The position numbers and the translations under genes were made by a program. A DNA stretch of 64,000 nucleotides from Mesonia phycicola (GTDB lineage: Bacteria; Bacteroidota; Bacteroidia; Flavobacteriales; Flavobacteriaceae), in assembly GCF_900141885.1 (NCBI RefSeq), contig NZ_FQYY01000009.1:1-64000 (forward strand). The letters run 5' to 3'. This document shows, piece by piece, positions 1-64,000 of the stretch; the first letter of the stretch is position 1, and each line of letters begins with the position of its first letter. Below the pieces are notes generated by a model. That model had not been told where the DNA came from. It did no database searches and saw only the letters and a program-made list of their open reading frames with translations.

Positions 1-213
1 CCACCCCGCCCTATCGGGCACCCCTCCTTTAAAAGGAAGGGAACTTTTTGTATAGGTTTTGATTTTTCTCGGCAATAATACTTATTTGTGTCATTCCGGT
101 CTTGATCTGGCATCTCATCTTGTTCAATTTGTTTAAACTCACAAAAACTTCCTTCCCTTTCAAAGAAAGGTTACTTATGTAACGATAGCGAAGTAGGTGG
201 GAAGGGTTCTTTT
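1..213. repeat. Intergenic repeat unit 1 (245-bp period)
   Basis: First of two imperfect copies of a long intergenic repeat. It opens with CCACCCCGCCC TATC GGGC, then a CCCCTCC/GGAAGGG hairpin, a central AT-rich part and a second hairpin built on CTTCCTTCCCTTT. It carries no convincing reading frame. Copy 1 may begin left of the window. The second copy starts at 246, so the period is 245 bp. The function is unknown; it looks like a dispersed non-coding palindromic repeat. Confidence 0.8.
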
Positions 214-245
214 CTTCTCTTGATGTTTTTAATGAGCTTGCAAAA

Positions 246-457
246 CCACCCCGCCCTATCGGGCACCCCTCCTTTTAAAGGAGGGGAACTTTTTGTATAG
301 GTTTTGATTTTTCTCGGTAATAATATTTATTTGTGTCATTCTGGACTTGATTTGGAATCTCATCTTGTTCAACTTATTTAAACTCACAAAAACTTCCTTC
401 CCTTTCAAGGGAAGGTGGCTTATGGAGCGATAGCGAAATAAGTCGGAAGGGTTTTCT
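246..457. repeat. Intergenic repeat unit 2 (245-bp period)
   Basis: Second copy of the repeat at 1-213. Its hairpins are better preserved: CCCCTCCTTT (266-275) pairs perfectly with AAAGGAGGGG (277-286), and CCTTCCCTT (396-404) with AAGGGAAGG (407-415). The middle segment (AACTTTTTGTATAGG..., GTGTCATTC...) matches unit 1 with scattered changes. No coding potential was seen in 1-660. Confidence 0.8.
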
Positions 458-500
458 AAGTTTATTCAAATTCTGAAATAAACACTATTTTTTTGCATAA

Positions 501-606
501 GGGATAGAAGCGGCATCCTTTTTCTTGTTATTTTTAGCAGAGTCAAAAAATAATAACAAGAAAAAGATATAGCGTATAGCCCGACCCGTAGGGTGATGCC
601 CAAATA
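501..606 (+). repeat. Flavobacterial intergenic hairpin element, copy A
   Basis: A structured non-coding element. A conserved left flank (GGGATAGAAGCGGCAT) and right flank (AGCCCGACCCGTAGGG) enclose a long hairpin: CTTTTTCTTGTTATT near 518-532 pairs with AATAACAAGAAAAAG near 552-565. A second copy with the same flanks but a different hairpin lies at 41899-41997. Both precede a plus-strand gene by under 100 bp. Similar elements are, to my knowledge, scattered through flavobacterial genomes; whether it is an RNA or a mobile palindrome is unknown. Confidence 0.7.
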
Positions 607-672
607 GACAAAACGTCATTATTTTTAATTGGCTAGATTTTTGATTTCTGAATTATAGAAAAAAATATAATT

Positions 673-1368
673 ATGATAGGATATTATGTACTTATTGGCT
701 TAATCATGTTAGTGAGTTGGTATGTGGGCCACAAGTTAAAAACGAAGTTTAAAGAATATTCCAAAATACATTTACGTAACGGAATGAGTGGAGCAGAGAT
801 TGCTAGACAGATGTTACAAGATAACGGTATTTATGATGTAAAAGTAATTTCTACCCCTGGGCAATTAACAGACCATTATAATCCGCAAAAGAAAACGGTA
901 AATTTAAGTGAGGCGGTGTATAGCCAACGTAATGCAGCAGCAGCAGCTGTGGCAGCTCACGAGTGTGGCCACGCAGTGCAACATGCTACTGCGTATAGTT
1001 GGTTAACTATGAGAAGTAAACTTGTACCAGTGGTAAGCGTTGCTTCTCGTTTTAGTCAATTTGTAATTATGGGAGGTTTAATTTTAATGACTTCTGTGTC
1101 TCTTGGTTTAGGGCAAATGGTTTTGCTAGCAGGTATTATTTTGTTTGGTATGGGTACACTGTTTAGTTTTATAACCTTACCGGTAGAGTATGATGCTAGT
1201 AATAGAGCATTGGCTTGGCTAAAAAAAGAAAATATGGTTACTCCGCAAGAATATGAAGGTTCTAAAGATGCTTTAAAGTGGGCGGCAAGAACTTATGTGG
1301 TAGCAGCTATAGGCTCTTTAGCTACATTACTTTATTTTTTAAGTATATTTTTAAGAGGTAGAGATTAA
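673..1368 (+). CDS. Membrane-bound neutral zinc metallopeptidase, YugP-like
   Basis: A 231-residue integral membrane protein of the YugP/Zn_peptidase_2 family. A transmembrane helix lies at about residues 3-19, the zinc site HECGH at 96-100 inside an Ala-rich helix, and two further hydrophobic helices at about 125-165 with another near the C-terminus. Length and domain order are normal for the family. The substrate is unknown; the family is assumed to cleave membrane-proximal proteins. It stands alone, between a hairpin element and a shared terminator with the convergent saccharopine dehydrogenase gene. The family assignment is firm; the physiological role is not known. Confidence 0.9.
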   Translation: MIGYYVLIGLIMLVSWYVGHKLKTKFKEYSKIHLRNGMSGAEIARQMLQDNGIYDVKVISTPGQLTDHYNPQKKTVNLSEAVYSQRNAAAAAVAAHECGHAVQHATAYSWLTMRSKLVPVVSVASRFSQFVIMGGLILMTSVSLGLGQMVLLAGIILFGMGTLFSFITLPVEYDASNRALAWLKKENMVTPQEYEGSKDALKWAARTYVVAAIGSLATLLYFLSIFLRGRD

Positions 1369-1390
1369 TTTTACCTAAGTTGATCTATTA

Positions 1391-1427
1391 AAAAAAAGCC
1401 TTTCTTTTATTTTAGAAAGGCTTTTTT
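1391..1427. terminator. Bidirectional terminator
   Basis: The stem AAAGCCTTTCT / AGAAAGGCTTT has an 8-nt AT loop and A/T runs on both sides. It sits between the convergent genes ending at 1368 and 1445, so it can end transcription from either strand. Confidence 0.85.
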
Positions 1428-1444
1428 ATGGGTGAAATTTTAGT

Positions 1445-2815
1445 TTATCCCACTACATTGTCTTCATTATAACCGAGATATTCTCGCTCTTTTTCTTTAA
1501 AAATAATTCCGTTTTCTGCTAGTTCTTTTAAAATAGGTTCATATACTTCTTTACTAATGGGGCGTAACACACCAGGCGTAGTAATTTCTTCATTTAAAAT
1601 TTTAAGAGTAGCAATGGCAACAGGTAAACCTACGGTTTTAGCCATAGCAGTATAGGTTTGGTCTTCGCCTAATAAAACCATTGTAGAGTCTATTTGATTG
1701 GTTTTGCCATCTATTTCGTAACCAAATTTGTGGTACATTACAATCATGTCTTTATCGTCTGGGGCAAGTGTCCATTTTTCTTCAAGTATTTTTTGTAGAG
1801 CCTGTGCAGGAGTAGCATTTTTAATTCCAATTTTTTTATGCGGATTAAAAATATCTAGTTCTAAAAGTTTTTCCCACATTACATCGTCTTGGTCTATTTT
1901 TAAGTTGTAACGTGTTTTTAGTTCTACAGAGTCTGTTGGTGAGTAGGGTAAAAAAGAGTTTACAAAATCTCGGTAACTCATATCTTCAGAGTTTTGAAGA
2001 GTGTAAGAATCATCTGTCATCCCTAATTGTACAAACATATTCCAAGCTTTACTAAAGCCTACTCGGCGTAAGGTGCCTCGATATAAAGTTTTAATATCAT
2101 CTAAGCCATACACACTTCTATATTTTAAAGAATTTCTGTTGGCAAGTCCTTCAAATTTGCCATAACCTTCTACTTTTAAAAACTCAGTTCTTCTAAACAA
2201 ACGATGGTAAGGTATATACTTATATTGACCTTCTTGTATAAACTCTGCAGCGCCACCTTGCCCTGCTACTACTACATTTCTTGGATTCCAAGTAAATTTA
2301 TAATTCCATAAATTAGTATCGCTTTCTGGAGCCACTAGACCACCAGTAAAAGATTCAAACAAAAGCATTTTTCCTCCTTCGTCTCTTATTCTATCTATTA
2401 CCTGCATGGCACTCATATGGTCTATGCCAGGATCTACACCAATTTCATTCATAAAAACAAGTCCTTTTTGTTTTACTTCTTTATCTAAGGCTTGCATTTG
2501 GTCACTAACATAAGACGCCGTGACTAGATTTTTATTAAAGTTTACACAATCTTTAGCTACTTCTATATGAAAACGCGCAGGTAGCATAGAAATAACAATA
2601 TCTGCATTTTTAATAGCATTTTGTCTTTGCTCGGTATTAAAAATATCTAATTGAATAGCTTGAGTAGAGTTATGATTTCCCGCAAATTTTATAGCGTTTT
2701 CTAGAGATAAGTCTCCAATTATAATCTGAATTCTTTCTGAATCTGCTTTTTCTTTCAGATATTTGATAAGGGAAGAAGTAGATTTACCAGCACCTATTAA
2801 TAATATATTACGCAT
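1445..2815 (-). CDS. Saccharopine dehydrogenase family protein
   Basis: A 456-residue NAD(P)-dependent enzyme. The N-terminus has a Rossmann motif, GAGKSTSSL at about residues 8-16, followed by the catalytic saccharopine-dehydrogenase domain; the length is typical of the glutamate-forming (LYS9-like) family. The expected reaction splits saccharopine into glutamate and aminoadipate semialdehyde, a lysine catabolic step. A glutaryl-CoA-dehydrogenase-like gene at 29870-31045 supports a lysine degradation route, though the two are not linked in an operon. Related family members act on other substrates, so the exact reaction is inferred. Confidence 0.82.
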   Translation of the reverse strand: MRNILLIGAGKSTSSLIKYLKEKADSERIQIIIGDLSLENAIKFAGNHNSTQAIQLDIFNTEQRQNAIKNADIVISMLPARFHIEVAKDCVNFNKNLVTASYVSDQMQALDKEVKQKGLVFMNEIGVDPGIDHMSAMQVIDRIRDEGGKMLLFESFTGGLVAPESDTNLWNYKFTWNPRNVVVAGQGGAAEFIQEGQYKYIPYHRLFRRTEFLKVEGYGKFEGLANRNSLKYRSVYGLDDIKTLYRGTLRRVGFSKAWNMFVQLGMTDDSYTLQNSEDMSYRDFVNSFLPYSPTDSVELKTRYNLKIDQDDVMWEKLLELDIFNPHKKIGIKNATPAQALQKILEEKWTLAPDDKDMIVMYHKFGYEIDGKTNQIDSTMVLLGEDQTYTAMAKTVGLPVAIATLKILNEEITTPGVLRPISKEVYEPILKELAENGIIFKEKEREYLGYNEDNVVG

Positions 2816-2832
2816 CTTTAATTTTACTAGAT

Positions 2833-2840
2833 TAATTTTG
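2833..2840 (+). promoter_or_regulatory. Putative -7 promoter element (DUF423 gene)
   Basis: TAATTTTG fits the Bacteroidetes -7 consensus TAnnTTTG and lies 47 bp before the ATG at 2888. No clear -33 TTTG is seen. Confidence 0.45.
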
Positions 2841-2887
2841 TGTTTTTGTTAAAGAATTTATTAAAAATACCTTTAAAATAATTAAAT

Positions 2888-3277
2888 ATGCAAAGAAAGT
2901 TGTTAATCTTAGGGAGTATTCTTGGATTTTTAGCAGTAATATTAGGTGCATTTGGAGCGCACGGACTCAAACAATTTCTTAGCGCCGAATCTTTAGTAAG
3001 TTTTGAAACAGGAGTGCGATATCAGTTTTATCATGCCTTTTTATCGATGCTTATTGCGAATACCTCAATTTTTTCTTCTAAAACTAAGAATATTGTATTT
3101 TGGTTACTTTTGTTGGGGGTAATCTTATTTTCTGGCTCTATATATTTACTTACTACCTCTACACTAACAGGGGTTAGTTTTAAAAGTTTTGCATTTTTAA
3201 CACCAATAGGGGGTGTTTTTCTAATTTCAGCGTGGTTTGTCTTGTTGTTTAACTTGCTGAAAATGAGAGAAAAATAA
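2888..3277 (+). CDS. DUF423 family small membrane protein (YgdD-like)
   Basis: A 129-residue protein with four predicted transmembrane helices. It has the family's N-terminal pattern of a hydrophobic helix followed by GAFGAHGLK (about residues 21-29). It faces the saccharopine dehydrogenase gene divergently and precedes pckA by 71 bp. DUF423 proteins are inner-membrane proteins of unknown function. The family call is confident; no function is claimed. Confidence 0.88.
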   Translation: MQRKLLILGSILGFLAVILGAFGAHGLKQFLSAESLVSFETGVRYQFYHAFLSMLIANTSIFSSKTKNIVFWLLLLGVILFSGSIYLLTTSTLTGVSFKSFAFLTPIGGVFLISAWFVLLFNLLKMREK

Positions 3278-3313
3278 AGCTAAAAAGTTCTTAGGCGTTA
3301 TAAATATTATTTC

Positions 3314-3321
3314 TATTTTTG
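3314..3321 (+). promoter_or_regulatory. Putative pckA -7 promoter element
   Basis: TATTTTTG matches TAnnTTTG exactly and ends 27 bp before the ATG at 3349. It overlaps an in-frame TTG at 3319, which argues against that upstream start. Confidence 0.6.
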
Positions 3322-3348
3322 TCAAACAAACACAACAAATTAATATTT

Positions 3349-4947
3349 ATGCTTTCTAACAATCTAGTTACGAAAACGTTTTCGTTATCAAAGTACAAAA
3401 TTAAAGCAGAAGATTTTCATTACCAACTCTCTTCAGAAGAGTTACACCAAATTACCATAGATAAAAAAATGGGAGTGGAAGTGAACTCTGGAGCTTTAGC
3501 TGTAAATACAGGTAAGTTTACAGGAAGATCTCCTTTAGATCGTTTTATTGTTAAAGATGAGGTTACCAAAGATAAAGTTTGGTGGGGTAATATTAATATT
3601 CCTTTTGAGGAAGATAAATTTGACGCGCTTTATAACAAAGTAGCAAATTATCTTTCAGAAAAAGAACTTTATGTGAGAGATGCTTATGCTTGCGCAGACA
3701 AAGATTACCAACTAAATATTAGAGTAATTAATGAGCACCCTTGGAGTAACATGTTTGCATATAATATGTTTTTACGTCCAGAAGAAGAAGAATTAGAAAA
3801 TTTTAAAGAAGATTGGTTAATAGTAAATGCGCCAGGATTTAAAGCTAATCCAGAAGTAGATGGCACAAGACAAGCTAATTTTGCCATATTAAATTTCAGC
3901 AAAAAAATAGCTTTAATTGGCGGAACAGGGTATACTGGAGAAATTAAAAAAGGGATATTTTCTGCATTAAATTTTATATTACCAGTTTATAAAAATGTTT
4001 TGCCAATGCATTGTTCTGCTAATGTTGGAGGGCAAGGTGATACAGCTATTTTCTTTGGCTTATCTGGAACAGGTAAAACTACCTTGTCTGCAGACCCTAA
4101 TAGAAAATTAATAGGAGATGATGAGCACGGATGGACGCCAGATAATAAGGTGTTTAATTTTGAAGGAGGTTGTTATGCTAAAGTAATTAATCTTTCTGAA
4201 GAAGGAGAACCAGATATTTACAATGCCATTAAACCAGGTGCAATTTTAGAGAATGTAATTATAGATGAAGATGGAGAAGTAGACTTTTCAGATGTTTCTA
4301 TTACACAAAATACAAGAGTAAGTTACCCAATTTACCATATTAATAATATACAAAAACCATCTGTGGGAGAAAATACAAAAAACATTTTCTTTTTAACAGC
4401 AGATGCATTTGGAGTATTGCCTCCAATAAGTAAGCTTACGCCAGGACAAGCAGCATACCATTTTATAAGTGGTTACACTGCTAAAGTAGCTGGTACAGAA
4501 GAAGGAGTTACAGAACCTATCCCTAGTTTTTCTGCTTGTTTTGGAGCGCCGTTTATGCCATTGCACCCTACTAAATACGCAGAAATGCTTAGTGAAAAAA
4601 TGAAAGCTTCTGGTGTTAATGTATGGCTAATAAATACAGGATGGACAGGTGGTTCTTACGGTGTAGGTTCTAGAATGAAATTAAAATATACGCGTGCAAT
4701 GATTACAGCTGCTACAAATAGTGAATTAGCAAATGTAACGTATAGCAAGCACCCTATCTTTGGACTAGAGATGCCAAACCAATGTCCAGGTGTTCCTGCA
4801 GAGGTATTAAATCCAAAAAATACTTGGAGTGATGGGCAAGCTTATGATAAAAAGGCTAGTTTACTAGCATCTTACTTTCATGATAATTTTTCAAAGTTTG
4901 AAGATTATGCTAGTAATGAGATTTTAAATGGAGGGCCTATAAAATAG
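3349..4947 (+). CDS. pckA: Phosphoenolpyruvate carboxykinase (ATP)
   Basis: A 532-residue cytosolic gluconeogenic enzyme: oxaloacetate + ATP gives PEP + CO2 + ADP. The nucleotide-binding P-loop GLSGTGKTTL starts near residue 237, followed by GDDEHGW; TGRSPLDRF near the N-terminus contributes to the substrate site. The frame stays open to a TTG at 3319, but that codon lies inside a good -7 promoter box, so I place the start at ATG 3349. Length is normal for the ATP-dependent family. It is followed by a strong bidirectional terminator. In an organism living on uronic acids and peptides it would supply sugar phosphates. Confidence 0.96.
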   Translation: MLSNNLVTKTFSLSKYKIKAEDFHYQLSSEELHQITIDKKMGVEVNSGALAVNTGKFTGRSPLDRFIVKDEVTKDKVWWGNINIPFEEDKFDALYNKVANYLSEKELYVRDAYACADKDYQLNIRVINEHPWSNMFAYNMFLRPEEEELENFKEDWLIVNAPGFKANPEVDGTRQANFAILNFSKKIALIGGTGYTGEIKKGIFSALNFILPVYKNVLPMHCSANVGGQGDTAIFFGLSGTGKTTLSADPNRKLIGDDEHGWTPDNKVFNFEGGCYAKVINLSEEGEPDIYNAIKPGAILENVIIDEDGEVDFSDVSITQNTRVSYPIYHINNIQKPSVGENTKNIFFLTADAFGVLPPISKLTPGQAAYHFISGYTAKVAGTEEGVTEPIPSFSACFGAPFMPLHPTKYAEMLSEKMKASGVNVWLINTGWTGGSYGVGSRMKLKYTRAMITAATNSELANVTYSKHPIFGLEMPNQCPGVPAEVLNPKNTWSDGQAYDKKASLLASYFHDNFSKFEDYASNEILNGGPIK

Positions 4948-4968
4948 TGGTTTTAAGTCTTCTTCAAT

Positions 4969-5000
4969 AAAAAAGGGCATTTCTAAAATGCCCTTTTTTT
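4969..5000. terminator. Bidirectional terminator
   Basis: The stem AAAAAAGGGCAT / ATGCCCTTTTTT has a short loop and T runs on both strands. It serves pckA (+) and hemD (-), which converge here. Confidence 0.85.
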
Positions 5001-5022
5001 ATTTATTACTATTTCAAGTAAA

Positions 5023-5769
5023 TTATTTTTTATTATGCTCTTTAATATACTTTTCTAAAGCCATAGTCATAGACGGAGTCTCTGGCGTAGGTGCTTTTAT
5101 ATTGCAAGTAAGCCCGTGTTCTTTAGCAGCTTTAATAGTAGAGTTACCAAAAACAGCAATTCTAGTATTATTCTGTTGAAAATTAGGGAAATTTTCAAAT
5201 AGAGATTTAATTCCGCTAGGACTAAAGAAAACCACTATATCATAAAAAACTTTTTCTAAGTGAGATAAGTCGCTTACAACGGTTTTATAAAAAATTCCTC
5301 TTTTCCAATTTAATCCAGCTTTATCTAACTGTTGTGGTACTGCAGGTTTTAACATGTCTGCAGAAGGTAACAAGAACTTTTCATTCTTGTATTTTTTGAT
5401 AAGCGGCATCAACTCAGGAAATGTTCTTTTACCTACATAGATTTTTCGCTTTCTGTACACAACATATTTTTGTAGATAATAAGCAACGGCCTCACTCTGG
5501 CAGAAATACTTTAAAGAATCTGGCACTTTAAAACGCATTTCTTCAGCAATTCTAAAAAAGTGATCAACAGCATTTCTACTTGTAAGAATAATAGCTGTGA
5601 AATTAGAAAGATCAATTTTTTGTTGTCTTACTTCTTTGGAAGGTACACCCTCTACGTGAATAAAAGGAATAAAGTCAATTTTTACTTTCTGTTTTTCTTC
5701 TAGTTCTGAATAAGGACTGTTCTCAACCTTAGGTTCTGGTTGAGAGATCAAAATAGTTTTCACTTTCAT
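5023..5769 (-). CDS. hemD: Uroporphyrinogen-III synthase
   Basis: A 248-residue cytosolic enzyme that closes and isomerises hydroxymethylbilane to uroporphyrinogen III in tetrapyrrole synthesis. The family has weak sequence motifs; the call rests on overall pattern: the N-terminal SQPEP start, TSRNAVDHFF near residue 65, a central FLLPSADMLKP segment and a C-terminal half with FFSPSGIKSL (about residue 182). It lies 26 bp downstream of the DUF4271 membrane gene, a pairing common in flavobacteria, and probably shares its transcript. No other heme genes are present in the window. Confidence 0.85.
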   Translation of the reverse strand: MKVKTILISQPEPKVENSPYSELEEKQKVKIDFIPFIHVEGVPSKEVRQQKIDLSNFTAIILTSRNAVDHFFRIAEEMRFKVPDSLKYFCQSEAVAYYLQKYVVYRKRKIYVGKRTFPELMPLIKKYKNEKFLLPSADMLKPAVPQQLDKAGLNWKRGIFYKTVVSDLSHLEKVFYDIVVFFSPSGIKSLFENFPNFQQNNTRIAVFGNSTIKAAKEHGLTCNIKAPTPETPSMTMALEKYIKEHNKK

Positions 5770-5795
5770 TGCGCTGTGTTTTTAACTCAAAATCA

Positions 5796-6458
5796 CTACG
5801 TACGTGTAACCACTTTATATAAAATGATATACGGTATGATTTCAAGAGTGCAAAGGTACAAAATAAAATAAAACCAATGACCAAAAACTAGCTTTTGGTT
5901 TTGAGAATAATATTTAAATAAAATACCAATATTAGCTAACAGCCATATAGAAAGGAAAATATAGATTAAAAATGAAGAATTTGGCCAGCCATAAATAAGT
6001 ACTAATAAGAGAGGAGAAATTATAATGGCTACCAGGTTTCTATAAGTTATTTTGTAAAATATATAATTGTCTAAAAGTTTACTTATTTCAAAAACTTCTC
6101 CAATTATTTTCTCTATTAAATACTTTGCTCCAATTAAAACGTTATAACCTAATAATATTTGAATATAGAATAAATAAGGTTCATTTTTAATAGTTATAAA
6201 AGAAGTTAATTTAATAAAATAGAAAATACCTAATGATATAATTAAACCTTGTGCTACAAATAGAAAAAAACTAAATAGATTAAGTACAGAAATGGTTCTT
6301 TTATGTGAAGTGAAATATTTATTAGAAACTAAAACTCTAGAAAAATCTAAAAAATCTTCACTAAATTTTTTTTTAGTAAAAGCAAGCAGGAGTAAGATAG
6401 CCATTAAAACAATGGTCATCCAATCATTAGAAGAAAAAGAACGAGCTACAGCCTCCAA
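5796..6458 (-). CDS. DUF4271 family membrane protein
   Basis: A 220-residue polytopic membrane protein with about six hydrophobic segments, rich in Ile, Leu and Phe. The likely start is a TTG at 6458 giving MEAVARSFSSNDW; the first in-frame ATG is at residue 16 (6413) and would remove the conserved N-terminal stretch. DUF4271 proteins are specific to Bacteroidetes and have no assigned function. It forms a two-gene unit with hemD. A -7 box at 6475-6482 would give a very short leader. Confidence 0.8.
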   Translation of the reverse strand: MEAVARSFSSNDWMTIVLMAILLLLAFTKKKFSEDFLDFSRVLVSNKYFTSHKRTISVLNLFSFFLFVAQGLIISLGIFYFIKLTSFITIKNEPYLFYIQILLGYNVLIGAKYLIEKIIGEVFEISKLLDNYIFYKITYRNLVAIIISPLLLVLIYGWPNSSFLIYIFLSIWLLANIGILFKYYSQNQKLVFGHWFYFILYLCTLEIIPYIILYKVVTRT

Positions 6459-6474
6459 ATTTTTTTATTTTATG

Positions 6475-6482
6475 CAAATTTA
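6475..6482 (-). promoter_or_regulatory. Putative -7 promoter element (DUF4271-hemD)
   Basis: Read on the minus strand this is TAAATTTG, a match to TAnnTTTG. It is 16 bp upstream of the TTG start at 6458 and 46 bp from a divergent -7 box at 6529-6536. Confidence 0.5.
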
Positions 6483-6528
6483 AAATTAAATAGCTAGAAA
6501 ATCTGAAATAAGAGAGTTTAAAAATAAT

Positions 6529-6536
6529 TACATTTG
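6529..6536 (+). promoter_or_regulatory. Putative -7 promoter element (glycosyltransferase operon)
   Basis: TACATTTG matches TAnnTTTG. The proposed ATG at 6552 lies only 15 bp further on, implying a nearly leaderless transcript. The in-frame TTG at 6534 overlaps the box and is rejected as a start. Confidence 0.55.
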
Positions 6537-6551
6537 TCTAAAATTGCACCC

Positions 6552-7280
6552 ATGTCGAGGCGACTCGTTGTTATACCAACTTATAATGAAATAGAAAATA
6601 TAGAGCGTATTTTACGCAACGTGTTTTCTCAAAGGGCGTCTTTTGATGTATTGGTGGTAGATGATAATTCACCAGACCATACTTCAGAGAAGGTAAGAGA
6701 ACTACAAAAAGAGTTTTCAAATCAATTATTTCTAGAAGTAAGAACGCAAAAGTCAGGCTTAGGTACCGCTTATATTCACGGATTTAAGTGGGCTTTAGAG
6801 AGAGATTATGAATTTATTTTTGAAATGGATGCAGATTTTTCTCATAACCCTAACGACTTAATTAGACTCTATAATGCTTGTGTAAAACAAGACGCAGCAT
6901 TAGCAATTGGTAGTAGATACGTTACCGGGGTTAATGTGGTAAATTGGCCAATGAATAGAGTATTAATGTCTTATTTTGCTTCTAAATATGTAAAGTTTAT
7001 TACAAGAATGCAAATACAAGATACAACGGCAGGGTTTGTGTGTTACAGAAGAGAGGTTTTAGAAAAAATAAATCTAAACTCTATTCAATTTGTAGGTTAT
7101 GCTTTTCAAATAGAAATGAAGTTTAAAGCTTACCTCTTAAAATTTAAAATTGTAGAAGTTCCTGTTATTTTTACAGACAGAACAAAAGGTGAATCTAAAT
7201 TAAGCGGAAATATAATTTCTGAAGCAGTATTTGGAGTGATTAAAATGAAATTAAAAAGTTTATTTGGCAAAGAAATATGA
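6552..7280 (+). CDS. Polyprenol-phosphate mannosyltransferase-like GT2
   Basis: A 242-residue family-2 glycosyltransferase of the Dpm1 type, expected to move a sugar from a nucleotide sugar to polyprenyl phosphate at the inner face of the cytoplasmic membrane. Visible motifs are IPTYNE at the N-terminus, VVDDNSPDHT (nucleotide binding) and the metal-binding DADFSHNP in the middle. There are no C-terminal transmembrane helices, so it is the short soluble form. The ATG at 6552 is preferred over an in-frame TTG at 6534. It overlaps the dihydroorotase gene by four bases (ATGA). Confidence 0.88.
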   Translation: MSRRLVVIPTYNEIENIERILRNVFSQRASFDVLVVDDNSPDHTSEKVRELQKEFSNQLFLEVRTQKSGLGTAYIHGFKWALERDYEFIFEMDADFSHNPNDLIRLYNACVKQDAALAIGSRYVTGVNVVNWPMNRVLMSYFASKYVKFITRMQIQDTTAGFVCYRREVLEKINLNSIQFVGYAFQIEMKFKAYLLKFKIVEVPVIFTDRTKGESKLSGNIISEAVFGVIKMKLKSLFGKEI

Positions 7281-8617
7281 AAAAGATTTTAATTAAAAAT
7301 GCTAATATCGTTAACGAAGGAAAAGTTTTTGAAGGCGATGTATATATTGAAGATGACCTTATTGTAGAAGTTGCAGATATTATTAGTGCAAAATCTCATG
7401 ATGTTCAAGTTTTTGATGCAGAGGGTAAATACTTATTGCCAGGCGTGATAGATGATCAGGTTCACTTTAGAGAACCAGGTTTAACGCATAAAGAAGATAT
7501 TGAGCACGGTTCTAAAGCAGCAATTGCAGGTGGTATTACTAGTTTTATAGAAATGCCTAATACAGTGCCGCAAACAACCACTATAGAAAAGTTAGAAGAG
7601 AAATTTGCTATGGCAGCAGAGAAAGCATACGCAAATTATTCTTTTATGTTTGGTGGTACCAATGACAACTTAGAAGAAATAAAAAAAGTAGATCCAAAAT
7701 CTACCGCTGCCTTAAAATTATTTTTAGGTTCTTCTACTGGTAATATGTTAGTAGATGATGAAAAAGTTTTAGAGCAAATCTTTACACACTCTCCATTAAT
7801 TGTAGTGGCTCATTGTGAAGATGAAACAACTATTAAAAACAATTTAGCCAAGTATAAAGAAGAGTTTGGTGATGATATTCCAATTGTGTATCACCCAGAA
7901 ATTAGAAGTGAAGAGGCTTGTTACATATCTTCTTCTAGAGCAGTAGCATTAGCAAAAAAAACGGGTGCTAGATTACACGTTTTCCACCTTTCTACAGCAA
8001 AAGAATTAGAGCTATTTACCAACAAAATACCACTAAAAGAGAAGAAAATTACAGCAGAAGTATGCATTCATCACCTATGGTTTAATAATGAACAGTATGA
8101 TGAAAAAGGAACATTGATAAAATGGAACCCTGCAGTAAAAACTAAAAAAGATCAAGACGCTTTATTAAAAGCATTAATAGAAGATAAGCTAGATGTAATA
8201 GCAACAGATCACGCGCCTCATACTAAAGAAGAAAAAGATAATGTTTATACTAAAGCACCAAGTGGAGGGCCTTTAGTACAACACGCTTTACCAGCAATGC
8301 TTGAGTTTTATCATAAAGGTAAAATAACTCTAGAAAAGATTGTAGAAAAAATGTGTCACAACCCTGCTATTTTATTTGAAATAGAAAAGAGAGGTTATAT
8401 TAAAGAGGGCTACAAAGCAGATTTAGTTTTAGTAGATTTAAATGCCCCTTGGACAGTAAATAAAGATAATATCTTATACAAATGTGGGTGGTCTCCTTTT
8501 GAAAAAACTACCTTTAGATCTAGAATTACGCATACATTTGTGAACGGAAAATTAGTATATAAAAACTTTAAAGTATTAGACGTTAAAAATGCAGAGCGTT
8601 TAACATTTAATAGATAA
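7277..8617 (+). CDS. pyrC: Dihydroorotase
   Basis: A 446-residue amidohydrolase of the long (type I) form, converting carbamoyl aspartate to dihydroorotate in pyrimidine synthesis. The N-terminal metal motif reads DDQVHFREPG (about residues 59-68): the first His of the usual HxH pair is Gln61. The expected carboxylated Lys lies in LKLFLG, and DHAPHTKEE is present near residue 313. Gln at that position is, to my recollection, common in Bacteroidetes homologues. Translationally coupled by ATGA overlap to the upstream glycosyltransferase and abutting the DUF4296 gene. Confidence 0.9.
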   Translation: MKKILIKNANIVNEGKVFEGDVYIEDDLIVEVADIISAKSHDVQVFDAEGKYLLPGVIDDQVHFREPGLTHKEDIEHGSKAAIAGGITSFIEMPNTVPQTTTIEKLEEKFAMAAEKAYANYSFMFGGTNDNLEEIKKVDPKSTAALKLFLGSSTGNMLVDDEKVLEQIFTHSPLIVVAHCEDETTIKNNLAKYKEEFGDDIPIVYHPEIRSEEACYISSSRAVALAKKTGARLHVFHLSTAKELELFTNKIPLKEKKITAEVCIHHLWFNNEQYDEKGTLIKWNPAVKTKKDQDALLKALIEDKLDVIATDHAPHTKEEKDNVYTKAPSGGPLVQHALPAMLEFYHKGKITLEKIVEKMCHNPAILFEIEKRGYIKEGYKADLVLVDLNAPWTVNKDNILYKCGWSPFEKTTFRSRITHTFVNGKLVYKNFKVLDVKNAERLTFNR

Positions 8618-9105
8618 TGAAAAAAAAGTTTACCAACATATTCGCCATTTTATTTTTAGGTCTAGTTTTATCTTGTCAAAGTGTAGATAAGCAGGAGAAG
8701 CCTGAAAACTTAATACCTGAAGATAAAATGGTAGATTTGTTAACAGATTTATTAAGATTAGATGCTGCAGAAAACTATTCTTCTATTGAGTTTAAAAAAA
8801 GAAAAATAAATACCAAAGATTTAATTTTTGAAACTTATAAGGTAGATAGTTTGCAATTTGTAGAAAGTAGCCGCTACTATGCAGAAGATTTTAAAGTAAA
8901 TAAAAGAATTTACGATAGCGTGCAAACCAGATTTGAAGAAGAAAAAAAGTATTTTGATTCTTTAGTGAAAGTAGATACTCAACAAAAAGCAGACGAAAAG
9001 AATAAAGATAATCTAACTATAAAACCAATTACAGAAACGTCTGATGTAAAAGAAAAAAAGTTGCAACTAACAACTAGTAAAGACTCTATTAAATCTAAAC
9101 CTTAG
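8617..9105 (+). CDS. DUF4296 lipoprotein
   Basis: A 162-residue putative lipoprotein with a lipobox ending at LVLSC (Cys20), then a small domain containing LIPEDKMVDLLTDLLRLDAAE, typical of DUF4296, and a charged Lys/Asp/Glu-rich C-terminal tail. Its start overlaps the last base of the dihydroorotase gene, so it is the third gene of that operon; the association with pyrC is common in flavobacteria. Function unknown. Its end overlaps the convergent SDR gene by 11 bp. Confidence 0.83.
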   Translation: MKKKFTNIFAILFLGLVLSCQSVDKQEKPENLIPEDKMVDLLTDLLRLDAAENYSSIEFKKRKINTKDLIFETYKVDSLQFVESSRYYAEDFKVNKRIYDSVQTRFEEEKKYFDSLVKVDTQQKADEKNKDNLTIKPITETSDVKEKKLQLTTSKDSIKSKP

Positions 9106-10108
9106 TTTTTATAAAATATCTTGAAGTTTCTTTTATAGATTGTTGAATTGGTGTAAACTCAAAATCTAATAGTTTCACTATTTTTTTATTGCTGTAGTAA
9201 GATTTTCCAAAAGCACCTTTAATAGATTTTTTTGTAATTATTTGCTCTGTGTTAAATAATTTTCTGCCTATATATTGAAATAACCATCCAATAAAAACCA
9301 TCCAAGGTTGTAATTTTTTTCTTGGTTCTGGTTTTTTTAAAGCTTTAGCAATTTCTGCTAACACTATTTTAAAAGAAAGATTTTCTGCAACCAAAACAAA
9401 CCCTTCATTTTCTATATTACTCTGCATAAGTAAAACCATAGATTTTGCTACATCTTCTACAGCAACAAAACCAGTAGTTAAAGGTGGGTAATAAGACAAC
9501 CCATTATGTACTTTGCTAAATAACTGTCCGCTCCCACTAGACCAGTTACCAGCGCCAATAATAACACCTGGGTTTACCACCACGACATTTAAGCCTTCTT
9601 GAGAGGCTCTCCAAACTTCCATTTCTGCACCATATTTAGTAATAGAATAATTGTCATGCTCTGCATCATTATTACGAGGAGATTTTTCTGTAATAGGTTG
9701 ATGGTTTAACTCACTACCAAGAGCAGCAATAGAGCTAACGTGGCAAAGTTTTTTTACTCTTTTGCTTAAAGCTAAATTAACCACATTGGCGGTACCTTCA
9801 ATATTAATTTTTCTTAGAAGTTTGTAGTGTTTAGGGTTGTAAGAAATTAGTCCAGCACAATGATAAACATATTCAATATCTACAAAAGCATCGGTAAGTT
9901 GAGGTATGTTGGTAATGTCTGCAAGAAACCATTCTATATTTTCAAGCAGTTTAATAGAATTTTCTCCTATTTTTTGTTGAATAATATATTCTGCGGCCTT
10001 TATTTTTTCATGAGTTCTGTACAGCGCCCTCACTTTTTCTTCTCGTAGAAGTAATTCTGCCAATAAATGAGATCCAACTAAACCGGTAGCTCCTGTAACT
10101 AAAATCAT
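9095..10108 (-). CDS. NAD-dependent epimerase/dehydratase family protein
   Basis: A 337-residue extended short-chain dehydrogenase. The NAD-binding GATGLVGSHL lies at residues 5-14 and the catalytic Tyr-Lys pair in YSITKYGAE near residue 153. The C-terminal substrate domain has a hydrophobic stretch (WMVFIGWLFQYIG) seen in dihydroflavonol-reductase-like members. The substrate cannot be read from sequence. It overlaps the end of the DUF4296 gene by 11 bp in convergent orientation. Confidence 0.85.
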   Translation of the reverse strand: MILVTGATGLVGSHLLAELLLREEKVRALYRTHEKIKAAEYIIQQKIGENSIKLLENIEWFLADITNIPQLTDAFVDIEYVYHCAGLISYNPKHYKLLRKINIEGTANVVNLALSKRVKKLCHVSSIAALGSELNHQPITEKSPRNNDAEHDNYSITKYGAEMEVWRASQEGLNVVVVNPGVIIGAGNWSSGSGQLFSKVHNGLSYYPPLTTGFVAVEDVAKSMVLLMQSNIENEGFVLVAENLSFKIVLAEIAKALKKPEPRKKLQPWMVFIGWLFQYIGRKLFNTEQIITKKSIKGAFGKSYYSNKKIVKLLDFEFTPIQQSIKETSRYFIKTKV

Positions 10109-10154
10109 AAATTAAATATACGCTTTTCTCAATAGGAAAATTTTTAGTTTCTCC

Positions 10155-10162
10155 TATATTTG
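10155..10162 (+). promoter_or_regulatory. Putative tyrS -7 promoter element
   Basis: TATATTTG is an exact match to TAnnTTTG, 80 bp before the tyrS ATG. The leader contains a small hairpin: TTGAAT (10194-10199) pairs with ATTCAA (10214-10219), enclosing GCTT-ACT-AAGC. Whether it regulates tyrS is unknown. Confidence 0.6.
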
Positions 10163-10242
10163 TGAATAGAAAATCAAAAATAAATTTTATAAGTTGAATT
10201 TGGCTTACTAAGCATTCAATTTATCTATAAATCATAAAAAAA

Positions 10243-11538
10243 ATGACCAAAAAGTTTGTTGAAGAATTAACGTGGAGAGGAATGTTACATGACGCAATGC
10301 CTGGTACAGAAGAGCATTTGCAAGAAAAAATGAGATCTGCTTATGTGGGAATAGATCCAACAGCAGATTCGTTACATATTGGTCATTTAGTAGGAGTAAT
10401 GATGTTAAGGCATTTTCAATTGGCAGGCCATAAACCTTATGCGTTAATTGGTGGAGCAACAGGGATGATAGGTGACCCTTCTGGTAAATCTGCAGAGAGA
10501 AATTTACTTAATGAAGAGACTTTACTACATAATCAAAATGCTATTAAAAATCAATTAGCTAGATTTTTAGATTTTTCAGCTAAAGAAGAAAATGGTGCAG
10601 TTTTAGTAAATAATTACGACTGGATGAAAGATTTTTCTTTCTTAGAATTTATTAGAGATGTAGGTAAACACATTACCGTAAATTACATGATGGCTAAAGA
10701 TTCTGTAAAAAAACGACTTTCTTCAGAATCTAGTGTAGGTATGAGTTTTACAGAATTTACTTACCAATTAGTACAAGGGTATGATTTCTTACACTTATTT
10801 AAAGAGCATGATTGTACTTTACAAATGGGTGGTAGTGACCAATGGGGTAATATTACTACAGGTACAGAAATGATTAGAAGAATTGGAGGCGGTAAAGGTT
10901 TTGCTTTAACTTGTCCGTTAATTACTAAGGCAGATGGTACTAAATTTGGAAAAACAGAAGGAGGTAATGTATGGCTAGATGCAGAGAGAACTTCTCCTTA
11001 CAAATTTTACCAATACTGGATGAATACTAGTGATGAAGATGCAGAAAAGTATATCAAAATTTTTACTTTTTTAGAAAAAGAAGAAATAGAAGCATTAGTA
11101 GCAGAACATACCGAAGCACCTCATTTAAGATTATTACAAAAACGTTTAGCAGAAGAAATTACAGAAATGGTGCACTCTAAAGAAGATTTAGATAATGCTA
11201 TAACTGCAAGTAACGTGTTGTTTGGTAAAAGTGCTGCAGACGATATAAGAAAGTTAGATGAAAAAACTTTTTTAGATGTTTTTGAAGGTGTACCACAAGC
11301 AGAAATTGAAAAAGCTAAAATAGATACAGGTTTAGATATGATTGCTGCGCTTGCTGCAGAAACTAACTTTTTACCTAGTAATGGAGAAGCAAGAAGAGCT
11401 TTAAAAGCAAACTCTGTTTCTGTAAATAAAGAAAAAGTAGCAGAAGATTATTCTATTACCGAAGCAGATTTAATAGGTGGTAAATACATAATTTTAAACA
11501 AAGGGAAAAAGAACACTTATATTATTAAGGCAATTTAA
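10243..11538 (+). CDS. tyrS: Tyrosyl-tRNA synthetase
   Basis: A 431-residue class I aminoacyl-tRNA synthetase. The ATP-site HIGH motif is at 45-48 and the KMSKS equivalent reads KFGKT at about 234-238, the form used by bacterial TyrRS. A C-terminal S4-like RNA-binding domain (about 355-431) contains [19 protein letters not shown]. Length is typical. It is monocistronic, with a promoter box at 10155 and a GC-rich terminator directly after it. Confidence 0.97.
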
Positions 11539-11547
11539 TAAAAAGCA

Positions 11548-11574
11548 AAAGCCCGGTAATCACTCCGGGCTTTC
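11548..11574 (+). terminator. tyrS terminator
   Basis: AAAGCCCGG / CCGGGCTTT with an 8-nt loop, 10 bp after the tyrS stop, followed by a short T run. It can also serve the minus strand. Confidence 0.8.
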
Positions 11575-11691
11575 TAAAATAACTAACCAATCTATTATGA
11601 AAAAACTTTCATCTTAGCATGATATAAGACGTAAAGAATCTGGTTCAATTACAGAATATTTGTGTATTAACATAAGTATAACAATTAGATG

Positions 11692-12672
11692 CTAAATAAC
11701 CATCAAATTACATCCTCTAACGTCACTATTATCAAATCTTCCTAAAATTTCATAAGAGTTTTTGTCTATTTTTTTGCCAAGATCTTGGGTTGCAATAAAA
11801 GAGCAAGAATTTAAGTTTGCTAGGTCTATAACGTTAATACCTCCTGTTTTACCATCTTGTACGTAGCTAAGAGCATCTTCAGTATCTCTTATAAGTAATT
11901 TCATATGCTTAGGACAATTAAAAACCCCATCTCCTTTAGAGTATGCTTGAGATAGTAACTCTGTCATACCATACTCAGAGTGTATTTTATTTACACCAAA
12001 ACCATTGCTTAGTAATTGGTGCAATTCTTTTCTAATCATTTCTTTTCTTCTGCCTTTCATCCCTCCAGTTTCCATTATAATCGTGTTTTTAAGCTGGAAG
12101 TTATATTTTTCTACAAGATCTAACAGAGCAAATGACACCCCTATCAAAAGTATTTTTTTGCCTTCTTGATCTAGTTTTTTTAGTAGTGTGGCAAGTTCAT
12201 CTAATTCATTTAAATAAAAACCACTTTCTGGGTGTTTACTGTGTTCTATAAAGTAATTAGCCATATAAATTAAAGAAGAGCCTTTGCGCTCTAAATACGC
12301 AGGTAATAAAGCAAGTGTAACATAATCTGAGATAGGATTATAAAATTGCTGAAATGCATTTATAAAGCTTTTCTCATAAATGTTTATATCTGTTACTAAA
12401 TGTTTACTAGTTAAAGTTCCAGTGGTTCCGCTACTTGTAAAGGTTTCTTGAATAGGGTTAGTAGAAGAAAGTATTTTTTCTTTTTTAAAAAATTCTATAG
12501 GTAAAAATGGTATTTTTTCTAATGTGTTTACTTCTTGCGGATGGATATGAAGTAGATTGCAGAATTTTTTATAAACTGCATTTTTTTGGTATTGAAACTG
12601 AAAAACTTCTAGACTGGTTTGTAAAAAGTCGTGTTCATTTTGTATTTGAAAAATTTTGTCTTCAAGTTTCAT
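11692..12672 (-). CDS. LuxE/PaaK-like acyl ligase
   Basis: A 326-residue protein of the acyl-protein synthetase (LuxE) type within the adenylate-forming superfamily. The ATP-binding signature TSSGTTGTLTSKH lies at about residues 79-91 and a conserved HSEYGMTELLSQAYS segment near 236. LuxE itself activates fatty acids as acyl-AMP; a similar acyl activation is likely here, but acceptor and pathway are unknown. The gene stands alone behind its own -7 box, with no lux or polyene cluster nearby. Confidence 0.8.
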   Translation of the reverse strand: MKLEDKIFQIQNEHDFLQTSLEVFQFQYQKNAVYKKFCNLLHIHPQEVNTLEKIPFLPIEFFKKEKILSSTNPIQETFTSSGTTGTLTSKHLVTDINIYEKSFINAFQQFYNPISDYVTLALLPAYLERKGSSLIYMANYFIEHSKHPESGFYLNELDELATLLKKLDQEGKKILLIGVSFALLDLVEKYNFQLKNTIIMETGGMKGRRKEMIRKELHQLLSNGFGVNKIHSEYGMTELLSQAYSKGDGVFNCPKHMKLLIRDTEDALSYVQDGKTGGINVIDLANLNSCSFIATQDLGKKIDKNSYEILGRFDNSDVRGCNLMVI

Positions 12673-12692
12673 AATTCTCTATTAAGATTGAG

Positions 12693-12700
12693 CAAAAATA
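12693..12700 (-). promoter_or_regulatory. Putative -7 promoter element (LuxE-like gene)
   Basis: The minus strand reads TATTTTTG, 20 bp upstream of the start at 12672. It directly follows the terminator hairpin of the upstream gene. Confidence 0.55.
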
Positions 12701-12707
12701 AGAAAAT

Positions 12708-12738
12708 AAAAAAAGCGCCTTTTATAGGCGCTTTTTAT
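12708..12738 (-). terminator. Terminator of the T9SS-secreted protein gene
   Basis: AAAAAGCGCCT / AGGCGCTTTTT with a 5-nt loop lies between the gene ending at 12757 and the LuxE-like gene. Confidence 0.85.
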
Positions 12739-12756
12739 TTATAGAGAATTATAAAT

Positions 12757-14484
12757 TTATTTTATAATAAGCTTCTTAGTTGAAGATACTCCGTTTTGCG
12801 TAAGCTTAACTAAATATACACCTGTATTTAAAGTAGATATATTTAATGTAGAGTTTACGTTATTAGCAGAAATAACTTTTTTACCTAATAAGTTAAAAAT
12901 TTCCACATTTACACTAGCAGAATTTTCAGTTTCAATAGAAACATATCCTGTAGATGTTGGGTTAGGGTAAAGTGAAAATAAAGATTTAGTATTGTTACCT
13001 ACAGATAATGTTTCTTCAATACTTGTAGCAAAAATTTGTGGAGTTACAGTTGTTCCGTCATCATATTTAGCAGCAATACCAGTTACTTCAGAAGCAGTAG
13101 TTGGTATAACGCTACCAATGTAGCTTTCATCCCAGAAATTAGTGTACATAGCCATTTGATCAGACCCGTTAGATAAGTTGTAAGTTGTACCTGTTGCAAA
13201 TACAGCAGTACCATCACCTTCTACAAAAGTTACACCAGATAGCATAATCATTTCAGACTCGTAATCTGCATAGTTAGTATTGTAATCTGCAATAGTTACT
13301 GTTTGAGGGGTAATTGTATTCCCTGTAGAGCTTGCAGCACCAGGATCTGTTTCTGGGTAAAATTGTAAAATTCCGTTATAGCTAGCTAGTTCTCCTGTAA
13401 TACCAGTGATACCATCAGCTATAGCATAAGTAGTTGTAATAACACCACTATTATCATCTATTAATATTGCTCCAGTAGCATCTTCAATGTATTTTTGGTT
13501 TCTGTAGTTTTGTTGGTAAGTTAAAATAGCTTCACTAGTTAAAGTATATTTACCACCAATAGTACCAGCTCTTAAACTTGCAATGTCATTTACACTTGTA
13601 GCTGGTTCACACTCAGGAGCTGTAATTGTATTTGATATAGAGCAGCTTGCACTTGTGATAGAGTACATTAAATCTGTACCTTCTGGAATACCTGATACTG
13701 TAATGGTACCTGTAGCCATTGTAGATGGGTCGTCTGGACTTGTAATTGTTCCTGCGTTTAGGCTAAAGCTATAAGACTCTGTACCACCTCCACTAAAAGT
13801 ACCGGTAACAGTATAAGTATCTGATGTTGCACCTGTAGTTTCTGTATCACAAACCACACTTGTTACTGTAACGGTTAATGGACAAGTAACTGTACCTGGT
13901 ACAAAAGAACCTAAACCAATAATAGATTCGAAAGTATTTCCTCCTTGGCATAAGCCAAATCCATCCAAAGCACCGTTGCTAAATGTCCAATCTGCTTGAT
14001 TAAAAGATCCATTAGCTGTAGTGCCTGTATTTCTTTTAGCATAACCATCTGCATATTCCCAAAATTGACCAGAGCCATCAATTGCATCGACACCATATTG
14101 GTCTATTACAGAAGAATCACTATCTAAAACAATTCTTATAGCATCATCACCGTTAAAATTCACAACACCATCTTCCCAAACATTTGTTGCAGAAGGAAAT
14201 TCTGAAGCGAAAACTTCTGGAGAGTTGGTGTCATAATAAATATAAATAAAATCGTCAGTAACAGTGTTGAGAGAAGATAAATTAGTAGTAGTGCCCCAAC
14301 TACCTCCATTAGATTGTCTTTCTATTGAGTATAATGAAAAATCTACAGTTCCGTCTGCATAAATTTCAACAACTTTCGGAGTACCTCCTGTACAGTCTCC
14401 ATCTGCAATCATCGTGATTATGGGAGTTTGAGCAAATGATATGCTTGCTATCATTAAGGTAAATAATAAAGTAATTTTCTTCAT
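12757..14484 (-). CDS. Secreted protein with lamin-tail-like domain and T9SS sorting signal
   Basis: A 575-residue extracellular protein. A signal peptide ends near ISFAQ (residue 19). Residues about 20-185 resemble a lamin-tail domain (WEDGVVNFNGDDAIRIV). The middle (about 295-475) resembles the OB-fold/DUF5689 region that accompanies secreted nucleases, but no catalytic nuclease domain is visible. The last 75 residues are a type A T9SS C-terminal domain (SLYPNPTSTGYVSIE ... KKLIIK), which directs export through type IX secretion. It is the third gene after the TonB receptor and duplicated lipoprotein genes but has its own -7 box. A role in extracellular substrate capture is inferred. Confidence 0.82.
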   Translation of the reverse strand: MKKITLLFTLMIASISFAQTPIITMIADGDCTGGTPKVVEIYADGTVDFSLYSIERQSNGGSWGTTTNLSSLNTVTDDFIYIYYDTNSPEVFASEFPSATNVWEDGVVNFNGDDAIRIVLDSDSSVIDQYGVDAIDGSGQFWEYADGYAKRNTGTTANGSFNQADWTFSNGALDGFGLCQGGNTFESIIGLGSFVPGTVTCPLTVTVTSVVCDTETTGATSDTYTVTGTFSGGGTESYSFSLNAGTITSPDDPSTMATGTITVSGIPEGTDLMYSITSASCSISNTITAPECEPATSVNDIASLRAGTIGGKYTLTSEAILTYQQNYRNQKYIEDATGAILIDDNSGVITTTYAIADGITGITGELASYNGILQFYPETDPGAASSTGNTITPQTVTIADYNTNYADYESEMIMLSGVTFVEGDGTAVFATGTTYNLSNGSDQMAMYTNFWDESYIGSVIPTTASEVTGIAAKYDDGTTVTPQIFATSIEETLSVGNNTKSLFSLYPNPTSTGYVSIETENSASVNVEIFNLLGKKVISANNVNSTLNISTLNTGVYLVKLTQNGVSSTKKLIIK

Positions 14485-14512
14485 AGGAATATGATTTTGA
14501 TTATGTTTTATG

Positions 14513-14520
14513 CAAATATA
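14513..14520 (-). promoter_or_regulatory. Putative -7 promoter element (T9SS protein gene)
   Basis: The minus strand reads TATATTTG, an exact consensus match 28 bp upstream of the start at 14484. Confidence 0.55.
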
Positions 14521-14569
14521 ATTAATTGTATTAAAAGTACTTATAGTAAAATGTTATTTGTTTTATATG

Positions 14570-14600
14570 AAAAAGCCACCTTTTATATAAGGTGGCTTTT
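14570..14600 (-). terminator. Terminator after the duplicated lipoprotein gene
   Basis: AAAAGCCACCTT / AAGGTGGCTTTT with a short AT loop, 23 bp downstream of the stop at 14623. Confidence 0.85.
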
Positions 14601-14622
14601 AAATTTATTTTAATGGTTTTGA

Positions 14623-16539
14623 TTAGTTAACCCAATCAAAATCAGATTCTACCACAGTAGATCCATTGTAAGTACCAGCAGCATCAATAGATGCACCGTC
14701 TACTAATATACCTGATACTGGAGCACTATCTGGAGTGTCTAATAAAGTATCATAACCAGTTACAGTTAAGTTAGTAATTGTAGCGCCAGATTGTTTTTTA
14801 AACTGTAATGCTAAACCACCTTCTGTAGAAACTGCAGTAAAGTTAGAGATAGTTGGGTTGTTGTTAGTACCGTCTGCTTCAATAGCAGTTGAGAAATTAG
14901 CTGATGTATGTTTTACATAAGTGTTTGTTAAAGATCCAGACCATCCTTCTGTCCAATCTATAGCATCATCTTGTAAGTTTTCAACGTATACGTTAGTTAC
15001 TACAGCAGCACCTCCAAAAAATTCGATACCATCATCTGCACCATCAATTAATGCAATGTTGTTAATTGTTGTACCAGAACCAACAGCATAAAGAGTTAAT
15101 CCATTATATTGAGACTCAGAGTTAATTTGAGCACCAGATTGTCTAATAATTAAATATTCTATAGAACCTGAATTGTCAGAGTTATCTGAACCTCCGTAAA
15201 TAAGACCACCTACTTCTGCAACAGCATCTACACCTTCTGTAGTTTCACCATTACCTAAGATAATAAGACCACCCCAAGTACCAGTTCCGTTAGGTCCCAT
15301 TTTTACTGGGTTATCTGCAGTACCTTCAATCATAATATCTGATCCAGCTTGTACAGCGATATAAACGTCTGTTCCTGTATTGGTAACTATGTTAGTTCCT
15401 GCAGGAATAGTTAAAGTAGCACCATTATCTACACTCATAATTCCGTCTAAGTAGTAGTTTGTATCTGCATTTAAAGTTAAATCTGAAGTAACTGAAGAAG
15501 GTAATTCTTCTGTTGCAGCTAATGCAGCGTTAACCCAAGCAAAGTCTTCTAGATTAACAGTAGTAGCACCTCCGTAAGACATTTCAGTACTAGCATCTTC
15601 TCCTTCAATTTGAATGTTTGCTAATGGTCCGTTATCTGGCATATCTATTACTGTTTCATATCCTGTTAAAGATAGACCAGTGATTGTAGCTCCAGATTGT
15701 TTTTTAAACTGTAATGCAACTCCACCTGTTTCAGAAATAGCAGTAAAGTTAGTAATAGTTGGGTTGTTGTTAGATCCATCTGCTTCAATTGCAGTAGAGA
15801 AGTTTTCTGTAGAGTGGTAAACGTAAGTGTTAGTTAAAGTACCAGACCATCCTTCTGTCCAGTCAATAGCGTCATCTTCTAAATCTTGTACATATACATT
15901 AGAAACCTCAGCAGCACCTCCAAAAAATTCGATACCATCATCTGCACCATTAATAATAGCGATGTTGTTAAGTGAAGTACCAGAACCAACAGCATAAAGA
16001 GTTAATCCGTTGTATTGAGACTCAGAGTTAATTTGAGCACCAGATCCTTCTATAATTAAATAGTTAATAGAACCAGAGTTGTCAGCATTATCTGTACCTC
16101 CGTAGATAAGACCACCTACTTCTGCAACAGCATCTACACCTTCTGTAGTAACACCCTCACCTAAAAGTAAAAGTCCTCCCCAATTGCCAGTTGCATCTGC
16201 AGGAGACATTTTTACTGGCTCACTAGCAGTACCATTAATCATAATATCTGCACCTTTTTGTACTGCAATATAGATATCTGTTCCTGTACCTGTTTTAATT
16301 TCTGTTCCTGCAGGGATAGTTAAAGTAGCACCATTTTCAACACTTAATATACCGTTTAATGTATAAGTTTGAGAAGAATCTAAAGTCATGTCACTAGAGA
16401 TACTACCTGCAAGTTCTGTTTCTGTTGTTGAACCTCCGTCATCATCTGAGGTTGCATCATCATCACTATCACAGCTTGTAAAAACTGCCATTAGTAAAAT
16501 CGAAAATAAAATCGATAGTTGTTTAATTGTTTTTTTCAT
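14623..16539 (-). CDS. Surface lipoprotein made of two tandem ~302-residue repeats
   Basis: A 638-residue lipoprotein. The lipobox is FTSC (Cys23), followed at once by DSDDDATSDDD, the acidic pattern that sends Bacteroidetes lipoproteins to the cell surface. The rest is two near-identical repeats of about 302 residues, each with ATLTIPAGTEIKTGTG-like start, GGLIYGG, SESQYNGLTLYAVGSG, ADDGIEFFGGAA and AIDWTEGWSG blocks, suggesting right-handed beta-helix folds. The DNA period is 906 bp. It lies 38 bp downstream of a TonB receptor gene and is probably its surface-binding partner. Homologues are often mis-named 'multidrug transporter'. Ligand unknown. Confidence 0.8.
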   Translation of the reverse strand: MKKTIKQLSILFSILLMAVFTSCDSDDDATSDDDGGSTTETELAGSISSDMTLDSSQTYTLNGILSVENGATLTIPAGTEIKTGTGTDIYIAVQKGADIMINGTASEPVKMSPADATGNWGGLLLLGEGVTTEGVDAVAEVGGLIYGGTDNADNSGSINYLIIEGSGAQINSESQYNGLTLYAVGSGTSLNNIAIINGADDGIEFFGGAAEVSNVYVQDLEDDAIDWTEGWSGTLTNTYVYHSTENFSTAIEADGSNNNPTITNFTAISETGGVALQFKKQSGATITGLSLTGYETVIDMPDNGPLANIQIEGEDASTEMSYGGATTVNLEDFAWVNAALAATEELPSSVTSDLTLNADTNYYLDGIMSVDNGATLTIPAGTNIVTNTGTDVYIAVQAGSDIMIEGTADNPVKMGPNGTGTWGGLIILGNGETTEGVDAVAEVGGLIYGGSDNSDNSGSIEYLIIRQSGAQINSESQYNGLTLYAVGSGTTINNIALIDGADDGIEFFGGAAVVTNVYVENLQDDAIDWTEGWSGSLTNTYVKHTSANFSTAIEADGTNNNPTISNFTAVSTEGGLALQFKKQSGATITNLTVTGYDTLLDTPDSAPVSGILVDGASIDAAGTYNGSTVVESDFDWVN

Positions 16540-16577
16540 TTTTTTTAATTTTAAGTAATTGGTATATAAATGGTTAA

Positions 16578-19373
16578 TTATAATTTGTAGCTTATTCCGA
16601 GATTAAGAGTTGCTCCTCTAGTGTATGATCTTACAACTTCTGTTGTAGTAGAGCCTCCTACTGGAGTTATATCTTGCACTCTTTCTATAGTTGGGTTTAA
16701 TAAGTTTTTACCTGTAAACCTAACACTAAAGTGATCATCAATTTCTTTAGTAATTACTGCGTTTAAGACCACGAAACCTTTTTCAATAATTTCACTATTA
16801 AAGTATAGGTCGTTTTCAGACTGAATTTCTGGTGCTCCAAGAGCAAAGATTTTATCTGAAGCATAGTTAGCAGAAAGGCTAGCTAAAAATGGATGTTTGT
16901 TTTTGGTAGTGAAGTTTAGGTTGGCATTAAAAATCCAATCTGAAGCTCCTTGTAAGCCTATTTCTGTTTTGTGGTCATATTGGAAAGTGTAAAGTAATGT
17001 TCCGTTTTCATCTCTAGATTCTTTAAGGTCTTGCTCGTGCCACATTCTAGAAACATTGATACCAAAATCTAAGTCTGCACCTTTATCATTGCTACTAGAT
17101 TTAATAATAAAGAAATTAGCGTCTAGTTCTAAACCGTAGATAGTAGCATTATCACCAACGTTGTAATAAGAGAATCTACTTGCAGAACCTCTATCTCTTA
17201 CTTTATTTATTGGGTCTGAGATGTTTTTATAGAAACCAGTTACAGAAAATAACTCTCCTTTATCAGGGAAAAATTCCCATTTAACATCTATATTGTAAAC
17301 ATTACTTGCTTCTAAGTCTGGGTTACCTCTTGTAATTTGACCAGAAGGAGAAATATATTCAAATGGAGCAATCTCTTTAAATTCTGGAAGAGTTATTGTT
17401 TTACTAGCTGCAATTCTAAAGTTATTCTTTTCGTTTAGTTCATACTTAACATTTAATGCAGGGTAAATATTGTCGTAATTTTTAGATACATTTCCAATTC
17501 TTCCTCCTGGTGCATTACCTACATTGTAGTCTACTAAAATTTCGTCATTTTGGTATCTTGCTCCTGCGTTAATATTAAATTTACCAGTTGCAAAGTTTGC
17601 ACTTAAAAATCCTGCTTGTGAGTTTAACTCAGCATTGTAAATATCTTCTAATTGAACATTTTCAGAAAGAAGTCCGTTTTCGATATTATCTTGATTTAAA
17701 ACTTCGTCAAGATTATCTATTGATGAAGGTGTAAGTGAACCTAGAGTGTTTTCTGTTAATCCAAAAAACTGTGAGCTAAAATCTCTTTTCTTATTTCTAT
17801 AATTACCTCCTATGGTAACATCAAATCCTATAGAAGAGCTATCTTTTTCTTTTTTAATAAAGGTTATTTTGTCTTTTATTAAGGCATTAAATTCTTTATC
17901 GTCAATAGTTTGAGTAGATTTTCTTTGTTGGTAACCTCCAGTTCTGGCTAATTGAACTGTACTTTCATTAAAGTTTAACTCATTTCTAATACGGTTTGGT
18001 TCATCTGCGTTTACAATATTGTAACCAGCAGCCCAATCAAGCTCGTTAATTTCTCCAATTTTATGATCTCCAGAAATTTGGTTTACTAATAACCTTGTTT
18101 GTTTTACGTTTTGGTCACGTACAAATTGAGAAAGATTTTCTGATGTGTTTGTTTCTTCAAAAACAAAACCTTCTCCATTTCTACCTTGCTCATAAACTTT
18201 ATCTGTAAGTTTATTTATAAATAAAGAGTTGGCTCTTAAATTATTGTTTTTGTTTATTTTGTATTGAAGATCTATAAGGCCTGTAGTATTAGTTGTTTTT
18301 TCAAACTCTTCTACATCATTAAAAGAATCATCTATATAGTTACCTTGGTATTCTTTAAAAGTTCCTTTTCGGTAAGCATAATCTGTTCTTTGAGAACCTG
18401 TGAAAAATGCTTTAAATTTTTCTCCAAACTTTTTACCAGCAGTTACTGTGTATCTATAGTTAATTGGCATTCTCATAGATTGAGTTTCCCAACTTTGCTG
18501 CGTTAAGGCATCTTCTGTTGGTGTGTCTTTAGAGTAAAAGCCGAATGAATAATCTTCTGAGTTTGCAGTTTTTTTGAAATTATCACTTACTCCATCTTGC
18601 ATTACATTCGTGTTAACCCCAGCTCTAGCGCTAAAACTTAATTCTTGCACTCCTGCAAGTTGTCTAGAGGTAATGTCTACACTACCAGAAGCTTGATCTG
18701 CTGAAGATTGAGGAGAAAATGTTTTGCTAATTCCTATGCTAGAAACAACTCTGGTAGGGAAAAGCTCTAAATCTATATTCTTTTTTTCAATATCATCTGA
18801 AGGAATAGGTAATCCATTCATGGTTGTGTATAAATACCTGTCTCCAAGACCTCTTACATATACTTCACCAGAAGCTTCACTACTAGTTACTCCAGAAATT
18901 TTGGTAGTTGCAGTAGCAACATCACTTACTCCCAATTTGGCTAACTCTTGAGAACCTATACTCTCTTTAATATCTATTGCTTCTTTTTGGTTTAGTAATA
19001 AAGCTGTTTCAGAATCTCTTCTAGCTACCGTGGTGATTACCACTTCATCTAAAGCTGCTGCGCTAGCACCTAAGCCAGAGTTTACTGTAGTGGTTTTATT
19101 AGCGTTTACTTTTATATTTGGTACTTCTAATGTTTCGTAACCAACAAAGCTAAAAACAACAGTGTAGGTTCCTGGGGTAATATTTGAGATTTCAAATAAA
19201 CCATCAAAATCTGTGGTTGTACCTTTAGATGTACCTTTTATAGTTACATTCGCAAAAGGTAGTGGCTGATTGCCAGTTTCTTTATCTGTCAATAATCCAG
19301 ATATAGAGCCTGTTTCTTGCGAATACGCAATGACTGATAACAGGAAAATTAGGGTGTTTAAAATACGTTTCAT
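16578..19373 (-). CDS. TonB-dependent receptor with carboxypeptidase-like N-terminal domain
   Basis: A 931-residue outer-membrane transporter. A signal peptide (MKRILNTLIF..., cleaved near AYSQ) is followed by a CarboxypepD_reg-like domain (about 20-105), a plug with VYVRGLGDRY, and a long beta-barrel ending in a Tyr/Leu C-terminus. The frame extends eight residues upstream to 19397, but the signal peptide begins at ATG 19373. It heads a unit with the duplicated lipoprotein and is divergent from a PhoB/PhoR-like pair, with direct repeats between. The substrate is not readable; the regulatory context suggests phosphate or another limiting nutrient. Confidence 0.88.
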   Translation of the reverse strand: MKRILNTLIFLLSVIAYSQETGSISGLLTDKETGNQPLPFANVTIKGTSKGTTTDFDGLFEISNITPGTYTVVFSFVGYETLEVPNIKVNANKTTTVNSGLGASAAALDEVVITTVARRDSETALLLNQKEAIDIKESIGSQELAKLGVSDVATATTKISGVTSSEASGEVYVRGLGDRYLYTTMNGLPIPSDDIEKKNIDLELFPTRVVSSIGISKTFSPQSSADQASGSVDITSRQLAGVQELSFSARAGVNTNVMQDGVSDNFKKTANSEDYSFGFYSKDTPTEDALTQQSWETQSMRMPINYRYTVTAGKKFGEKFKAFFTGSQRTDYAYRKGTFKEYQGNYIDDSFNDVEEFEKTTNTTGLIDLQYKINKNNNLRANSLFINKLTDKVYEQGRNGEGFVFEETNTSENLSQFVRDQNVKQTRLLVNQISGDHKIGEINELDWAAGYNIVNADEPNRIRNELNFNESTVQLARTGGYQQRKSTQTIDDKEFNALIKDKITFIKKEKDSSSIGFDVTIGGNYRNKKRDFSSQFFGLTENTLGSLTPSSIDNLDEVLNQDNIENGLLSENVQLEDIYNAELNSQAGFLSANFATGKFNINAGARYQNDEILVDYNVGNAPGGRIGNVSKNYDNIYPALNVKYELNEKNNFRIAASKTITLPEFKEIAPFEYISPSGQITRGNPDLEASNVYNIDVKWEFFPDKGELFSVTGFYKNISDPINKVRDRGSASRFSYYNVGDNATIYGLELDANFFIIKSSSNDKGADLDFGINVSRMWHEQDLKESRDENGTLLYTFQYDHKTEIGLQGASDWIFNANLNFTTKNKHPFLASLSANYASDKIFALGAPEIQSENDLYFNSEIIEKGFVVLNAVITKEIDDHFSVRFTGKNLLNPTIERVQDITPVGGSTTTEVVRSYTRGATLNLGISYKL

Positions 19374-19421
19374 GTAATAGTTTTCTTTTCGTTGCAAAGG
19401 AAAATAAGCACGGAAGATTAG

Positions 19422-19471
19422 GTGTTAGCGGTTTGTTAAGAATACCGTGTCGGTTTGTTATCAAATCGTTA
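19422..19471. promoter_or_regulatory. PhoB-type direct-repeat operator array
   Basis: GTTA cores occur at 19424, 19435, 19457 and 19468, that is, in four of five registers of an 11-bp lattice; CGGTTTGTTA is repeated exactly at 19429-19438 and 19451-19460. PhoB/OmpR-family regulators bind 7-bp direct repeats spaced 4 bp apart, which gives this 11-bp period. A further TTTGTTA lies at 19494-19500, off the lattice. The array sits 51-98 bp before the TonB receptor start and 89 bp before the response regulator gene. Confidence 0.6.
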
Positions 19472-19559
19472 TTAATGTTATGAATACTTAAGATTTGTTA
19501 ACTTAGGTTTTTTAATATTATATTTACTTTTACGCCCAATTAACTAGAACTTTTAAATT

Positions 19560-20243
19560 ATGGAAATGCAAGATATTACTATACTGTTAGTAGATGATGA
19601 GCCAGATATCCTAGAGATAGTAGGTTATAATTTATCTTCTGAAGGTTATAATGTGGTTACAGCAGAAAATGGTGCTGATGCGGTAAAAGCGGCAAAAAAG
19701 CACAAGCCAAATCTAATTATTTTAGATGTGATGATGCCAGAAATGGACGGTATTGAAGCTTGTGAGCAAATAAGAAAAATACCAGATCTTCAAAATACCA
19801 TTATTACTTTTTTAACAGCAAGAGGAGAAGATTATTCTCAAGTAGCTGGTTTTGATGCTGGTGCAGATGATTATATTACTAAGCCAATTAAACCAAAATT
19901 ATTGGTAAGTAAAGTAAAAGCTCTTTTAAGAAGGTTAAAAGCAGAAGAAGGAGAAGAGAATATCACAAAGGTAGGTGATTTAACAATTAACCGTGATGAG
20001 TACAAAATTTTAAACGGAGAGATTGAAATTATCTTACCAAGAAAAGAATTTGAATTACTTTCTTTATTAGCTTCTAATCCTGGTAAGGTTTTTAAAAGAG
20101 AAGATATACTTAATAAAGTGTGGGGTAATGAGGTTGTTGTAGGTGGTAGAACTATCGATGTTCATATTAGAAAACTTCGTGAAAAAATTGGAGACAATAA
20201 GTTTAAAACTGTTAAGGGAGTAGGGTATAAGTTTGTTATTTAA
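19560..20243 (+). CDS. PhoB-like response regulator
   Basis: A 227-residue OmpR/PhoB-family regulator. The receiver domain (about 6-122) has acidic DDE at 12-14, phosphoacceptor Asp56 in ILDVMMPEMDG and Lys108 in ITKPIKP. The C-terminal winged helix (about 135-227) ends with GGRTIDVHIRKLREKIG and VKGVGYKFVI. Its stop overlaps the start of the kinase gene by one base (TAATG). Divergent transcription and the adjacent 11-bp repeats suggest it controls the TonB receptor unit and perhaps itself. Flavobacterial PhoB orthologues look like this, but phosphate control is not proven by sequence. Confidence 0.9.
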   Translation: MEMQDITILLVDDEPDILEIVGYNLSSEGYNVVTAENGADAVKAAKKHKPNLIILDVMMPEMDGIEACEQIRKIPDLQNTIITFLTARGEDYSQVAGFDAGADDYITKPIKPKLLVSKVKALLRRLKAEEGEENITKVGDLTINRDEYKILNGEIEIILPRKEFELLSLLASNPGKVFKREDILNKVWGNEVVVGGRTIDVHIRKLREKIGDNKFKTVKGVGYKFVI

Positions 20244-21322
20244 TGGGTAAAGAATTTAAGAGATCATATAAATTTGCCTTCTATACATCGCTATTAATAA
20301 CCATTTTTACAGTTGTTATGTTGGCGGTTTATCAATTGATGACATCTAGTTTTTCTTTAGGCCACCTCTTTACTTTTACTGTTATTCTTTATTGTTTCTC
20401 TTTTTTAATTATTCAATTAAGAATAGAGCATTTTATATATAGAAGAGTAAAAGCTGTGTATGATAATGTTTCTTTATTAGAATCTTCATCTTTGCAAGAG
20501 CAACAAGTCACTACAGATATGGCAACCCTTACTCGTGAGGTAGAGAAGTTTGCTGAAGGAAAAAAGCTAGAAATAGAGTCATTAAAAATTAGAGAAAATT
20601 ACCGTAAAGAGTTTATGGGTAATGTTTCTCATGAATTAAAAACACCCTTGTTCACTGTTCAAGGGTATATTTTAACTCTTATAGATGGCGCTATACATAA
20701 CGAAACTATAAGAGATAAATATCTAGATAGAGCAAGTAAAGGCCTAGATCGTCTTATCTATATTGTAAAAGATTTAGATATGATTACTAAGTTAGAAACA
20801 GGAGACTTGCACTTAGTAGAAGAAGAGTTTGATATTATAGAAGTGGTAGAAAGTGTTTTTGATTTGTTAGAGATGAAAGCACAAAAGAAAAATATATCTC
20901 TCACCTTCGATATAGAGTATGAAAACCCTATTTATGTGTATGCCGATAAAGATAAAATACAACAAGTCGTAACAAACCTTGTGGTAAACTCTATTAAATA
21001 TGGTAAATCTGGTGGTACTACAGAAGTAAGTATAGAAGATTTGATTAAAAATAAAGTAATTGTAAGAACCACAGATAATGGTGAAGGGATAGAACAAAAA
21101 AACATCCCTAGGTTATTTGAACGTTTTTATAGAGTAGATAAAAGTGGCTCTCGTAAAGAAGGAGGCTCTGGTTTAGGTTTGTCTATTGTAAAGCATATTT
21201 TAGAAGCACATCATGAAAAAATTTATGTTGAAAGTGATTTTGGAGTAGGAAGCGAGTTTTCTTTTACTCTAGAAAAGGGAAAACAAGTCAGTCCAATTAA
21301 AAACTCCGCTGTCAAAGGCTAA
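20243..21322 (+). CDS. PhoR-like sensor histidine kinase
   Basis: A 359-residue membrane kinase. Two transmembrane helices lie at about 12-32 and 40-58 with almost no periplasmic loop, so it does not carry its own large sensor domain. His130 in VSHELKTP is the phosphorylation site; the ATPase domain shows NLVVNSIKYG (N box), DNGEGI and GGSGLGLSIV. It is translationally coupled to the response regulator. The small periplasmic part resembles PhoR kinases, which sense through partner transporters. Its last 54 bp overlap the convergent glycosyltransferase gene. Confidence 0.9.
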   Translation: MGKEFKRSYKFAFYTSLLITIFTVVMLAVYQLMTSSFSLGHLFTFTVILYCFSFLIIQLRIEHFIYRRVKAVYDNVSLLESSSLQEQQVTTDMATLTREVEKFAEGKKLEIESLKIRENYRKEFMGNVSHELKTPLFTVQGYILTLIDGAIHNETIRDKYLDRASKGLDRLIYIVKDLDMITKLETGDLHLVEEEFDIIEVVESVFDLLEMKAQKKNISLTFDIEYENPIYVYADKDKIQQVVTNLVVNSIKYGKSGGTTEVSIEDLIKNKVIVRTTDNGEGIEQKNIPRLFERFYRVDKSGSRKEGGSGLGLSIVKHILEAHHEKIYVESDFGVGSEFSFTLEKGKQVSPIKNSAVKG

Positions 21323-22327
21323 ACCTTTATATCTGCTTATTTCTTCTAATTTTTTAATATCAAAATGGTTTTGCTTGCACGATGGAGCAAGACCTTTTTC
21401 TTCTAATCTTTTTGCTAGGTAAACCTGCTCTGTTTGTCCTGGAGTTGGTATAAAAAATGCTTTTTTCTTTAGTTTAGCAATATCCATTAATGTAGTATAA
21501 CCAGATCTAGCAATAATATACTCACTAGTATTAAAAGCATTTTCTAGCTCTTCACCAGTTAGATAATTATAAATGGTTAGGTTTTTAGCAATTTCTTTAG
21601 TTTGTATATCTTCTAAAACACCTCTTATAAATAATATTTTTTCAGGGTAATCTCTTAGTTCATGAAGTAATTTTTCCTCTAATAAAGTACGTTGAGGTTC
21701 TGGTCCAGATAAAATTACCATAAATTTATACTTGTTTTCAAGGTCTTTTTTCTCTAACCTGCTTAGAGCGCCTATGTATTTTATGTTTAAGTGGTGGTTT
21801 TCTTTTAGATGCCCTAACTTTCCGCTAAGATTTGGTTCTTCTTTAAAATCTGGCACCCAGCACTCACTAAATTTTTTAATGTAATGCTGATGTATTTTAG
21901 AACTAAAATAAGTGGTTTTTCCTGATAAGACATTTAATTGATGCGTTACAAAAACAGAAGGTACAAACTTGCTACAAACCCCTAATCTATTGTCAGAAAT
22001 AATTCCGCTTAACCCTTCTTTTGTATGAATATCAAGAGTAAGTTTTCTTTCTTCAGCAATAGTTTTAGATATTTTAAAACTCTTTAGTAGAATTTTAGAT
22101 TTAAAGAAAATGCCTTTTCTTGCATATCTAATATTATAAGAAGGCAACTCATAATATTTTAAATGAGGAAATTCTTTTTTTAGTAAAGCTAAAGCACTTC
22201 CGTCAGAAGCAATAATTGGTTCAAAATCATTGATTTCTAAAGCTTTAATAATGGGTATGCATCTGGTAGCATGACCTAAACCCCAGTTTAACGGAGCAAC
22301 TAAAATCTTTTTTTTCGGCATAATCAA
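21269..22327 (-). CDS. MurG-like glycosyltransferase (GT28-type)
   Basis: A 352-residue GT-B fold protein. The N-terminal LVAPLNWGLGHATR (about residues 9-22) is the nucleotide/acceptor loop of this family, and the C-terminal half has ARSGYTTLMDIAKL and FIPTPGQTEQVYLA, the usual donor-binding region. Flavobacterial relatives are annotated only as glycosyltransferases. ATG is possible at residue 1 or 3; I keep the first. The C-terminal 18 codons overlap the kinase gene tail to tail, an unusually long convergent overlap. Confidence 0.82.
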   Translation of the reverse strand: MIMPKKKILVAPLNWGLGHATRCIPIIKALEINDFEPIIASDGSALALLKKEFPHLKYYELPSYNIRYARKGIFFKSKILLKSFKISKTIAEERKLTLDIHTKEGLSGIISDNRLGVCSKFVPSVFVTHQLNVLSGKTTYFSSKIHQHYIKKFSECWVPDFKEEPNLSGKLGHLKENHHLNIKYIGALSRLEKKDLENKYKFMVILSGPEPQRTLLEEKLLHELRDYPEKILFIRGVLEDIQTKEIAKNLTIYNYLTGEELENAFNTSEYIIARSGYTTLMDIAKLKKKAFFIPTPGQTEQVYLAKRLEEKGLAPSCKQNHFDIKKLEEISRYKGLAFDSGVFNWTDLFSLF

Positions 22328-22389
22328 AAATAACTTTATTTAGCTCTGCTTTATTTTATTTAATTTTACCAAAATATTAAATAATACCT

Positions 22390-23064
22390 GTGGGAAGTAA
22401 AAATAAATTAAAGCGTTTTAAAGAAAACGAAACATTTAGCAATGTTGTTCAGCCTTCAAGAGAAGAAATTACAAATAATGATTTTTCTTTAAAAGGGAAT
22501 TGGGCGAAAGATTTTTTTAAAAACGATTTGCCAATTGTATTAGAGTTGGGTTGTGGTAAAGGGGAGTATAGTGTTGGTTTAGCAAAAATGTATCCAGAAA
22601 AAAACTTTTTAGGGGTAGATATTAAAGGTGCTAGGTTTTGGAGAGGTGCTAAAACAGCTCTAGAAGAAGGTATGAGTAATGTTGGTTTTTTAAGAACTCA
22701 GATAGAATTAATAGATCTTATATTTGCTGAAAATGAAGTAGATGAAATTTGGATTACATTCCCAGATCCTCAAATTAAATATAAAAGAACTAAGCATAGG
22801 TTAACCAATACAGAATTTCTTCAGAAATATAAAAAGGTACTAAAGCCAGAGGGTGTAGTAAATTTAAAAACAGATAGTGAATTTATGCATGGGTATACCC
22901 TTGGTTTACTTCACGGAGAAGGGCATGAAATTTTACATGCAAATCACGATGTTTATAAAAACGATTATTCGCCACAAGAAGTAGTTGGTATTCAAACATT
23001 TTATGAAAGTCAGTACCTAGAAGAAAATAAGAAAATTACTTATATTAAATTTAGAGTAAAATAA
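22390..23064 (+). CDS. trmB: tRNA (guanine-N7-)-methyltransferase
   Basis: A 224-residue SAM-dependent enzyme that methylates G46 in the variable loop of tRNAs. The SAM site VLELGCGKGEYS lies near residue 50 and the conserved ITFPDPQIKYKRTKHRLTN (about 130-150) carries the TrmB signature. The start appears to be GTG at 22390, since no ATG lies near the expected N-terminus MGSKNKLKRF. It begins a tight plus-strand run with the LysE exporter and ATL genes. Confidence 0.93.
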   Translation: MGSKNKLKRFKENETFSNVVQPSREEITNNDFSLKGNWAKDFFKNDLPIVLELGCGKGEYSVGLAKMYPEKNFLGVDIKGARFWRGAKTALEEGMSNVGFLRTQIELIDLIFAENEVDEIWITFPDPQIKYKRTKHRLTNTEFLQKYKKVLKPEGVVNLKTDSEFMHGYTLGLLHGEGHEILHANHDVYKNDYSPQEVVGIQTFYESQYLEENKKITYIKFRVK

Positions 23065-23070
23065 TACCTC

Positions 23071-23700
23071 TTGGAAGAATCTAAACTTTTTTTATTTACG
23101 TTTTTAGCGGCATTAGCTGGCGTTATTCCGCCAGGATTAGTGAATATGACCGTTGCTAAATCATGTGTAGAAAGAGGTAAAAAAAGCGGAGTTTTTGTAG
23201 CCTTAGGTTCTAGTACTATAGTGATAATTCAATCTTTTTTAGCTGTTTTAATGGCTAAATACATTTTAGTGCATCCTTTTGTAAATAGAATGTTGTTAAG
23301 AGTAGGCTTGGTTGTATTTCTTATTTTAATGATTTACTTTTTTATACAAGCAAGAAAAAACAAAAAAATTAAGACTGCCAAAAAAAGTAATAAAGCAGGT
23401 AAAAGTTACTTAAAAGGGTTAACTGTAGCCTTGTTTAATGTTTTTCCTATACCATATTTTGTTGCGTTAAGTACTGCGTTTGCTCCTTCAGAAGGGAGAT
23501 ATAGTATGCTTGCAATGGTAATTTTTGCTTTAGCTGCAGGTATAGGCACGTTTGCAACTCTATATGGGTACGTAGCAGGTTTTACTAAGATAGAAAAGCA
23601 CACCGCTTCTTTTAGTAAGTATTCTAATTATTTTATGGCAGCCTTAATGTTAGTTTTGGTAATTGTCTCTCTATTTAGAATATTTCAACCTTTTGCATAA
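23071..23700 (+). CDS. LysE/RhtB-family exporter
   Basis: A 209-residue inner-membrane transporter with about six hydrophobic helices. The N-terminal FLAALAGVIPPGLVNMTVAKSC matches the LysE-family start, in which the PPG loop follows helix 1. Members export amino acids or related small molecules; the substrate cannot be assigned. The start is probably TTG at 23071, six bases after trmB. The same context AAATAATACCT precedes the GTG of trmB and the TTG here. It overlaps the next gene by one base. Confidence 0.82.
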   Translation: MEESKLFLFTFLAALAGVIPPGLVNMTVAKSCVERGKKSGVFVALGSSTIVIIQSFLAVLMAKYILVHPFVNRMLLRVGLVVFLILMIYFFIQARKNKKIKTAKKSNKAGKSYLKGLTVALFNVFPIPYFVALSTAFAPSEGRYSMLAMVIFALAAGIGTFATLYGYVAGFTKIEKHTASFSKYSNYFMAALMLVLVIVSLFRIFQPFA

Positions 23701-24026
23701 TGCAAACATCTTCTTTAAATTTTTTTGAAAGGGTTTATCAAGTAGTAAGACAAATACCTTATGGTAAGGTAACTTCTTACGGTGCAATTGCAAAAAGTAT
23801 AGGGGCGGCAAAAAGTGCAAGAATGGTAGGTTACGCTATGAAAAATGCTAGTAATTTAGAAGATGTACCAGCACATAGAGTAGTAAATAGAAACGGAATA
23901 CTTACGGGTAAACATCATTTTAAAGGCACTTCTTTAATGCAACAACTTTTAGAGAGTGAAGGTTTGGTGGTGCAAGACAATAAAATTCAGAATTTTAAAC
24001 AAGTTTTTTGGGATCCTAATAAATAG
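23700..24026 (+). CDS. Alkyltransferase-like (ATL) DNA-binding protein
   Basis: A 108-residue protein equal to the DNA-binding domain of O6-alkylguanine transferase, with PYGKVTSYGAIA at 20-31 and the site motif VPAHRVV at 56-62. The active Cys of MGMT (PCHRV) is Ala58 here, so it cannot remove alkyl groups. Known ATL proteins flip O6-alkylguanine out of DNA and hand the lesion to nucleotide excision repair. It is coupled by TAATG to the LysE gene. The ATL call is firm on the missing Cys. Confidence 0.92.
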   Translation: MQTSSLNFFERVYQVVRQIPYGKVTSYGAIAKSIGAAKSARMVGYAMKNASNLEDVPAHRVVNRNGILTGKHHFKGTSLMQQLLESEGLVVQDNKIQNFKQVFWDPNK

Positions 24027-24112
24027 TTTGGGTAAACAAAATAAAGTAAAGTCTTCTGCCAATAATTTCAGTCAATCAGCTTCTTAGTTACGCAGTTAAC
24101 CTTATATTTGTA

Positions 24113-24120
24113 CTTTAGAA
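24113..24120 (+). promoter_or_regulatory. Putative mrp -7 promoter element
   Basis: TATATTTG, exact consensus, 110 bp before the ATG at 24231. It implies a leader of roughly 100 nt. Confidence 0.55.
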
Positions 24121-24230
24121 TTGTTCTAATTAATAGAGCATAGTTTCTATTTAAAATATGTTGTCAATTTTAAAATTTGATAGCGAACGACATCTGAATA
24201 AAAATTTTAAAAAAACAGAAAAATTCACAG

Positions 24231-25364
24231 ATGAAATTAAATAAAAAAGATATTGAAAAAGCTTTAGAAACTATTAGTGTTTCTGGAGAAGGTCAAAATA
24301 TGATGGAAAGTGGTGTGGTAAAAAACATCAATATTTTTGGAGATGAAGTAGAAGTAGATTTAACATTAAATACACCTGCGTTGCACATTAAAAAACGTGC
24401 AGAGGTAGATGTAATGAAGGTGATTCATGAAAAGGTGTATGAGAAGGCTAAGGTAAAAGTCAATATAAAAGTAGATGCTCCACAAAAAAAATCTACAGAA
24501 ATTAAAGGTAAAGCAATACCAGGTATTAAAAATATAGTAGCTGTTGCTTCTGGTAAGGGAGGCGTAGGTAAATCTACCGTTACTGCAAATTTAGCAGTCA
24601 CTTTATCTAAAATGGGATTTAAAGTAGGTTTGCTAGATGCAGATATTTACGGGCCATCTGCAACTATTATGTTTGATGTAGAAAGAGAGAGACCACTTTC
24701 TGTAACAGAAGATGGTAAATCTAAAATGAAACCTGTAGAAAATTACGGTGTTAAAATTTTATCTATCGGGTTTTTTACTAAACCAAATCAAGCAGTAATT
24801 TGGAGAGGGCCAATGGCAGCAAAAGCTCTAAATCAAATGATTTTTGATGCTGCTTGGGGAGAGTTAGATTTTCTTTTAATAGATCTTCCTCCAGGTACAG
24901 GAGACATTCATTTATCTATCATGCAATCATTACCTATCACAGGTTCTGTAATTGTAAGTACTCCGCAAAATGTTGCTTTAGCAGATGCTAAAAAAGGAGT
25001 AGCAATGTTTCAGCAAGAAAGTATTAATGTGCCAGTTTTAGGTATTATAGAAAACATGGCTTATTTTACACCAGCAGAGTTGCCAGATAATAAGTATTAT
25101 ATCTTCGGAGAAAAAGGAGCTAGAAATCTAGCAGATGATTTAGAAGTACCTTTCTTAGGAGAACTACCACTTGTACAAAGTATAAGAGAAGCAGGAGATA
25201 TTGGTAGACCTGCAGCATTACAACAAAATACACCAATTGCAAATGCAATGGAAGAAATAACCAAAAAGGTTGTACAAGAAACGGTAAGTAGAAATAAAAG
25301 TTTACCTCCTACAGAAGCTATTAAAATTACCACAATGGCCGGCTGTAGCGCTGTAAAAAAGTAA
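24231..25364 (+). CDS. mrp: Iron-sulfur cluster carrier ATPase Mrp/ApbC
   Basis: A 377-residue P-loop protein that carries Fe-S clusters to apo-proteins. An N-terminal MIP18/DUF59 domain (about 1-85) precedes the ATPase with the deviant Walker A SGKGGVGKST (about 107-116). DLPPGTGD lies near residue 222. The usual C-terminal CxxC bridging motif is not evident; the C-terminus has MAGCSAVKK with one Cys. It lies 14 bp before a NifU-like scaffold gene, with which it surely shares a transcript. Confidence 0.92.
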   Translation: MKLNKKDIEKALETISVSGEGQNMMESGVVKNINIFGDEVEVDLTLNTPALHIKKRAEVDVMKVIHEKVYEKAKVKVNIKVDAPQKKSTEIKGKAIPGIKNIVAVASGKGGVGKSTVTANLAVTLSKMGFKVGLLDADIYGPSATIMFDVERERPLSVTEDGKSKMKPVENYGVKILSIGFFTKPNQAVIWRGPMAAKALNQMIFDAAWGELDFLLIDLPPGTGDIHLSIMQSLPITGSVIVSTPQNVALADAKKGVAMFQQESINVPVLGIIENMAYFTPAELPDNKYYIFGEKGARNLADDLEVPFLGELPLVQSIREAGDIGRPAALQQNTPIANAMEEITKKVVQETVSRNKSLPPTEAIKITTMAGCSAVKK

Positions 25365-25378
25365 TACGAATAGAAACT

Positions 25379-25633
25379 ATGACAACAGTTAGTAAAGAAT
25401 TAAAAGAAAACGTAGAAAAAGCCCTAGAAGAAATTCGTCCGTTTTTAAAAAATGATGGGGGTGATATTACTCTTATTGAAATTGACGAACAAGAAAACGT
25501 GGTAAGAGTTAGGTTAGAAGGGGCTTGTGTAGGCTGTAGCGTTAATCAAATGACCTTGAAGTCTGGAGTAGAGATGACTATTAAAAAATACGCACCTCAA
25601 ATTCAGAAAGTAGTTAATATAGAAAATTACTAA
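25379..25633 (+). CDS. NifU-like C-terminal domain protein
   Basis: An 84-residue stand-alone NifU C-terminal (Nfu) domain with the cluster-binding pair Cys50/Cys53 in GACVGCSVNQMTLK. It assembles or carries a 4Fe-4S cluster between two protomers. Placement immediately after mrp and before ferredoxin reductase and ferredoxin genes makes a small Fe-S/redox block. Confidence 0.93.
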   Translation: MTTVSKELKENVEKALEEIRPFLKNDGGDITLIEIDEQENVVRVRLEGACVGCSVNQMTLKSGVEMTIKKYAPQIQKVVNIENY

Positions 25634-25735
25634 ACATTTATAGTAAAAGATAAATTACTATTATATGATAAGTGTCATTATCTAGAGCACTTGTTGTGTA
25701 GATATTTGTGTTTTATTATGTAGAAGAAATAATTT

Positions 25736-26803
25736 ATGGTTAAAACAGATATATTAATTATAGGAGCTGGGCCAACTGGTCTATTTACTGTTTTTGAAGC
25801 AGGATTACTAAAATTAAAATGTCACTTGATAGATGCTTTACCACAACCGGGAGGGCAATGTTCAGAGTTATATCCTAAAAAACCAATTTACGATATTCCT
25901 GGTTTTCCAGAAGTATTAGCGGGTGATTTGGTAGACAACTTAATGGAACAAATAAAATCTTTTGAACCAGGATTTACCTTAGGAGAAAGAGCAGAAACTA
26001 TAGACAAACAAGAAGATGGTAGTTTTATAGTAACCACAAATAAAGGTACACAGCACCACGCTAAAGTTGTTGCTATTGCTGGTGGTTTGGGTAGTTTTGA
26101 GCCTAGAAAACCACCTATTCCTAATATTGCTAATTTTGAAGATAAAGGTGTGGCTTATATGGTGAAAGATCCAGAGGTCTACAGAAATAAAAAAGTAGTG
26201 ATAGCTGGTGGTGGAGACTCTGCATTAGATTGGAGCATATTTTTAGCAGATGTAGCTTCAGAAGTAACTTTGGTGCATAGAAGAAATGAATTTAGAGGTG
26301 CCCTAGATTCTGTAGATAGAGTAAAAGAATTGAAAGATTTAGGAAAAATAAATTTAATTACTCCTGCAGAAATTAGCGAAGTTAGAGGCAATGATAATGG
26401 TGATTTAGAAGCGGTTCTTATAAGAAAAAATAATGAAGCTTCAGAAGAAATACTTTTAGAAGTAGATCATTTTATTCCATTATTTGGTCTTTCTCCAAAA
26501 CTAGGTCCAATTGCTAATTGGGGGTTAGAAATAGAGAAAAACGCCATTAAAGTAGATAATACATTAGATTACCAAACTAATATTCCAGGTGTTTATGCCA
26601 TTGGTGACGTAAATACTTATCCGGGTAAATTAAAACTTATTCTTTGTGGTTTTCATGAAGCAACACTAATGTGTCAAAGTGCTTTTCAGAGAATTTTTCC
26701 AGATAAAAAATATGTAATGAAATATACTACCGTTGGAGGGGTAACTGGTTTTGATGGTACAAAAAAAGAAGCTCCAAAAGCAGTTGTAAAAGCAATAGAT
26801 TAA
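25736..26803 (+). CDS. Ferredoxin-NADP reductase, thioredoxin-reductase type
   Basis: A 355-residue FAD protein. The N-terminal FAD motif GAGPTG lies at 10-15, the NADPH motif GGGDSALDW near residue 160, and the C-terminal FAD motif GVYAIGDV near 284. The redox CxxC of thioredoxin reductase is absent between the domains, which fits the FNR2 group. It is 44 bp upstream of a 2Fe-2S ferredoxin gene that is its likely partner. Confidence 0.9.
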   Translation: MVKTDILIIGAGPTGLFTVFEAGLLKLKCHLIDALPQPGGQCSELYPKKPIYDIPGFPEVLAGDLVDNLMEQIKSFEPGFTLGERAETIDKQEDGSFIVTTNKGTQHHAKVVAIAGGLGSFEPRKPPIPNIANFEDKGVAYMVKDPEVYRNKKVVIAGGGDSALDWSIFLADVASEVTLVHRRNEFRGALDSVDRVKELKDLGKINLITPAEISEVRGNDNGDLEAVLIRKNNEASEEILLEVDHFIPLFGLSPKLGPIANWGLEIEKNAIKVDNTLDYQTNIPGVYAIGDVNTYPGKLKLILCGFHEATLMCQSAFQRIFPDKKYVMKYTTVGGVTGFDGTKKEAPKAVVKAID

Positions 26804-26847
26804 AATAGATTAGTAGAGTTAAAATAGTTAACTCTCACTTTTTAACT

Positions 26848-27180
26848 ATGGAAGAAGACGTAAAGATTACAATTATAGATAGAGAAGGGGTAGCTCATGA
26901 AGTAGATGCTCCTACAGACATGAATATGAATTTAATGGAGATTGTAAGATCTTATGAGCTGGCTCCAGAAGGTACTGTTGGTATTTGTGGCGGTATGGCA
27001 ATGTGCGCCTCTTGCCAGTGTTACGTGTTAAGTGACACTCCATTAACAGAAATGCAAGATGACGAAGAAGCTATGTTAGCTGAAGCCTTTCATGTAGAAG
27101 ATAATAGTAGGTTAGGTTGCCAAATACCAATTACTAAAGATTTAGAAGGACTTAAAGTGCAACTAGCTCCAGAAGAGTAG
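26848..27180 (+). CDS. 2Fe-2S ferredoxin, adrenodoxin type
   Basis: A 110-residue ferredoxin with cluster ligands Cys47, Cys53, Cys56 and Cys91 (spacing x5, x2, x34), plus an extra Cys58. The adrenodoxin-type spacing and acidic C-terminal half fit electron transfer for Fe-S assembly or oxygenases. Ends the block that starts with mrp; followed by a strong terminator. Confidence 0.92.
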   Translation: MEEDVKITIIDREGVAHEVDAPTDMNMNLMEIVRSYELAPEGTVGICGGMAMCASCQCYVLSDTPLTEMQDDEEAMLAEAFHVEDNSRLGCQIPITKDLEGLKVQLAPEE

Positions 27181-27202
27181 GCCATATTTAAGTTTTAATT
27201 AT

Positions 27203-27237
27203 AAAAAAAGCCTTATCTGTTTGATAAGGCTTTTTTG
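27203..27237. terminator. Bidirectional terminator
   Basis: AAAGCCTTATC / GATAAGGCTTT with a TGTTT loop and A/T runs on both sides, between the convergent ferredoxin and outer-membrane protein genes. Confidence 0.88.
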
Positions 27238-27256
27238 TGACTTAATATTTTCTGTG

Positions 27257-28303
27257 TTAGAAAGAATATTGTGTGCCTAAATTAAGCGTATATTTTTGCT
27301 TTAACTGAATACCATTTGGTTCTTGGTAAGCAGGTAAAACCATTTCTGCTCCAAATCTTAATCCTTTTAAAGTGTTTTTAGTGAAATAGTAGTTTGCGCC
27401 AAGGGCATAATTTAGTTGTAAGCCTCCAAAATTATCTGGATTAGCAGTGGTAACCATAGTTCTATTTAGATCTGGGTTACTTCCATCAATTTCTTCTGCA
27501 AATTTAGCTTCTGCTCTTACAGAAAAACTAAAGAAATCTGTAGCATCCATAGCTAACCAAGAGGTGGCTAAATACTGATTGCCTAATCTATAATTATTAT
27601 CATTTTCATTTAAAAAGAATTTAGTATTTGCTTGAGCACCCCCAGAAAGTTTTTCTGCTTGCCACAAATATGTCATTCCTATTTTAGTAGAAAATGAACC
27701 AGAACCTATTTGCATAGGGTAAGGTAAAATAACATCATTGCCGTTAGACATTGGCGTAACATCTTCTTGCTCTATAGAGCCTGTAGGTAAACCAAAACCT
27801 ATTTCTCCGTGTAATTCTTGTTGGTTTTTGTTCCATAATTGAAAAAGTGCTGCAACATACACATCTCCAAACCCGCTAGAACTTGTAGAAAAATCTGTAT
27901 CCATAGCCATACCCATATCATCTGTCATACGCATTTTTAAATCCATGTCATTGGTGGTGTAATTAGCCATTGCCATAAACGTTAATTTATCTGTAGGGGC
28001 GTACATCAATCCTAACATATGCATTCCCATTGTCATCGTTTGTGGGGCAATCATGTAATTTTGATATACAAAATCTTCACTTACATCTTTGTCTTGATAG
28101 CGTAAATCTTTCATTTGCATAGTCATATATCTATAAGAAACCATAAACTCTCCTTTATGGTGAGTGTGATCTCCCATAACTCCAATTGGAGCGTGACTAC
28201 TAGCACGGTTAGATACCCAAAGCTCTTCGGTTGTATGGTCTTCTTGAGCTGTTACTTGCTGTAAGCTTAGTAAAACTAAAGCAAGTTTTATTATATTCTT
28301 CAT
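27257..28303 (-). CDS. Met/His-rich outer-membrane beta-barrel protein
   Basis: A 348-residue secreted protein with a signal peptide (cleavage near QVTAQ, residue 20) and alternating hydrophobic strands ending in LNLGTQYSF, a typical barrel C-terminus. It resembles the MetA-pathway/transporter-like barrels of Bacteroidetes. The N-terminal 120 residues are remarkably rich in Met and His (MGDHTHHKGEF, YRYMTMQMKDL, TMTMGMHMLGLMY, TDDMGMAMD), a composition associated with copper or silver contact. It is the last gene of a three-gene unit with a CNGKC membrane protein and a DUF3050 protein. A metal-related role is inference. Confidence 0.75.
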   Translation of the reverse strand: MKNIIKLALVLLSLQQVTAQEDHTTEELWVSNRASSHAPIGVMGDHTHHKGEFMVSYRYMTMQMKDLRYQDKDVSEDFVYQNYMIAPQTMTMGMHMLGLMYAPTDKLTFMAMANYTTNDMDLKMRMTDDMGMAMDTDFSTSSSGFGDVYVAALFQLWNKNQQELHGEIGFGLPTGSIEQEDVTPMSNGNDVILPYPMQIGSGSFSTKIGMTYLWQAEKLSGGAQANTKFFLNENDNNYRLGNQYLATSWLAMDATDFFSFSVRAEAKFAEEIDGSNPDLNRTMVTTANPDNFGGLQLNYALGANYYFTKNTLKGLRFGAEMVLPAYQEPNGIQLKQKYTLNLGTQYSF

Positions 28304-28373
28304 ATTTAAAATTTATTGTTTGTGTAATTTTTTAGCTGCGGAAGTCTCTTCAGCAATAATGTGTGATATTTAC

Positions 28374-28751
28374 TTATGAAGCTTTAGGTGGATGAAAAGG
28401 AATATTTTTTTTCAGAAATGAATAGTTGTTGAGGTAATTATAAAAACTTCTAGTTTTGGTTATAGATATTATAGGGTTTTTTATAGCTGTAATTTCAATA
28501 AAACCAATAGGGTAATTCTCTAACTGAATTTGTTGGGTAGTATTTGTTTTTTTAGAATCGCTTTTGTTGCTTTTTAATTGTTTTATTAAATAACATTTAC
28601 CGTTGCAATTTAAAGAAGGCTTGTCTTTATTTACACAAAGTGTTTCTACAATATAATTGTAATTAAAACAGTACTCCAAAATAGGTTCTACTGGCTTTAG
28701 CATGGCAATTAAATACAACGCCGTAAATGTTATGGAAGTAAATTTAGGCAA
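28374..28751 (-). CDS. Small CNGKC-motif protein, uncharacterised flavobacterial type
   Basis: A 125-residue protein with an N-terminal hydrophobic helix (about 5-25), then EYCFNYNYIVETLC and the motif NCNGKCYLIKQL (Cys49, Cys53), a polar linker and a C-terminus ending IPFHPPKAS. Proteins with a CNGKCxLxKxL motif recur in flavobacteria; I know no experimental function. Four Cys (28, 39, 49, 53) could bind a metal or form disulfides outside the membrane. Its start overlaps the end of the DUF3050 gene by 8 bp, implying translational coupling. Confidence 0.75.
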   Translation of the reverse strand: MPKFTSITFTALYLIAMLKPVEPILEYCFNYNYIVETLCVNKDKPSLNCNGKCYLIKQLKSNKSDSKKTNTTQQIQLENYPIGFIEITAIKNPIISITKTRSFYNYLNNYSFLKKNIPFHPPKAS

Positions 28752-29526
28752 CTACTTTAGCTTCTTTTATTTCTTTTTCTATGCCATCCCACAAAATAAT
28801 TCTTTTTTCTAGAGATTGTTTAGAGACTTCTTCTACTTCTTTCCATTTGTCTTGGTTGTTACCACATAACTCTTCAATCATTTGTAAAGCCATTGGTCCG
28901 TGCTCATCTTCATCTAATTCAATATGTCTATCAAAGTAATATTTAAATAGAGTAAGATTTTCTTCAGGAAATTGCTGCTGAATTTTTTCTATGATAGAAT
29001 TGAACATAGCAGGTATTAAATTTTCTCTACCAAAAGTAAACGCTGCTGCTATTTTATGAGGTTGATTAGAATAAACCACTTCAAAAGTAAATTTTAAAAA
29101 CTTTTTTACACTAATTGGTAAGTTAGATGAAGCAATAATAAGGTAAATGTCTGTACCGTGTTTTATTTGCTCCATAAATTTAGAAATAGACGTTAGGCTA
29201 GCTCCACTTTTTTGCATAGCATCTAAGTACATTTCATAATGGCTTTGTCTTTTACCTTCAAGGTTTATATCTGTTTCTTCTGCCAATACAATCTCGTTAA
29301 TCAAGTAACGTACTTCTGGATTACCAACAGGATACCAAGGGAAACTTGTATTGGTTAATTTACTTTGTAATGCTTTTAATAGAGACATAAAATCCCACAC
29401 AGCAAAAACATGATGCTCCATAAAAATTTGTAAATCTTTAGGGGTCTGTATTAAATCATATAAAGTGTGATTTAATAATTGATTACGTAAATCTTCTGTA
29501 GCGTGTTCTATGTGGTCTATGTTCAT
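28744..29526 (-). CDS. DUF3050 protein, heme-oxygenase-like fold predicted
   Basis: A 260-residue all-helical soluble protein matching the DUF3050 family in pattern: MEHHVFAVWDFMSLLKALQ (36-54), NEIVLAEETD (77-86), SHYEMYLDAM (95-104) and DRHIELDEDEHGPMA (199-213). Repeated Glu/His positions (E78, E83, E84, H96, E98, H201, E208, H209) are placed as in TenA/heme-oxygenase-like diiron proteins, so a metal-dependent oxygenase is possible but untested. It leads the operon with the CNGKC protein and the Met-rich barrel. A -7 box lies 16 bp upstream of the start. Confidence 0.8.
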   Translation of the reverse strand: MNIDHIEHATEDLRNQLLNHTLYDLIQTPKDLQIFMEHHVFAVWDFMSLLKALQSKLTNTSFPWYPVGNPEVRYLINEIVLAEETDINLEGKRQSHYEMYLDAMQKSGASLTSISKFMEQIKHGTDIYLIIASSNLPISVKKFLKFTFEVVYSNQPHKIAAAFTFGRENLIPAMFNSIIEKIQQQFPEENLTLFKYYFDRHIELDEDEHGPMALQMIEELCGNNQDKWKEVEEVSKQSLEKRIILWDGIEKEIKEAKVVA

Positions 29527-29541
29527 ATAAAAAATTTTCTA

Positions 29542-29549
29542 CAAAAATA
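29542..29549 (-). promoter_or_regulatory. Putative -7 promoter element (DUF3050 operon)
   Basis: The minus strand reads TATTTTTG, 16 bp before the start at 29526, giving a very short leader. Confidence 0.55.
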
Positions 29550-29712
29550 AGGTGCGATTATTGTTTATTAAAATAGTAGAGCAATTTAAATGATTTTTTT
29601 ATAGAAGAAATAAAGCTGAAAAAATTAAAAAATGATAATAACCTCCATACTTATCTTTTATTCACCTTTACAACTACAAAATTTACAAAGGAAGACTGGT
29701 GAAAAAAATACA

Positions 29713-29799
29713 ATGAAACTGAAAAAGAAATGCTGCCAGAAATATCTAAAAAAAGGCAATCGTTGTAAACGTTGCCCTTGTTATGATTTGCTTTCTTGA
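29713..29799 (+). CDS. 28-residue Cys-rich microprotein
   Basis: A short reading frame from ATG 29713 to TGA 29797-29799, translating to MKLKKKCCQKYLKKGNRC followed by KRCPCYDLLS. Five Cys fall in the order CC-x9-C-x2-C-x-C and 9 of 28 residues are Lys or Arg. Small flavobacterial proteins with a CCxKYxKKGxxCKxCP signature exist to my recollection, which is the main reason to call this a gene. The frame is open to an upstream ATG at 29632 (55 residues), but that extension looks non-coding. It may bind Zn or Fe-S, or touch nucleic acid. The rest of the 343-bp gap 29527-29869 is AT-rich and shows nothing else. Confidence 0.6.
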   Translation: MKLKKKCCQKYLKKGNRCKRCPCYDLLS

Positions 29800-29869
29800 T
29801 CTAACACGATAAAGCGCTTAGAAGTTTTTTTATAAAATACATCAACCTCTCACTCTACTTTTATTGTTA

Positions 29870-31045
29870 CTATTTAAAAGCAGCAATGCCTGTAATGTCC
29901 ATTCCGGTAATTAGCAAGTGAATATCGTGTGTACCTTCATAAGTAATTACACTTTCTAAATTCATCATATGTCTCATAATACTGTACTCACCTGTAATTC
30001 CCATTCCGCCTAAAATCTGCCTTGCTTCACGAGCAATTTTTATAGCCATATCTACATTATTTCTTTTAGCCATAGAAATTTGAGCAGTAGTAGCTTTGCC
30101 TTCATTTTTTAATTGCCCAAGACGCAGTGCTAATAATTGAGCTTTGGTGATTTCAGTGATCATTTCAGCTAATTTTTTCTGCTGAAGTTGATATCCTGCA
30201 ATAGGTTTATCAAACTGAATACGTTCTTTTGCGTAGCGTAATGCCGTATCGTAGCAATCCATAGCAGCGCCAATAGCTCCCCAAGCAATACCAAATCTAG
30301 CAGAGTCAAGACAACCAAGAGGTGCACCTAAACCGCTCTTGTTAGGTAATAGGTTTTCCTTCGGAATTTTCACATCGTTAAAAATCAATTCTCCGGTAGC
30401 AGAAGCACGAAGAGACCATTTGTTGTGTGTTTCTGGAGTAGTAAATCCTTCCATCCCACGTTCAACAATAAGTCCGTGTATTCTGCCTTCTTCATTTTTT
30501 GCCCAAACTACAGCAATGTCTGCGAAAGGAGCGTTAGAAATCCACATTTTTGCACCATTTAATAAATAATGGTCTCCTTTATCTTTAAAATTGGTAAGCA
30601 TTCCGCCAGGGTTAGAGCCATAATCTGGTTCTGTTAAACCAAAGCACCCCATAAATTCTCCACTAGCTAATTTAGGTAGGTATTTTTTGCGTTGCTCTTC
30701 GCTACCATATTTCCAGATGGGATACATTACTAAAGAAGATTGAACTGAAGCTGTAGAGCGCACGCCGCTATCTCCTCTTTCAATTTCTTGCATGATTAAT
30801 CCGTAAGAGATTTGATCTAGTCCCGCTCCGCCATATTCTTCAGGGATGTAAGGTCCAAAAGCGCCAATTTCTGCTAAACCTTTTACAATAGATTTAGGAA
30901 ATTCTGCTTTTTGAGCAGCATCTTCAATAATAGGAGAAACTTCCCGTTTTACCCAATCGCGAGCAGCATCACGAACCATTTTATGTTCGTCAGATAATAA
31001 ATCGTCTATATTATAATAATCTGGAGCTTGGAATAAATCTGCCAT
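29870..31045 (-). CDS. Acyl-CoA dehydrogenase, glutaryl-CoA dehydrogenase-like
   Basis: A 391-residue FAD enzyme. Motifs are CFGLTEPDYGSNPGGM (FAD/substrate loop, about residues 133-150), KMWISNAP, RIQFDKPIAGYQLQQKKLA and the catalytic Glu in VITYEGTHDIHLLI near residue 370. RSTASVQSSLVMYPI near residue 95 is characteristic of glutaryl-CoA dehydrogenases, which turn glutaryl-CoA into crotonyl-CoA in lysine and tryptophan breakdown. Its link with the saccharopine dehydrogenase at 1445 is functional, not positional. The gene stands alone. Confidence 0.88.
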   Translation of the reverse strand: MADLFQAPDYYNIDDLLSDEHKMVRDAARDWVKREVSPIIEDAAQKAEFPKSIVKGLAEIGAFGPYIPEEYGGAGLDQISYGLIMQEIERGDSGVRSTASVQSSLVMYPIWKYGSEEQRKKYLPKLASGEFMGCFGLTEPDYGSNPGGMLTNFKDKGDHYLLNGAKMWISNAPFADIAVVWAKNEEGRIHGLIVERGMEGFTTPETHNKWSLRASATGELIFNDVKIPKENLLPNKSGLGAPLGCLDSARFGIAWGAIGAAMDCYDTALRYAKERIQFDKPIAGYQLQQKKLAEMITEITKAQLLALRLGQLKNEGKATTAQISMAKRNNVDMAIKIAREARQILGGMGITGEYSIMRHMMNLESVITYEGTHDIHLLITGMDITGIAAFK

Positions 31046-31120
31046 ACGCTATTTTTGAAATTCTTAAAGTTTTATGGCTAAATTTAAGAAAAGCTTAAAA
31101 AGATAACAATTTTAAGGTTG

Positions 31121-31279
31121 TTATTTTTTATTTTCTCTTCTATAAACTGTCCATGCAGACACAGACGCTCCTATAAATAAAGGTATAAATAGCTTCAAAT
31201 TAAAAAGAAAATACGCAAGTAAGGCAATAACTTGCCCTACTAACACTTGTATTAAGAAATTTTTTAAATGTTTGTTCAT
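31121..31279 (-). CDS. 52-residue small membrane protein
   Basis: A minus-strand frame starting at ATG 31279 and ending with TAA at 31121-31123. It begins MNKHLKNFLIQVLVGQV, has two hydrophobic segments separated by a short turn (about 8-24 and 27-43) and ends in the basic tail YRRENKK. Positive residues at both ends and the continuous hydrophobic design argue for a real gene. It lies between the CPBP-type gene and the acyl-CoA dehydrogenase gene, filling part of the gap 31046-31389. No family recognised. Confidence 0.6.
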   Translation of the reverse strand: MNKHLKNFLIQVLVGQVIALLAYFLFNLKLFIPLFIGASVSAWTVYRRENKK

Positions 31280-31389
31280 TATTAATTAAAAATGTCGATT
31301 AAACCAAAAAATCATATGCAGTTGTAATAAAAACGGTTACTTCGGCTAAATTAAAAAAGTGTATTTAGGGAGCAGTTTTATTACAGTTA

Positions 31390-32325
31390 TTACTTCTCCT
31401 CTTTTTTAAAAAATTTCTTTTTTTCAAATATACCAATGTCTCTCATGATGGAAAAGTATAAAGAATCTGTAATTTCTATATTTGATGTGATTTTGATATC
31501 ATACTTAGTATTTTCTTTTGTAGGAATATGATTTGTTAGAGAATCTTGGTTATTAACTAGAGTTTTTGTGGCTTCATAAGGAAATACATTTTCCATATTA
31601 TAACCATTTTTTAGATATTGTAATTGTGAAAGGTCTTTGCTGAAAAAACTTCGTTCTCTCCAGATTACCTCCGTATTGTTTTTTGGATATTTTTTTGTTT
31701 GTAATGTACTGTTGCTAAAAGGAAGTTCTTTAATAAAAAGAAGAACCAATGCATTTAAAAATATGTGAATAAGTATACTTTTTAATAAAGAGTAATTGAT
31801 TACTACCCAACAAAAAAATAAGGCTATAGCTAAATAGTAACTTGAGCTAACAGCAAATGGTATAAAAGAGATACCTAGACTTGGAGTATGTGCAATACTG
31901 AATAAGATGCTGCTTAATATAATTCTAGAAGGAAGGAGTTTAGTGCTTTTAAAATATTTAATATCGTTTGCAAAAAAAATATATATACCTAGTAAAATAA
32001 ATAAACCCTTCATAATTAGAGAATAAGTTATTTTTAAATAAAATATTTCAATACAATAAATAATAAAAAATAGAATTTTTATTTTTCTATTTGTAATCAA
32101 AAAACCTCTGTTTGTAATTTCTTCAATGATTGGCAATATGATAATCCCAAGGGCTAAATAAAGCCATAGCTCTAAATCTGAACTAATAAAAGATGAGTTT
32201 TGTCGTTGATAGAAATATTCATCAGTAATTCCAGGGACGAAAATATTTAGTGAAAAATATAGGCAGAATAAAAATCCTGCTAATATCAATAACCAATTTT
32301 GTTTTTTTGTAAATATAGTTTTCAA
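31390..32325 (-). CDS. CPBP-family intramembrane protease-like protein
   Basis: A 311-residue polytopic membrane protein with the three CPBP/Abi motifs: EEITNRG (Glu68, Glu69, Arg73), FSIAHTPSLG (His near 146) and LIHIFLNAL (His near 188). About seven hydrophobic helices precede a soluble, charged C-terminal region of about 110 residues that is unusual for the family. The start is TTG at 32325, inside an overlapping lipoprotein-like frame. Members process prenylated or other membrane peptides and often protect against bacteriocins; the substrate here is unknown. Confidence 0.75.
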   Translation of the reverse strand: MKTIFTKKQNWLLILAGFLFCLYFSLNIFVPGITDEYFYQRQNSSFISSDLELWLYLALGIIILPIIEEITNRGFLITNRKIKILFFIIYCIEIFYLKITYSLIMKGLFILLGIYIFFANDIKYFKSTKLLPSRIILSSILFSIAHTPSLGISFIPFAVSSSYYLAIALFFCWVVINYSLLKSILIHIFLNALVLLFIKELPFSNSTLQTKKYPKNNTEVIWRERSFFSKDLSQLQYLKNGYNMENVFPYEATKTLVNNQDSLTNHIPTKENTKYDIKITSNIEITDSLYFSIMRDIGIFEKKKFFKKEEK

Positions 32326-32461
32326 ATTTATTTTTTGTTGTTAATTCAATTTCATAATTATCATTGATATTTGTTTCTAGATTATTTTTAGAACAGCTAG
32401 AAAATATAAGTGCTAACAATAAAATATAGAGTATTTTTTTTATTCGTGAAATGAGGTGCAA
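32222..32461 (-). CDS. Short lipoprotein-like frame overlapping the CPBP gene
   Basis: A 79-residue frame starting MHLISRIKKIL with a textbook lipoprotein signal (ALIFSSC, Cys23) and a polar stretch NNLETNINDNYEIELTTK. From about residue 45 on it overlaps the start of the CPBP gene by 104 bp in another frame, and that part (RIFILPIFF...) looks like a shadow. It may be a genuine short lipoprotein with an overlapping tail, or the surviving 5' end of a lipoprotein gene interrupted by the CPBP gene. Low confidence. Confidence 0.35.
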   Translation of the reverse strand: MHLISRIKKILYILLLALIFSSCSKNNLETNINDNYEIELTTKNKFENYIYKKTKLVIDISRIFILPIFFTKYFRPWNY

Positions 32462-32685
32462 TTATAAAAAAAAACAACAATTAGGTATGATTAATTTGTT
32501 AAAATTTTAATATCTAATTTCTACAAATAACGCCGCGGTTTATTAAATTTTAAAATGAAAATTGTAATAAAATAAAAAATAACTGTATTGAGATGTATTT
32601 TTCAAATCTGCCATATAGTTTTATTAAAAAATCAACTTCATGTAAATCCCTAAAATAAGCTTACCTTTACAGCTTATTAAAGTAT

Positions 32686-33933
32686 ATGACATTTAAAGAA
32701 TTGGGCATTATTGAGCCTATCCTAAAAGCGTTAACCGAAAAAGGCTATACGCAACCAACACCTATTCAAGAACAAGCTATCCCTGTTTTATTAAAAGGAA
32801 AAGATTTGTTAGGTTCTGCGCAAACTGGTACCGGTAAAACCGCAGCATTCACTATTCCTATTTTGCAGCATTTAGCGGAAGGCGCTCCGCCAAAAAATAA
32901 AAGAAGAATAAAAGTACTTATTATTACGCCGACAAGAGAGTTAGCGATACAAATAGATGATAATGTAAAAGCGTATTCTAAATACACAGATATTAGAAAT
33001 ACAGTAATTTTTGGAGGAGTAAAACAACATACGCAAGTTAAAATTTTACAACGAGGTGTAGATGTGCTTACTGCTACTCCAGGAAGATTGTTAGATTTAA
33101 TTAATCAGGGTTTTATATCTCTAAAAGATGTAGAGCATTTTGTGCTAGATGAGGCAGACCAAATGTTAGATATGGGGTTTGTGCACGATATTAAAAAAAT
33201 CTTGAAGAAATTACCTCAGCAACGTCAGTCTTTGTTTTTCTCGGCAACTATGCCAAAATCTATCATTAGTCTTTCTAAAGAAATTTTAGGAGATTTTGAA
33301 AGGGTAAGCATTGATCCAGAGCAAACTACTGCCGAGCGTGTAGATCAGGCAGTGTATTTTGTTCCTAAAAAGAATAAAACGAGTTTGTTGGTTCATTTAT
33401 TAAAAACAGAACCTTTTGAAACAGTTATTGTTTTTTCTAGAACTAAACACGGAGCTAATAAAATTGTAAAGAAATTAAGTCAAGCAGGTATACAATCTGC
33501 TGCTATACACGGTAATAAATCTCAAAATCAGCGCCAAAAAGCGTTAAGTGCTTTTAAAGAAGGTAAATTGAGTATTTTGGTAGCTACAGATATTGCAGCT
33601 CGTGGTATAGATGTTTCTCAACTTTCTTTAGTAGTTCAGTTTGATTTGCCTAACGTAGCAGAAACCTATGTACATAGAATAGGAAGAACTGGTCGTGCTA
33701 AAGCTAGTGGTAATGCTATTGCTTTTTGTGATGCAGAAGAACGTTCTTACTTAAAGTCTATTGAAAAATTATTGCAGCAACGTTTACCTGTAATTAATGA
33801 TCATGATTTTAAAGAGGAAGCTGCTTCTTCTGGTAGTGATGAGTCTGAAAGTAAACCAAAAGCCCAAAATAGACCTCGTAATCATAATAATAGAAGAAAA
33901 ACTAACTCTTCTCGTAGAAATAAACCTAGTTAA
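32686..33933 (+). CDS. DEAD-box RNA helicase, RhlE-like
   Basis: A 415-residue ATP-dependent RNA helicase. Visible motifs: Q motif GYTQPTPIQEQAIP, Walker A AQTGTGKT (about 45-52), PTREL, VLDEADQML (DEAD at about 154-157), SAT, and in domain 2 VATDIAARGIDV and HRIGRTGRA. A basic, Asn/Arg-rich tail (NRPRNHNNRRKTNSSRRNK) should bind RNA. The gene ends in a hairpin that uses its own last codons as left arm and one copy of the trmN6 tail repeat as right arm. Likely role in ribosome assembly or mRNA decay, possibly at low temperature. Confidence 0.93.
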   Translation: MTFKELGIIEPILKALTEKGYTQPTPIQEQAIPVLLKGKDLLGSAQTGTGKTAAFTIPILQHLAEGAPPKNKRRIKVLIITPTRELAIQIDDNVKAYSKYTDIRNTVIFGGVKQHTQVKILQRGVDVLTATPGRLLDLINQGFISLKDVEHFVLDEADQMLDMGFVHDIKKILKKLPQQRQSLFFSATMPKSIISLSKEILGDFERVSIDPEQTTAERVDQAVYFVPKKNKTSLLVHLLKTEPFETVIVFSRTKHGANKIVKKLSQAGIQSAAIHGNKSQNQRQKALSAFKEGKLSILVATDIAARGIDVSQLSLVVQFDLPNVAETYVHRIGRTGRAKASGNAIAFCDAEERSYLKSIEKLLQQRLPVINDHDFKEEAASSGSDESESKPKAQNRPRNHNNRRKTNSSRRNKPS

Positions 33934-33963
33934 AGATTTAAATAAAACTCCTTAACTAGGTTT
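33922..33963 (+). terminator. Helicase-gene terminator hairpin overlapping the repeat
   Basis: AAACCTAGTTAA (33922-33933, the last codons of the helicase) pairs perfectly over 12 bp with TTAACTAGGTTT (33952-33963); the loop is 18 nt. The right arm lies within the 25-bp repeat at 33940-33964. Confidence 0.6.
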
Positions 33964-33964
33964 T
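33940..33964. repeat. 25-bp direct repeat, left copy (copy of the trmN6 3' end)
   Basis: Exact match to 34751-34775; core CTCCTTAACTAGGTTTT. The left copy is non-coding, the right copy encodes residues near the C-terminus of TrmN6. The two flank the lipoprotein gene 34099-34653, with 811 bp between repeat starts. Bases on either side do not match, so the repeat is precisely 25 bp. Confidence 0.85.
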
Positions 33965-34098
33965 ATAGCTTTCAAAAAAAAAGAATAAATACAATTAAAA
34001 AAGTATAGAAACAATAAATAATATTTCAGGGGTTTGTTTTTTAGAAGTGAATAATTTCACAAACCCCATATTTATATTATTGTGCTTTGTGATTGCAA

Positions 34099-34653
34099 TT
34101 AAAGTTCTTCTAGTTGAAATGTAAGTTCTTTAGTGAAACAAATTTTTACTCCAGTTGCATTGTTTAACGTTCTAAATGAAACATCTGCATTTACAGTAAC
34201 TTCATTAGTTACTTCATTTAAAATATCGGCAATACATTGTGGATTTGTGCAAGTTTTACAATCAGATGCTATTACAGTTTTATCATCACTCCAAAAACCT
34301 GAAGGGTCAGCATGTGTTTTAAAATCTTCAGGGATGTCGTTAATACTAACAATGTAAAACCTTGTAATATCTTCTCTAATAGCCATTCTGAGAACTAAAT
34401 CATCTTCCATATTTTGAAGATCTTCGTAGTTTGAAGTTAAAAATTCTTCAAGTGTAGTTGTCTGTATTTCTTGAACGGTACCTAATTCAGTTGATATGGG
34501 GAAATTTGTATTATCAAACTTAAATAATTCACCACTTTCCAAATCAATTTCTTCATTGTTTTTAATAGAAGAGTTATTTACGGTAGTTTCATTGCTATCT
34601 TCAGTGCAGCTAAACATTGAAATTGATAAAAGTAAAAGAAAAAGTTTTTTCAT
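34099..34653 (-). CDS. Uncharacterised lipoprotein inside a repeat-flanked island
   Basis: A 184-residue lipoprotein: signal MKKLFLLLLSISMFSC (Cys16) followed by the acidic TEDSNETT, favouring surface exposure. The rest is polar with one Cys cluster, ASDCKTCTNPQCIADIL (about residues 131-145), and an N-terminal part rich in Glu and Asp. No family recognised. It is alone between two 25-bp copies of the trmN6 tail and separates the helicase gene from the rpsP-rimM-trmN6 operon. A partly paired structure (GGGGTTT...AAACCCC, 34029-34067) lies just downstream. Probably an acquired gene. Confidence 0.7.
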   Translation of the reverse strand: MKKLFLLLLSISMFSCTEDSNETTVNNSSIKNNEEIDLESGELFKFDNTNFPISTELGTVQEIQTTTLEEFLTSNYEDLQNMEDDLVLRMAIREDITRFYIVSINDIPEDFKTHADPSGFWSDDKTVIASDCKTCTNPQCIADILNEVTNEVTVNADVSFRTLNNATGVKICFTKELTFQLEEL

Positions 34654-34740
34654 AAGTTGTTGGTTTTTTGGTGACTATTCTTCCGAGAAAAGAAATAAAT
34701 ATATTAAAAAAAACAGCTTTGAATATTCAAAATGTTAAAA

Positions 34741-35457
34741 TTACATTTTCAAATAAAACTCCTTAACTAGGTTTTTGTAATCTTCAGTATATAAGTGTCT
34801 TTCTATTTCAATCACTAATTCTGAAGTTTTGGTAGGTGTTTTTTCAAAACCAAATTGCATTAAACTGCGTTTTATCGGTGCATTTTCGTTTCCTTTAACC
34901 GTAGTTAATTTTTGTAGATGAAGATTTTCTTGTAATGCAAGCTGAATAAATTCTTCTTGATTTTTATGCGGAATTATAGTGCAGAACCTGCCTTCTTTAG
35001 AAAGTAATTGAGAACTATATTTTACCAAGTCTTTAAACGGTAGTGCTTCTGTAAAACGAGCCGTGTTTCTGTTAGCTTCAGGAGAAGTGTAGTTTTCATC
35101 ATAAAATGGAGGGTTACTAATTATAAGATCGTATTCTTCATCTTCCATTTCTTCTGCAAATTCATCTAGACCTGCATGGTAACAAAATAAACGATCTCCC
35201 CAATCGCTATTCTCAAAATTATCTACACATTGCTCGTAAGCATCTTCGTCAATTTCAATAGCATCTATTACTTCTGCGTAGCTTTTTTGTGCTAACATTA
35301 AAGCAATAACTCCCGTGCCTGCACCTATGTCTAAAATAGAAAATGGATTAGCTTCTATATTTGCCCAAGCACCAAGCAACACGCCATCTGTGCCTATTTT
35401 CATAGCACATTTATCTTGTTCAATAGAAAACTGTTTAAATTGAAATGGCTTAGACAT
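34741..35457 (-). CDS. trmN6: tRNA1(Val) (adenine(37)-N6)-methyltransferase
   Basis: A 238-residue SAM-dependent methyltransferase (YfiC type). SAM motif LDIGAGTGVIAL at 42-53 and the N6-adenine signature NPPF at 115-118. It modifies A37 of tRNA-Val. Last gene of rpsP-rimM-trmN6, 20 bp after rimM. Its C-terminal codons (KNLVKEFYL region) are the source of, or match, the 25-bp repeat. Confidence 0.9.
   Translation of the reverse strand: MSKPFQFKQFSIEQDKCAMKIGTDGVLLGAWANIEANPFSILDIGAGTGVIALMLAQKSYAEVIDAIEIDEDAYEQCVDNFENSDWGDRLFCYHAGLDEFAEEMEDEEYDLIISNPPFYDENYTSPEANRNTARFTEALPFKDLVKYSSQLLSKEGRFCTIIPHKNQEEFIQLALQENLHLQKLTTVKGNENAPIKRSLMQFGFEKTPTKTSELVIEIERHLYTEDYKNLVKEFYLKM
34751..34775. repeat. 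25-bp direct repeat, right copy (within trmN6)
   Basis: Identical to 33940-33964. It lies 10 bp inside the 3' end of trmN6 and codes on the minus strand for part of VKEFYL. See the left copy for the interpretation. Confidence 0.85.
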
Positions 35458-35477
35458 AAGTAGTGGGTGTTATAAAT

Positions 35478-36005
35478 TTAATCGAGGTACATCTCAATTA
35501 AACCTTCTGGGACGTTGAGGTATAATTCTTTATTAGGCTTATCTATTTTCCAGATAAAATCATCATTGAGCGGAACAAGAATTTCTTTTCCTTCTCTTTC
35601 TATTTCAAATAGAGCTTGTGGAGTAGAATCATTAACTCCTTTTAAGATACCTACTTCTCCAAAAGTCTTGTCTATTACCTTGAAGCCAATAACTTCATGA
35701 AAATAAAATTGATCTTCCTTTAGCTCAGGAAGCATGGTTAATGGTAGGTAAACTTCTTTCTTTAGTAAAAGGTCAGCTTCTTTTTCTGTAGAGATATCTT
35801 CAAATTTTACACGAAGTAAATTACTTTTTTGAAGAGAACTTTTTTCAATAAAAAATGGAATCAAATTTTTGTTGAGATCAACAAAAACAGATTCCATTTT
35901 TAAAAAACTTTCGGGATCATCTGTATCTAGTTTAACTAGAAGTTCACCCTTGAAACTGAATTTACTAACGATTTTTCCAAGATAGAAACAATCTTCTTTT
36001 TGCAT
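35478..36005 (-). CDS. rimM: 16S rRNA processing protein RimM
   Basis: A 175-residue ribosome maturation factor that binds ribosomal protein S19 and helps build the 30S head. The N-terminal RimM barrel begins FYLGKIVSKFSFKGELLVKLDT, and the C-terminal PRC-like barrel contains FYFHEVIGFKVID and GKEILVPLNDDFI. Located 16 bp downstream of rpsP, as in most bacteria, and 20 bp upstream of trmN6 where other phyla have trmD. Confidence 0.93.
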   Translation of the reverse strand: MQKEDCFYLGKIVSKFSFKGELLVKLDTDDPESFLKMESVFVDLNKNLIPFFIEKSSLQKSNLLRVKFEDISTEKEADLLLKKEVYLPLTMLPELKEDQFYFHEVIGFKVIDKTFGEVGILKGVNDSTPQALFEIEREGKEILVPLNDDFIWKIDKPNKELYLNVPEGLIEMYLD

Positions 36006-36021
36006 CGTTAAATAATTTTAT

Positions 36022-36549
36022 TTATTCAGCAGTGTTTTCTTCAGCTTGTGTTTCTTCAGTAGCTTCTGCTTCTTCAGTTACAGTTACAGCTTCAGCTGCG
36101 GCAGCTTTAGCATCAGCTTCACGCTTTTCGTTTACTTCTTTCTCAGCAGCAAGGGCTATATCTTTAGCTTCTTGTTCTGCTTTAGAAAGGTTCTCTTTCT
36201 TAGCGTTTACTTTACCTTCTTTTTCTGCAACCCAAGCTTGGAATTTTTCTTCCGCTTGCTCTTCAGTTAAAGCTCCTTTACGTACTCCACCAGCTAAATG
36301 GTTTTTCAATAAAGCACCTTTGTAAGAAAGAATGGCACGTGTAGTGTCAGTTGGCTGAGCACCATTTTGTAACCATTTTACAGCACCGTCTACATCTAAT
36401 TCAATTGTAGCTGGGTTAGTGTTTGGATTGTAAACTCCTACTTTTTCTAAAAATTTACCATCTCTTTTTGAGCGTGCATCAGCAGCTACGATCCAATAAA
36501 AAGGTTTTCCTTTTTTACCGTGTCTTTGTAATCTTAATTTTACAGGCAT
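36022..36549 (-). CDS. rpsP: 30S ribosomal protein S16 with long C-terminal extension
   Basis: A 175-residue protein whose first 80 or so residues are a standard S16 ([33 protein letters not shown]). The remaining 90 are an Ala/Glu/Lys-rich, probably helical tail ([34 protein letters not shown]). Such extensions are usual in Bacteroidetes; ordinary S16 has 80-90 residues. First gene of rpsP-rimM-trmN6, with a promoter box and a leader hairpin upstream. Confidence 0.96.
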
Positions 36550-36562
36550 AATGATTAAATTT

Positions 36563-36579
36563 TGGGGTTCTCGACCCCA
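36563..36579 (-). promoter_or_regulatory. Hairpin in the rpsP leader
   Basis: On the minus strand, TGGGGT-CGAGA-ACCCCA, a perfect 6-bp GC-rich stem about 14 nt before the rpsP start codon and 17 nt downstream of the -7 box. It could modulate translation or mRNA stability; not proven. Confidence 0.5.
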
Positions 36580-36595
36580 GTTATTAATAAGGCGG

Positions 36596-36603
36596 CAAAG
36601 ATA
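36596..36603 (-). promoter_or_regulatory. Putative rpsP -7 promoter element
   Basis: The minus strand reads TATCTTTG, matching TAnnTTTG, 46 bp upstream of rpsP. It is about 46 bp from the divergent box at 36650-36657. Confidence 0.6.
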
Positions 36604-36649
36604 CTATATAATTTTCTATTATTCGTGAAAAGATTATTAATTTTTATTT

Positions 36650-36657
36650 TACATTTG
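36650..36657 (+). promoter_or_regulatory. Putative -7 promoter element (lipoprotein gene 36691)
   Basis: TACATTTG matches the consensus, 33 bp before the ATG at 36691. Confidence 0.55.
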
Positions 36658-36690
36658 TAGTACTCAAATAGTTAAATATACCTCTAATTT

Positions 36691-37335
36691 ATGAAAAAAT
36701 TAACCTTACTTTTCCTTTTTACTCTAATTCTTATAAGTTGTGGAGATGACATAGAAAGTAACACACCCTCCATACAAGGAGAAGTCAATGGAGTATTTTT
36801 TAGATCAAATTCATCTACAGCATATTTAAATGCAGATGGTTCTGTAACTTTAACAGGTAATACTGGTCTAGATGTAATTACGTTAAAAACAGCTTCAACA
36901 GATATAGGGCAGTATGAGCTAGGTTTGGGCTCACAAAGTGAAGCAGGTTATCAGGTTAACGGATTAACTACTTATGCTACTGGCGATACGGGAGAGGGAT
37001 TAATTGAAATAACTGCTTTTACCGAAAGTAAATTATCTGGAGAGTTTTATTTTGATGCTATTAATGGAGATACGTTAACTATTAGTAAAGGTTCTTTTTT
37101 TGATGTTCCTTTAACAAATGGAACGATAGACGGTGGTGATTTTTCTTGTACAGATGCAGCACTTACTACGGTGGTTGCTTTTCAAGCATATTCTGCTGTA
37201 ACAGTAGATGATGAAAATTATGAGTCTGTTTGTGTGGCTTACCAAGCGGCGTTAGAGTCTCAAATAACTCTTTGCGGTGATGATAGTGGAGAGCTTGCTG
37301 CAGAGTTAGAAAGTTTAGATTGTGTAGTAGAATAA
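36691..37335 (+). CDS. Uncharacterised lipoprotein, DUF6252-like
   Basis: A 214-residue lipoprotein with signal MKKLTLLFLFTLILISC (Cys17) followed by GDDIES, a likely surface-export pattern. Residues 25-150 form a Thr/Gly-rich beta domain (VNGVFFRSNSSTAYLNADG, ITLKTASTDIGQYELG) similar to DUF6252 proteins. A C-terminal Cys-containing helical part (about 155-214) is separate. Single gene with promoter box and strong terminator. Function unknown. Confidence 0.75.
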   Translation: MKKLTLLFLFTLILISCGDDIESNTPSIQGEVNGVFFRSNSSTAYLNADGSVTLTGNTGLDVITLKTASTDIGQYELGLGSQSEAGYQVNGLTTYATGDTGEGLIEITAFTESKLSGEFYFDAINGDTLTISKGSFFDVPLTNGTIDGGDFSCTDAALTTVVAFQAYSAVTVDDENYESVCVAYQAALESQITLCGDDSGELAAELESLDCVVE

Positions 37336-37357
37336 AAAAATATAAAATTTATTTTTT

Positions 37358-37390
37358 AAAAAACCGCTGTAATTAACAGCGGTTTTTTTT
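37358..37390 (+). terminator. Terminator of the lipoprotein gene
   Basis: AAAAAACCGCTGT / ACAGCGGTTTTTT with a 5-nt loop and a run of Ts, 22 bp after the stop at 37335. Confidence 0.9.
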
Positions 37391-37468
37391 TGTTGATAAC
37401 TCTACTTTTTTTAAGTGTTGTGATTTGCTAATTTTATCCGTTCAATTCTTCTAAAGCAAAATCAGCAC

Positions 37469-40400
37469 ATGTATTTAATTTTTGATACGGAAACTACCGG
37501 ATTACCAAAACGTTGGGATGCACCAATAACAGATTCTGATAATTGGCCAAGAGCTATTCAAATTGCTTGGCAGTTGCACGATGATTTGGGAGAGCTAGTA
37601 GAGAGTGATGATTTTTTAATTACTCCAGATGGTTTTAATATTCCTTATGATGCTGAAAAAATTCACGGAATATCTACAGAGTTAGCAGCTCAAGATGGAT
37701 TAAATCTAAGAGAAGGTTTGGTGCGTTTTCAAAAAGCGCTAGATAAAACTAAGTTTATTGTTGGGCAAAATGTAGGTTTTGATGTTAATATAATGGGGGC
37801 AGAGTTTCACCGAGAAGGGATAGAAACTAACCTTACCCAATTACCTGTTTTAGATACGTGTACAGAAACTACCGCAAAATTATGTGAAATACCAGGAGGA
37901 CGTGGAGGTAAGTTTAAACTACCAACTTTAACAGAGTTGCACCAACACTTATTTCACCAGCCTTTTGCAGAGGCGCATAATGCCACGGCAGATGTAGAGG
38001 CAACAACACGTTGTTTTTTAGAATTAATAAGGTTACGTGTTTTTACTGCTGAAGAGTTAGATGTAACGCCAGATTATTTTGAAAATTTTTCCGAAGCAAA
38101 TCCGCAACCAATTCAGCTTATAGGGTTAAAGCATATTAATCTTAAAAAAGCATCAGAGGCCATTCGTAAAAAAATGGCAAAAAAAGAACCTCAAGAACAA
38201 CTTTCAGAAGAAGAAATAAAAGAGAATATTGAGGTTTTACAGAAGGAAGATTTTGTTCATTTACACAATCATAGTCAATATTCCATTTTACAATCTACTA
38301 TTAGTGTTCAAGATTTAGTAAAAGCAGCAGCAGAAAGAAAAATGCCTGCAGTAGCTTTAACAGATCACGCTAATATGATGGGAGCTTTTCACTTTGTGTC
38401 TGCAGTAGAGAGGCACAATAAAGAAGTTGCTAGCAAAAAAGCAGAAGCAGAAGAAAATGGGGAGGCTTACGACGGTAAAGAGATAACGGCTATTGTAGGT
38501 TGTGAGTTTTTTGTTTGTGAAAATCATACCGACAAGTCTAGAAAAGATAATGGTTACCAAATTGTACTTCTTGCAAAAAATAAAAAAGGCTACCATAACT
38601 TGGCAAAAATGTCGTCTTTGGCGTACACCGATGGTTTTTACTATGTGCCACGTATAGATAAAGAAGTTATCAAGCGCTATAAAGAAGATATTATGGTGCT
38701 TACTGGTAATTTGTATGGAGAAGTGCCGAGTAAAGTATTAAACGTAGGAGAAAACCAAGCAGAAGAAGCATTACTTTGGTGGAAAGAGGAGTTTGGAGAC
38801 GATTTATATATAGAGTTAATGCGTCACGGTCAAGAAGATGAAAACCGTGTAAATGAAGTGTTAGTTCGTTTAGCAAGACAACATGATGTAAAAATTATTG
38901 CTACCAATAACACTTATTACTGTGATAAAGAAAATGCGAATGCGCATGATATTTTACTTTGTGTAAAAGACGGAGAAAAACAGTCTACCCCAATTGGTAG
39001 AGGTAGAGGTTATCGTTACGGTTTGCCTAATCAAGAGTATTATTTCAAATCTTCAGAAGAGATGAAAGAGCTCTTCAAAGATTTGCCAGAAGCAATTACC
39101 AACATTCAAGAAGTAGTAGATAAAGTAGAGAGGTTTGTTTTAGCAAGAGATGTATTACTGCCTGCTTTTAATATTCCAGAGCGTTTTTTAAATGAAAAAG
39201 ATAAAGAAGATAACGGGAAACGTGGAGAAAATGCTTATCTAAAACATCTAACTTTTGAAGGAGCAAAAGAACGCTACGGAGAAATTACAGAGTCTATTAA
39301 AGAGCGATTAGATTTTGAGCTTTCTGTTATTGAAAAAACAGGATATCCGGGTTATTTCTTAATTGTAGAAGATTTTATTCGGGAAGCAAGAAATATGGAC
39401 GTATCTGTTGGTCCTGGTAGGGGATCTGCAGCAGGAAGTGCGGTAGCATATTGTTTAAAAATCACCAATATAGATCCTATAAAGTACGATTTGCTTTTTG
39501 AGCGTTTTTTAAATCCAGATCGTGTAAGTATGCCCGATATTGATATTGATTTTGATGACGAAGGAAGAAGTAGGGTAATGGACTATGTAATTGAAAAATA
39601 TGGAGCCAATCAAGTAGCGCAGATTATTACCTATGGTACTATGGCAGCCAAATCTTCTATTAGAGATACAGCTAGGGTGTTAGATTTACCGTTGAGTGAT
39701 GCAGATAGAATAGCAAAACTAATTCCAGATATGTCTAAGCTAAATAAAATATTTGGTTTAGATGAAAAGGGACTTAAAGCAAAATTTAGAGCAGAAGAAA
39801 TAGATAAAGTAAATGAATTGCTTAATATTTCTGATGGTGAAGATCTAGAAGCGCAAACCGTAAATCAAGCAAGAATATTAGAAGGTTCTGTTAGAAATAC
39901 CGGTATTCACGCTTGTGGAGTAATTATTACTCCTGGTGATATCACCAATTACGTGCCTGTCTCTGTAGCTAAAGATTCTGATTTATATGTTACCCAATTT
40001 GATAACTCGGTAGTAGAAAGTGCTGGGTTGTTAAAAATGGATTTCTTAGGGTTAAAAACATTAACCTTAATTAAAGATACCATTAAAATTGTAAAAGGTC
40101 GTCACGGGATAGAGTTAGACCCAGAAAATTTTCCGTTAGATGATGAGAAAACTTATGAGCTCTTTCAAAGAGGAGAAACTGTAGGGATATTTCAATATGA
40201 ATCTCCCGGAATGCAAAAACACATGCAAGCGTTAAAGCCTACTGTTTTTGAAGATTTAATTGCAATGAATGCTTTGTATAGACCAGGACCAATGGAATAT
40301 ATACCAAGTTTTATTGCACGTAAGCACGGGACAGAAGAAATTATTTATGATTTAGATGCATGTGAAGAGTATTTGGCAGAAACCTATGGTATTACCGTTT

Positions 40401-41854
40401 ATCAAGAGCAAGTAATGCTTTTGTCTCAAAAACTAGCAGATTTTACTAAGGGTGAAGCAGATGTCTTACGTAAGGCAATGGGTAAAAAGCAAAAGCACGT
40501 ACTAGATAAAATGAAACCTCAATTTATTGAGCAGGCTTCAGCCAAAGGGCATGCGGTAGATAAGTTAGAGAAAATATGGAAAGATTGGGAGGCATTTGCA
40601 GCGTATGCATTTAACAAGTCTCACTCCACATGTTATGCTTGGATAGCCTACCAAACAGCATATTGTAAAGCACATTATCCAGCAGAGTATATGGCTGCAG
40701 TACTATCTAACAACATGAATAATATTAAAAACGTAACATTTTTTATGGAAGAATGTAAACGTATGAAGCTGCCTGTACTTGGTCCAGATGTTAATGAATC
40801 TTACTACAAGTTTTCTGTCAATAAAAACAATGCAGTACGTTTTGGGATGGGAGCCATAAAAGGAGTAGGTAGTGGAGCTGTAGCTACTATTGTAGAAAAT
40901 AGAAAAGACGGAGCTTACCGTTCTATTTTTGATATGGCTAAACGTATAGATTTACGAGCAGCAAATAAAAAAGCATTTGAAAATTTAGCCTTGGCAGGAG
41001 GTTTTGATTGTTTTCAGCCTACACATAGAGCTCAATATTTTCATGATGAGGGAGACGGAATTACATTTTTAGAAAAAGTAATGAAGTTTGCCGCTAAATT
41101 TCAAGAGAATCAAAACTCCTCTCAAGTAAGTTTGTTTGGAGAGGCTAGTGATGTGCAAATTCCAGAGCCTCAAGTGCCACCTTGTGAAGAGTGGGTAACT
41201 ATGGAAAAGCTTAGAAAAGAGAGAGAAGTAGTAGGTATCTACATATCAGGACACCCGCTAGATGATTTTAGATATGAAATAGATTATTTCTGTAATAGTG
41301 CTTTAGAAGATTTAAACGATTTGCATAGTCAAACAGGCAGAGAGTTGTCTATTGCATGTATAATAAGTGATGTGCAGCATAGAACTAGTAAAATGGGTAA
41401 AGGTTGGGCTGCATTTACAGTAGAAGATTATACAGAGTCTTACGAGTTTAGAATATTTGGAGAAGAATATCTAAAATACCGCCACTTTTTAATGCCTAAC
41501 AATTTTGTGCACATTAAAGTTTATGTGAAACCAGGTTGGGTAAATAAAGATACAGGAAAAGCTGGAGAGCCGAGAATACAATTTAATGCTTTTAAACAGC
41601 TACAAGATGTGATGGAGAATATGGCTAAAAAATTAACTCTTCAAATAGATATAGATGATTTGAAAGAAGAGAAAATAGAGGCCTTAAAAGATTTGTTTAT
41701 TACTTATACGGGAGATCAGTCTATTAATTTTGTGGTTTATGAGCTTAAAGAGCGCTTAAAACTGAATATGGCTAGTAGAAAACAAAAAGTGAAAATTTGT
41801 AGAGAATTATTAGATGAATTAACAGATCAGCGTTTAAAATACAAAGTGAATTAA
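37469..41854 (+). CDS. dnaE: DNA polymerase III alpha subunit with fused N-terminal exonuclease
   Basis: A 1461-residue replicative polymerase. Residues 1-190 are a DnaQ-like 3'-5' exonuclease (DTETTG at 6-11, HNATADVEATT near 171-181). A PHP domain starts near residue 264 (HLHNHSQYS, ALTDHANMMG). The palm carries GPGRGSAAGSAVAYCLK and the catalytic PDIDIDF near 689-695. Helix-hairpin-helix, OB and C-terminal clamp/tau-binding regions follow, with the conserved FNKSHSTCYAWIAYQTAY. Ordinary DnaE is about 1160 residues; the extra length is the fused proofreading domain, known from Bacteroidetes. Monocistronic. Confidence 0.96.
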   Translation: MYLIFDTETTGLPKRWDAPITDSDNWPRAIQIAWQLHDDLGELVESDDFLITPDGFNIPYDAEKIHGISTELAAQDGLNLREGLVRFQKALDKTKFIVGQNVGFDVNIMGAEFHREGIETNLTQLPVLDTCTETTAKLCEIPGGRGGKFKLPTLTELHQHLFHQPFAEAHNATADVEATTRCFLELIRLRVFTAEELDVTPDYFENFSEANPQPIQLIGLKHINLKKASEAIRKKMAKKEPQEQLSEEEIKENIEVLQKEDFVHLHNHSQYSILQSTISVQDLVKAAAERKMPAVALTDHANMMGAFHFVSAVERHNKEVASKKAEAEENGEAYDGKEITAIVGCEFFVCENHTDKSRKDNGYQIVLLAKNKKGYHNLAKMSSLAYTDGFYYVPRIDKEVIKRYKEDIMVLTGNLYGEVPSKVLNVGENQAEEALLWWKEEFGDDLYIELMRHGQEDENRVNEVLVRLARQHDVKIIATNNTYYCDKENANAHDILLCVKDGEKQSTPIGRGRGYRYGLPNQEYYFKSSEEMKELFKDLPEAITNIQEVVDKVERFVLARDVLLPAFNIPERFLNEKDKEDNGKRGENAYLKHLTFEGAKERYGEITESIKERLDFELSVIEKTGYPGYFLIVEDFIREARNMDVSVGPGRGSAAGSAVAYCLKITNIDPIKYDLLFERFLNPDRVSMPDIDIDFDDEGRSRVMDYVIEKYGANQVAQIITYGTMAAKSSIRDTARVLDLPLSDADRIAKLIPDMSKLNKIFGLDEKGLKAKFRAEEIDKVNELLNISDGEDLEAQTVNQARILEGSVRNTGIHACGVIITPGDITNYVPVSVAKDSDLYVTQFDNSVVESAGLLKMDFLGLKTLTLIKDTIKIVKGRHGIELDPENFPLDDEKTYELFQRGETVGIFQYESPGMQKHMQALKPTVFEDLIAMNALYRPGPMEYIPSFIARKHGTEEIIYDLDACEEYLAETYGITVYQEQVMLLSQKLADFTKGEADVLRKAMGKKQKHVLDKMKPQFIEQASAKGHAVDKLEKIWKDWEAFAAYAFNKSHSTCYAWIAYQTAYCKAHYPAEYMAAVLSNNMNNIKNVTFFMEECKRMKLPVLGPDVNESYYKFSVNKNNAVRFGMGAIKGVGSGAVATIVENRKDGAYRSIFDMAKRIDLRAANKKAFENLALAGGFDCFQPTHRAQYFHDEGDGITFLEKVMKFAAKFQENQNSSQVSLFGEASDVQIPEPQVPPCEEWVTMEKLRKEREVVGIYISGHPLDDFRYEIDYFCNSALEDLNDLHSQTGRELSIACIISDVQHRTSKMGKGWAAFTVEDYTESYEFRIFGEEYLKYRHFLMPNNFVHIKVYVKPGWVNKDTGKAGEPRIQFNAFKQLQDVMENMAKKLTLQIDIDDLKEEKIEALKDLFITYTGDQSINFVVYELKERLKLNMASRKQKVKICRELLDELTDQRLKYKVN

Positions 41855-41898
41855 TTTTTTGTAGTGATAAGTTTATGGTTAATGTGCCTTTTGTGTTA

Positions 41899-41997
41899 GG
41901 GATAGAGACGTTTGTTGAAGCTCTTTTTATTTTATAATTAAAATAAAATAAAAAAGCGACTGTCGAAAGCCCGACCCGAAGGGAAACACCTAAATAG
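41899..41997 (+). repeat. Flavobacterial intergenic hairpin element, copy B
   Basis: Second copy of the element at 501-606. Shared parts: GGGATAGAgaCG on the left and AAGCCCGACCCGAAGGG with CCTAAATAGG on the right. Here the hairpin is CTTTTTATTTTAT... / ...ATAAAATAAAAAAG, different in sequence from copy A although it pairs equally well. It lies 98 bp before trxA and covers the dnaE downstream region. Confidence 0.7.
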
Positions 41998-42061
41998 GAA
42001 ATTTCAATTTATGAATAGTCTAATGTAATACTAAAAAGCATGTTTAACCGAAATATTTCTT

Positions 42062-42069
42062 TATTTTTG
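42062..42069 (+). promoter_or_regulatory. Putative trxA -7 promoter element
   Basis: TATTTTTG, exact consensus, 26 bp before the trxA ATG; a weak GTTT lies near the -33 position. Confidence 0.55.
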
Positions 42070-42094
42070 TGTATCAAACAAAAAAGATAATATT

Positions 42095-42412
42095 ATGGCA
42101 TTAGAGATAACAGACGCAAATTTTGAAGAAACAGTATTAAAAAGTGATAAGCCTGTATTGGTAGATTTTTGGGCTGCTTGGTGCGGACCTTGTAGAATGG
42201 TTGGACCAATCATTGATGAGGTAAGTAAAGATTATGAAGGGAAAGCAGTAGTTGGTAAATTAGATGTAGACGCTAATCAAGAATTTGCTGCAAAATATGG
42301 TGTTAGAAATATACCTACAGTATTAGTATTTAAAGATGGTGAGTTAGTTAACCGTCAAGTAGGTGTATCTCCAAAAAATACATATACAGATGCAATTGAT
42401 GCTTTGTTGTAA
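42095..42412 (+). CDS. trxA: Thioredoxin
   Basis: A 105-residue classical thioredoxin, a cytosolic disulfide reductant. Active site WCGPC with Cys30 and Cys33, the buried Asp in VDFWAAW, and cis-Pro in RNIPTVLVFKDG (about residue 74). Its length is standard. Single gene with its own promoter box and terminator. Confidence 0.96.
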   Translation: MALEITDANFEETVLKSDKPVLVDFWAAWCGPCRMVGPIIDEVSKDYEGKAVVGKLDVDANQEFAAKYGVRNIPTVLVFKDGELVNRQVGVSPKNTYTDAIDALL

Positions 42413-42433
42413 TAACAAAAAGTATATATTTAT

Positions 42434-42467
42434 AAAAAGGTTTGGCTCATAGTCAAACCTTTTTTTA
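42434..42467 (+). terminator. trxA terminator
   Basis: AAAAAGGTTTG / CAAACCTTTTT plus a T run, 22 bp after the trxA stop. Confidence 0.88.
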
Positions 42468-42527
42468 TTTTTAAGATGTTTAGAAAAAATAAATTTTTCT
42501 AAGCTATTAATGCAGATATAAACATTT

Positions 42528-43457
42528 ATGAAATTAAGAGATGAGTTAAATAAAAGTACGGGATTTACTAATCTAGAACTTTTAGCTAGACAGGTGGTAG
42601 AGGGGTTTATATCTGGGATGCATAAAAGTCCGTTTCACGGTTTTTCGGCAGAGTTTGCAGAGCATAAAATTTATAATAAGGGAGAGAGTACCAAACATAT
42701 AGATTGGAAGCTCTTTGCAAAAACAGATAAGCTTTATACAAAACGCTACGAAGAAGAAACTAATTTGCGTTGCCACTTAATTATAGATAATTCTGCTTCT
42801 ATGCATTACCCAGAGTTGGGGCAACAAAGTATATCTTCATTAAATAAAATAGGCTTTAGTGCTTTGGCATCTGCATCTTTAATGCAAATTTTAAAAAAAC
42901 AAAGAGACGCGGTAGGTTTAAGTATTTATAGTGATGCTTACGATTATTATTCTCCAGAGAAAGGAAGTGAACGTCATCACCAAATGCTTTTAAAAAAGTT
43001 AGAAGAGATGGTAAGCTCACCTGTAGAGGAGAGAACCACGCAAACTTATACTTACTTGCATCAAATAGCTCAAAAGATAAAAAGAAGATCTTTAATTTTT
43101 TTATTTACAGATATGTTTCAAGCAGATGAAGATGAAGAGCGATTGTTTGAAGCGTTAAGGCATTTAAAATACAATAAGCACGAGTTAATACTATTTCATA
43201 CCTACGATGCAGAACGAGAGCTTTCTTTTAATTTTGATAATGCTCCCAAACGGTTTATTGATGTTGAAACAGGAGAAGGTATTAACCTTTATGCAGAAAC
43301 TGTAAAATATAATTATGAAGCGGCAGTAAAAGATTATTTTGATAAATTAAAAAATAAGTGCTTACAGTATCAAATTAAATATGTACCTGTAGATATACAC
43401 CAAGATTTTAATAAAATACTCACTACATATTTAGTCGAGCGTCAACGTTTTGGTTAA
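42528..43457 (+). CDS. DUF58 domain protein
   Basis: A 309-residue cytosolic protein of the DUF58 family, a degenerate von Willebrand A fold usually partnered with MoxR AAA ATPases. Characteristic features are the DUF58 block KGESTKHIDWKLFAKTDKLY (about residues 45-65) and the adjacent metal-site-like LIIDNSASMHY (about 85-95). MoxR and Bat genes are absent on both sides in this window, which is unusual since they normally form one operon. Role in MoxR-type protein maturation or stress response is inferred from the family. Confidence 0.88.
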   Translation: MKLRDELNKSTGFTNLELLARQVVEGFISGMHKSPFHGFSAEFAEHKIYNKGESTKHIDWKLFAKTDKLYTKRYEEETNLRCHLIIDNSASMHYPELGQQSISSLNKIGFSALASASLMQILKKQRDAVGLSIYSDAYDYYSPEKGSERHHQMLLKKLEEMVSSPVEERTTQTYTYLHQIAQKIKRRSLIFLFTDMFQADEDEERLFEALRHLKYNKHELILFHTYDAERELSFNFDNAPKRFIDVETGEGINLYAETVKYNYEAAVKDYFDKLKNKCLQYQIKYVPVDIHQDFNKILTTYLVERQRFG

Positions 43458-43653
43458 AAAACTGAAACTTAAAGATGATTACTTTCTTGTAATTACCTGT
43501 TTTTATATTTTTTTCTCAGATTTGAAGAGAAGTTTTTAGCTGAAACTTAAAGTTTGTAAAATTTTTTTTAAAATAATTTTAAGCTTATAATATTGGTATT
43601 CAAAACTTTAAATAAGGTCTTTAATTTTCTTTTAAAAAAAAGTGTAAAAATAG

Positions 43654-43684
43654 TTTGTAGAAACGAAAATCAGTTCTATATTTG
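43654..43684 (+). promoter_or_regulatory. tRNA-Asp promoter, Bacteroidetes type
   Basis: TTTG at 43654-43657 (-33) and TATATTTG at 43677-43684 (-7), separated by 19 bp. Both boxes and the spacing fit the Bacteroidetes housekeeping promoter; the tRNA begins 18 bp after the -7 box. The rest of 43458-43702 shows nothing else. Confidence 0.8.
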
Positions 43685-43702
43685 CACTCGCAATAAGGCA
43701 AC

Positions 43703-43776
43703 GGTCTGGTAGTTCAGTTGGTTAGAATACCTGCCTGTCACGCAGGGGGTCGCGAGTTCGAGTCTCGTCCAGACCG
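43703..43776 (+). tRNA. tRNA-Asp (GTC)
   Basis: A full cloverleaf of 74 nt. Acceptor GGTCTGG (43703-43709) pairs with CCAGACC (43769-43775), discriminator G43776. D arm TAGTTCAGTTGGTTAGA, anticodon arm CCTGC-CTGTCAC-GCAGG with anticodon GTC at 43737-43739, T arm with GTTCGAGTC. CCA is not encoded. Very close to bacterial tRNA-Asp in general. Confidence 0.98.
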
Positions 43777-43785
43777 CTAAATTGT

Positions 43786-43818
43786 AAAAAGCTTCAATGT
43801 TACATTGAGGCTTTTTTT
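43786..43818 (+). terminator. tRNA-Asp terminator
   Basis: AAAAAGCTTCAATGT / ACATTGAGGCTTTTT with a minimal loop, ending in seven Ts, 10 bp after the tRNA. Between here and 43964 only weak inverted repeats are seen (AATACTAA/TTAGTATT, and a GGAAGGGCTTTTTT-ended hairpin near 43890-43921). Confidence 0.85.
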
Positions 43819-43964
43819 ACGAAGTTGTGTTGTGAATACTAAGTTGGAGAATTTAGTATTTGTGGTTGAAGTGTTCAGCCAATGAGAAGCTTTTCCTGTA
43901 GTAAGGAAGGGCTTTTTTCTTTTTGGGTAATGTCTGTTTTTAATTTCTTCTAATTAATCTAAAA

Positions 43965-45947
43965 TTAGGGCTTCACTACCTTAAAAGCCCATTGAATTCT
44001 TACTGCGTTTAAAATAGCTAATAAAGCAACTCCTACATCTGCAAAAACAGCACTCCACATAGTTACAATACCTAGTGTTCCTAAAATTAAAACCATTAGT
44101 TTTATGCCTAGTGCTAACACAATATTTTGCCAAATTATTTTTCGAGTAGCACGGCTTATTTCAATAGCTTTAATCACTTTTGAAGGCTGATCTGTTTGTA
44201 TAACCACATCTGCTGTTTCAATAGCTACATCACTACCCAATCCACCCATAGCAATTCCTATATCACTTAATGCTAAAACGGGAGCGTCATTGATACCATC
44301 TCCCATAAATGCCACTTTAATATCTGGATCTTGTTTCCAATTTTCTACTTCTTTAAGTTTATCTTCTGGTAACAAACCACCTTTTGCCTTTTGTATATTT
44401 AATTTTTTTGCGATGTGCTGGGTGATAGAATCTTTATCGCCAGAAAGCATCATTATATTTTTAATGCCTAGTTTTTGTAACTCTATTATCATTTGCGTAG
44501 CGTCTTCTTTTAGCTCATCTGCAATAACAACATAACCTACAAATGCATTATTAATTGCTATTAAAATGACAGTTTCTACAATCTTATTAATTTCTTTAGG
44601 AAATTTAATGTGATGCGCAGTCATTAAAGCTTTATTTCCTGCTAAAACTATTTTGTTATTTACTTTACCTTTTAAACCTTTACCTGCAATTTCTACTACT
44701 TCTTTTGCTTCATAATTGGTTTTAACGCCTTTATGCTCTAAAATTGCTTTAGCAATAGGGTGTGTAGATTGCGCTTCTAAGGCAGTTAAGTAAGCTATCA
44801 TTTCATCTTCACTACTTAATTCAGGATTATTAGGGTTAGTGACAATTTTTTTAATTTTAAAAACCCCTTTAGTAACAGTTCCTGTTTTATCTAATACTAA
44901 GCTGTTAATTTTTGCCATTGCTTCTAGGTATGAAGCACCTTTAAATAAAATTCCGTTTTTTGAGGCAGCACCTAATCCGCCAAAGTAACCTAACGGAATA
45001 GAGATAACCAATGCACAGGGACAGGAGATAACTAAGAAAATTAAAGCACGATAAAACCAAATATTAAACACATAATTATCTACTATAAAATAAGGCAATA
45101 AAATTACGCTAATAGCTAAAATTACTACAATAGGTGTATAAATACGAGCAAATTTTCTGATGAATAATTCGGTTTTAGATTTTCTTGCGGTAGCATTTTG
45201 TACCAAATCCAAAATTCTAGCGATAGAACTATCTTGAAATCTTTTTGTGGTTTCAATTTCAATTACATTTTCTAAATTAATACTTCCAGCAAAAACTTTT
45301 TTGTCTTTTATTACTGAAGTAGGTTTGCTTTCTCCTGTTAAAGCAGCTGTATTTAAGGTTGCTTTTTTAGATAACAAAATACCATCTAAAGGAATTTTCT
45401 CTCCTACACGAACCTGTATTTTTTCTCCTATTTCTACCTCTTTCGAAGAAACATTTTTTAAAACACCAGCACGAAATACATTGGCTTGTTTTGGTTGTAC
45501 TTCTAGCAATGCTTTAATATTACCTTTTGCTTTTTTTACTGCTGCGTGCTGAAATAACTCTCCAATAGTATAAAATAACATTACCGCTACACCTTCTGGA
45601 TATTCACCTATTAAAAAAGCACCAATAGTAGCAATAGACATTAAAAAGAATTCTGTAAAAATGTCTCCTTTACGTATGTTTTTCCATCCAGATTTAAGAA
45701 CTGGAAGCCCTACAGGAAGATATGCAAGTAAATACCAAGTGATTCTTATTTCTTCAGGAAAATTTAAAGAACTAAAATGATCATTAAGTAAGCCAAGTAT
45801 TAGCATTAAAAAACTAATGGCAGGCCATACATATGGTGAAGTTTTATGTTTTATAGGCTTAGGTTGATCACAACCACAACAACCCGTAGTATCTTGAGAT
45901 TGCTTCGATTTTTGAGTGGAAGCACAAGTGTTTTTAGTGTTTTTCAT
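43965..45947 (-). CDS. Heavy-metal P-type ATPase (Zn/Cd/Co type)
   Basis: A 660-residue inner-membrane P1B-type pump. Transmembrane motif CPC at about 309-311 (SCPCALVIS), phosphorylated Asp near 353 in DKTGTVTKG, the HP locus in THPIAKAILEHKG and the hinge MGDGINDAP. There is no N-terminal HMA domain; instead the first 35 residues are rich in Cys and His (TCAST, TGCCGCDQPKP), a possible metal-loading tail. The frame extends to 46016, overlapping the regulator gene, but ATG 45947 (MKNTKNT) is the better start. Zn/Cd efflux under the adjacent Fur-family regulator is inferred. Confidence 0.9.
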   Translation of the reverse strand: MKNTKNTCASTQKSKQSQDTTGCCGCDQPKPIKHKTSPYVWPAISFLMLILGLLNDHFSSLNFPEEIRITWYLLAYLPVGLPVLKSGWKNIRKGDIFTEFFLMSIATIGAFLIGEYPEGVAVMLFYTIGELFQHAAVKKAKGNIKALLEVQPKQANVFRAGVLKNVSSKEVEIGEKIQVRVGEKIPLDGILLSKKATLNTAALTGESKPTSVIKDKKVFAGSINLENVIEIETTKRFQDSSIARILDLVQNATARKSKTELFIRKFARIYTPIVVILAISVILLPYFIVDNYVFNIWFYRALIFLVISCPCALVISIPLGYFGGLGAASKNGILFKGASYLEAMAKINSLVLDKTGTVTKGVFKIKKIVTNPNNPELSSEDEMIAYLTALEAQSTHPIAKAILEHKGVKTNYEAKEVVEIAGKGLKGKVNNKIVLAGNKALMTAHHIKFPKEINKIVETVILIAINNAFVGYVVIADELKEDATQMIIELQKLGIKNIMMLSGDKDSITQHIAKKLNIQKAKGGLLPEDKLKEVENWKQDPDIKVAFMGDGINDAPVLALSDIGIAMGGLGSDVAIETADVVIQTDQPSKVIKAIEISRATRKIIWQNIVLALGIKLMVLILGTLGIVTMWSAVFADVGVALLAILNAVRIQWAFKVVKP

Positions 45948-45993
45948 ACTTGCAAGTAAACAAAAGTAAACGTGCAATGGAAGTGCATTTATT

Positions 45994-46410
45994 TTAGGTT
46001 TGTGTGCATTGGTCACAGATACCTTTAACCACTAAGTTGACGTTTTCTGCTAAAAAACCATCTGGTAATTTTAATTGAGGAATTTTATGGTCTGTAAGAC
46101 AAATGGTTTCATTACAATTATTACAATGAAAATGTAAGTGTAAATCGTTTTCTATATTACAATTACATCCGGTTTTGCAGAGTGCATATTTTAAAACGCC
46201 TGTGCCATCGTCTATTTGATGCACTAAACTCCCTTCTTCAAAAGTTTTAAGGGTTCTGTATAAAGTAGTTCTATCAATTTTAGAAAATGTATTTTCTATA
46301 TCGGTTAGAGTAACAGCAGTTTTATGTTTTTCCATATGCCGATATATAAGTGTGCGCATTGCTGTAGGACGAATGTTTTTGCTTTTTAATACTTCTTCTA
46401 TATCTTTCAT
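45994..46410 (-). CDS. Fur-family metal-responsive regulator (Zur-like)
   Basis: A 138-residue winged-helix repressor of the Fur family. DNA-binding part: RPTAMRTLIYRHMEKH and DRTTLYRTLKTFEEGSLVH (about 50-70). Metal site: HLHFHCNNCNETICL near 95-109 with a C-terminal CDQC; an additional Cys group CKTGCNCN near 78-85 is unusual. It is 46 bp upstream of the metal ATPase gene on the same strand and probably controls it in response to zinc; direct proof is lacking. Between the genes are two AAGTAAAC copies 10 bp apart, enclosed by TTGCA/TGCAA. Confidence 0.85.
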   Translation of the reverse strand: MKDIEEVLKSKNIRPTAMRTLIYRHMEKHKTAVTLTDIENTFSKIDRTTLYRTLKTFEEGSLVHQIDDGTGVLKYALCKTGCNCNIENDLHLHFHCNNCNETICLTDHKIPQLKLPDGFLAENVNLVVKGICDQCTQT

Positions 46411-46454
46411 TTTTTACTTAAAAATACAATATTTTTTAGGTCTGATAAGTAAAT

Positions 46455-46967
46455 TTATTCTTCTAGGTATTTTATAGGATTTAAATAGAACATTTTTTTC
46501 CAACCTTGTTTATCAGAATCTATTTTCCAGATATATGGAATAATTGTAAGTATAGAATAATGTAAATGTGAAGGCTTTCCTTTTGCGTTTCCGCTGTTAC
46601 CTACGCTTCCTATAATTGAATTTTTGTTAACTAATGAAAAAGAAGTTGTTTTCAATTCATTTAAATGAGCGTAATAATGCAACCTCCATTTAGGCCCAAG
46701 TACAACTACAAAATTACCACCCATACTAATATTTCCGGCATATAGCACTAAACCTAATGTAGATGAATTTACATCGGTTCCTTTTTTTGCAAAAATATCT
46801 ACTCCTTTATGTGTAACAGATTTTCCCCAAGGATAAAACCAAAATGACTTAGCATTATAGTCTGATTTATGTGCACCTTTTACAGGCATTGATAGGTTTT
46901 GCGGAATTAATAAGCCTATTATAATTACAGCCAAAAGAGCAATTGTAATTTTTGTTCTTTTTTTCAA
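46455..46967 (-). CDS. M23-family peptidase
   Basis: A 170-residue LytM/M23 metallopeptidase with an N-terminal membrane anchor (about 8-22). Zinc ligands His53 and Asp57 in THKGVDIF and the His134/His136 pair in SHLHYS are present, so it should be an active peptidoglycan or peptide endopeptidase. The likely start is TTG at 46967 (MKKRTK). It lies upstream of the Fur-family gene on the same strand, 44 bp apart. Confidence 0.85.
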   Translation of the reverse strand: MKKRTKITIALLAVIIIGLLIPQNLSMPVKGAHKSDYNAKSFWFYPWGKSVTHKGVDIFAKKGTDVNSSTLGLVLYAGNISMGGNFVVVLGPKWRLHYYAHLNELKTTSFSLVNKNSIIGSVGNSGNAKGKPSHLHYSILTIIPYIWKIDSDKQGWKKMFYLNPIKYLEE

Positions 46968-47101
46968 TAGTTTTTGTTTTCTAATTTATCAAAAAAAAAT
47001 TAGTAATAGTTTATTGTTACTAATTAAATAACTAGCTACATAATGTAGGTAAATGCTATTACCTTATATGTGGTGAATACTTAAATTAATAATTTTAAAA
47101 A

Positions 47102-47137
47102 AAACAGCCCTAACAAATAAAATTGTTAGGGCTGTTA
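47102..47137 (-). terminator. Terminator of the DUF4374-TonB receptor unit
   Basis: AACAGCCCTAACAA (47103-47116) pairs over 14 bp with TTGTTAGGGCTGTT (47123-47136), with a T run on the minus strand, 22 bp after the stop at 47159. Confidence 0.9.
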
Positions 47138-47158
47138 AAAGTAAATATAGATTCTGTT

Positions 47159-48376
47159 TTAGAAATTTCTATATAATGCATTAATATATACGTTGCTGCC
47201 ATCTAGACTTGCTCCTTTTTGAAAAGCATTAGCGCCACCACCAATGGTAATTTCATAGATATTAGCATTACCGCCACTAATACTCACCGGAATGTAAAAC
47301 TTACCATTTTCAATACATTCAGCTTTAAATAAATTTACATAAGGAGCTTGCGGTATGTTTAATTCTGTAACAGTTTCTGTAGCTAAATTAATTTCTACTA
47401 ATGTACCTATGTTAGAAGATAAATCTGCCCAAGCGGTGATATCACTTTCTTTAATAACATTAGCATACATAATATTATCTCCAGCATACCAAGCATTCCA
47501 GATGTTGATAGGTTCAGAAAATTCTGCAGAAATGTCAAACACATAATCATCATCATACGCGCCATTCTCAATTTTCACAAATACGGTAGGGTTATTTGCT
47601 AATTCACTATCTCCGTGCCACCAAGAACTGTTTAAATTATGCTGATATATAGTACCAGTTTCTGTTACAAATGCAGCATTAGTTCTATACCCTCCTGTAG
47701 AACCTGAAGAGGCAGTAGATTGTAAAACTACAGGGTTTTCTAAAGATGGATAATCATATTTAACTGTGATTAAGTTACTAGCTATGTTAGACCAATCTGC
47801 ATCTCCGTATAAAGTACCAATATAAACTTCATCACCATTTACAATTGGCTGTGTCCATAAAGCAGATCTTCCGTCTACTTGAGGCAGAGTCATGTAACCA
47901 TAATTTTCTACTGTAAAAGTTTCTAAATCTATAATAGCGTATGGAGCGTCTCCATCTTCATTAGGGAAATTAGATAAAAACAACTCACCATCACCTGTGT
48001 TGTGTATATAACGGTAAAAGCTGCCAGGTACCAAAGCTTCTGTTGAAATTGAATTTTGATAAACCATTCCTGTATCTGTAAATTCATATTTTTCTAAGGT
48101 CCCATCTCCAAAAACATAAAAATAACCATCTACACTTGCTCCCAAGTTAGCATAACCCTCATAGCCACTACCTATAATAGAGATAGAATTTTCTAAAAGA
48201 TCATCTGTAGTAGTATAATAACCAGAACCGTCTACATCTGCACTAACTAAATATTTTGAGTTTTCTGGAGAAACTACTGTTGCTGCATCATCATCGCTAC
48301 TACAACTTGTAAAAATAATTGTTAGCCCTAAAAATAGGTTAAGTGTTATTGTTTTTAGTAATCTATTTGTTTTCAT
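47159..48376 (-). CDS. DUF4374 surface lipoprotein
   Basis: A 405-residue lipoprotein (lipobox FTSC, Cys25) followed by SSDDDAA, a surface-export pattern. The body looks like a beta-propeller, with repeated short strands (YLVSADVDGSGYYTT, VDGRSALWTQPIVNGDEVYIG, VKIENGAYDDDYVFDIS). Resemblance to DUF4374 proteins; in Bacteroides a member of this kind (XusB, as I recall) captures siderophores for a partner TonB receptor. It lies 29 bp downstream of such a receptor here, so ligand capture for iron or heme uptake is a reasonable but unproven reading. Confidence 0.8.
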   Translation of the reverse strand: MKTNRLLKTITLNLFLGLTIIFTSCSSDDDAATVVSPENSKYLVSADVDGSGYYTTTDDLLENSISIIGSGYEGYANLGASVDGYFYVFGDGTLEKYEFTDTGMVYQNSISTEALVPGSFYRYIHNTGDGELFLSNFPNEDGDAPYAIIDLETFTVENYGYMTLPQVDGRSALWTQPIVNGDEVYIGTLYGDADWSNIASNLITVKYDYPSLENPVVLQSTASSGSTGGYRTNAAFVTETGTIYQHNLNSSWWHGDSELANNPTVFVKIENGAYDDDYVFDISAEFSEPINIWNAWYAGDNIMYANVIKESDITAWADLSSNIGTLVEINLATETVTELNIPQAPYVNLFKAECIENGKFYIPVSISGGNANIYEITIGGGANAFQKGASLDGSNVYINALYRNF

Positions 48377-48405
48377 AAATAAAATGGTATTTGTATTAAT
48401 TGTTA

Positions 48406-50802
48406 TTATTCTGAAATTTGATAATTGATTTTTATAAACATTGCTCTGCCTGGTTTTTGAAGTCTGTAATTATCATACACTTGTTCATTTAAAATATTAG
48501 AAACATCAAAAGCTAATGTGAAATTTTGAGAGGGAAATGTATAACTCATACCAGCATCAAAAACTAACTGGGTGGGTATGGTTCTTTTATTTTCTGCAGC
48601 GGCTGCACTGGGCCAATCTAAGTAAAACTCGTGCACATAGCTAGATTGAAAATAGGTGTAGATTTTAGAGTTTTTTTGTAAGATATTATTAGTTGTATAA
48701 TTGATACCTGCGTTTGCTAATAGGTAAGGAGTATTTCTCATTCTATCTTTATAGAAGATGTTTTTGGTGCCATCTTCTTCATACTCTAAGTTATTTCTAA
48801 GATCTAGGTAGGTAGCATTTAGATTGAATTTTAGTTTTTGTTTAAAATCATATATAAAATCAATTTCACCACCCAAACCAGAAATTCTATCTACGTTTTG
48901 AAATTGACCATTGTCTCTAGCATCTAATACGGTAAACAATAATTTGTCTTTTGTATCTCTATAAAAAGAGTTTAAAGATATTTTTAGGCCGTGATTTTCG
49001 GCTATAGAGTATCTTCCTAAAATAGTACCAAGATTTATATTAAAACTTCTTTCTGGTTTAATAAAAGGATTATTACTTACGGTAACACCATCTCCCAAGG
49101 CTTCTGTAGGGCTTGGCATTCTCGCTGCTTTTTCTAAAGAAGTTTTTAGTAAAAAGTTGTTAGAAAATCTATACGAAGCAGCATAACCAACACCCCAATT
49201 GGTAATGTTATTTTTATATTCAATTATTTCATATTGATCTGTATATTCTAGATCATTAATAGTAGCTGTATAATCGTAAAATTTTACAAATAAATTGGTG
49301 CGTAGTTTATCTTGAAATTTTAGAGTTTCTAAAGACAAGCCTGCAAAATGAGATGCAATATTTTGAGGTTCAATATATGGAATTCTATATTCTGGTGTAT
49401 ATGGGTCTTCTCCAGAACGTTTTAAGCCAGAATAAACATAATTTAGCCCTAATTTAAATTGATAAGGGAGTTGGTAAGTAGTATTAAGTCTATAAATTTG
49501 TGAATTATCTTTTTGAGTAAACAAAGAGCGCCCATCGTAACCCATTTCTCCTCCAGAAGCTCTATACCCTATTTCTTCACCTCTCCAGTCATATTGTATG
49601 TATGAGGTGTCTATTACTTTACTTTCTGTATAAGAATAAGCTGCAAAAGCATTTACGTCTAACCCATCAGTAAAAAGATTTTTTTTCTTGTAAATGATAC
49701 TAGGCATAAAAGTTTGCTCGTTGTTTCTTACTTTACCAAACACGCGAGACATAGTTTGAGCAGTTTGCACTCCTTTTTTTAAATCTGAAGCTAGTAGAGT
49801 TACAAAAAATTGGTCTGCCCATTTTTTTTGAGTAAAACCTAAATCTAGTTTAGCGCTTACAGTTTCAAAATCATCATTAAATCTCTCAGCAGGATTATCT
49901 TCTGTAAATTCTACAATTTGAAAGCCAGTAGATTCGTCTCCATAAAAAACACCCTCTCCCCAAACTTTATAATTATTATCTGAATAGGTGTAAAAAGTAG
50001 ATAGCCTAGTAGTAAAACCAGAGTTAAAACGCCACTGGCCGTGTACGGCAATTTTGTGAGTATTAAAAGAGCCAAAAGAATAAGAAGCCTCTGCAAAATT
50101 AGTTAGTTTCTCTTTTGTTACTAAATTTATAGCCCCTCCTAAAGCATCAGAACCTAACTCAACAGGTACTACGCCTTTATAAATTTCTATTCGTTCTATT
50201 AATGATACTGGCAAGTTGTTAATAGAGTAAGAAGAGCCATAATAATCCATAGGTATACCATCTATAAAAAACCGAATAGCATTGCCAGACATACCGTCTA
50301 GAGAATATTCAAAATCAGAACCTATTCCGCCAGTTGTTCTTACACGTACGCCCGGGGTATTATCTAAAATTTTATTAATTTCTAAGCTTTGAGATTTAAT
50401 TTTTTGTGTTTCAATGGCATCTACACTAAAGCCGTGTTCTTCCATTTTTACAGCTTTAGTTTTACTTGTAATTAAAACTTTGCTTAGTTGAGACGTATCT
50501 TCTACTAAGGTTATATTTTTAATTATATTTTTTTGTTTTACTTCAATAGCAATATTTTGAGACTGAAAACCTATTGCAGATACTTGTAAAGTATAGTTAC
50601 CTTGTGGTATATTTTTTATCAAGTAATTTCCATCAAAATCTGTTGCATCTCCTTTGCTTGTATTTTGTAGCATTACAGTAACACCTACAATAGGCTCACC
50701 AGTAATATCTGTTATTAAACCTTTTATTTGCCTATTGGAGTTAACCTGGGCATAGGCAGAAATATTTGTGATTAATAAAAGTATTGCAACTACAATTCGC
50801 AT
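48406..50802 (-). CDS. TonB-dependent receptor, siderophore/vitamin type
   Basis: A 798-residue outer-membrane receptor. Signal peptide MRIVVAILLLITNISAYAQ, CarboxypepD_reg-like domain (about 25-100), plug with NTPGVRVRTTGG and RIEIYKGVVPVELGSDALGGAINLVTK, then a 22-strand barrel. The frame continues 19 residues upstream to 50859 but the signal peptide begins at ATG 50802. It forms a unit with the DUF4374 lipoprotein and is divergent from a LytS/LytTR pair with an operator between. Its size and plug resemble ferric-siderophore receptors rather than SusC. Confidence 0.88.
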   Translation of the reverse strand: MRIVVAILLLITNISAYAQVNSNRQIKGLITDITGEPIVGVTVMLQNTSKGDATDFDGNYLIKNIPQGNYTLQVSAIGFQSQNIAIEVKQKNIIKNITLVEDTSQLSKVLITSKTKAVKMEEHGFSVDAIETQKIKSQSLEINKILDNTPGVRVRTTGGIGSDFEYSLDGMSGNAIRFFIDGIPMDYYGSSYSINNLPVSLIERIEIYKGVVPVELGSDALGGAINLVTKEKLTNFAEASYSFGSFNTHKIAVHGQWRFNSGFTTRLSTFYTYSDNNYKVWGEGVFYGDESTGFQIVEFTEDNPAERFNDDFETVSAKLDLGFTQKKWADQFFVTLLASDLKKGVQTAQTMSRVFGKVRNNEQTFMPSIIYKKKNLFTDGLDVNAFAAYSYTESKVIDTSYIQYDWRGEEIGYRASGGEMGYDGRSLFTQKDNSQIYRLNTTYQLPYQFKLGLNYVYSGLKRSGEDPYTPEYRIPYIEPQNIASHFAGLSLETLKFQDKLRTNLFVKFYDYTATINDLEYTDQYEIIEYKNNITNWGVGYAASYRFSNNFLLKTSLEKAARMPSPTEALGDGVTVSNNPFIKPERSFNINLGTILGRYSIAENHGLKISLNSFYRDTKDKLLFTVLDARDNGQFQNVDRISGLGGEIDFIYDFKQKLKFNLNATYLDLRNNLEYEEDGTKNIFYKDRMRNTPYLLANAGINYTTNNILQKNSKIYTYFQSSYVHEFYLDWPSAAAAENKRTIPTQLVFDAGMSYTFPSQNFTLAFDVSNILNEQVYDNYRLQKPGRAMFIKINYQISE

Positions 50803-50830
50803 CTTATTTAGACTTAATAAAAATTGAAGG

Positions 50831-50861
50831 CAAATGTGTGAAAAAATTATAGGTAACAAAA
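50831..50861 (-). promoter_or_regulatory. Putative promoter of the TonB receptor unit
   Basis: On the minus strand TTTTG (50857-50861) and CACATTTG (50831-50838) stand 18 bp apart, close to the -33/-7 Bacteroidetes promoter; the -7 box deviates at its first base (C for T). The LytTR-type repeats end 14 bp upstream of the -33 box. Confidence 0.5.
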
Positions 50862-50874
50862 GTTAAAATCTGTA

Positions 50875-50904
50875 AACGTCAATTTAAATACGTTGAACGT
50901 CATT
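50875..50904. promoter_or_regulatory. LytTR-type operator between the TonB receptor and its two-component genes
   Basis: AACGTCAAT (50875-50883) and AACGTCATT (50896-50904) are 9-bp direct repeats with a 12-bp spacer. The known LytTR-family site is two [TA][AC][CA]GTTN[AG][TG] copies 12-13 bp apart; the first copy matches at 8 of 9 positions and the second at 7 of 9. The site lies just upstream of the receptor's -33 box, where an activator would sit. Confidence 0.7.
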
Positions 50905-50944
50905 TTGGTATTTAGAATGATTCTGAAAAGCAGTAAGAATAGCT

Positions 50945-50952
50945 TAGTTTTG
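50945..50952 (+). promoter_or_regulatory. Putative -7 promoter element (LytS-like kinase)
   Basis: TAGTTTTG matches TAnnTTTG and lies 19 bp before the ATG at 50972. Confidence 0.5.
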
Positions 50953-50971
50953 TAGTTTATAATTAATACTA

Positions 50972-52012
50972 ATGATACAATTCATTAAAAAGCATAGTAG
51001 AGAATTACTATATCAAATAATAATAACCTCTATTCTTTTTATATTTTATACGTTTATACAAAAAGGAGGCATTCATGAATACACTTTTATTAATAGTGTA
51101 ATTCCCTACCAGATTGTTTTTTTTAGTAATTATATGTTAGCAGCAATAATCACAGGTTATTATTTGCTGCCTAAATTGTACTCAAAAAATAAGTATACTG
51201 CCTTTTTATTAAGTCTTATAGTACTCCTTTTTTTAGTAATATTAATAGATGAGTTTGTATTAGAGAAGTTATATTTCCCCACAACTAGAGGTACTTATTT
51301 TCCTGGACTAATTTTTACATTGGTAGAAACTTTGCCAGTTATTTTACTTTTTGTAGGTTTTAAATTTGCTTGGGATTATCATGAGAAACAGCGAGAAATA
51401 GAATCATTAAAAAATTTGGTGCAAGAAAGTGAGCTTCAGTTTTTAAAATCTCAAATTAATCCTCATTTTCTTTTCAATAATTTAAATAACCTTTATTCAT
51501 ACGCTATTGAAAAATCTAGTAAAACACCAAAAATTATATTAGAACTCTCATCGGTATTGCGTTATATGCTATATGATTGCAAAGAGAATTTTGTATGGTT
51601 AGATAAAGAAATTGCTCATTTAAAAAACTTTACAGAGCTATATAAATTACAGATAGAACATCGTGGTATTATAAATTTTTCTGCTAATAATTTACCTAAT
51701 AATTATGCCATTGCACCTTTAATATTAATGGTGTTTATAGAAAATGCATTTAAACACAGTATAGCTAGCCAAACAGAGGGTATAGAAATAGATATTTTTA
51801 TAGAAGTTTTAAATGATGGTTTACTAAATTTTACGTGTAAAAATAGATTTTCTAATATAACCAATACCAATAGTTTAGCTAAAGGAATTGGATTGGTGAA
51901 TGTAAAGAAACGTTTAAATTTATTGTATGAACATAGCCACAAATTGTCTATAAAAGAAATAGATGATGTTTATATTGTAAAGCTTAGTATGCAATTAAAA
52001 CCTACCGTATAA
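50972..52012 (+). CDS. LytS/YehU-type sensor histidine kinase
   Basis: A 346-residue membrane kinase of the His_kinase (PF06580) class. Four hydrophobic helices fill residues 10-135, a short coiled linker follows, and the phosphorylated His165 sits in QINPHFLFNNLNNLYSYA. The ATPase domain has LILMVFIENAFKHS and GIGLVNVKKRLNLLY. Overlaps the response regulator by one base (TAATG). It presumably controls the divergent TonB receptor/DUF4374 unit; the signal is unknown. Confidence 0.9.
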   Translation: MIQFIKKHSRELLYQIIITSILFIFYTFIQKGGIHEYTFINSVIPYQIVFFSNYMLAAIITGYYLLPKLYSKNKYTAFLLSLIVLLFLVILIDEFVLEKLYFPTTRGTYFPGLIFTLVETLPVILLFVGFKFAWDYHEKQREIESLKNLVQESELQFLKSQINPHFLFNNLNNLYSYAIEKSSKTPKIILELSSVLRYMLYDCKENFVWLDKEIAHLKNFTELYKLQIEHRGIINFSANNLPNNYAIAPLILMVFIENAFKHSIASQTEGIEIDIFIEVLNDGLLNFTCKNRFSNITNTNSLAKGIGLVNVKKRLNLLYEHSHKLSIKEIDDVYIVKLSMQLKPTV

Positions 52013-52689
52013 TGATTAGTTGTATTATAATTGAAGACCAGCCGCCAGCGCAGCGTATTTTGCAAAAATATATTAAAGAGTCTAAATCTTTAGAGTTAAA
52101 GGCTGTTTTTGCAGATGTTATAAACGCAAGAGAATTTTTAGACAAAGAGAACGTTGCTCTTATTTTTTTAGATATACACTTGCCAAAATTATCTGGAATA
52201 GATTTTTTAAAATCATACTCCAGTCAAACAGAAATTATATTAACTACTGCTTTTGCAGATTATGCTTTAGAGAGTTATGAGTATAATGTAGTTGATTACT
52301 TGCTAAAACCCTTTTCTTATGAGCGTTTTATGCAAGCTGTTGAGAAAGTAAAAACGGTATCTCTTCAAGAAAAAAATAAATATGTTTTTATAAAATCTGG
52401 TTATGATTTAATTCAACTAGATCAAAATAAAATTATTTATATAAAAGCAGATGGAGATTATACAGAGATAAATACCTTAGATAAAAACTACTTAAGTACA
52501 GATACTTTAAAGCAGTGGCTAGAAAAATTGAATAGTAATTTTTATCAAGTGCATAAGTCTTTTATTGCTAATACTACACAACTACAAAAAATTTCTGGTA
52601 ACCAACTTTATATGCTTAATGAAGATGTTTTACCTATAGGAAGGGTTTATAAAAAAGATTTTATAGAAAAATTTCAAGAGAATTTTTAA
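52012..52689 (+). CDS. LytTR response regulator
   Basis: A 225-residue regulator: receiver domain with Asp54 in IFLDIHLPKLSG and Lys in DYLLKPFSYERF, then a LytTR DNA-binding domain (about 125-225) with YIKADGDYTEI and FYQVHKSFIAN. LytTR regulators bind paired 9-bp repeats about 21 bp apart, which is just what is found at 50875-50904. Partner of the preceding kinase. Confidence 0.92.
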   Translation: MISCIIIEDQPPAQRILQKYIKESKSLELKAVFADVINAREFLDKENVALIFLDIHLPKLSGIDFLKSYSSQTEIILTTAFADYALESYEYNVVDYLLKPFSYERFMQAVEKVKTVSLQEKNKYVFIKSGYDLIQLDQNKIIYIKADGDYTEINTLDKNYLSTDTLKQWLEKLNSNFYQVHKSFIANTTQLQKISGNQLYMLNEDVLPIGRVYKKDFIEKFQENF

Positions 52690-52709
52690 AGTAAATTAAT
52701 ATAAGCTCT

Positions 52710-53609
52710 CTAATTACAAGTGTTAGAAAACGTTTGGTTATAATTTTCAATCTGCTTTTTAGCTAAATTCTTTCCAAGTTTAATAAGCTCATTTGCTTTA
52801 TGAAAGTCAAAAGTTTTTGCAGAGTTAGAAGGAATATTGATAGTAATTTCTGGTTGGTATTGTTGGATGGTTAGTTTAGATAGCTTGTGTATCATTGCAG
52901 AACTGGTAATGTCTAGTAAAGAAAAATAACCTAAACTGTTTTTGTTTCCATCAGAAGTAATAAGATTACCAATAAGGTTGCTTAAATATTCTTTGTATTT
53001 ACTATTACCAAAAATACTAGGTTTTTGGTTTATTTCTTTAGCAGAAGTTTTTTCTATTTTATCTCCATAAAGATTAACAACCACTAAAATATCTCCTTCA
53101 TTTCTGTGTATATGTTCTATAGGAGTAGGGCATAATACACCACCGTCTACTAAATAAGTGTCTTTATACTCAATTGGTTTAATTGCGGTAGGTATGGCAA
53201 TAGAAGCTCTAATAGCGCTGTAAAAACTACCAGAGTTAAATACTACTTCTTTTTCATTAATTATATCTGTAGCTACTGCAGAAAATGGAATTCTCATCTC
53301 TTCAATAAGCATATCTGGTATAAAAGATTGCATTTCATTAAAAACACGCTCCCCCTTTAGAAAACCGTTTTTAGATAATGTAAAATCCATTAACCCCCAA
53401 ACCTTTCTTTTGTCTAAAGTTTTTACCCAATCCATGTACTCTGTGAGCTTGTTCATGGCATAGAGGCCACCAATTACAGCGCCTATAGAAGACCCAGATA
53501 TAGATGTGATGTTAAAACCTTGTCTTTCTAACTCATTAATAACTCCAATGTGGGCAAGCCCTTTTGAGCCTCCGCTAGATAATACTAATGCTACGTTTTT
53601 ATTTGGCAT
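52710..53609 (-). CDS. Patatin-like phospholipase (RssA-like)
   Basis: A 299-residue cytosolic serine lipase of the patatin family. Oxyanion motif SSGGSKGLAHIG at 11-22, nucleophile Ser41 in GSSIG (39-43) and the dyad Asp in YLVDGGVLCPTP near 155. No signal peptide, so action on inner-membrane or cytosolic lipids is expected. Convergent with the LytTR gene, 20 bp away, and downstream of the DUF3500 unit on the minus strand but separated from it by a terminator. Confidence 0.88.
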   Translation of the reverse strand: MPNKNVALVLSSGGSKGLAHIGVINELERQGFNITSISGSSIGAVIGGLYAMNKLTEYMDWVKTLDKRKVWGLMDFTLSKNGFLKGERVFNEMQSFIPDMLIEEMRIPFSAVATDIINEKEVVFNSGSFYSAIRASIAIPTAIKPIEYKDTYLVDGGVLCPTPIEHIHRNEGDILVVVNLYGDKIEKTSAKEINQKPSIFGNSKYKEYLSNLIGNLITSDGNKNSLGYFSLLDITSSAMIHKLSKLTIQQYQPEITINIPSNSAKTFDFHKANELIKLGKNLAKKQIENYNQTFSNTCN

Positions 53610-53680
53610 TTATATAAAAACTCTTATAAGTTAAAAGTTTAATATAACAATTTTTATGATTTATTACTCTACTTAAAATA

Positions 53681-53717
53681 AAAAGAGCTTGTAAAATATT
53701 TTTACAAGCTCTTTTTT
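53681..53717 (-). terminator. Terminator of the DUF3500 gene
   Basis: AAAAGAGCTTGTAAA / TTTACAAGCTCTTTT with a 5-nt loop; a T run follows on the minus strand. Confidence 0.88.
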
Positions 53718-53733
53718 ATGTAATAGAATTTTT

Positions 53734-55173
53734 TTAACTATTACTAGTAGTATGTGTATGCGTATGTGTTTGAGAATGGGAATGTGGTGTATTTATTAAG
53801 GTATAATCAAACTTAAATTTACTAGCCTTGTGGTGATCTGCCAAAGCGTAATGCTCTAAAAGAGTTTTAGGTCCATCTTGATTAATCATAAAAGCAAATA
53901 TACCGTAATCGCCTCCGTTATCTGTTGTAGGATTGTTTGGAATACGAGTAATTGTGTGTACGTGATTATAGTCTGCAATGGTAGAAGAGTTAGCTCCAGT
54001 AGAACCTTCTGTATTAAACTCTGCCCACAAGTATGGATTGTAAATTCTGTAGTAAAACTCTGATGTAGCTGTTGGGTTAGAGCCAGAGTCATTAATCCAT
54101 ACAAAATAAGTATCATCTATATTATTCATAATATCTGTCCACCATACATCTGCAAAAGTACCTGTTAGGTTATATACATATTCTTTCATCACTAAAATTA
54201 AATTAGCTTGAGCAGTTGCAGACATATCAGAATATTTTAAACCGGTTGCAAATCCAGAGTAGTCGTACGTACCTCTGTATGGGTCTGGGTCTCCGTTCAT
54301 ATCTGCTGGACCTACTTCTAAAGAATGTGAGGTAGAGGTAGAAGAAGCACTGGCTAATTCTGTTGCGTCTAAGCTGTTATAAAGGGTAAGTGCTAAATCT
54401 CTTTCATCAGAAAAAATATCAAAATCTTCTCCGTTGTAAGTATCTGCTGCAGGTTCTCCTCCTAAAAATGCAGGAACAATAGACACATTATCCCCGTGTA
54501 CTAAAAAGTTGATAGCGCAATGGTGACCGTCTAATTGAAAGCCCCAAGAACCACTTGTTTCTGGATCTCCAAACATATCTATAGAGTAAAATTCTGGATT
54601 CCAGGTATCACTCATAACTTCACTTAACCAACCTTCAGAAAGTTCTGTTATTTCATAAACTTTTTGGTAACCATCTGCACTTAAAAATAGTTGTAAAATA
54701 TCTTTAAAAGCAACTAATTGCTCATCAGATAAATCGCCATAAGTTATACCATCTCTGTTGCTATTGTTAGCAGGAGTGTTGTGCCAAAGGTAAAAACGCT
54801 CATCATCTAAGCATACAGAAGCTTCCTCTAATAAAGTGCTAGATAAAGAACTTCTAAAATCTACCATAGCTTCTCTCATCGTTTCAATTTCTGTGTCTGT
54901 AGATTGGCTTTCTTCACCATCTGTGTTACAGGCAGTAGTAGAGGCACTACCATCATCATTATCATCAGAATCACTGTCGTTAGATACATAACCATCAGGT
55001 TGATCGCAGGCAGAAATACTTACATCTGGATCTCCCAAGCCATCATCATCAGCATCGGCATACCAAATGGTTTCTGTACAGCTAGAATCTGAGCTGCTGT
55101 CATCATCACTACAAGAATAGATAAGAATTGTTGAGGTCATTAAAAGTAAACCTCTAAATGCAATTTTTTTCAT
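53734..55173 (-). CDS. DUF3500 lipoprotein with calcium-like repeat and His-rich tail
   Basis: A 479-residue lipoprotein (lipobox IYSC, Cys21). An Asp-rich segment (about 22-75: WYADADDDGLGDPDVS, NDSDSDDNDD) resembles thrombospondin type-3/calcium-binding repeats. The main domain (about 95-445) matches DUF3500: LWHNTPANNSNRDG, SWGFQLDGHHCAINFLV and YGIFAFMINQDGPKTL. The C-terminus is HSHSQTHTHTHTTSNS, seven His in 16 residues, suggesting metal binding. DUF3500 has no established function. A 21-bp-spaced repeat upstream and a LytTR pair next door suggest regulation by that pair. Confidence 0.8.
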   Translation of the reverse strand: MKKIAFRGLLLMTSTILIYSCSDDDSSSDSSCTETIWYADADDDGLGDPDVSISACDQPDGYVSNDSDSDDNDDGSASTTACNTDGEESQSTDTEIETMREAMVDFRSSLSSTLLEEASVCLDDERFYLWHNTPANNSNRDGITYGDLSDEQLVAFKDILQLFLSADGYQKVYEITELSEGWLSEVMSDTWNPEFYSIDMFGDPETSGSWGFQLDGHHCAINFLVHGDNVSIVPAFLGGEPAADTYNGEDFDIFSDERDLALTLYNSLDATELASASSTSTSHSLEVGPADMNGDPDPYRGTYDYSGFATGLKYSDMSATAQANLILVMKEYVYNLTGTFADVWWTDIMNNIDDTYFVWINDSGSNPTATSEFYYRIYNPYLWAEFNTEGSTGANSSTIADYNHVHTITRIPNNPTTDNGGDYGIFAFMINQDGPKTLLEHYALADHHKASKFKFDYTLINTPHSHSQTHTHTHTTSNS

Positions 55174-55241
55174 AATAATTGATTTTTTGTGGAGTAATTA
55201 TTATTGAAAAATACGAATAAGAAAGTTTCAACTAAAAAAAA

Positions 55242-55271
55242 TGAGGTAAACGCGTTTTAATTTGAGGTGAA
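55242..55271. promoter_or_regulatory. Candidate LytTR-type direct repeat upstream of the DUF3500 gene
   Basis: TGAGGTAAA (55242-55250) and TGAGGTGAA (55263-55271): 9-bp repeats with a 12-bp spacer, the same 21-bp geometry as 50875-50904 and a similar distance (about 70-98 bp) from the target gene. The bases do not fit the classic LytTR consensus, so the claim rests on geometry and context. Confidence 0.45.
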
Positions 55272-55277
55272 ATTTAT

Positions 55278-55970
55278 CTAAAGGTGGAAATTTTTTAAGA
55301 TGTTGTCTTTATAAGTAGAGCTTAACGGAATGGTTATGTTGTTAATCAAGATACTGTCTTTTTGTAAAGTGGTGATTTTATTTAAAGAAACGATGTAAGA
55401 ACGATGAGTTCTTTTAAAAAGTGTAGAAGGTAGTTTTTCTAGAATTCTTTTCATGGTATGCCTGGCTACAATCTTTTTTTCATCTTCTAAATATATTTTT
55501 ATATAATCATCTAATGCCTCAATATAAATAATGTCATTGTAATTTATCTGATGTAATTTGTAGTCTGCTTTTATAACTAAATAGTCATTTATACTGCTGC
55601 TTGCATTTTGTTCTAAATTAATTTCATGTTCAACTTTTTGTACGGCAACTTTAAAACGGTCTATAGAAAAAGGTTTAAGTAAATAGTCTGATGCATTAAG
55701 ATTAAAACCTTCTACTGCATATTGACTAAAAGCTGTAGTGAAAACTACTTTATATTTTTGTGTGAGAGCGTTACAAAAATCTATGCCGGTAGACTTTGGC
55801 ATATTTATATCTAAAAATAGTACTTCTACTTGGTGTTTTTTTAAAAATGCTAAAGCTTCTTCTTGAGAGGTAAATTTAGCAAGCAATTGTATAGAGCTTA
55901 TTTTGTTACAGTAGGTTTCTATAACATTTAATGCCAATGGCTCATCATCTAGGGCTATTGCTTTTATCAC
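55278..55970 (-). CDS. LytTR response regulator (second pair)
   Basis: A 230-residue regulator with receiver Asp54 in LFLDINMPKSTGID and DYLLKPFSIDRF, and a LytTR domain (about 130-230) with YIEALDDYIKIYL and FKRTHRSYIVSLNKI. Its start overlaps the kinase gene by four bases. The DUF3500 lipoprotein gene downstream is the likely target. Confidence 0.92.
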   Translation of the reverse strand: MIKAIALDDEPLALNVIETYCNKISSIQLLAKFTSQEEALAFLKKHQVEVLFLDINMPKSTGIDFCNALTQKYKVVFTTAFSQYAVEGFNLNASDYLLKPFSIDRFKVAVQKVEHEINLEQNASSSINDYLVIKADYKLHQINYNDIIYIEALDDYIKIYLEDEKKIVARHTMKRILEKLPSTLFKRTHRSYIVSLNKITTLQKDSILINNITIPLSSTYKDNILKNFHL

Positions 55971-56992
55971 GATAAATCAATATAAAGTTTGCAACAATAG
56001 GTGTTATTTTCTTCTATTATTTGAAGATTGAATTTTTCAGGGTATAAAATTTTTAATCTTTTTAAATTATTATTCATACCTTCTTGTGTGTTCTTTGTTT
56101 GTAATTGCTCTCTATTAACAACAATGGTATTCTCTACAGCTAAATTTACATTAAAATCTGAAACTTCAATTTCAATATTAATATGAGAGGGTTTTTCTGT
56201 GCTTACTCCATATTTAAAAGCATTTTCTATGTAATTAATAAAAAGTAACGGGGCTATTTTTTGGCTTTCAATATTACCAATTACCTTATAATTCACTTTC
56301 GTTTTATCGCTAATTCTTAATTTTTGTAAGGCTATAAAATTTTCTATTTGTTCAATTTCTTTAGATAATAATACCGTATGACTTTCACTTTCTGTAACTA
56401 CATAGCGAGTTAATTGAGATAGTTTTAAAATTGAATCTGGTGTTTCTTCTGCCTTTAAAAGAGCTAATGCATAAATATTATTAAGTGTATTAAATAAAAA
56501 ATGCGGATTAATTTTAGCTTTTAAAAAATTAAGTTCTGCAGTTAATTTTTGTTGAGTAGTTATTTGTAAACGTTCTTCTAATTTTAAAAATAGAGATAAT
56601 AGCCATACAGCTATATATTGAAAAAATATGCCGTGATTAAAATAAATTAATCTAAAAAATATATTTCCTGGAGGGCTATTTGTTGAAAGAGGTGGATGAA
56701 TGTTATTTTCTATTGAAAATAGAAATTGAGGTAGATAAAAAATAAGTAAACAACTAATAATTAAAGCAACTGTATATTGTGTCCACTTTTTTGGATGGTA
56801 CAGTTTAGGGAATAATACATAATAATGAACAAAGAAAAACAAAAGCATTAATACGTAAGAGAAAAAATTACGTAAAAAATGAGGCATTAAAAATAACTCC
56901 CAACCTTCATTTAAATGTGGAGAGCTTAAAATAGGAATGCTTAGTATTAAAAATGAGAGTAACCAATGTATGGTTATTTTTTTGTTTTTCAA
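55967..56992 (-). CDS. LytS/YehU-type sensor histidine kinase (second pair)
   Basis: A 341-residue membrane kinase with about four transmembrane helices before residue 135 and His164 in KINPHFLFNTLNNIYALA. The ATPase N box reads LLFINYIENAFKYG. The likely start is a TTG at 56992 (MKNKKITIHW); the first in-frame ATG would remove the first helix. Only four bases separate that start from a 17-bp perfect inverted repeat. Coupled with the response regulator by a 4-bp overlap. Confidence 0.88.
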   Translation of the reverse strand: MKNKKITIHWLLSFLILSIPILSSPHLNEGWELFLMPHFLRNFFSYVLMLLFFFVHYYVLFPKLYHPKKWTQYTVALIISCLLIFYLPQFLFSIENNIHPPLSTNSPPGNIFFRLIYFNHGIFFQYIAVWLLSLFLKLEERLQITTQQKLTAELNFLKAKINPHFLFNTLNNIYALALLKAEETPDSILKLSQLTRYVVTESESHTVLLSKEIEQIENFIALQKLRISDKTKVNYKVIGNIESQKIAPLLFINYIENAFKYGVSTEKPSHINIEIEVSDFNVNLAVENTIVVNREQLQTKNTQEGMNNNLKRLKILYPEKFNLQIIEENNTYCCKLYIDLS

Positions 56993-56996
56993 TTGT

Positions 56997-57042
56997 AATA
57001 TTTAATAGAGGTCTATAAATATAGTGACCTCTATTAAATATT
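56997..57042. promoter_or_regulatory. 17-bp perfect inverted repeat before the second kinase
   Basis: AATATTTAATAGAGGTC (56997-57013) pairs perfectly with GACCTCTATTAAATATT (57026-57042) across a 12-nt loop. It fills the gap between the end of the dehalogenase-like gene (57075) and the TTG start of the kinase (56992). There is no T run on the minus strand, so it is not a standard terminator. It may be a factor-dependent terminator, an operator or an mRNA structure. Confidence 0.7.
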
Positions 57043-57074
57043 ATATAAAATACTAGTAGATTTTTTTTAAATAC

Positions 57075-57866
57075 TTATTTATAGGTAACTAAAATATCTG
57101 CTACTTTTTGTAAATCTGAAGCTACAATTTCTGTCTCTGGTGCTAATGGAAATAATTGTTGACCTGGTCTACCAATAAATGCGGCTCTCCAGCCGGCCCA
57201 ACGAGCTCCTGCAACATCCCAACCGTGAGCAGCAATTAACATTGCTTCTTCATTTTTAATTCCCATTTTTCTAGCAGCCCAATCGTAAGCATCTTTAAAA
57301 GGTTTAAATTTACCTATGTCTTCCACACTTAATCTTTCTTCAAAAAAGTGAGTTAATCCTGCACTTTCAAATTGTTTTTTTACACCTTCGTTAGAAGAGT
57401 TAGTGAAAGAAACTAATTTGTAACCGTCTTCTTTTAATTGTGCCAATGCCTTTTTTACATCTGGGTGTGCTGGTAAACCTCTAAGTGCATTTAAAATTAC
57501 GTCTCTAGCTTCTGATTCTGAAATTTTAATATTATTGTTAGCAGCCACCATTTGTAGAGCTGCAGCGCCAATATTACCAAAGTGGTCATATTGACCGCTA
57601 GCGGTAGTAACTAAAGAGTATTGCAGCATAGTAGTAAACCAAAGACTTAATAAATCTTCATTACCATTTAAGGCTTTACCTACTTGTTTTTTCATTTGAG
57701 TAAGGTCTAGTAAAGTTTCGTTTACATCAAAAAATAAAACTTTTGGTCTAGATAAATTTTCCATATTGGTTTTTTTATTACTGTTATAAATTACGCTTGG
57801 GGCTACAATACCTGATAAGCCTAGCATGCCTACTTTTTTAATAAAATCTCTTTTATTAGAATTCAT
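57075..57866 (-). CDS. Haloacid dehalogenase type II-like HAD hydrolase with export-like leader
   Basis: A 263-residue HAD-superfamily protein close to (S)-2-haloacid dehalogenases: nucleophile Asp47 in VLFFDVNETLLDL, SFTNSS (motif II), Lys in KPFKDAYDWAARK and MLIAAHGWDVAGARWAG (motif III). Ahead of the domain is a 34-residue leader NKRDFIKKVGMLGLSGIVAP resembling a Tat signal with KR for RR; a second Met (MENLSRPK, 57764) gives a leaderless form. Export of this family is unusual. Third gene of the TetR group. Confidence 0.82.
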   Translation of the reverse strand: MNSNKRDFIKKVGMLGLSGIVAPSVIYNSNKKTNMENLSRPKVLFFDVNETLLDLTQMKKQVGKALNGNEDLLSLWFTTMLQYSLVTTASGQYDHFGNIGAAALQMVAANNNIKISESEARDVILNALRGLPAHPDVKKALAQLKEDGYKLVSFTNSSNEGVKKQFESAGLTHFFEERLSVEDIGKFKPFKDAYDWAARKMGIKNEEAMLIAAHGWDVAGARWAGWRAAFIGRPGQQLFPLAPETEIVASDLQKVADILVTYK

Positions 57867-57891
57867 ATTTAAGTTAAAATTGGTTTAGTTG

Positions 57892-57930
57892 AAAAAACAA
57901 AGGCTGCTGGTTTAATACCATCAGCCTTTG
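57892..57930 (-). terminator. Terminator of the AhpD-like gene
   Basis: CAAAGGCTG (57898-57906) pairs with CAGCCTTTG (57922-57930), continuing inward with TGGTTTAATACCA; six Ts follow on the minus strand. It may separate the dehalogenase-like gene from the AhpD-like gene. Confidence 0.82.
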
Positions 57931-57939
57931 TGGGGTTAC

Positions 57940-58506
57940 TTATTGTTTTTTCCAATCAAATTTTTTAAACCCTTCGTCAAGAGGAGTTTCTGCAAGGTGG
58001 TTGGTGTAATTACTAATTGTTTTTTGAGCTAGCCCTAATACAATTTCTAACAATTGTCTTTGGGTAAAGCCTGCCTCATAAAAAGCTTGTGTTTCTACTT
58101 GGCTAACATTACCTCGGTTTCTTACCATAGATAATATAGTCTTTCTAAGAATCTCTAATTTTTTAGTAGGCAATTCTGTTTCATTTCTTAATGCATCTGT
58201 TATTGCATCATCTACTTTCATAGATTTTGCAATTGCAGTGTGTGCTGGTACGCAATAATGGCAATTATGCTCTACATTAATTGTTTGCCATAAAACAGTA
58301 AATTCTTCTGTAGTAAATGATGAATTAATCACTAATTCATGCATATTTTGATATGCCTCTAAAAGCCCTGGTGCTTCTGCTAATACTCCATGTAAATTAG
58401 GAATGTAGCCGTAGGCTTTTTTTGATTTTTCTAGTAAATCTTTACTTTTTTCTGGTGCAGATTCAATAGTGTGAATAGTTAATTTTTCTTCTTTTGTAGT
58501 ACTCAT
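57940..58506 (-). CDS. Carboxymuconolactone decarboxylase/AhpD-like protein
   Basis: A 188-residue protein of the CMD/AhpD family with redox motif CHYC (Cys82, Cys85) and the proton-relay His89 in HNCHYCVPAHTAIA, pointing to peroxidase or disulfide-reductase chemistry rather than decarboxylation. It lies between the TetR gene and the dehalogenase-like gene on the same strand. A 20-bp operator matching the TetR site sits 27 bp upstream of its start. Oxidative or electrophile defence is inferred. Confidence 0.85.
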   Translation of the reverse strand: MSTTKEEKLTIHTIESAPEKSKDLLEKSKKAYGYIPNLHGVLAEAPGLLEAYQNMHELVINSSFTTEEFTVLWQTINVEHNCHYCVPAHTAIAKSMKVDDAITDALRNETELPTKKLEILRKTILSMVRNRGNVSQVETQAFYEAGFTQRQLLEIVLGLAQKTISNYTNHLAETPLDEGFKKFDWKKQ

Positions 58507-58532
58507 AGTTTCTTTTTTAATTATTAATTAAG

Positions 58533-58552
58533 AACTAAGTGACTGATTAGTT
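58533..58552. promoter_or_regulatory. TetR operator site 2
   Basis: AACTAAGTGACTGATTAGTT, arms AACTAA and TTAGTT with an 8-bp spacer, identical to site 1 (59148-59167) at 16 of 20 positions. It lies 27-46 bp upstream of the AhpD-like start. Confidence 0.65.
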
Positions 58553-58563
58553 AGTGTGATTTT

Positions 58564-59127
58564 TTATAAATTTTTAAACGTATTCTCTATATAATTGTCT
58601 AATTGTTCTTTATTGAACATTTTAGTAGCAGAAGAAAGACCAAACATAGCAATTAGTAAATAATCTGCTTGCTGCTCTATAATGTTTTGTTGTTTACTTT
58701 TATCGTGTTTTAAAGCAATAGAAAAACTTTCTTTTACATTTTGTGTAAAACTAGTTAATGCTTGAGCTATTTGAGTACTTGCTTCTTGGCCAATCTCATT
58801 AGCTGCATTAGTTACAAAACAGCCTTTGGCAATATCATTATCTTTTGAAAACTCAATAAACTCATAAAAATATTCTTTAATACCTTCTATACCGCTTTCA
58901 GATTTTTGTAGCTTTTGTATAAGCTTTCCAAGTTTTTTTTTGTAGCATTTAATACTTTCTAAAAAAATACCATCTTTATTACCAAAACTAGAATAGATGG
59001 AGAACTTATTAATACCCATTTCTTTTTCTAGCATTTGCATAGAAGTAGTTTTATAACCGTTTAGCCAGAATAAATTCATAGCTTTTTCAATTACTTCTTC
59101 TTCGTTATATTTTTTTAATCTTGGCAT
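58564..59127 (-). CDS. TetR/AcrR-family regulator
   Basis: A 187-residue repressor. The N-terminal helix-turn-helix spans about residues 8-50 (EEVIEKAMNLFWLNGYKTTSMQMLEKEMGINKFSIYSSFG in outline); the C-terminal ligand domain contains GCFVTNAANEI, typical of the group that controls AhpD-like and nitroreductase genes. Its own promoter box is overlapped by operator site 1, so it should repress itself as well as the downstream genes. Confidence 0.9.
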   Translation of the reverse strand: MPRLKKYNEEEVIEKAMNLFWLNGYKTTSMQMLEKEMGINKFSIYSSFGNKDGIFLESIKCYKKKLGKLIQKLQKSESGIEGIKEYFYEFIEFSKDNDIAKGCFVTNAANEIGQEASTQIAQALTSFTQNVKESFSIALKHDKSKQQNIIEQQADYLLIAMFGLSSATKMFNKEQLDNYIENTFKNL

Positions 59128-59144
59128 CTACTTGTATTGTTTAA

Positions 59145-59167
59145 CAAAACTAACTAATTGGTTAGTT
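59145..59167. promoter_or_regulatory. TetR operator site 1 overlapping the tetR promoter
   Basis: AACTAACTAATTGGTTAGTT at 59148-59167 has long inverted arms: AAAACTAAC (59146-59154) pairs with GTTAGTTTT (59161-59169). It overlaps a minus-strand -7 box TAGTTTTG (59145-59152), 18 bp before the tetR start. Strong candidate for autorepression. Confidence 0.75.
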
Positions 59168-59227
59168 TTAAAAAATGATTTAACTTTTTTTTAATGGACA
59201 GTATTAACTATAAAAAGTATGTATTTT

Positions 59228-60040
59228 TTAGTTTGATTTTTTGATGCTAAAGTTGTTGAATTTTACTTTTTCATCTTTTAGATTTTCTGGAGAGAGAATG
59301 CTTCTATAAATACCCCATTTAGGACGCATAACTTCTGCATCGGTTTTCCACATTCTAAGATTATCATTATTATATTCAATAATAATATTATTGGTAGAGT
59401 AATCTGTGATTTTTAAATAATATGAAGCTTTTGTTTTTTCTTCAAAAGTAATTATTTCCATTACTTGTAGCCATTTACCTTTAATTTTATCTAAATCTAC
59501 AGAAAGTAGTTTTTCTTGATTTAGTTGTTCTGCATACAATAGCTGTAATTCTTCTTTGTTATTTTTAATTCTTCTTGCAGTAATGGTAATGTTGGGTATT
59601 TTGTCTTCTGTGCCACCAATTGCCTTTATTTGATGTAAATGCGTAAATCTTTTAGAAGGGGAGAAGTTGTTTTCTAATTTAAATGTCCACGAATATTCAA
59701 ACTTATCTCCTTTTTTAGCAATTAAATTTTCAGGAGATTTTTTATAGGTTTTAATCTCTGTTCGTTGTCTATCAAATTTTTTACATCTGTCATTGTCAAT
59801 ATTTAAATGTATGTGAAATACAAATACATATTCTTTTAATTCGTTATCCCATTCTTGGGTAATGTGTTCTCCAAAATTAGTATGAATACAATCAGGAGTT
59901 TCTACAACGTTGGCATTTAAAGATAGATGTTTATTAATTAATTGGTAAGTATCTTCTGCACCATTTGCTTTTAGTAAGGTTTGTGAGTTTGCGAAGCTTA
60001 CATTAAAAACAATTAGCAAAACAGTGATATACTTTACCAT
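59228..60040 (-). CDS. Secreted jelly-roll polysaccharide-lyase-like protein
   Basis: A 270-residue secreted protein (signal peptide cleaved near SFANS, residue 19). It has the three strand motifs typical of jelly-roll lyases (Polysacc_lyase/PL7-PL13-PL20 fold group): DRQRTEIKTY (90-99), RFTHLHQIKA (131-140) and RPKWGIYRS (239-247). Glu, Gln, Lys and Tyr at those places could form the active site. The exact PL family and substrate are not clear to me. The gene is 280 bp downstream of eda; the context suggests alginate or another uronate polymer. Confidence 0.65.
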   Translation of the reverse strand: MVKYITVLLIVFNVSFANSQTLLKANGAEDTYQLINKHLSLNANVVETPDCIHTNFGEHITQEWDNELKEYVFVFHIHLNIDNDRCKKFDRQRTEIKTYKKSPENLIAKKGDKFEYSWTFKLENNFSPSKRFTHLHQIKAIGGTEDKIPNITITARRIKNNKEELQLLYAEQLNQEKLLSVDLDKIKGKWLQVMEIITFEEKTKASYYLKITDYSTNNIIIEYNNDNLRMWKTDAEVMRPKWGIYRSILSPENLKDEKVKFNNFSIKKSN

Positions 60041-60263
60041 AATTTGAGATTTAATATTAGAAAAGGGAAGAGGCTAATAAAATACTCTAAAGTATTACTA
60101 TAGTAATTACCTATTTTAAAATGAATAAAATAGACGTTTATAAAAAAGAAAGGGTTTAAGACGGAATCGATATTTAAGTTTCCTAATTTAATTCTGAAAT
60201 ACACCCCACAGTAGCACAGATTAAAGAAAAATAAATATGACAGATAAATCTAAACCGTTTATT

Positions 60264-60281
60264 ATAGTATGTTAGTACTAT
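60264..60281. promoter_or_regulatory. Inverted repeat upstream of the lyase-like gene
   Basis: ATAGTA-TGTTAG-TACTAT, a 6+6+6 inverted repeat in the 280-bp gap 60041-60320. A second one, AATACT-CTAA-AGTATT, lies near 60080-60095. They could be operators for a uronate-responsive regulator; no promoter box was found. Confidence 0.3.
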
Positions 60282-60320
60282 TTTTATATTAAACCCCCTT
60301 TGTTGTTATTGTAAAACCTA

Positions 60321-60950
60321 TTATGCCATTAATAATTGTTTGCATAGGTTTTGAATATTTTTTTTATCCTTAAATAAAGAAGAGCCTAAGCCAATAGCAT
60401 AAACCCCTGCATCTTTATATGCGTTTATTTCTTCTGGTGTTGATTGAATACCTCCACTAGGCATAATTTTTAACTCTGGGCAAGGCGCCAAAACATTTTT
60501 TATAAATTTAGTACCACCTAGAGTACTTACAGGAAATGCTTTTACCATACTTGCACCAAAGGTGTGTGCGGTATACATCTCTGTTAATGTGCTACAACCC
60601 GGAATCCAAGGTACGTTATTTTTAATACATACTTTACCTACTTTTTTAGATAAAAAAGGAGTTACTACAAAGTCTGTACCTGCTTTTACAAATTGTTTAG
60701 CCTGTTTTTTAGTTTTAATTGTACCTACACCAAGTAATAAATCTGGGTAAGTATCTTTCATTTTTAGTAATTCTTTAAAAACAGATAGTGCATTAGGACC
60801 TCTATTTACAAACTCTATTACACGCACCCCACCTTCATAACATTCTTCCACTAAATGTTTAGCTTCCTGGATATCATCTTCATAAAATAAGGGCATAATA
60901 GGCTTTTGCTCTAATATATCTAAAAGCTTTTTTTCTTTAGTATTTTTCAT
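60321..60950 (-). CDS. eda: 2-keto-3-deoxy-6-phosphogluconate aldolase
   Basis: A 209-residue class I aldolase that splits KDPG to pyruvate and glyceraldehyde 3-phosphate. Schiff-base Lys137 in ASMVKAFPVS, catalytic Glu46 in VRVIEFVNRG, and VVTPFLS and MPSGGI segments for phosphate binding. Last gene of the uronate operon, one base after kdgK. Confidence 0.93.
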   Translation of the reverse strand: MKNTKEKKLLDILEQKPIMPLFYEDDIQEAKHLVEECYEGGVRVIEFVNRGPNALSVFKELLKMKDTYPDLLLGVGTIKTKKQAKQFVKAGTDFVVTPFLSKKVGKVCIKNNVPWIPGCSTLTEMYTAHTFGASMVKAFPVSTLGGTKFIKNVLAPCPELKIMPSGGIQSTPEEINAYKDAGVYAIGLGSSLFKDKKNIQNLCKQLLMA

Positions 60951-60951
60951 A

Positions 60952-61962
60952 TTATCTAATAATTCTTGCGTTTAAATTAGAGTCTACTGCTTGATTTAAC
61001 TCTTCTTCTGAAATTAAGCTTACATCTCCTGGTATGGTGTGTTTTAATGCAGAAAGAGTATTTGCATAGGCTAATGCTTTTTCATTATTTTTAGTAAGCA
61101 TACCATAAATTAATCCAGCAGCAAAAGCGTCTCCTGTACCAATTCTATCTATTACGTGTGTAATTTCTATGGCATCTGTTTTATAATGTTGAGTTCCGTT
61201 ATAATATTCAGAAGAAATAGAATGACTAGATGCATTTTTAGCTATTCTAGTTTTGTGTATAATGTGTTTAATATTTGGAAGTTTTTCCATTAAAAAATCT
61301 GCAGATTCTTTAAAATCATTATAAGTGTAATTGGTATTAAATAACAAATTCACTTCTTCTGGACCTCCTATAAATACTTGAGAAAGACTGGCTAATTCTT
61401 TTAATATTTCTGTAGGGTTGGCATCATATTTCCACAAGTTACTTCTGTAAACAGGGTCTGTAGAAACCGTGATGTTTTTTTTGTTAGCAAGTTCTAATGC
61501 TTCTTTTAAAACAAGATAAGCATCTTTAGAAATTGCAGGTGTTATACCCGTCCAGTGAAACCAATCTGCACCTTCTAGAATCTCATCCCAATTAAAATCT
61601 TCTGGTTTAATTTTTGAAAAAGCAGAGTAATTTCTGTTATAACTAATTCTACTAGATCTATGTACAGCACCTTGCTCCATAAAGTATAGACCTAAAGGGT
61701 TACTGTTAAAAGTGTTGTGTTGAGTGTCAACGTTGTTTTTCTTTAAAAAACCAGTTACACTCTCCCCAATAAAATCATCAGGAAGAGAAGTAACATGGAC
61801 ACAAACACAACTTAAATGAGATAATGCAATGGCTACGTTGGCCTCTGTACCACCAAAATGTATATTGGCAGAATTTGCTTGATTATATTTTTGATAATCA
61901 GGCGGCATAAGGCGCATTAATACTTCACCAAGCGTTACTACTTTATGTTTTTTACTTTGCAT
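60952..61962 (-). CDS. kdgK: 2-keto-3-deoxygluconate kinase
   Basis: A 336-residue PfkB-family sugar kinase. The N-terminal GEVLMRLMPP and FGGTEANVAIALSHL, and the C-terminal anion hole/catalytic motif DRIGTGDAFAAGLIYG (about 278-293) are present. With the downstream aldolase it converts KDG to KDPG, the step that brings alginate- or pectin-derived uronates into central metabolism. It is 6 bp after the SDR gene. Confidence 0.92.
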   Translation of the reverse strand: MQSKKHKVVTLGEVLMRLMPPDYQKYNQANSANIHFGGTEANVAIALSHLSCVCVHVTSLPDDFIGESVTGFLKKNNVDTQHNTFNSNPLGLYFMEQGAVHRSSRISYNRNYSAFSKIKPEDFNWDEILEGADWFHWTGITPAISKDAYLVLKEALELANKKNITVSTDPVYRSNLWKYDANPTEILKELASLSQVFIGGPEEVNLLFNTNYTYNDFKESADFLMEKLPNIKHIIHKTRIAKNASSHSISSEYYNGTQHYKTDAIEITHVIDRIGTGDAFAAGLIYGMLTKNNEKALAYANTLSALKHTIPGDVSLISEEELNQAVDSNLNARIIR

Positions 61963-61968
61963 ATTTTT

Positions 61969-62721
61969 TTAACTAAACGCTAGTCCACCATTAATATCAA
62001 TGTTATTTCCTGTGATGAACGAAGCTTGATCTGAAGCTAAATATACAACTAGATCTGCAACTTCTTCAGCTTTTCCTTCTCTTCTAAGAGGTGTACCTCC
62101 AGCAACTTTTTCTCTTACCTCATTTTTTGTAAAGTCATCGTGAAATTTTGTTGCAATCATCCCTGGGCATAATGCATTTACTCTAATACCTTCTGGGCCA
62201 AATTCTTTAGCTAGTGATCTAGTAAAGGTTAACACAGCTCCTTTTGATGCAGCATATAATGAAGCACCTGGACCACCACCATCACGAGCGGCTTGAGAAG
62301 CAAAATTAACTACAGAAGCACCTTCTTTTAAATATGGTTTAACAGCTTTAGTAACCATTACTACAGATTTGAAGTTTACATCCATTAATAAGTTGTAAAA
62401 ATCGTCATCAATTTCATTAATAGTTTTTCTTCCAAATAAACCACCAGCAACGTTTACTAAAATATCTATTTTTTCACCGTAAGAATCTACTGTTTTTTGT
62501 ACTAAGTTATTTATATCTTCATGCTTAGTCATATCACCATATACAATGATACCTTCACCATTTACATCTTTGATTGCTTTTAAAGTGGTGTTAGCATCTT
62601 CTTCGTTTTCAAAATAGTTTACTACTACTTTTGCGCCTTGTTTTGCTAAACCTACAGAAACAGCTCTACCTATATCTCTAGCTCCTCCTGTTACTACTGC
62701 TACTTTTCCTTTTAAACTCAT
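61969..62721 (-). CDS. SDR oxidoreductase, likely DEH (uronate) reductase
   Basis: A 250-residue classical short-chain dehydrogenase: cofactor motif TGGARDIGRA (11-20), NVAGG, Ser142, Tyr156 and Lys160 (YAASK). In alginate operons of flavobacteria an SDR at this place reduces 4-deoxy-L-erythro-5-hexoseulose uronate to 2-keto-3-deoxygluconate, the substrate of the next gene product. KduD-type activity is an alternative. Confidence 0.82.
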   Translation of the reverse strand: MSLKGKVAVVTGGARDIGRAVSVGLAKQGAKVVVNYFENEEDANTTLKAIKDVNGEGIIVYGDMTKHEDINNLVQKTVDSYGEKIDILVNVAGGLFGRKTINEIDDDFYNLLMDVNFKSVVMVTKAVKPYLKEGASVVNFASQAARDGGGPGASLYAASKGAVLTFTRSLAKEFGPEGIRVNALCPGMIATKFHDDFTKNEVREKVAGGTPLRREGKAEEVADLVVYLASDQASFITGNNIDINGGLAFS

Positions 62722-62737
62722 GTTACTTTTTTAAAGA

Positions 62738-64000
62738 TTAATTATTAATTTTTAAGGGTTTTATATTTTTACAGAAAATAAAGATTGCCGCTATAGACAA
62801 TGGAACATATATCGCTATTAATATAAATGCAGGTTGGTATGAATTTTCTGTAATTACTGGAATTAAAAAGTTTAATATAATTACAGAAATTGCTGCAATT
62901 GTTCCTGCTAAACCAGCTAAGGTACCTACAGATTTCCCGTCAAATAAATCACTGGATAAGGTTTGGATGTTTGAAATAGCAAATTGAAAACCAAATAAAA
63001 CTAAAGCTACAATTACTACAAATTTAAAAGGTGTATCTGCTATTAATATAGTGGCAACTAAACCTATTAACATTAAGACTCCTGCTATACTAATTACAAG
63101 TTTTCTAGAGTAGTTTAATGATTTACCAGAGTTTAATAATTTACCAGCGTACCAACCACCAGCAATACTACCTATTGCAGCTCCAACGTATGGAAACCAA
63201 GAAAACATCCCAATTTCTTTTACATCAAAATTATAAGTATTTTGTAAATAGATAGGCATCCAACCTACAAATAACCACCATACTGGCTCTATAAAAAATC
63301 TACACAGTATAACTCCCCAAGCTTCTTTGTGTTGAAGTATTTGTAGGATGCTTAATCCTTTTTCTTCTTCTTTAGAATCGTCTTCTTCAGGTTGATTAGA
63401 AAGGATGTGCTTTTTCTCTTCTTCTGTAATCCAAGGGTGTTTAGATGGTTTATTTTTGTTAATTATTAACCAAGGAATTATCCAAAGTATACCTAAACCT
63501 CCAATAATAATAAAGGTCCATCTCCAACCATAAAGTTCATAAAGAAAAGCAATTATTAAAGGAGCTATTACAGAACCTAGAGCTGCTCCCGAGTTAAATA
63601 TACCCTGAGCTACAGCTCTTTCATTAATAGGAAACCATTCTGCATTACTTTTTACTGATCCTGGCCAGTTACCTGCTTCAGAAATTCCTAAGAAAAATCT
63701 AAAAATTCCTAATGACATGATCCCTCTTACTGCAAAATGTAATAATGAAGATAGAGACCATACAAATATGGAGATAACATACCCAAATCTAGTACCAACT
63801 TTATCAAACATTTTACCTGATACAAGCTTACCTATGGCATAAGAAAACATAAAAATGTTTAATATTAAACCATAGTCTGCCTCTGTCATGCCCAGATCTT
63901 TCTGCATAGCCGGCCACATTATAGATAATGCAGAACGATCTATGTAATTGATAATTGTAGCTAAACCAATTAGCCCAATTACCCACCATCTAAGTCCTTT
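62738..64000 (-). CDS. MFS hexuronate transporter, 5' end outside the window
   Basis: At least 420 residues of a 12-helix MFS permease of the anion:cation symporter group (ExuT-like). The frame is open to base 64000; upstream of the Met at 63919 it still encodes KGLRWWVIGLIGLATIINYI and DRSALSI, the family's helix-1 motif, so the true start lies beyond the window. Also visible: GSVKSNAEWFP and ERAVAQGIFNSGAALGSVIAP. First visible gene of the operon, 16 bp before the SDR. It probably imports the monomeric uronate released by lyases. Confidence 0.88.
   Translation of the reverse strand, partial: KGLRWWVIGLIGLATIINYIDRSALSIMWPAMQKDLGMTEADYGLILNIFMFSYAIGKLVSGKMFDKVGTRFGYVISIFVWSLSSLLHFAVRGIMSLGIFRFFLGISEAGNWPGSVKSNAEWFPINERAVAQGIFNSGAALGSVIAPLIIAFLYELYGWRWTFIIIGGLGILWIIPWLIINKNKPSKHPWITEEEKKHILSNQPEEDDSKEEEKGLSILQILQHKEAWGVILCRFFIEPVWWLFVGWMPIYLQNTYNFDVKEIGMFSWFPYVGAAIGSIAGGWYAGKLLNSGKSLNYSRKLVISIAGVLMLIGLVATILIADTPFKFVVIVALVLFGFQFAISNIQTLSSDLFDGKSVGTLAGLAGTIAAISVIILNFLIPVITENSYQPAFILIAIYVPLSIAAIFIFCKNIKPLKINN

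What the first reader, a model, noticed from the sequence alone, without database searches (positions are those of the whole stretch)
27257..29526. Unexplained operon: DUF3050 protein, CNGKC membrane protein and Met/His-rich outer-membrane barrel
Three minus-strand genes, the first two overlapping by 8 bp and the third 70 bp on, pair a helical DUF3050 protein with Glu/His positions like diiron oxygenases, a small protein with a conserved CNGKC core, and an outer-membrane protein whose N-terminal part is crowded with Met and His. Neither of the first two families has a known function. The combination reads like a metal-handling or metal-dependent oxidation pathway from cytosol to outer membrane, copper being the obvious guess.
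Basis: partly seen in the sequence, partly recalled or inferred. Interest (0 to 1): 0.75.

Follow-up and report, generated by a model that had tools for sequence, protein, structure and literature searches.

The report
Copper-sensing leader gene for outer-membrane channel
The small middle gene looks like a copper-sensing "leader" whose own translation switches a methionine-rich outer-membrane channel gene behind it on or off, while the iron-enzyme gene in front appears to be only a neighbour.

Summary
The three genes are real and correctly placed, but are probably not one pathway. (1) DUF3050 is a heme-oxygenase-like diiron-type protein: six expected metal ligands are invariant in 32 homologs and the fold matches solved HamA (9VWB), CADD and UndA. 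CNGKC occurs as often in family genomes without DUF3050 (97 of 159) as with it (54 of 90). (2) The "CNGKC" protein heads copper genes across Bacteroidota. In 239 distinct homologs it has C-x9-C-x-G-x-C (238), then 63-74 drifting residues, then Pro-Pro just before the stop (237 within the last 13 residues). The next gene is on the same strand in 130 of 131 cases: mostly a TonB receptor (many OprC-like), MbnP-MbnH, a YtkA-like lipoprotein, or this barrel. The leader's end pairs with the start region of the next gene more than swapped partners do (p about 1e-10, replicated), though not in every locus. This is the anatomy of CutF/CruR copper-responsive nascent-chain leaders. (3) The barrel resembles the COG4313 channel and has 12 conserved Met on one face of three strands; 22 of 24 close homologs sit behind a CNGKC leader. 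Best reading: a copper-controlled leader plus channel. Copper binding, ribosome pausing and transport are inferred, not shown.

The parts
28374..28751 (-). CNGKC leader ORF, 125 aa, TTG start overlapping the DUF3050 stop by 8 bp; N-terminal hydrophobic segment
   Evidence: 239 distinct homologs by an N-terminal-only HMM
28593..28607 (-). CNGKC motif (residues 49-53), with a further conserved Cys39 (28635-28637) ten residues before it
   Evidence: extra Cys at -10 in 238 of 239
28386..28391 (-). Pro-Pro codons (residues 121-122), preceded by His, followed by three residues and the stop; proposed pause site
28369..28381 (-). 5' arm of a predicted stem: last codons, stop and first bases after the leader
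   Evidence: window: -8.3 kcal/mol, true partner at rank 0.178; modest
28298..28310 (-). 3' arm of the same stem, covering the ATG of the barrel gene
27257..28303 (-). outer-membrane beta-barrel gene (PF13557; closest solved fold COG4313 channel 4RL8)
27944..28144 (-). Met-rich strands of the barrel (residues 54-120): M54, 60, 62, 64, 90, 92, 94, 96, 100, 110, 112, 120 conserved in at least 80% of 25 homologs, all on one face
28744..29526 (-). DUF3050 heme-oxygenase-like diiron-type protein; ligands E84, H96, E168, H201, D205, H209
29870..31045 (-). acyl-CoA dehydrogenase upstream; recurrent neighbour of DUF3050 and of some CNGKC leaders (context)
25736..27180 (+). pyridine-nucleotide-disulphide reductase and [2Fe-2S] ferredoxin, convergent; recurrent neighbours of DUF3050 (context, possible electron donors)

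Best explanation
The functional unit is CNGKC plus barrel. CNGKC is a copper-responsive leader (upstream ORF) of the CutF/CruR type. While it is being made and inserted into the membrane, its three cysteines (C-x9-C-x-G-x-C) test for copper; Pro-Pro just before the stop makes the ribosome pause there. A paused ribosome covers the 5' arm of a stem that otherwise hides the start of the next gene, so pausing turns the barrel on; Cu(I) binding changes the pause. By analogy with CruR, and because the usual cargo looks like copper import (OprC-like receptor, MbnP-MbnH), I expect ON when copper is scarce and OFF when it is plentiful; the opposite sign (as in CutF) is not excluded. The barrel is a COG4313-like channel with a methionine face suited to Cu(I). 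DUF3050 next door is a diiron-type enzyme on its own; in this genus the leader start overlaps its stop, so coupling and a shared transcript are likely but not shown. Shown: sequence motifs, conservation, gene order, excess RNA pairing, predicted folds. Inferred: copper binding, pausing, sign of control, transport.
For: Pro-Pro in the last 12 residues in 126 of 128 leaders against 5 of 691 other ORFs of the same loci; 237 of 239 within the last 13 when homologs are gathered by an N-terminal-only HMM; the residue before PP is H, R, K, Q or P in 231 of 238. Motif-to-PP spacing 67.5, sd 2.1, range 63-74. Next gene same strand in 130 of 131 leaders with a next gene in the stretch: TonB receptor 47, MbnP 31 (29 followed by a CCP_MauG/MbnH-like gene), barrel 28, YtkA-like 11. 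43 of 59 distinct receptors (first or second gene) carry C-x3-M-D-P, the OprC-type copper motif, against 0 of 305 other neighbours (motif function from PMC8610252, passages). In 108 further leaders: PP in the last 12 in 107, same cargo classes. Leader end pairs with the next start: true partners -9.16 against -6.30 kcal/mol for swapped ones, p 1e-10, n=102; mean rank 0.25 against 0.49 for 170 control gene pairs; repeated n=97, p 2.5e-9. Barrel: 22 of 24 close homologs within 1.5 kb of a leader. CutF and CruR use a Cys motif plus a C-terminal Pro motif upstream of copper genes.
Against: No experiment: copper binding, arrest and regulation are untested. The pairing is a tendency, not a rule: the true partner is in the best 5% in 30 of 102 loci and worse than the median in 19; ordinary gene pairs also reach the best 5% in 13% and their true partners average -8.3 kcal/mol. 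In the window it is modest (rank 0.178); in the genus L034 (0.545) and L036 (0.98) show none, and three cassettes with a 290-nt gap were outside the tested range. Fold z-scores of gaps differ only moderately from control gaps (-2.19 against -1.51, p 0.0015). No match to DUF2946 was found. 16 of 59 receptors in the first set and 11 of 28 in the second lack the C-x3-MDP motif. One leader (L084) has no PP although a barrel gene follows. CutF's own Pro end did not act as a strong arrest sequence in fusions (PMC9973294). Barrel copper transport rests on Met conservation and context alone.
Confidence: 0.74

Rival explanations
1. CNGKC is a working periplasmic or membrane-anchored copper chaperone that hands Cu(I) to the product of the next gene; Pro-Pro is a structural tail.
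For: Three conserved Cys and a hydrophobic N-terminus (234 of 239); copper gene neighbours.
Against: The half between motif and PP drifts while PP and its distance from the motif stay nearly fixed; cargo varies while the leader stays first; RNA pairing ties the leader's end to the next start in many loci. A chaperone needs none of this.
Confidence: 0.15
2. CNGKC acts by Rho-dependent termination as in CruR, not by unmasking a start site; same sensor, different read-out (a sub-version of the best explanation).
For: CruR precedent with TonB cargo (PMC9426467); long gaps in some loci (290 nt in three cassettes); no pairing in L034 and L036.
Against: The excess pairing of leader end with next start is unexplained by it; most gaps are short (medians 78, 101 and 107 nt for barrel, MbnP and receptor cargo).
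Confidence: 0.3
3. One reading: DUF3050, CNGKC and barrel form one metal-dependent oxidation or metal-handling pathway.
For: Cassette in 8 of 16 genus members, with the 8-bp overlap in five of eight as called; HamA, a DUF3050 protein, is encoded in the cluster of fragin, described in its abstract as a metallophore (listing).
Against: CNGKC is in 54 of 90 genomes with DUF3050 and 97 of 159 without; adjacent within 2 kb in 2 of 90. DUF3050 lies away from CNGKC in 4 of 12 genus members that have it. CNGKC-barrel occurs in genomes without DUF3050 (G262; G044, G019, G072), three of these still close to the ferredoxin gene, so shared chromosomal position may be enough to explain the cassette.
Confidence: 0.07

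Closest known systems
CutF of Rhodobacter capsulatus and the wider 'CutF-like' set (PMC9973294)
   Same: small exported protein, CxxxC motif, C-terminal Pro-rich end, first gene before a copper gene, stem shielding the next start; the CutF-like set includes many Bacteroidota (19% raw, 40% normalised)
   Different: extra Cys at -10 and C-x-G-x-C core, motif-to-PP distance about 67 rather than 45 residues, partly different cargo; sequence homology to CutF not tested; whether this family is one of their 29 clusters could not be checked (supplements not readable here)
CruR / DUF2946 of Bordetella (PMC9426467)
   Same: Cys copper sensor plus C-terminal arrest-like motif at fixed spacing; heads operons of TonB receptor, PepSY_TM, MbnPH, Sco
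   Different: CXXC and RAPP instead of CxGxC and mostly [HRKQ]PP; no Pfam match to DUF2946; Rho mechanism there, start-site masking suggested here
HamA / MgoB / CADD / UndA (heme-oxygenase-like diiron proteins)
   Same: DUF3050 family (HamA 9VWB, MgoB), heme-oxygenase-like fold, E-x11-H ... E ... H-x3-D-x3-H ligands
   Different: no NRPS or N-oxygenase genes seen among the window's ORFs; sits with acyl-CoA dehydrogenase and ferredoxin
COG4313 outer-membrane channel (4RL8) / PF13557
   Same: best structural match and Pfam family of the barrel
   Different: conserved Met face and copper context; I did not read the 4RL8 paper, so that these are absent there is an assumption

Membership tests
CutF-like copper-responsive leaders (criteria of PMC9973294) | under 150 aa, PP within the last 15 residues | tested here: met
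   125 aa; PP followed by 3 residues; 237 of 239 homologs within 13 residues
CutF-like copper-responsive leaders (criteria of PMC9973294) | N-terminal signal or hydrophobic segment | tested here: met
   hydrophobic 15-mer in 234 of 239; no signal-peptide predictor was run
CutF-like copper-responsive leaders (criteria of PMC9973294) | Cys-based metal motif | tested here: met
   C-x9-C-x-G-x-C
CutF-like copper-responsive leaders (criteria of PMC9973294) | downstream gene on same strand within 1000 nt, of copper homeostasis | tested here: met
   130 of 131 same strand; OprC-like receptors, MbnP-MbnH, PepSY_TM; for this barrel the copper role itself is inferred
CutF-like copper-responsive leaders (criteria of PMC9973294) | stem masking the next start (CutF itself) | tested here: inconclusive
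   excess over the family, modest in the window, absent in L034 and L036
CutF-like copper-responsive leaders (criteria of PMC9973294) | copper-dependent pausing and control of the next gene | not testable with these tools
   needs experiment
DUF2946 (PF11162, CruR) | Pfam match | tested here: not met
   0 of 20 members match; none in own genome
Heme-oxygenase-like diiron oxidases (DUF3050 branch) | PF11251 match and heme-oxygenase-like fold | tested here: met
   3e-102; 9VWB TM 0.85, CADD, UndA
Heme-oxygenase-like diiron oxidases (DUF3050 branch) | 3 His + 3 carboxylate ligands | tested here: met
   E84, H96, E168, H201, D205, H209 invariant in 32; spacing as CADD; distances in the model not measured
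Heme-oxygenase-like diiron oxidases (DUF3050 branch) | bound metals and O2 chemistry | not testable with these tools
   needs protein
COG4313/PF13557 outer-membrane channels | fold and Pfam match | tested here: met
   (4RL8 E 6e-17, 17% identity)
   54 of 90 against 97 of 159 genomes; within 2 kb in 2 of 90

The most novel reading that the evidence does not exclude
A Bacteroidota-wide family of nascent-chain copper sensors, without a Pfam or NCBIfam model in our scans, reads periplasmic copper: at about 67 residues from the pause site its three cysteines would just have left the translocon. The paused ribosome unmasks the start of interchangeable copper genes, one of which is a new kind of outer-membrane copper channel with a methionine face and no TonB.
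Probability: 0.5. Interest if true: 0.78.

Novelty: new variant of a known kind. Interest (0 to 1): 0.62.

Why it matters
Copper control in Bacteroidota is, to my knowledge, little described. If right, a gene found in 151 of 249 sampled family genomes and 116 of 296 sampled phylum genomes is a regulator hidden as a hypothetical protein. It points to copper genes by position alone, adds a further sequence type beside CutF and CruR, and makes a Met-rich barrel a candidate ion channel for copper. It also replaces a tempting three-gene story for DUF3050.

Tried and rejected
Rejected: the single-pathway reading (co-occurrence counts). Rejected: CNGKC as a DUF2946 member. Considered and left open: DUF3050 as a pABA-synthase-like (CADD) or fragin-type enzyme; HamA's reaction was not found in the passages read. 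DUF3050 with the ferredoxin as electron donor: Fer2 lies within 10 kb in 17 of 49 genomes for which both places were listed (the Fer2 list was cut), suggestive only. Which face of the barrel the Met residues point to (lumen or lipid) could not be decided: the two faces did not differ consistently in polarity. The PDB sequence search with the barrel gave only weak hits, E 0.67 or worse. A search for the literal word CNGKC found one spider-venom review; the searches listed no paper on such leaders in Bacteroidota apart from the Bacteroidota share of the CutF-like list in PMC9973294. Papers seen only as passages or first part and not leaned on: PMC13185094 (outline and part 1 of 6), PMC13108848, PMC12914433, PMC13232832 (passages).

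Limits and drops: only part of the first-look candidates per genome was scored (17, 14 and 8 at most), so their tallies are lower bounds; searches scored all or up to 55. Dropped before counts: exact duplicate leaders; for pairing tests, gaps outside 48-260 nt; in the Fer2 comparison, second DUF3050 copies of G014, G016, G071 and G079 and the fragments of G161 and G185. The 108 further leaders come from related taxa; those were found by a C[ND]GKC pattern, so their motif is by selection, PP is not. The L045 barrel (20% identity) lacks the Met pattern but was kept in the 28 and in alignment A3.
Full report
WHAT IS THERE. The three ORFs exist as described. The genome has 3.28 Mb in 43 contigs; the closest named relatives by the CNGKC protein are Mesonia mobilis and M. 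oceanica (67-68% identity), and both carry the same cassette with the acyl-CoA dehydrogenase, ferredoxin and reductase around it. So the window is most likely Mesonia (inference). The cassette DUF3050-CNGKC-barrel is present in 8 of the 16 genus genomes; DUF3050 is in 12 of 16, a close barrel homolog in 9 of 16.

DUF3050. Pfam gives DUF3050 and, weakly, Haem_oxygenas_2. An AlphaFold model from 32 homologs is confident (pLDDT 93) and matches HamA 9VWB first (TM 0.85), then CADD and, lower, UndA. E84, H96, E168, H201, D205 and H209 are invariant, align with 9VWB and have the E-x11-H and H-x3-D-x3-H spacing of the CADD ligands listed in PMC4520260 (passages). MgoB of the mgo operon is also DUF3050 (PMC3298696, passage). 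HamA is annotated in the fragin/valdiazen cluster and was non-essential for hydroxylamine intermediates (PMC11659414, passages). In Flavobacteriaceae DUF3050 is in 90 of 249 genomes. Of the 29 other loci inspected by eye (L002-L030, about 1.5 kb each side) 14 have the acyl-CoA dehydrogenase next to DUF3050, 5 the ferredoxin in the stretch, and 8 of a second group a gene that reads like methionine aminopeptidase (recalled, not scanned); only L026 had a CNGKC gene within the stretch. CNGKC is found in 54 of the 90 DUF3050 genomes, hence in 97 of the other 159: no association. Within 2 kb the two genes meet in 2 of 90 (G000, G049); in G082 they are about 2.4 kb apart with partial CNGKC and barrel matches. 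I therefore treat DUF3050 as an independent enzyme; ferredoxin and reductase next door are possible electron donors (17 of 49 within 10 kb).

CNGKC: A LEADER, NOT A PATHWAY ENZYME. Aligning 20 diverse homologs left six invariant residues: three Cys, one Gly and, near the very end, Pro-Pro. That recalls CruR, where a CXXC senses copper and a C-terminal RAPP is taken to arrest the ribosome (PMC9426467; first part and passages read), and CutF, with CxxxC and a proline-rich end (PMC9973294; passages and one section read). I tested it. Of 128 distinct leaders 126 have PP in the last 12 residues against 5 of 691 other ORFs of the same loci (list of 132). Gathering homologs with an HMM that stops after the motif, so that PP is not selected for, gives 237 of 239 within the last 13 and 238 within the last 20; the exception is L084. 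The Cys motif is C-x9-C-x-G-x-C in 238 of 239, and the distance from motif to PP is 67.5 (sd 2.1, 63-74) although the residues between drift.

WHAT IT HEADS. The next gene is on the same strand in 130 of 131 leaders that have one in the stretch (L136 is the exception), whereas the upstream gene is on the same strand in 84 and the other in 47 and is mixed in kind. Cargo of 132: TonB receptor 47, MbnP 31 (29 followed by an MbnH-like di-haem peroxidase), barrel 28, YtkA-like lipoprotein 11, small lipoprotein 5, a second leader 4, others 6; six receptors are followed by PepSY_TM. Classes are BLAST clusters; one representative each matched PF20243, PF03150 and PF03929; the YtkA match is below Pfam's cut-off; of six receptors scanned four matched above cut-off, one only below and one not at all. 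Of 59 distinct receptors 43 carry C-x3-M-D-P; none of 305 other neighbours does. In OprC, Cys143 and Met147 of CxxxM bind copper (PMC8610252, passages). A further 108 leaders (loci, exact duplicates removed) gave PP in the last 12 in 107, MbnP 31, receptor 28 (17 with the motif), barrel 23, YtkA-like 12. The same genome has a second leader, followed by a YtkA-like protein and a receptor with ACTDKMDPVT. TonB receptors, PepSY_TM and MbnPH are also listed for CruR.

RNA EVIDENCE. Folding suggested that the leader's last codons pair with the sequence before the next ATG (mean z -2.19 against -1.51 in 120 control gaps, p 0.0015). A direct test swaps partners between loci: true partners -9.16, swapped -6.30 kcal/mol, Wilcoxon p 1e-10, n=102; mean rank of the true partner 0.25, against 0.49 for 170 ordinary gene pairs, whose true partners average -8.3 and reach the best 5% in 13% against 29% for leaders. 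Repeated: n=97, p 2.5e-9, rank 0.28. In the 45 of 102 with rank up to 0.1, the 5' arm centres on the leader's stop codon and the 3' arm on about -20 to -8 before the next ATG, what a ribosome paused at PP would cover and free. In the window the stem pairs 28369-28381 with 28298-28310 and includes the barrel ATG, but it is modest (rank 0.178). In the genus L037 and L038 are strong (0.03), L034 (0.545) and L036 (0.98) show none, and three 290-nt gaps were not tested. Over all loci 19 of 102 are worse than the median.

THE BARREL. The model (pLDDT 83) matches the COG4313 channel 4RL8 first. Twelve Met conserved in at least 80% of 25 homologs lie on the same face of three successive strands; which face is lumenal is undecided. 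Of 24 close homologs (E up to 1e-140) in 249 genomes, 22 are within 1.5 kb of a leader; of nine weaker matches one is. Comparing with the places, two of the 24 (G000, G049) have DUF3050 there. In several loci a small lipoprotein with HDEVMPKM and MM-x-WM motifs follows.

HOW IT MOST LIKELY WORKS. Low copper: the nascent leader pauses at PP, the stem stays open, the barrel is made. High copper: Cu(I) on the three Cys, which at about 67 residues from the pause site would just have crossed the membrane (inference), relieves the pause; the stem closes and the barrel is not made. The sign follows CruR and the import-like cargo; CutF is described as working the other way, so sign confidence is about 0.65. 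Rho-dependent termination may add to or replace unmasking. In five of the eight Mesonia cassettes, as called, the leader's TTG start overlaps the DUF3050 stop by 8 bp, so translational coupling is likely; this explains the look of a three-gene operon without a shared pathway.

NOVELTY. The kind is known (CutF/CruR); the CutF-like list of PMC9973294 already holds many Bacteroidota proteins, and I could not check whether this family is among its clusters. The window protein has no Pfam or NCBIfam family above cut-off, nor do 20 members in Pfam point to one. Its three-Cys core, longer spacing, start-masking statistics and the Met-faced barrel cargo make it, on present evidence, a new variant.

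Noticed in passing
L081:3911-4282 (own genome, contig 26): Second CNGKC leader in the same genome, followed by a YtkA-like lipoprotein and a TonB receptor with the OprC-like ACTDKMDP motif.
   Followed up: yes
L041, L073, L075, L076, L085, L098, L156: Two CNGKC leaders in tandem or close by (in L073, L075 and L098 with the small Met-rich lipoprotein between), as if two leaders control one operon.
   Followed up: no
L060, L066, L068, L070, L084, downstream of the barrel: Small lipoprotein with conserved HDEVMPKM and MM-x-WM motifs, possibly Cu(I)-binding; one member scanned had no Pfam match above cut-off.
   Followed up: partly
L084:3997-4371: A leader ORF without Pro-Pro that is still followed by a barrel gene.
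   Followed up: no
window 25736-31045: Flavobacterial locus between acyl-CoA dehydrogenase and ferredoxin/reductase in which DUF3050 and CNGKC operons seem to come and go independently.
   Followed up: partly
G082 contig 53, about 6150-9378: DUF3050 with partial CNGKC and barrel matches a few kb away; possibly a decayed cassette or a contig-end effect.
   Followed up: no
window 53734-55173: DUF3500 protein with a C-terminal His-rich tail (HSHSQTHTHTHT).
   Followed up: no
window 43965-46410: P-type (E1-E2) ATPase next to a Fur-family regulator.
   Followed up: no
L228, L255: Records titled Rhizobium and Bifidobacterium (metagenome bins) carry this family; probably mislabelled or contaminated bins.
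   Followed up: no
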